From: a bacterium
GTDB lineage: Bacteria > CSSED10-310 > JAJRTK01
Direction: 5' to 3'
DNA length: 7,464 bases
NCBI GenBank assembly: GCA_024278345.1
Contig: JAJRTK010000278.1
Span: forward strand, 1-7,464
The notes beneath the pieces were generated by a model that worked only from the letters and a program-made list of their open reading frames with translations, did not search any database and was not told the DNA's origin. Shown piece after piece: positions 1-7,464 of the stretch; the first letter of the stretch is position 1, and every line of letters starts with the position of its first letter. The position numbers and the translations under genes are program-made.

Positions 1-15
1 GCCTCCGGACCTCCG

Positions 16-34
16 CTGGGAGCGCCGCTCCCAG
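16..34 (+). other. Hairpin 1 of repeat copy A
   Basis: Perfect 8-bp stem CTGGGAGC/GCTCCCAG with a 3-base loop. The equivalent hairpin in copy C (594-608, GGGAGC/GCTCCC) keeps the stem and has one loop difference. No T-run follows, so it is not a terminator by itself. Confidence 0.7.
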
Positions 35-41
35 ACCCACG

Positions 42-61
42 CCAGGGAGCCAGCTCCCTGG
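42..61 (+). other. Hairpin 2 of repeat copy A, just upstream of the equivalent intron insertion point
   Basis: Perfect inverted repeat CCAGGGAGC/GCTCCCTGG with a 2-base loop. It ends two bases before CCACATC (64 onward), the point at which copy B is interrupted by a group II intron. Copy C has a hairpin of different sequence at the same place (609-644). Confidence 0.75.
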
Positions 62-73
62 ACCCACATCTTT

Positions 74-92
74 GTGCGCTGCGCGCTTTTTT
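74..92 (+). terminator. Weak intrinsic terminator-like motif in repeat copy A
   Basis: A short GC-rich stem (GTGCG pairing with CGCGC, one G-T pair, 3-base loop) is followed directly by six T. The stem is only 5 bp, so activity is uncertain. Copy B keeps the motif with seven T on the opposite strand (about 7368-7386); in copy C the T-run is broken by an A at 674. Confidence 0.4.
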
Positions 93-120
93 CGGGTGGC
101 CGGTACCATGACCGAGGCCC

Positions 121-434
121 TGGTTGGCATCATATGAGGTCGCCTGGGCGACAAACGTCGATCTCACGCCGGGTATCTGGAACTCCACAAGCACTCTTTA
201 TCTTGGGGGCTATACTACGGTGAACCCGCTCGTTGGATGGAAGAGACTCGGCTCTCCGCCGCTGTCCGTTACAGCGGGAGTTACACCGTGCCTACGACAC
301 CGTTTTGGGCGGACTTCAGTACGCGCACCCTCTGGCATTTTGACGAACCGCTTGGCTCCACGGTCTTTACAGACAGCTCAAGCTTTGGTCATACTCTTAC
401 GGGTGAAAATGGCGTGCAGACCGGCACTCCATGA
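121..434 (+). pseudogene. LamG/concanavalin-like domain protein, C-terminal fragment with a frameshift
   Basis: Two overlapping reading frames together read like a LamG-type (concanavalin A-like) sheet domain. The first frame, from 121, gives VDLTPGIWNSTSTLYLGGY and TTVNPLVGW. The second, from about 237, continues with METRLS-like residues (MEETRLSAAVRYSGSYTVP) and then TLWHFDEPLGSTVFTDSSS, ending in a TGA at 432-434. The pattern of a YLGG strand, a GW-x-DE-x-RLS motif, a P-rich turn and LWHFDE-x-x-G-ST-x-x-DSS is common in bacterial secreted or surface LamG proteins. The frames meet near 232-240, where a small indel (for example two lost bases between TGG and GAAGAG) would restore one frame. 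The 5' end is cut exactly at the border with repeat copy A. No start, signal peptide or ribosome binding site remains, so it is probably non-functional. The family call is by motif memory, not by search. Confidence 0.55.
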
Positions 435-545
435 GAGAGAGAACCTGCCGGACAATCAGCAGGTCCAAAGCAGGATCCATCGTTTCTGAGCTTCCAGATT
501 GCACCTTCTTGTATTCTTGGGAAGTTTGCTCTCCCGGCGCACTCT
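435..545. other. Short intergenic stretch with no recognised feature
   Basis: Nothing can be assigned between the LamG-like fragment and the miniature element. A minus-strand frame starting with ATG at 558 (MTEAQSAPGEQ...) runs across it to about 397. Its start lies in the element's terminal repeat and it resembles no family I know. The last five bases, ACTCT (541-545), are the left target duplication of element C. Confidence 0.5.
541..545. repeat. Target-site duplication, left copy (ACTCT)
   Basis: ACTCT directly precedes the left terminal repeat of element C and is repeated at 737-741 directly after the right one. Five bases alone could match by chance (about 1 in 1000), but they abut both ends exactly. 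Confidence 0.75.
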
Positions 546-736
546 GGGCCTCGGTCATCGGTGGTGGGCGGAGGCGGCCTCCGGACCTCCGCTGGGAGCG
601 CTGCTCCCGGGGAACCCGTTGCAATGAAAAGTAACGAGTTCCCCACCCACATTTTTGTGCGCTGCGCGCTTTTATCGGGTGGCCGGGTCCGCGCGACAGC
701 GAGAGCTGCCGAAGGCACCACCGATGACCACGCCCC
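546..736 (+). mobile_element. 191-bp miniature transposable element (MITE-like), complete, copy C
   Basis: The ends form a 21-bp imperfect terminal inverted repeat (546-566 against 716-736, 18 of 21 matching, with an uninterrupted 14-bp core GGTCATCGGTGGTG). The element is flanked exactly by the direct 5-bp repeat ACTCT (541-545 and 737-741), as expected of a target duplication. Inside are the segments shared with copy A (577-608 and 645-686), two hairpins (594-608 and 609-644) and a T-run motif with a broken T-tract. No transposase is encoded, so movement would need an enzyme supplied elsewhere. A 5-bp duplication and ends beginning GGG(G) recall Tn3-type miniature elements, but the terminal repeats are shorter than the usual 38 bp of that family, so the parent family is open. 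The element lies about 140 bases upstream of murF. Confidence 0.8.
609..644 (+). other. Hairpin 2 of element C (different sequence from copy A)
   Basis: GGGGAAC (609-615) pairs with GTTCCCC (638-644), and inside it CGTT (617-620) pairs with AACG (633-636), leaving a 12-base loop and one C/A mismatch. It occupies the same place as the 42-61 hairpin of copy A, between nearly identical flanks, although its sequence is unrelated. Confidence 0.7.
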
Positions 737-741
737 ACTCT
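737..741. repeat. Target-site duplication, right copy (ACTCT)
   Basis: Partner of 541-545; abuts the right terminal inverted repeat of element C with no gap. Confidence 0.75.
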
Positions 742-877
742 TGGCAAGATGAAGGGCGCCCCGTTGAAACAAGCCTCAGTCCAGAGATGAAAAGACCGGA
801 AATTCCCGTGAAGAAGTTTTCTTCTTCTGTTTCGCCTTACGTGGATACCCACCGGAGCCAACCTGGAGTCCCTCAAC
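742..877 (+). promoter_or_regulatory. murF upstream region with a hairpin and ribosome binding site
   Basis: This leader holds a perfect 7-bp inverted repeat GAAGAAG-TTTT-CTTCTTC (810-827), which would form a hairpin with a T4 loop about 50 bases before the murF start, and GGAG at 865-868, nine bases before the ATG. I see no convincing sigma-70 promoter: TTGGCA (741-746) and TTGAAA (764-769) resemble -35 boxes but lack a good -10 partner. The hairpin is AT-rich and has no T-run after it, so a terminator role is unlikely. Confidence 0.4.
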
Positions 878-2284
878 ATGCCTCTTCTTGCTTTGGGCGA
901 CCGACTTTTTCATCCTCGAACCAATCTTGGAAAAATCGCCCACCTTGCCGGAGGCCACGCCGGCAGTGAGCACCACTGCTTTCAGGTTGCGGGCATCGCC
1001 ATCGACAGCAGGATGGCGCGACCTGGAATGCTCTTCGTGGCCTTTCCCGGGGAACGTGTCGATGGCCATCAATTCGTCGATGAGGTCCTGGCCAAAGGCT
1101 GCGCGGCCATGGTTCGCCAAGATCGACTGCCAGTGGGAGGTCCCGTGGTGGCGGTGAAAGATGCTCTGGCCGCACTCCAGACCTGGGCCACCAGACACCG
1201 CCAGCAAGCTTCGTGGGATGTGGTGGGCATCACCGGGAGCGTTGGGAAAACCAGCGTCAAAGAAGTGATCGCCGCTGTTTTGGCCGCGCAATTCCAGGTC
1301 CACAGGAGCTACCGCAACCAAAACGGCCAAATCGGTGTGCCGCTTACACTATTACAGGCTCCGCGCGAAACGGAGCAGGTCGTTCTGGAAATGGGGATCA
1401 GCCTGCCGGCAGAAATGGCCCGCCTCGTAGAGATGGCCCGGCCAGAAATTGCGGTAATGACGCGCCTTACGCCGGTTCACCGGGCGAATTTCTCCTCCTT
1501 TCAGGATCTAGTGGCGGAAAAGGGAAAACTCTTGAGGGGGCCTCCAGGCCATCCGCCGAAAGCCGTGGTGGTTCATGAGGAAACTCTGCCCCAACTCCCG
1601 TCCATGGACATTCCTGTACTAACTTATGGTTTCGGACCGAACGCCAGCATCTACGGATCCAGTCTCGATCCAGTGGTCGCCACACGGAACGGAGGCCTCG
1701 GTTCCAGATTTCTGTGCCACGGCCTGGAGGGCGATGCTGTTCCAGTTGAGCTCCCGGTCTGCGGAGCCGCCATGGCTGAAAACGCGTTGGCTGCACTGGC
1801 GGTAGGAAAGCTCCTTGGACTGGAGTCCAGGGGCATGGTCCAGGCGCTTGAGGAGCTCCAGATGGAGGCGCCCATGCGGCTGGAATGGCACCGTGCCGGG
1901 GGAGTCACCTGGATCAACGATGCCTATAACGCCTCACCCGCTTCCATGCAGGCCGCCCTGGAGGTTTTGGGGCAAGTTCCGGGAGCACGGCGGCGGATTG
2001 CGGTACTTGGGGACATGCTGGAACTGGGACCCGAGGCGGAAGCCCTGCACCGTAAGCTGGCTCGGGACGTGGACCGGGCGGCGGACCTCTGCCTGGGATT
2101 CGGCTCCCTCAGCCGACACCTGGTGGATGCGGTAAAAACGGAATCCAGGGCTTTCATGGAGATCGAGCCCTTGATTCATGATCTATTGGAAACCATTGAG
2201 CCCGGAGATGTGATTCTTCTCAAGGGTTCCCGCGGGATGCGCCTGGAACGCGTCTCCGCTGCTTTGCACCGGAGTTTCCTTTAG
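878..2284 (+). CDS. murF: UDP-N-acetylmuramoyl-tripeptide--D-alanyl-D-alanine ligase (MurF)
   Basis: MurF joins D-Ala-D-Ala to the UDP-MurNAc-tripeptide with ATP, the last cytoplasmic step of the muramyl peptide. The 468 residues match the family's usual length of about 450-470. The N-terminal substrate domain shows DSR (43-45) and PGMLFVAFPGERVDGHQFV (49-67). The central ATPase domain has the P-loop GITGSVGKTS (117-126), the LEMGIS segment with the likely metal-binding Glu (171), and AEKGK (213-217), whose Lys215 fits the carbamylated lysine. The C-terminal domain has NDAYNASPASM (347-357), LGDMLELG (377-384) and LKGSRGMRLE (448-457). The ATG at 878 has GGAG nine bases upstream and gives a full N-terminal domain. 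No other mur or division genes flank it, so here it lies outside a dcw-type cluster. All recognised motifs are present and it is probably functional. Confidence 0.96.
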   Translation: MPLLALGDRLFHPRTNLGKIAHLAGGHAGSEHHCFQVAGIAIDSRMARPGMLFVAFPGERVDGHQFVDEVLAKGCAAMVRQDRLPVGGPVVAVKDALAALQTWATRHRQQASWDVVGITGSVGKTSVKEVIAAVLAAQFQVHRSYRNQNGQIGVPLTLLQAPRETEQVVLEMGISLPAEMARLVEMARPEIAVMTRLTPVHRANFSSFQDLVAEKGKLLRGPPGHPPKAVVVHEETLPQLPSMDIPVLTYGFGPNASIYGSSLDPVVATRNGGLGSRFLCHGLEGDAVPVELPVCGAAMAENALAALAVGKLLGLESRGMVQALEELQMEAPMRLEWHRAGGVTWINDAYNASPASMQAALEVLGQVPGARRRIAVLGDMLELGPEAEALHRKLARDVDRAADLCLGFGSLSRHLVDAVKTESRAFMEIEPLIHDLLETIEPGDVILLKGSRGMRLERVSAALHRSFL

Positions 2285-2539
2285 CCCCCAGCAGTCCCCT
2301 GCCCCATGTGGTCAATTCGACGACGACCAGTGGTGCGATTGAGCCACGAATTGAGGCTTCCAGCCTCGATGAAAGCCGGGGGACGGGCGGGCGTCCGTGG
2401 CCGCGGAGGCATCGCCCATCGGTGGTCGGCTGCCCTCTCCCACGGCAAGGTTTTGGCAAGTCGGCGCGTTTTTTGCGGTTGGGGAGAATGTTGACGGAGA
2501 CGCGGGGCTTCCCGCTGGACCTGCTTATTGGAGAGAAAG
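2285..2539 (+). promoter_or_regulatory. Intergenic region between murF and the acyl carrier protein gene
   Basis: The region contains a clear hairpin, GAGGCT-TCC-AGCCTC (2353-2367), with no T-run after it, so there is no standard terminator for murF. A T6 run at 2469-2474 follows GGCGCG and loosely recalls the repeat's T-run motif, but the rest does not align. TTGGCA (2453-2458) could be a -35 box, but no matching -10 box was found. GGAG at 2530-2533 is the ribosome binding site for the next gene, six bases before its ATG. The ten bases CATCGGTGGT (about 2417-2426) also occur in the terminal repeat of element C; this is too short to call a relic. Confidence 0.35.
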
Positions 2540-2797
2540 ATGAACAAGGTAGAGCAAGAGATCCGGGACAAGCTTCTTGGCGCGGTTTCAGAGATTCTGG
2601 AGATTGATCGGGATCGGATCACTGGTAAGGCGCGATTCATCGAAGATCTTGGCGCCGGTTCCCTGGAGGTCATGGACCTCATCGTAGAGATGGAAGACGT
2701 GTTTGACGTCCTGATCTCGGATGCCGATGCAAGCCGGCTTCGCACGGTGGACAACGCTTTGGACTATCTGAAAACCCGGCTTCTGGAGACAGCGTGA
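2540..2797 (+). CDS. Acyl carrier protein
   Basis: This is a small acidic carrier protein of 85 residues. In the cytosol such proteins hold growing acyl chains on a 4'-phosphopantetheine arm attached to a serine. The attachment motif is DLGAGSLEVMDL (36-47), with Ser41 as the modified residue. The four-helix ACP pattern is visible: a first helix EQEIRDKLLGAVSEIL, the DLGAGSLEVMDLIVEMEDVF helix II region, and a last helix from TVDNALDYLKTRL. The usual Asp before the serine (DSL) is Gly40 here. That variation occurs in specialised carrier proteins, so this may serve a secondary pathway rather than housekeeping fatty acid synthesis; the symbol acpP is therefore withheld. The ATG at 2540 has GGAG six bases upstream; an alternative TTG at 2528 would add four residues and lacks a good site. 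Its stop overlaps a truncated second gene start (2794). Confidence 0.88.
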   Translation: MNKVEQEIRDKLLGAVSEILEIDRDRITGKARFIEDLGAGSLEVMDLIVEMEDVFDVLISDADASRLRTVDNALDYLKTRLLETA

Positions 2798-2823
2798 GCA
2801 GCTCTGTCTTAAACACGCCATAA
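2794..2823 (+). pseudogene. Truncated start of a gene translationally coupled to the acyl carrier protein gene
   Basis: GTG at 2794-2796 overlaps the preceding TGA (GTGA) and has GGAG at 2785-2788, five bases upstream, the classic layout of a coupled second cistron. The frame reads MSSSVLNTP and stops at TAA (2821-2823), close to the start of the group II intron remnant. The simplest reading is that a downstream partner, such as a ketosynthase or another enzyme acting on the carrier protein, was cut off by the insertion and later deletion. The nine residues are too few to name a family. It could instead be a chance start codon, since GTGA overlaps are short. Confidence 0.4.
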
Positions 2824-2851
2824 ATACCGAACAGATCGTGATTGCCTTTGG

Positions 2852-2976
2852 GACCTGAGAGGTCGTAAGCCGCCCGGCGGAGGGGTTCACAACCTTACGT
2901 CCCGAGGAGCCGTATGTGAACAGCACAAGTTCGGTTCAGTGGGAGCTTGGGCGGGCAACCGCCCCGGCTACCCGAC
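2852..2976 (+). mobile_element. Group II intron 3'-end remnant (domains V and VI)
   Basis: A domain V-like hairpin occupies 2907-2937. It begins GAGCCG (with the AGC triad) and ends CGGTTC, which pair, but the middle is degenerate and 31 rather than 34 bases long. Domain VI follows at 2941-2973: GGGCGG (2949-2954) pairs with CCGCCC (2959-2964) around a GCAA tetraloop, and outer GC and GGG/CCC pairs leave A2970 bulged as the expected branch-point adenosine. The intron would then end at ...CCCGAC (2976), with the AY ending typical of group II introns. Upstream, GACCT-GAG-AGGTC (2852-2864) and the stretch to 2906 resemble the region before domain V. No domain I and no reverse transcriptase ORF are present, so this is a dead 3' fragment. 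The left border is uncertain (between about 2815 and 2852). Confidence 0.75.
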
Positions 2977-3122
2977 CCCGAGGTCGCGCCGTCGGAAGGC
3001 CCGGCAGCCGATTCGCGAAAAGAATCTCCGAGTTCGCCTTGAGTTCATCGCCATTTGACCAATAGCGGGGCTCTGTGTTACGAAGAACGCGTCTGGATCC
3101 CTGGGTCTGGGTTGGAGGTTCG
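2977..3122 (+). promoter_or_regulatory. Leader region of the cyclase-ATPase-TPR gene
   Basis: The region runs from the predicted intron end to the cyclase start. It includes a 22-base segment (2998-3019) repeated at the 3' end of the gene (6978-6999), a small inverted repeat GATTC-GCGAAAA-GAATC (3010-3026), and GGAGG at 3114-3118, four bases before the ATG at 3123. A GTG at 3075 would extend the protein by 16 residues but has no comparable binding site. TTGAGT and TTGACC occur near 3041-3060 but no convincing promoter pair is seen. Confidence 0.4.
2998..3019 (+). repeat. 22-base direct repeat flanking the cyclase gene, left copy
   Basis: Matches 6978-6999 in the same orientation at 20 of 22 bases (differences at 3004 and 3015). 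The shared core is CAGCCGATTC. See the right copy. Confidence 0.6.
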
Positions 3123-6100
3123 ATGAAACCGTCAGAAATGCGTGTGCAACCCACCTTGCTCACTCCACCAGGGGGTGCCGCGGGGTGGATTCGCCCTTTT
3201 CTGCCGCCTCATTTGCTCCGGCGGCTGGAGAGGAAAGGGCGGCGGCCACCCTTTGTAGAGCGATTCTGGGCGGCGCTGCTCTTTTCCGACATCAGCGGCT
3301 TTACCGCCTTGACCGAAAAGCTCAAGAGACTGGGGCGAGCGGGCGCCGAGGAGATAGCCGTCGTGGTGAACCACTGCTTCGCACCGGCCATCGACGCCAT
3401 CGAACGAGAAGGCGGCAGCATCGTCACCTTCGGGGGCGACGCGATCTTCTCGGTATTCGAGGGCGAGGCATCGGTTTGTCGCGCGCAAAGAGCGGCCGGG
3501 GGGATCCGGGACTGGTTTGCGGAGCAGGGCCAGATCGAGACCAGCCAGGGTCCCGTCCATGTAGGCATCTCTCAAGGAATCCACGTTGCCAGGGTAGTGG
3601 GCGCCCACCTGGGGAGTGACCAGCAAAGGCACTACCTGCTGGCCGGCCCGGGCATCGCTGCCCTGTTGCGCCAGGAGTCGGCGGCCGGGCCTGGCGAGGT
3701 TCACCTTTCCAGGGCGGCGAAAAAGTTCTCCAGCGCCTGGGAACAGGGGGCAGATCGAGAGAGTGCAGCTCCAGGAAGCGATGCTCCCAGGCGAGGTACT
3801 CCGCTGGAAAGGCCGGAGGTGGCAGCTCGTTGGCGGGTCTACCTTCCCTCCTACATCTCATCGCTCCACGAGGAATACGAGGGCGCCTACCGGCGAGTGG
3901 CGGTCCTTTTTTTGGAGACGAAAGGCTGGGCCCTCGGCCGCCTTCAGAGCTTCTATCTTGAACTCAGCCGCCAACTTCAGGCCCACGAAGGCGTCCTTTG
4001 GAAGACGGACGTCTCGCCCAGCGGAGTGAAATGGCTCTGCATCTTCGGCATCCCCACGGCCCATGAGAGGGATACGGAGAGGGCGGCCCGGGCGGCGCTC
4101 TCCCTGGCGCCGCCCAAGGGACTCGCATGGCGAGGCGGACTCCACGAAGGCGTCGTGGCGAACGTGACCATCGGAAGCTCTTCCCGGCGAGTGCTGGACG
4201 TCATGGGCGATGTCGTCAACACGGCGGCTCGGGTCCTGGGCCAGGCGGAGTGGGGAACGCTCCTGGCGACGGAGGAAACCCTCGGCAAGCTTCGAGGGAT
4301 CGAGACGACGAGCCTTGGCGAGCGGCATGTCAAGGGAAAGGCGACCCCCCTGACTCTCCACCGCCTGATGAGTGCGGGCGGTTTCGAGTCCCGCCGGATC
4401 CGGGTGAGCTTTCCCCTCATAGGACGGGAACGGGAGATGGCTCTCCTCGGCGAAGCGCTGAGGGAAGGCCTCGAAGGCCGAGGAAGCGCCCTTGGCATCG
4501 CGGGGGCGGCGGGGCTCGGGAAGAGCCGCCTCAAGTGGGAGGCCTCCCGCATGGCACGGGAGATGGGATACGAGTTCCACGAGGGGTGCTCCATCCCCTT
4601 CGGAGGCTCTGGCTACTGGGCGGTGCGCCAGCTTTTGGGGCAGCTGCTCGGTTTGGGCGACATCGCATCGGGAAGGAAGAGGGAGGTCGTTCTCCGGCGG
4701 GTTCGGGAAGAGGCGGAGCGGTTGGGGCTAGCCGCCACGGATCGCCATCACCTGGCGGAGATCCTGGGCTTCCGTTACGAGGGCTCGCCGCTGCAGTATC
4801 TGGATGGTAAGGCGATCCGTCTCAACAACATGTTGGGGTTTCGGAACCACGTGAGAGCCTTGGGGCGCGGGAAACCTCACCTGCTGGTGCTGGAGGATCT
4901 TCACTGGGCGGACGAGGCGACGCGGGAAGCGGCGGCATCCGTGGTGAAGGGGATTTCAGAAACCGGAGTGGTGCTGCTCCTTCTCTATCGCCCGGAATAT
5001 AAGCCGCCTCCCAGCGTGCGGGAGGTTACTTTATCGGAGCTGCCGCCGGCTTCGGTCCGGGAGATGCTCGCCTCGCTGCTGGGAGGGGTGACGCAAGAGC
5101 TCGCTGAGCAGGTGGAGGAGCGGTCCGGAGGGAATCCCTTCTACGTGGAAGAGCTGGCGCGTCACCTGCTGGAAACGGGGATCGTGGCGCGGACGGAGAA
5201 GGGGTATCGGGTAACGAGGCGGATGAAGGCGGAGGATTTTCCTGGAAGCCTGGAGTCGCTGATCACGGGTCGCTTGGACCGCTTGAGCAAGAAAGCTCGG
5301 CGGATCGTGGAGCTGGGTTCGGTCATCGGTCGGAGCTTCCTTGCGGAGCTTCTTCCCTGGCTCCAGGAGGAGGCGGAGGCGTGGCAAAATGCCTTGGTAG
5401 AACTCGAGTCGAAGGAACTGGTTTTCGAGAACGCCCCTGAGCCGTATCGGGAGTACATCTTCAAGCACGCCCTGACGAGGGAGGTGGCCTACTCGGGGAT
5501 TCTGCTCTCGCGGCGTAGGAAGCTGCACCGGGCGGTGGCGGAAGCGCTGGATGAGAAGGCCGCGGGGGCCGGTGAAGAAAGTTTTCTGGCGATGCGCGGC
5601 CTGCACTGGGACAAAGCGGGGGAAGCGGCCAGGGCGAAGCCCTGTTACCTGGCAGGTGCTCGAAAGGCCGCGGAGCGGTACACCCACGAGGAGGCGGAGC
5701 GCCTCTACCGGGCCTATTTGGCGTTGGTGAAGGAGCCCACGCCCGAGAGCATCGCGGCGAGGAACGAGCTGGGTGAGAAAGTCCTCCAGATTACAGGCCG
5801 CAATACCGCAGCCTTGGCGGAGCACGAGAAGGCGGAGTCGGAAACGCGAACGTTGGGCGCTCGGGCACTCCTGGCCGAGACTCTGGGAAGGCAAGCTGTG
5901 GCCTGCGGCGTTCTAGGACGGACGATGGAAGCGGAAACTCTCCACAAACAGGCCCTGGCCATCGCCCGGGAAGTGGGGGACCGGCCCGGCGAGGGCATCC
6001 ACCTCGGCAACCTCGCCCGCCTGCACTACGAGCAGGGTCGGTTGGAGGCGGCAGCCGAACTTTACCAACAAGCGCTGGCCATCGCCAGGGGAGTGGGGGA

Positions 6101-7025
6101 CCGGCGCAGCGAGGGCCGCCATCTCGGCAACCTCGCTATCCTATATCACGAGCAGGGTCGTTTTGAGGGGGCAGCGGAACTTTACAAACAAGCGCTGCTC
6201 ATCGTCCGAGAAGTGGGGGACCAGCGCAACGAGGGCCGCCACCTCGGCAACCTTGCTATCCTGCACTACGAGCGGGGTCGGTTCGAGGCGGCAACCGAAC
6301 TTTACCAACAAGCCCTGGTCATCGTCCGAGAAGTGGGGGACCGGCGCATTGAAGGCACGACCTTCGGCAACCTTGCTATCCTATACCACGAGCAGGGTCG
6401 GTTCGAGGCGGCAGCCGAACTTTACCAACAAGCCCTGGCCATCGCCCGGGAAGTGGGGGATCGGCGCAGCGAGGGCGCCACCCTCGCCAACCTTGCCACC
6501 CTGCACAACGTGCAGGGGCGAGTAAAAGAGGCGGTGGACCTTTACGAACAAGCGCTGGCCATCGCCCGGGAACTGGGGGACCGGCGCTTTGAGGGCATCC
6601 GCCTCGGCGACCTCGCCAACCTGTACAATCTGCGGGGCCGGACAGAAGAGGCGGAAGCGCTCGCGGCACGGGGAGAAACTCTCCTCTCCCAGGTCGGCGC
6701 CAAACTAGAACTTGCGAGGCTTCTCTGCACTTGGGGCCACATCGCCCTGAGCGGCGGCCACACTGCCCAGGCTCTCCTCAGTCGAACCCGCTCCCTCGCC
6801 GAGGAGCTGGCCATCGGGCCAAACAGCCCTCTCAGAAAGAAACTTGCCATGCTTCAGAGGGTCCAATCCGCTTTTCAAAGGGGAGAGCCGCTCCTCTGCG
6901 GTCACTCGCCCGAAGACCTCACCGAAGGCCAGCTCCGCTGGCTTCGCCGCCACCGGCCCGAGATCGCGGCGGCGGCTGGCCCGACAGCCGATTCACGAAC
7001 CGAACTGGCTCTGCCTCGGGTGTAG
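3123..7025 (+). CDS. Class III adenylyl cyclase (two cyclase domains) fused to STAND/AAA ATPase and TPR repeats
   Basis: This is a predicted cytosolic signalling enzyme of 1300 residues with no signal peptide or membrane segment, arranged like soluble adenylyl cyclase. Cyclase domain 1 (about 48-200) has LFSDISGFTALTEKL and GGSIVTFGGDAIFSVF, placing metal aspartates at Asp56 and Asp106. Cyclase domain 2 (about 255-415) lacks the metal residues (VLFLETKG) but has Lys294, Asp359 and GDVVNTAAR with Asn366 and Arg370, the expected adenine-selecting and transition-state residues, so one complete site across the pair is inferred. The ATPase (about 430-640) has PLIGRERE, Walker A GAAGLGKS (461-468) and Walker B LLVLEDLHWAD (587-597). 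GGNPFYVEEL (669-678) and KHALTREVAY (781-790) are typical of this ATPase group. Six 40-residue TPR units (935-1174) are followed by a tail ending LRWLRRHRPEI. The ATG at 3123 was chosen for GGAGG four bases upstream. The final 15 or so codons probably overlap transposase-derived DNA. cAMP as product is inferred, not proven. Confidence 0.93.
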   Translation: MKPSEMRVQPTLLTPPGGAAGWIRPFLPPHLLRRLERKGRRPPFVERFWAALLFSDISGFTALTEKLKRLGRAGAEEIAVVVNHCFAPAIDAIEREGGSIVTFGGDAIFSVFEGEASVCRAQRAAGGIRDWFAEQGQIETSQGPVHVGISQGIHVARVVGAHLGSDQQRHYLLAGPGIAALLRQESAAGPGEVHLSRAAKKFSSAWEQGADRESAAPGSDAPRRGTPLERPEVAARWRVYLPSYISSLHEEYEGAYRRVAVLFLETKGWALGRLQSFYLELSRQLQAHEGVLWKTDVSPSGVKWLCIFGIPTAHERDTERAARAALSLAPPKGLAWRGGLHEGVVANVTIGSSSRRVLDVMGDVVNTAARVLGQAEWGTLLATEETLGKLRGIETTSLGERHVKGKATPLTLHRLMSAGGFESRRIRVSFPLIGREREMALLGEALREGLEGRGSALGIAGAAGLGKSRLKWEASRMAREMGYEFHEGCSIPFGGSGYWAVRQLLGQLLGLGDIASGRKREVVLRRVREEAERLGLAATDRHHLAEILGFRYEGSPLQYLDGKAIRLNNMLGFRNHVRALGRGKPHLLVLEDLHWADEATREAAASVVKGISETGVVLLLLYRPEYKPPPSVREVTLSELPPASVREMLASLLGGVTQELAEQVEERSGGNPFYVEELARHLLETGIVARTEKGYRVTRRMKAEDFPGSLESLITGRLDRLSKKARRIVELGSVIGRSFLAELLPWLQEEAEAWQNALVELESKELVFENAPEPYREYIFKHALTREVAYSGILLSRRRKLHRAVAEALDEKAAGAGEESFLAMRGLHWDKAGEAARAKPCYLAGARKAAERYTHEEAERLYRAYLALVKEPTPESIAARNELGEKVLQITGRNTAALAEHEKAESETRTLGARALLAETLGRQAVACGVLGRTMEAETLHKQALAIAREVGDRPGEGIHLGNLARLHYEQGRLEAAAELYQQALAIARGVGDRRSEGRHLGNLAILYHEQGRFEGAAELYKQALLIVREVGDQRNEGRHLGNLAILHYERGRFEAATELYQQALVIVREVGDRRIEGTTFGNLAILYHEQGRFEAAAELYQQALAIAREVGDRRSEGATLANLATLHNVQGRVKEAVDLYEQALAIARELGDRRFEGIRLGDLANLYNLRGRTEEAEALAARGETLLSQVGAKLELARLLCTWGHIALSGGHTAQALLSRTRSLAEELAIGPNSPLRKKLAMLQRVQSAFQRGEPLLCGHSPEDLTEGQLRWLRRHRPEIAAAAGPTADSRTELALPRV
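5925..6644 (+). repeat. Six tandem 120-bp repeats encoding TPR units
   Basis: The period is exactly 120 bp (40 codons), with six units starting at 5925, 6045, 6165, 6285, 6405 and 6525. Each encodes a variant of EAAELYQQALAIAREVGDRR followed by SEG-x-x-LGNLAILYHEQGRF. The four middle units are very alike even at silent positions, suggesting recent duplication or gene conversion; the first and last are more diverged. Units of this type form helical pairs that bind proteins or peptides, so the array is likely a sensing or oligomerising surface that regulates the ATPase and cyclase. Copy number could vary between strains by slippage or recombination. Confidence 0.9.
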
Positions 7026-7305
7026 GTCTTGCTCACGGTCCCATCAACACAGCCATCGGGCCAGGTGTAGTGCGGATTGTAGCGCCGATCCGGCTGGCCG
7101 TCCCCGCGCATGACGATTTCCTCCTTCCCAATCTGCTTCCTCAGGACAGGCTCCTATGCAGCTTTCTCGTCCGTCATGATGAGCTTTGGCGGTTTGTCTA
7201 CCGTTCGTTCGATAAAATCGACCGCCACTGCAACGACCACTTCTCGTGGAACTGCACCTCCTCGACCTTGAGATTCCGGGCCTTTTGCCCGTGCAACGCT
7301 CGAGA
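6975..7305 (-). pseudogene. Decayed IS transposase (possibly IS1-like DDE type)
   Basis: Reading the minus strand from about 7305 down, one frame gives GQKARNLKVEEVQFHEKWS, like the first catalytic-acid region of IS1-type transposases (VDEVQFDEKWSF). After an apparent internal deletion and frame change near 7240, a second frame gives VAVDFIERTVDKPPKLIMTDEKAA, like the second catalytic segment (LITSDEY). An in-frame TAG (7153-7155) follows, then EPVLRKQIGKEE, RRYNPHYTWPDG, TVSKTYTRGRA and SSVRESAVG, like the C-terminal VYATV-x-KTRR-x-GRVV segment. Deletion, frameshift and stop make it inactive. Its tail crosses the stop codon of the cyclase gene on the other strand. The family assignment is from motif memory and has not been searched. 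Confidence 0.5.
6978..6999 (+). repeat. 22-base direct repeat flanking the cyclase gene, right copy
   Basis: Matches 2998-3019 at 20 of 22 bases. It lies inside the last codons of the cyclase gene and probably within the 3' edge of the decayed transposase on the other strand, so the two copies may be pieces of one mobile element. Confidence 0.6.
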
Positions 7306-7339
7306 GTGGGGACCTATCAGATCCGGTTGACAAGTTTAC

Positions 7340-7396
7340 GGGCCTCGGTCATGGTACCTGCCACCCAAAAAAAGCGCGCCGCGCACAAAGATGTGG
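7340..7396 (-). repeat. Miniature repeat element, copy B, interrupted by a group II intron
   Basis: Reverse-complement match to 64-120 of copy A, 54 of 57 bases identical. It ends at 7340 in the shared terminal sequence ATGACCGAGGCCC (minus strand), next to the transposase relic. The match stops exactly at 7396, where the predicted 3' end of a group II intron begins (7397). The hairpin half of the element should lie on the far side of the intron, outside the window. It keeps the GC stem and a run of seven T on the minus strand. Confidence 0.85.
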
Positions 7397-7464
7397 ATAG
7401 GGGTAGGGAAAGCGCCTTGGTTTGCGCCTCCCCTCCCTCCGAACCGTACGTGCGGTTCTCCCGC
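7397..7464 (-). mobile_element. Group II intron, 3' end (domains V and VI), continuing beyond the window
   Basis: On the minus strand, 7464-7441 reads GCGGGAGAACCGCACG then TACGGTTC, the second half of a canonical domain V hairpin. Domain VI follows: GGGAG-GCGC and GCGC-TTTCCC pair around an 8-base loop with one bulged T. Outer GGG/CCC pairing leaves the A of CTACCCC (7404-7406 region) bulged as the branch point, seven bases before the predicted end ...CCCCTAT at 7397. Unlike the 2852-2976 remnant, this domain V is canonical as far as it is visible. The intron-encoded reverse transcriptase, if present, would lie upstream of domain V on the minus strand, beyond the right edge of the window. 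Confidence 0.85.

Follow-up and report, generated by a model that had tools for sequence, protein, structure and literature searches.

The window takes in contig C203 (7,464 nucleotides) completely; the source genome is an assembly of 6.06 Mb in 550 contigs that is 88% complete and comes from a thinly sampled phylum. A short element without a plausible gene is located at positions 547–734, in the intergenic region upstream of a Mur ligase gene. The two ends of the window carry parts of related copies. The right part of one copy, with an 'a'-type end (GGTCATGGTACCGGCCAC), is cut by the contig end (positions 1–119). The end of a further 'a'-type copy (7341–7396) breaks off at a group II intron, the 3′ end of which (7397–7464) lies at the contig end. 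An initial reading made from sequence alone (the sequence-only reading) had noted related copies at 1–120 and 7340–7396, and these are real. A third type of repeat, starting with GGGACCTATCAGATCCGGTTGACAAG, is found beside or between copies of the element, at window positions 7311–7340 and at loci L002, L014 and L019. Positions 3075–7025 encode a large adenylate/guanylate cyclase–AAA ATPase–TPR protein, with six 120-nt DNA repeats coding for its TPR part. There is also a weak match to a group II intron domain V (21.5 bits, E 0.31) at 2899–2944, where no obvious gene is present.

The sequence-only reading described the element as a complete miniature transposable element, with inverted repeats matching at 18 of 21 positions (546–566 and 716–736) and exactly bracketed by ACTCT. 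The inverted repeats are located as claimed, and over 545–566 and 716–737 the arms are 86% complementary, with 149 nt between them. When the window is resampled 60 times with a first-order Markov model, the mean number of 18/21 inverted pairs at a spacing of 100–400 nt is 0.03, and none of the 60 contains an inverted pair with an adjacent 5-bp direct repeat, which is present in the real window. The two ACTCT motifs are also exactly in place, at 541–545 and 737–741. The miniature element without a gene stands, but the boundaries defined by the family (GG.../...CC) move to 547–734; the element is 188–191 bp long. With the duplication length taken from the family, these boundaries give GCACTCTG (539–546) on the left and CCACTCTT (735–742) on the right, which match at 6 of 8 positions. 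ACTCT is therefore the core of a worn 8-bp target duplication, and because the duplication is worn, the window copy is an old insertion.

The window copy is made up of a series of modules. The left terminal inverted repeat (547–566, plus strand; GGCCTCGGTCATCGGTGGTG) is a 'c'-type end, and this arm is truncated by about 90 nt as compared to other c-type copies. It is followed by the hairpin module GGCGGAGGCGGCCTCCGGACCTCCGC (567–592), common to many copies, and the hairpin module TGGGAGCGCTGCTCCC (593–608). The next hairpin module, GGGGAACCCGTTGCAATGAAAAGTAACGAGTTCCCC (609–644), stands where most copies have the CCAGGGAGC..GCTCCCTGG hairpin, and is found also at L002, L012 and L022. The conserved module ACCCACATTTTTGTGCGCTGCGCGCTTTTATCG (645–677, plus strand) contains a terminator-like stem with a T run at 657–673. 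The right 'c' arm (678–729, minus strand) is the reverse complement of GGTCATCGGTGGTGCCTTCGGCAGCTCTCGCTGTCGC..GGACCCGGCCACC, and the right terminal inverted repeat (716–734) reads GGCGTGGTCATCGGTGGTG on the minus strand. The hairpin-rich interior was also noted in the sequence-only reading, and each strand of the element folds far more stably than its shuffled versions (z −7.3 for one, −6.4 for the other).

As a query, the element matches the source genome 47 times; 40 relatives together give only two matches, both marginal. A pattern search of the source genome recovers 243 ends of two types, and a second pattern, for the 'c' ends that the window copy carries, recovers 73 (with up to 3 mismatches); the reversed-pattern control gives 0 in both cases. 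The two end patterns hardly overlap, so the roughly 300 ends correspond to about 150 copies, mostly 90–390 bp long. Among the first 100 ends listed, 41 are less than 300 bases from a contig start. Many copies are thus at contig ends, and the family therefore breaks the assembly, the approximately 150 near-palindromic copies being a main cause of breaks in it.

The target duplication was assessed by comparing the left and right flanks of 41 two-ended copies in the source genome at lengths of 2–12 bp, with re-paired flanks as the background. Flank identity is prominent at 8 bp (0.445 versus 0.246, z 7.8) and 9 bp (0.423 versus 0.244, z 7.5). In comparison, it is at chance level at 5 bp (z 0.5), and the 5-bp target duplication proposed in the sequence-only reading is not borne out. 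A search for further copies that share both ends and have duplications, as that reading had suggested, finds perfect duplications in 14 of the 41, eight of 8 bp and six of 9 bp, while 25 are without a clear duplication. The copy at L086 splits another repeat and duplicates GGGCAACG, in the arrangement ...CAACAAAGGGCAACG (element) GGGCAACGGGATCCC.... The uninterrupted repeat is present at six other places in the genome, joined as ...CAACAAAGGGCAACGGGATCCC... with GGCAACG only once (up to 98% identity over 56 bp). This analogue of an empty site therefore demonstrates insertion with an 8-bp duplication. The family inserts with a target duplication of 8 or 9 bp, and positions 547–734 of the window are very probably one member of a family of non-autonomous DNA transposons (MITE) of this type. 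Apart from its unproved parent, the family has everything that defines a MITE. It is apparently undescribed, in agreement with the suspicion in the sequence-only reading of a repeated, undescribed family; the kind of element is already known, and the nearest described ones were compared by description.

Sixteen source-genome copies flanked by duplications give the terminal consensus GGcctcGGTCATcGttncgGCCacC. Conservation extends over about 22 bp at the end, with an invariant core of GG....G.TCAT.G. Four types of arm are found behind this core, a (GGTCATGGTACCGGCCAC), b (GGTCATCGTTTCGGCCAC), c (GGTCATCGGTGGTGCCTTCGGCAGC...) and d (GGTCATCGGTGGTCGGCG...), and eight of these 16 copies have unlike arm types at their two ends. 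The inner hairpins vary as well, the window copy having GGGGAACCCGTTGC..GAGTTCCCC where most copies have CCAGGGAGC..GCTCCCTGG. Moreover, hairpin modules of the MITE reappear in a second repeat family that has other ends, like TATCCACGCAAGGCGGGACA; examples of this second family are located at L022, L068 (1–250) and L073 (about 1950–2050).

The same ends and duplication are present, with different interiors, in other phyla. The terminal motif GGNNNYGRTCATCGTTYCGGCC is associated with 8–9 bp duplications on Thiodictyon plasmids and in Blastocatellia and Deltaproteobacteria metagenome-assembled genomes (MAGs). The two plasmids of Thiodictyon syntrophicum (785 kb read) carry 49 ends at two mismatches, against 0 for the reversed pattern, with the consensus GGCCTtGATCATcgtTCCGGCCacc. 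On these plasmids, 31 copies are two-ended, and the maximum of flank identity is at 8 bp (z 8.1), against a z of 1.0 at 5 bp; nine have perfect 8-bp and three have perfect 9-bp duplications. These copies are 104–209 bp long, and their interiors are unlike those of the source genome. In a pattern scan of the genome collection, chance matches dominate among the matches listed, and some are real. The latter include a two-ended copy with the duplication ATTTTTAG in a Blastocatellia MAG and several two-ended copies, one with the duplication AAAAAATT, in a Deltaproteobacteria MAG (G042). At one mismatch, 13 ends are found in a Lamprocystis MAG and 17 in a Syntrophobacteraceae MAG (G045), with 0 for the reversed-pattern control. 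Exact end matches are present in just 3 of 395 genomes of the phylum of the latter MAG, and the distribution in this phylum is therefore patchy. Viral contigs and phages gave single chance matches within other DNA; a match on an Acetobacter plasmid is inside a gene, and two on rhizobial plasmids are in unannotated stretches. The Syntrophobacteraceae MAG also contains a solitary MITE-type end (L263, 512–600) about 70 bp upstream of a lexA-like gene, for which it might be a source of promoter or operator DNA. A terminal motif that is shared across phyla and has a defined duplication provides a handle for tracing the transposase that mobilises it.

The sequence-only reading had suggested a Tn3-type parent, which would make the element a Tn3-type MITE (TIME) with a 5-bp target duplication. 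The exact ACTCT flanks of the window copy and the GGG at the start of its ends agree with this assignment. The Tn3 terminal repeat, however, is about 38 bp, and the conserved end of the MITE, with its short invariant core, is unlike it. In addition, flank identity at 5 bp is at chance both in the source genome and on the Thiodictyon plasmids, with 8 and 9 bp being prominent. As the family duplication is 8–9 bp and not 5 bp, the Tn3 assignment fails, and it is now extremely improbable. Instead of a transposon, the element could be a palindromic repeat of the REP/ERIC/BOX kind, retained because it serves, for example, as a transcription terminator or a small RNA. Its strong hairpins, its terminator-like T runs and the intergenic position of the window copy upstream of the Mur ligase gene are what such a repeat might show. 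The precise duplications, the empty-site analogue, the insertion in other repeats and the ends shared across phyla are, on the other hand, marks of transposition, and this explanation is highly unlikely for the family, even though some copies may have acquired a function later.

Neither the source genome (550 contigs, 88% complete) nor the two Thiodictyon plasmids nor the plasmid and viral records yielded an autonomous element with the ends of the MITE, the full-length transposon envisaged in the sequence-only reading. Paired ends 0.6–6 kb apart with a duplication are absent from the Thiodictyon stretches and the other loci, except for one unrelated chance match. The parent may be hidden in collapsed or short contigs of the source genome. 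Relics of IS1595-type and ISKra4-type transposases are present in this genome (L289, L293, L374, L379 and L384), with ISKra4 ends of GGGTGCGGCTCTTT. The IS1595 family, with an 8-bp duplication and ends starting with GGC, could supply the mobilising transposase, and IS1595-type transposases (PF12762) are found in four MITE-rich MAGs (G000, G042, G043 and G045). However, the IS1595 elements in G045 and in relatives of G043 end in GGCTCATACGG, GGCATTATGTAG, GGCTCTTCCTG and others, none of which is the MITE end GGNNNYGRTCATCG. Moreover, duplications of 9 bp are as common as those of 8 bp in the source genome, and the copy-rich Thiodictyon plasmids have no IS1595 transposase. An IS1595 parent is thus unlikely. 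A possible MITE end near an IS1595 fragment of G043 (L291, 4 mismatches) was not confirmed.

The leading guess is a Mutator-like parent, because prokaryotic Mutator-like (p-MULT) transposases produce direct repeats of 8 or 9 bp, and their inverted repeats, of 18–39 bp, have a conserved terminal cytosine (PMC3942029). The MITE likewise has an 8–9 bp duplication and a terminal C (GG.../...CC), and in repeat length and terminal cytosine it resembles the elements of this superfamily (IS256, ISH6, ISLre2/TnGBS and the ISKra4 group; PMC3942029). From this likeness, there is about an even chance that the mobilising transposase is of the prokaryotic Mutator-like superfamily and acts in trans. A search for p-MULT elements with MITE ends, covering IS256 and ISKra4, found none. 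The IS256 transposase (PF00872) has no match in the source genome. ISKra4 (NF033572) was rejected as the parent, as its relics in the source genome and its intact Thiodictyon copies end in GGGTGCGGC, unlike the MITE; of its two copies on the Thiodictyon plasmid pTs485, one is flanked by a duplication of 9 bp and the other by one of 8 bp.

In the mechanism proposed here, a transposase encoded elsewhere would bind the terminal core and move any DNA with two such ends. Interiors and arms could then be swapped and still be flanked by duplications, since the transposase would need just the two ends. The swaps, which would extend even to the arms of a single copy, would arise by recombination. Hybrid copies may have been mobile in that form or may have been assembled only once inserted. 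It is conceivable, though on balance doubtful, that a single lineage of MITE ends extends across distant phyla by way of an undescribed or unrecognised transposase, with arms and hairpins routinely passing from one subfamily to another, and to and from another repeat family, which would leave the short core as the only defining part of the element. Hybrid copies are informative about the way in which elements without genes diversify.

The group II intron 3′ end that cuts the MITE copy at the right end of the window matches RF00029 with only 33.3 bits, where the cut-off for the family is 40. Five more places (L013, L066, L084, L139 and L155) have this intron end directly against the same internal module, the site at L084 being in the second repeat family. 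At L013, the intron 3′ end is located at 1430–1501, and a fragment of an RVT_1 reverse transcriptase is just upstream. Class C group II introns habitually insert behind terminator-like hairpins, and the intron sites in the MITE copies appear to fit this habit. The inner hairpins of the MITE are landing sites for group II introns, and the spread of one mobile element thereby multiplies the targets of a second one. This role as an intron target, together with the cross-phylum ends and the hybrid copies, lifts the family above the ordinary.

None of the papers in the text collection searched contains any of four spelled-out versions of the MITE end. Among known small elements, the Correia element has a duplication of TA. 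Compared by description and not by end sequence, the Correia element, ERIC and Chunjie are like the window MITE in being small, gene-less and hairpin-forming, with tens to hundreds of copies (PMC10969869). The nearest described element, again by description and not by end sequence, is QMITE2 of Coxiella burnetii (PMC5896051). It is also about 190 bp long with terminal inverted repeats, and its very stable fold (about −113 kcal/mol) has an energy similar to that of the window MITE. The direct repeats of QMITE2 are variable, at 7–11 nt, and it has about 50 copies (PMC5896051), as compared to about 150 for the window MITE. Both are insertion targets of another mobile element, which is IS1111 for QMITE2 (PMC5896051) and group II introns for the window MITE.
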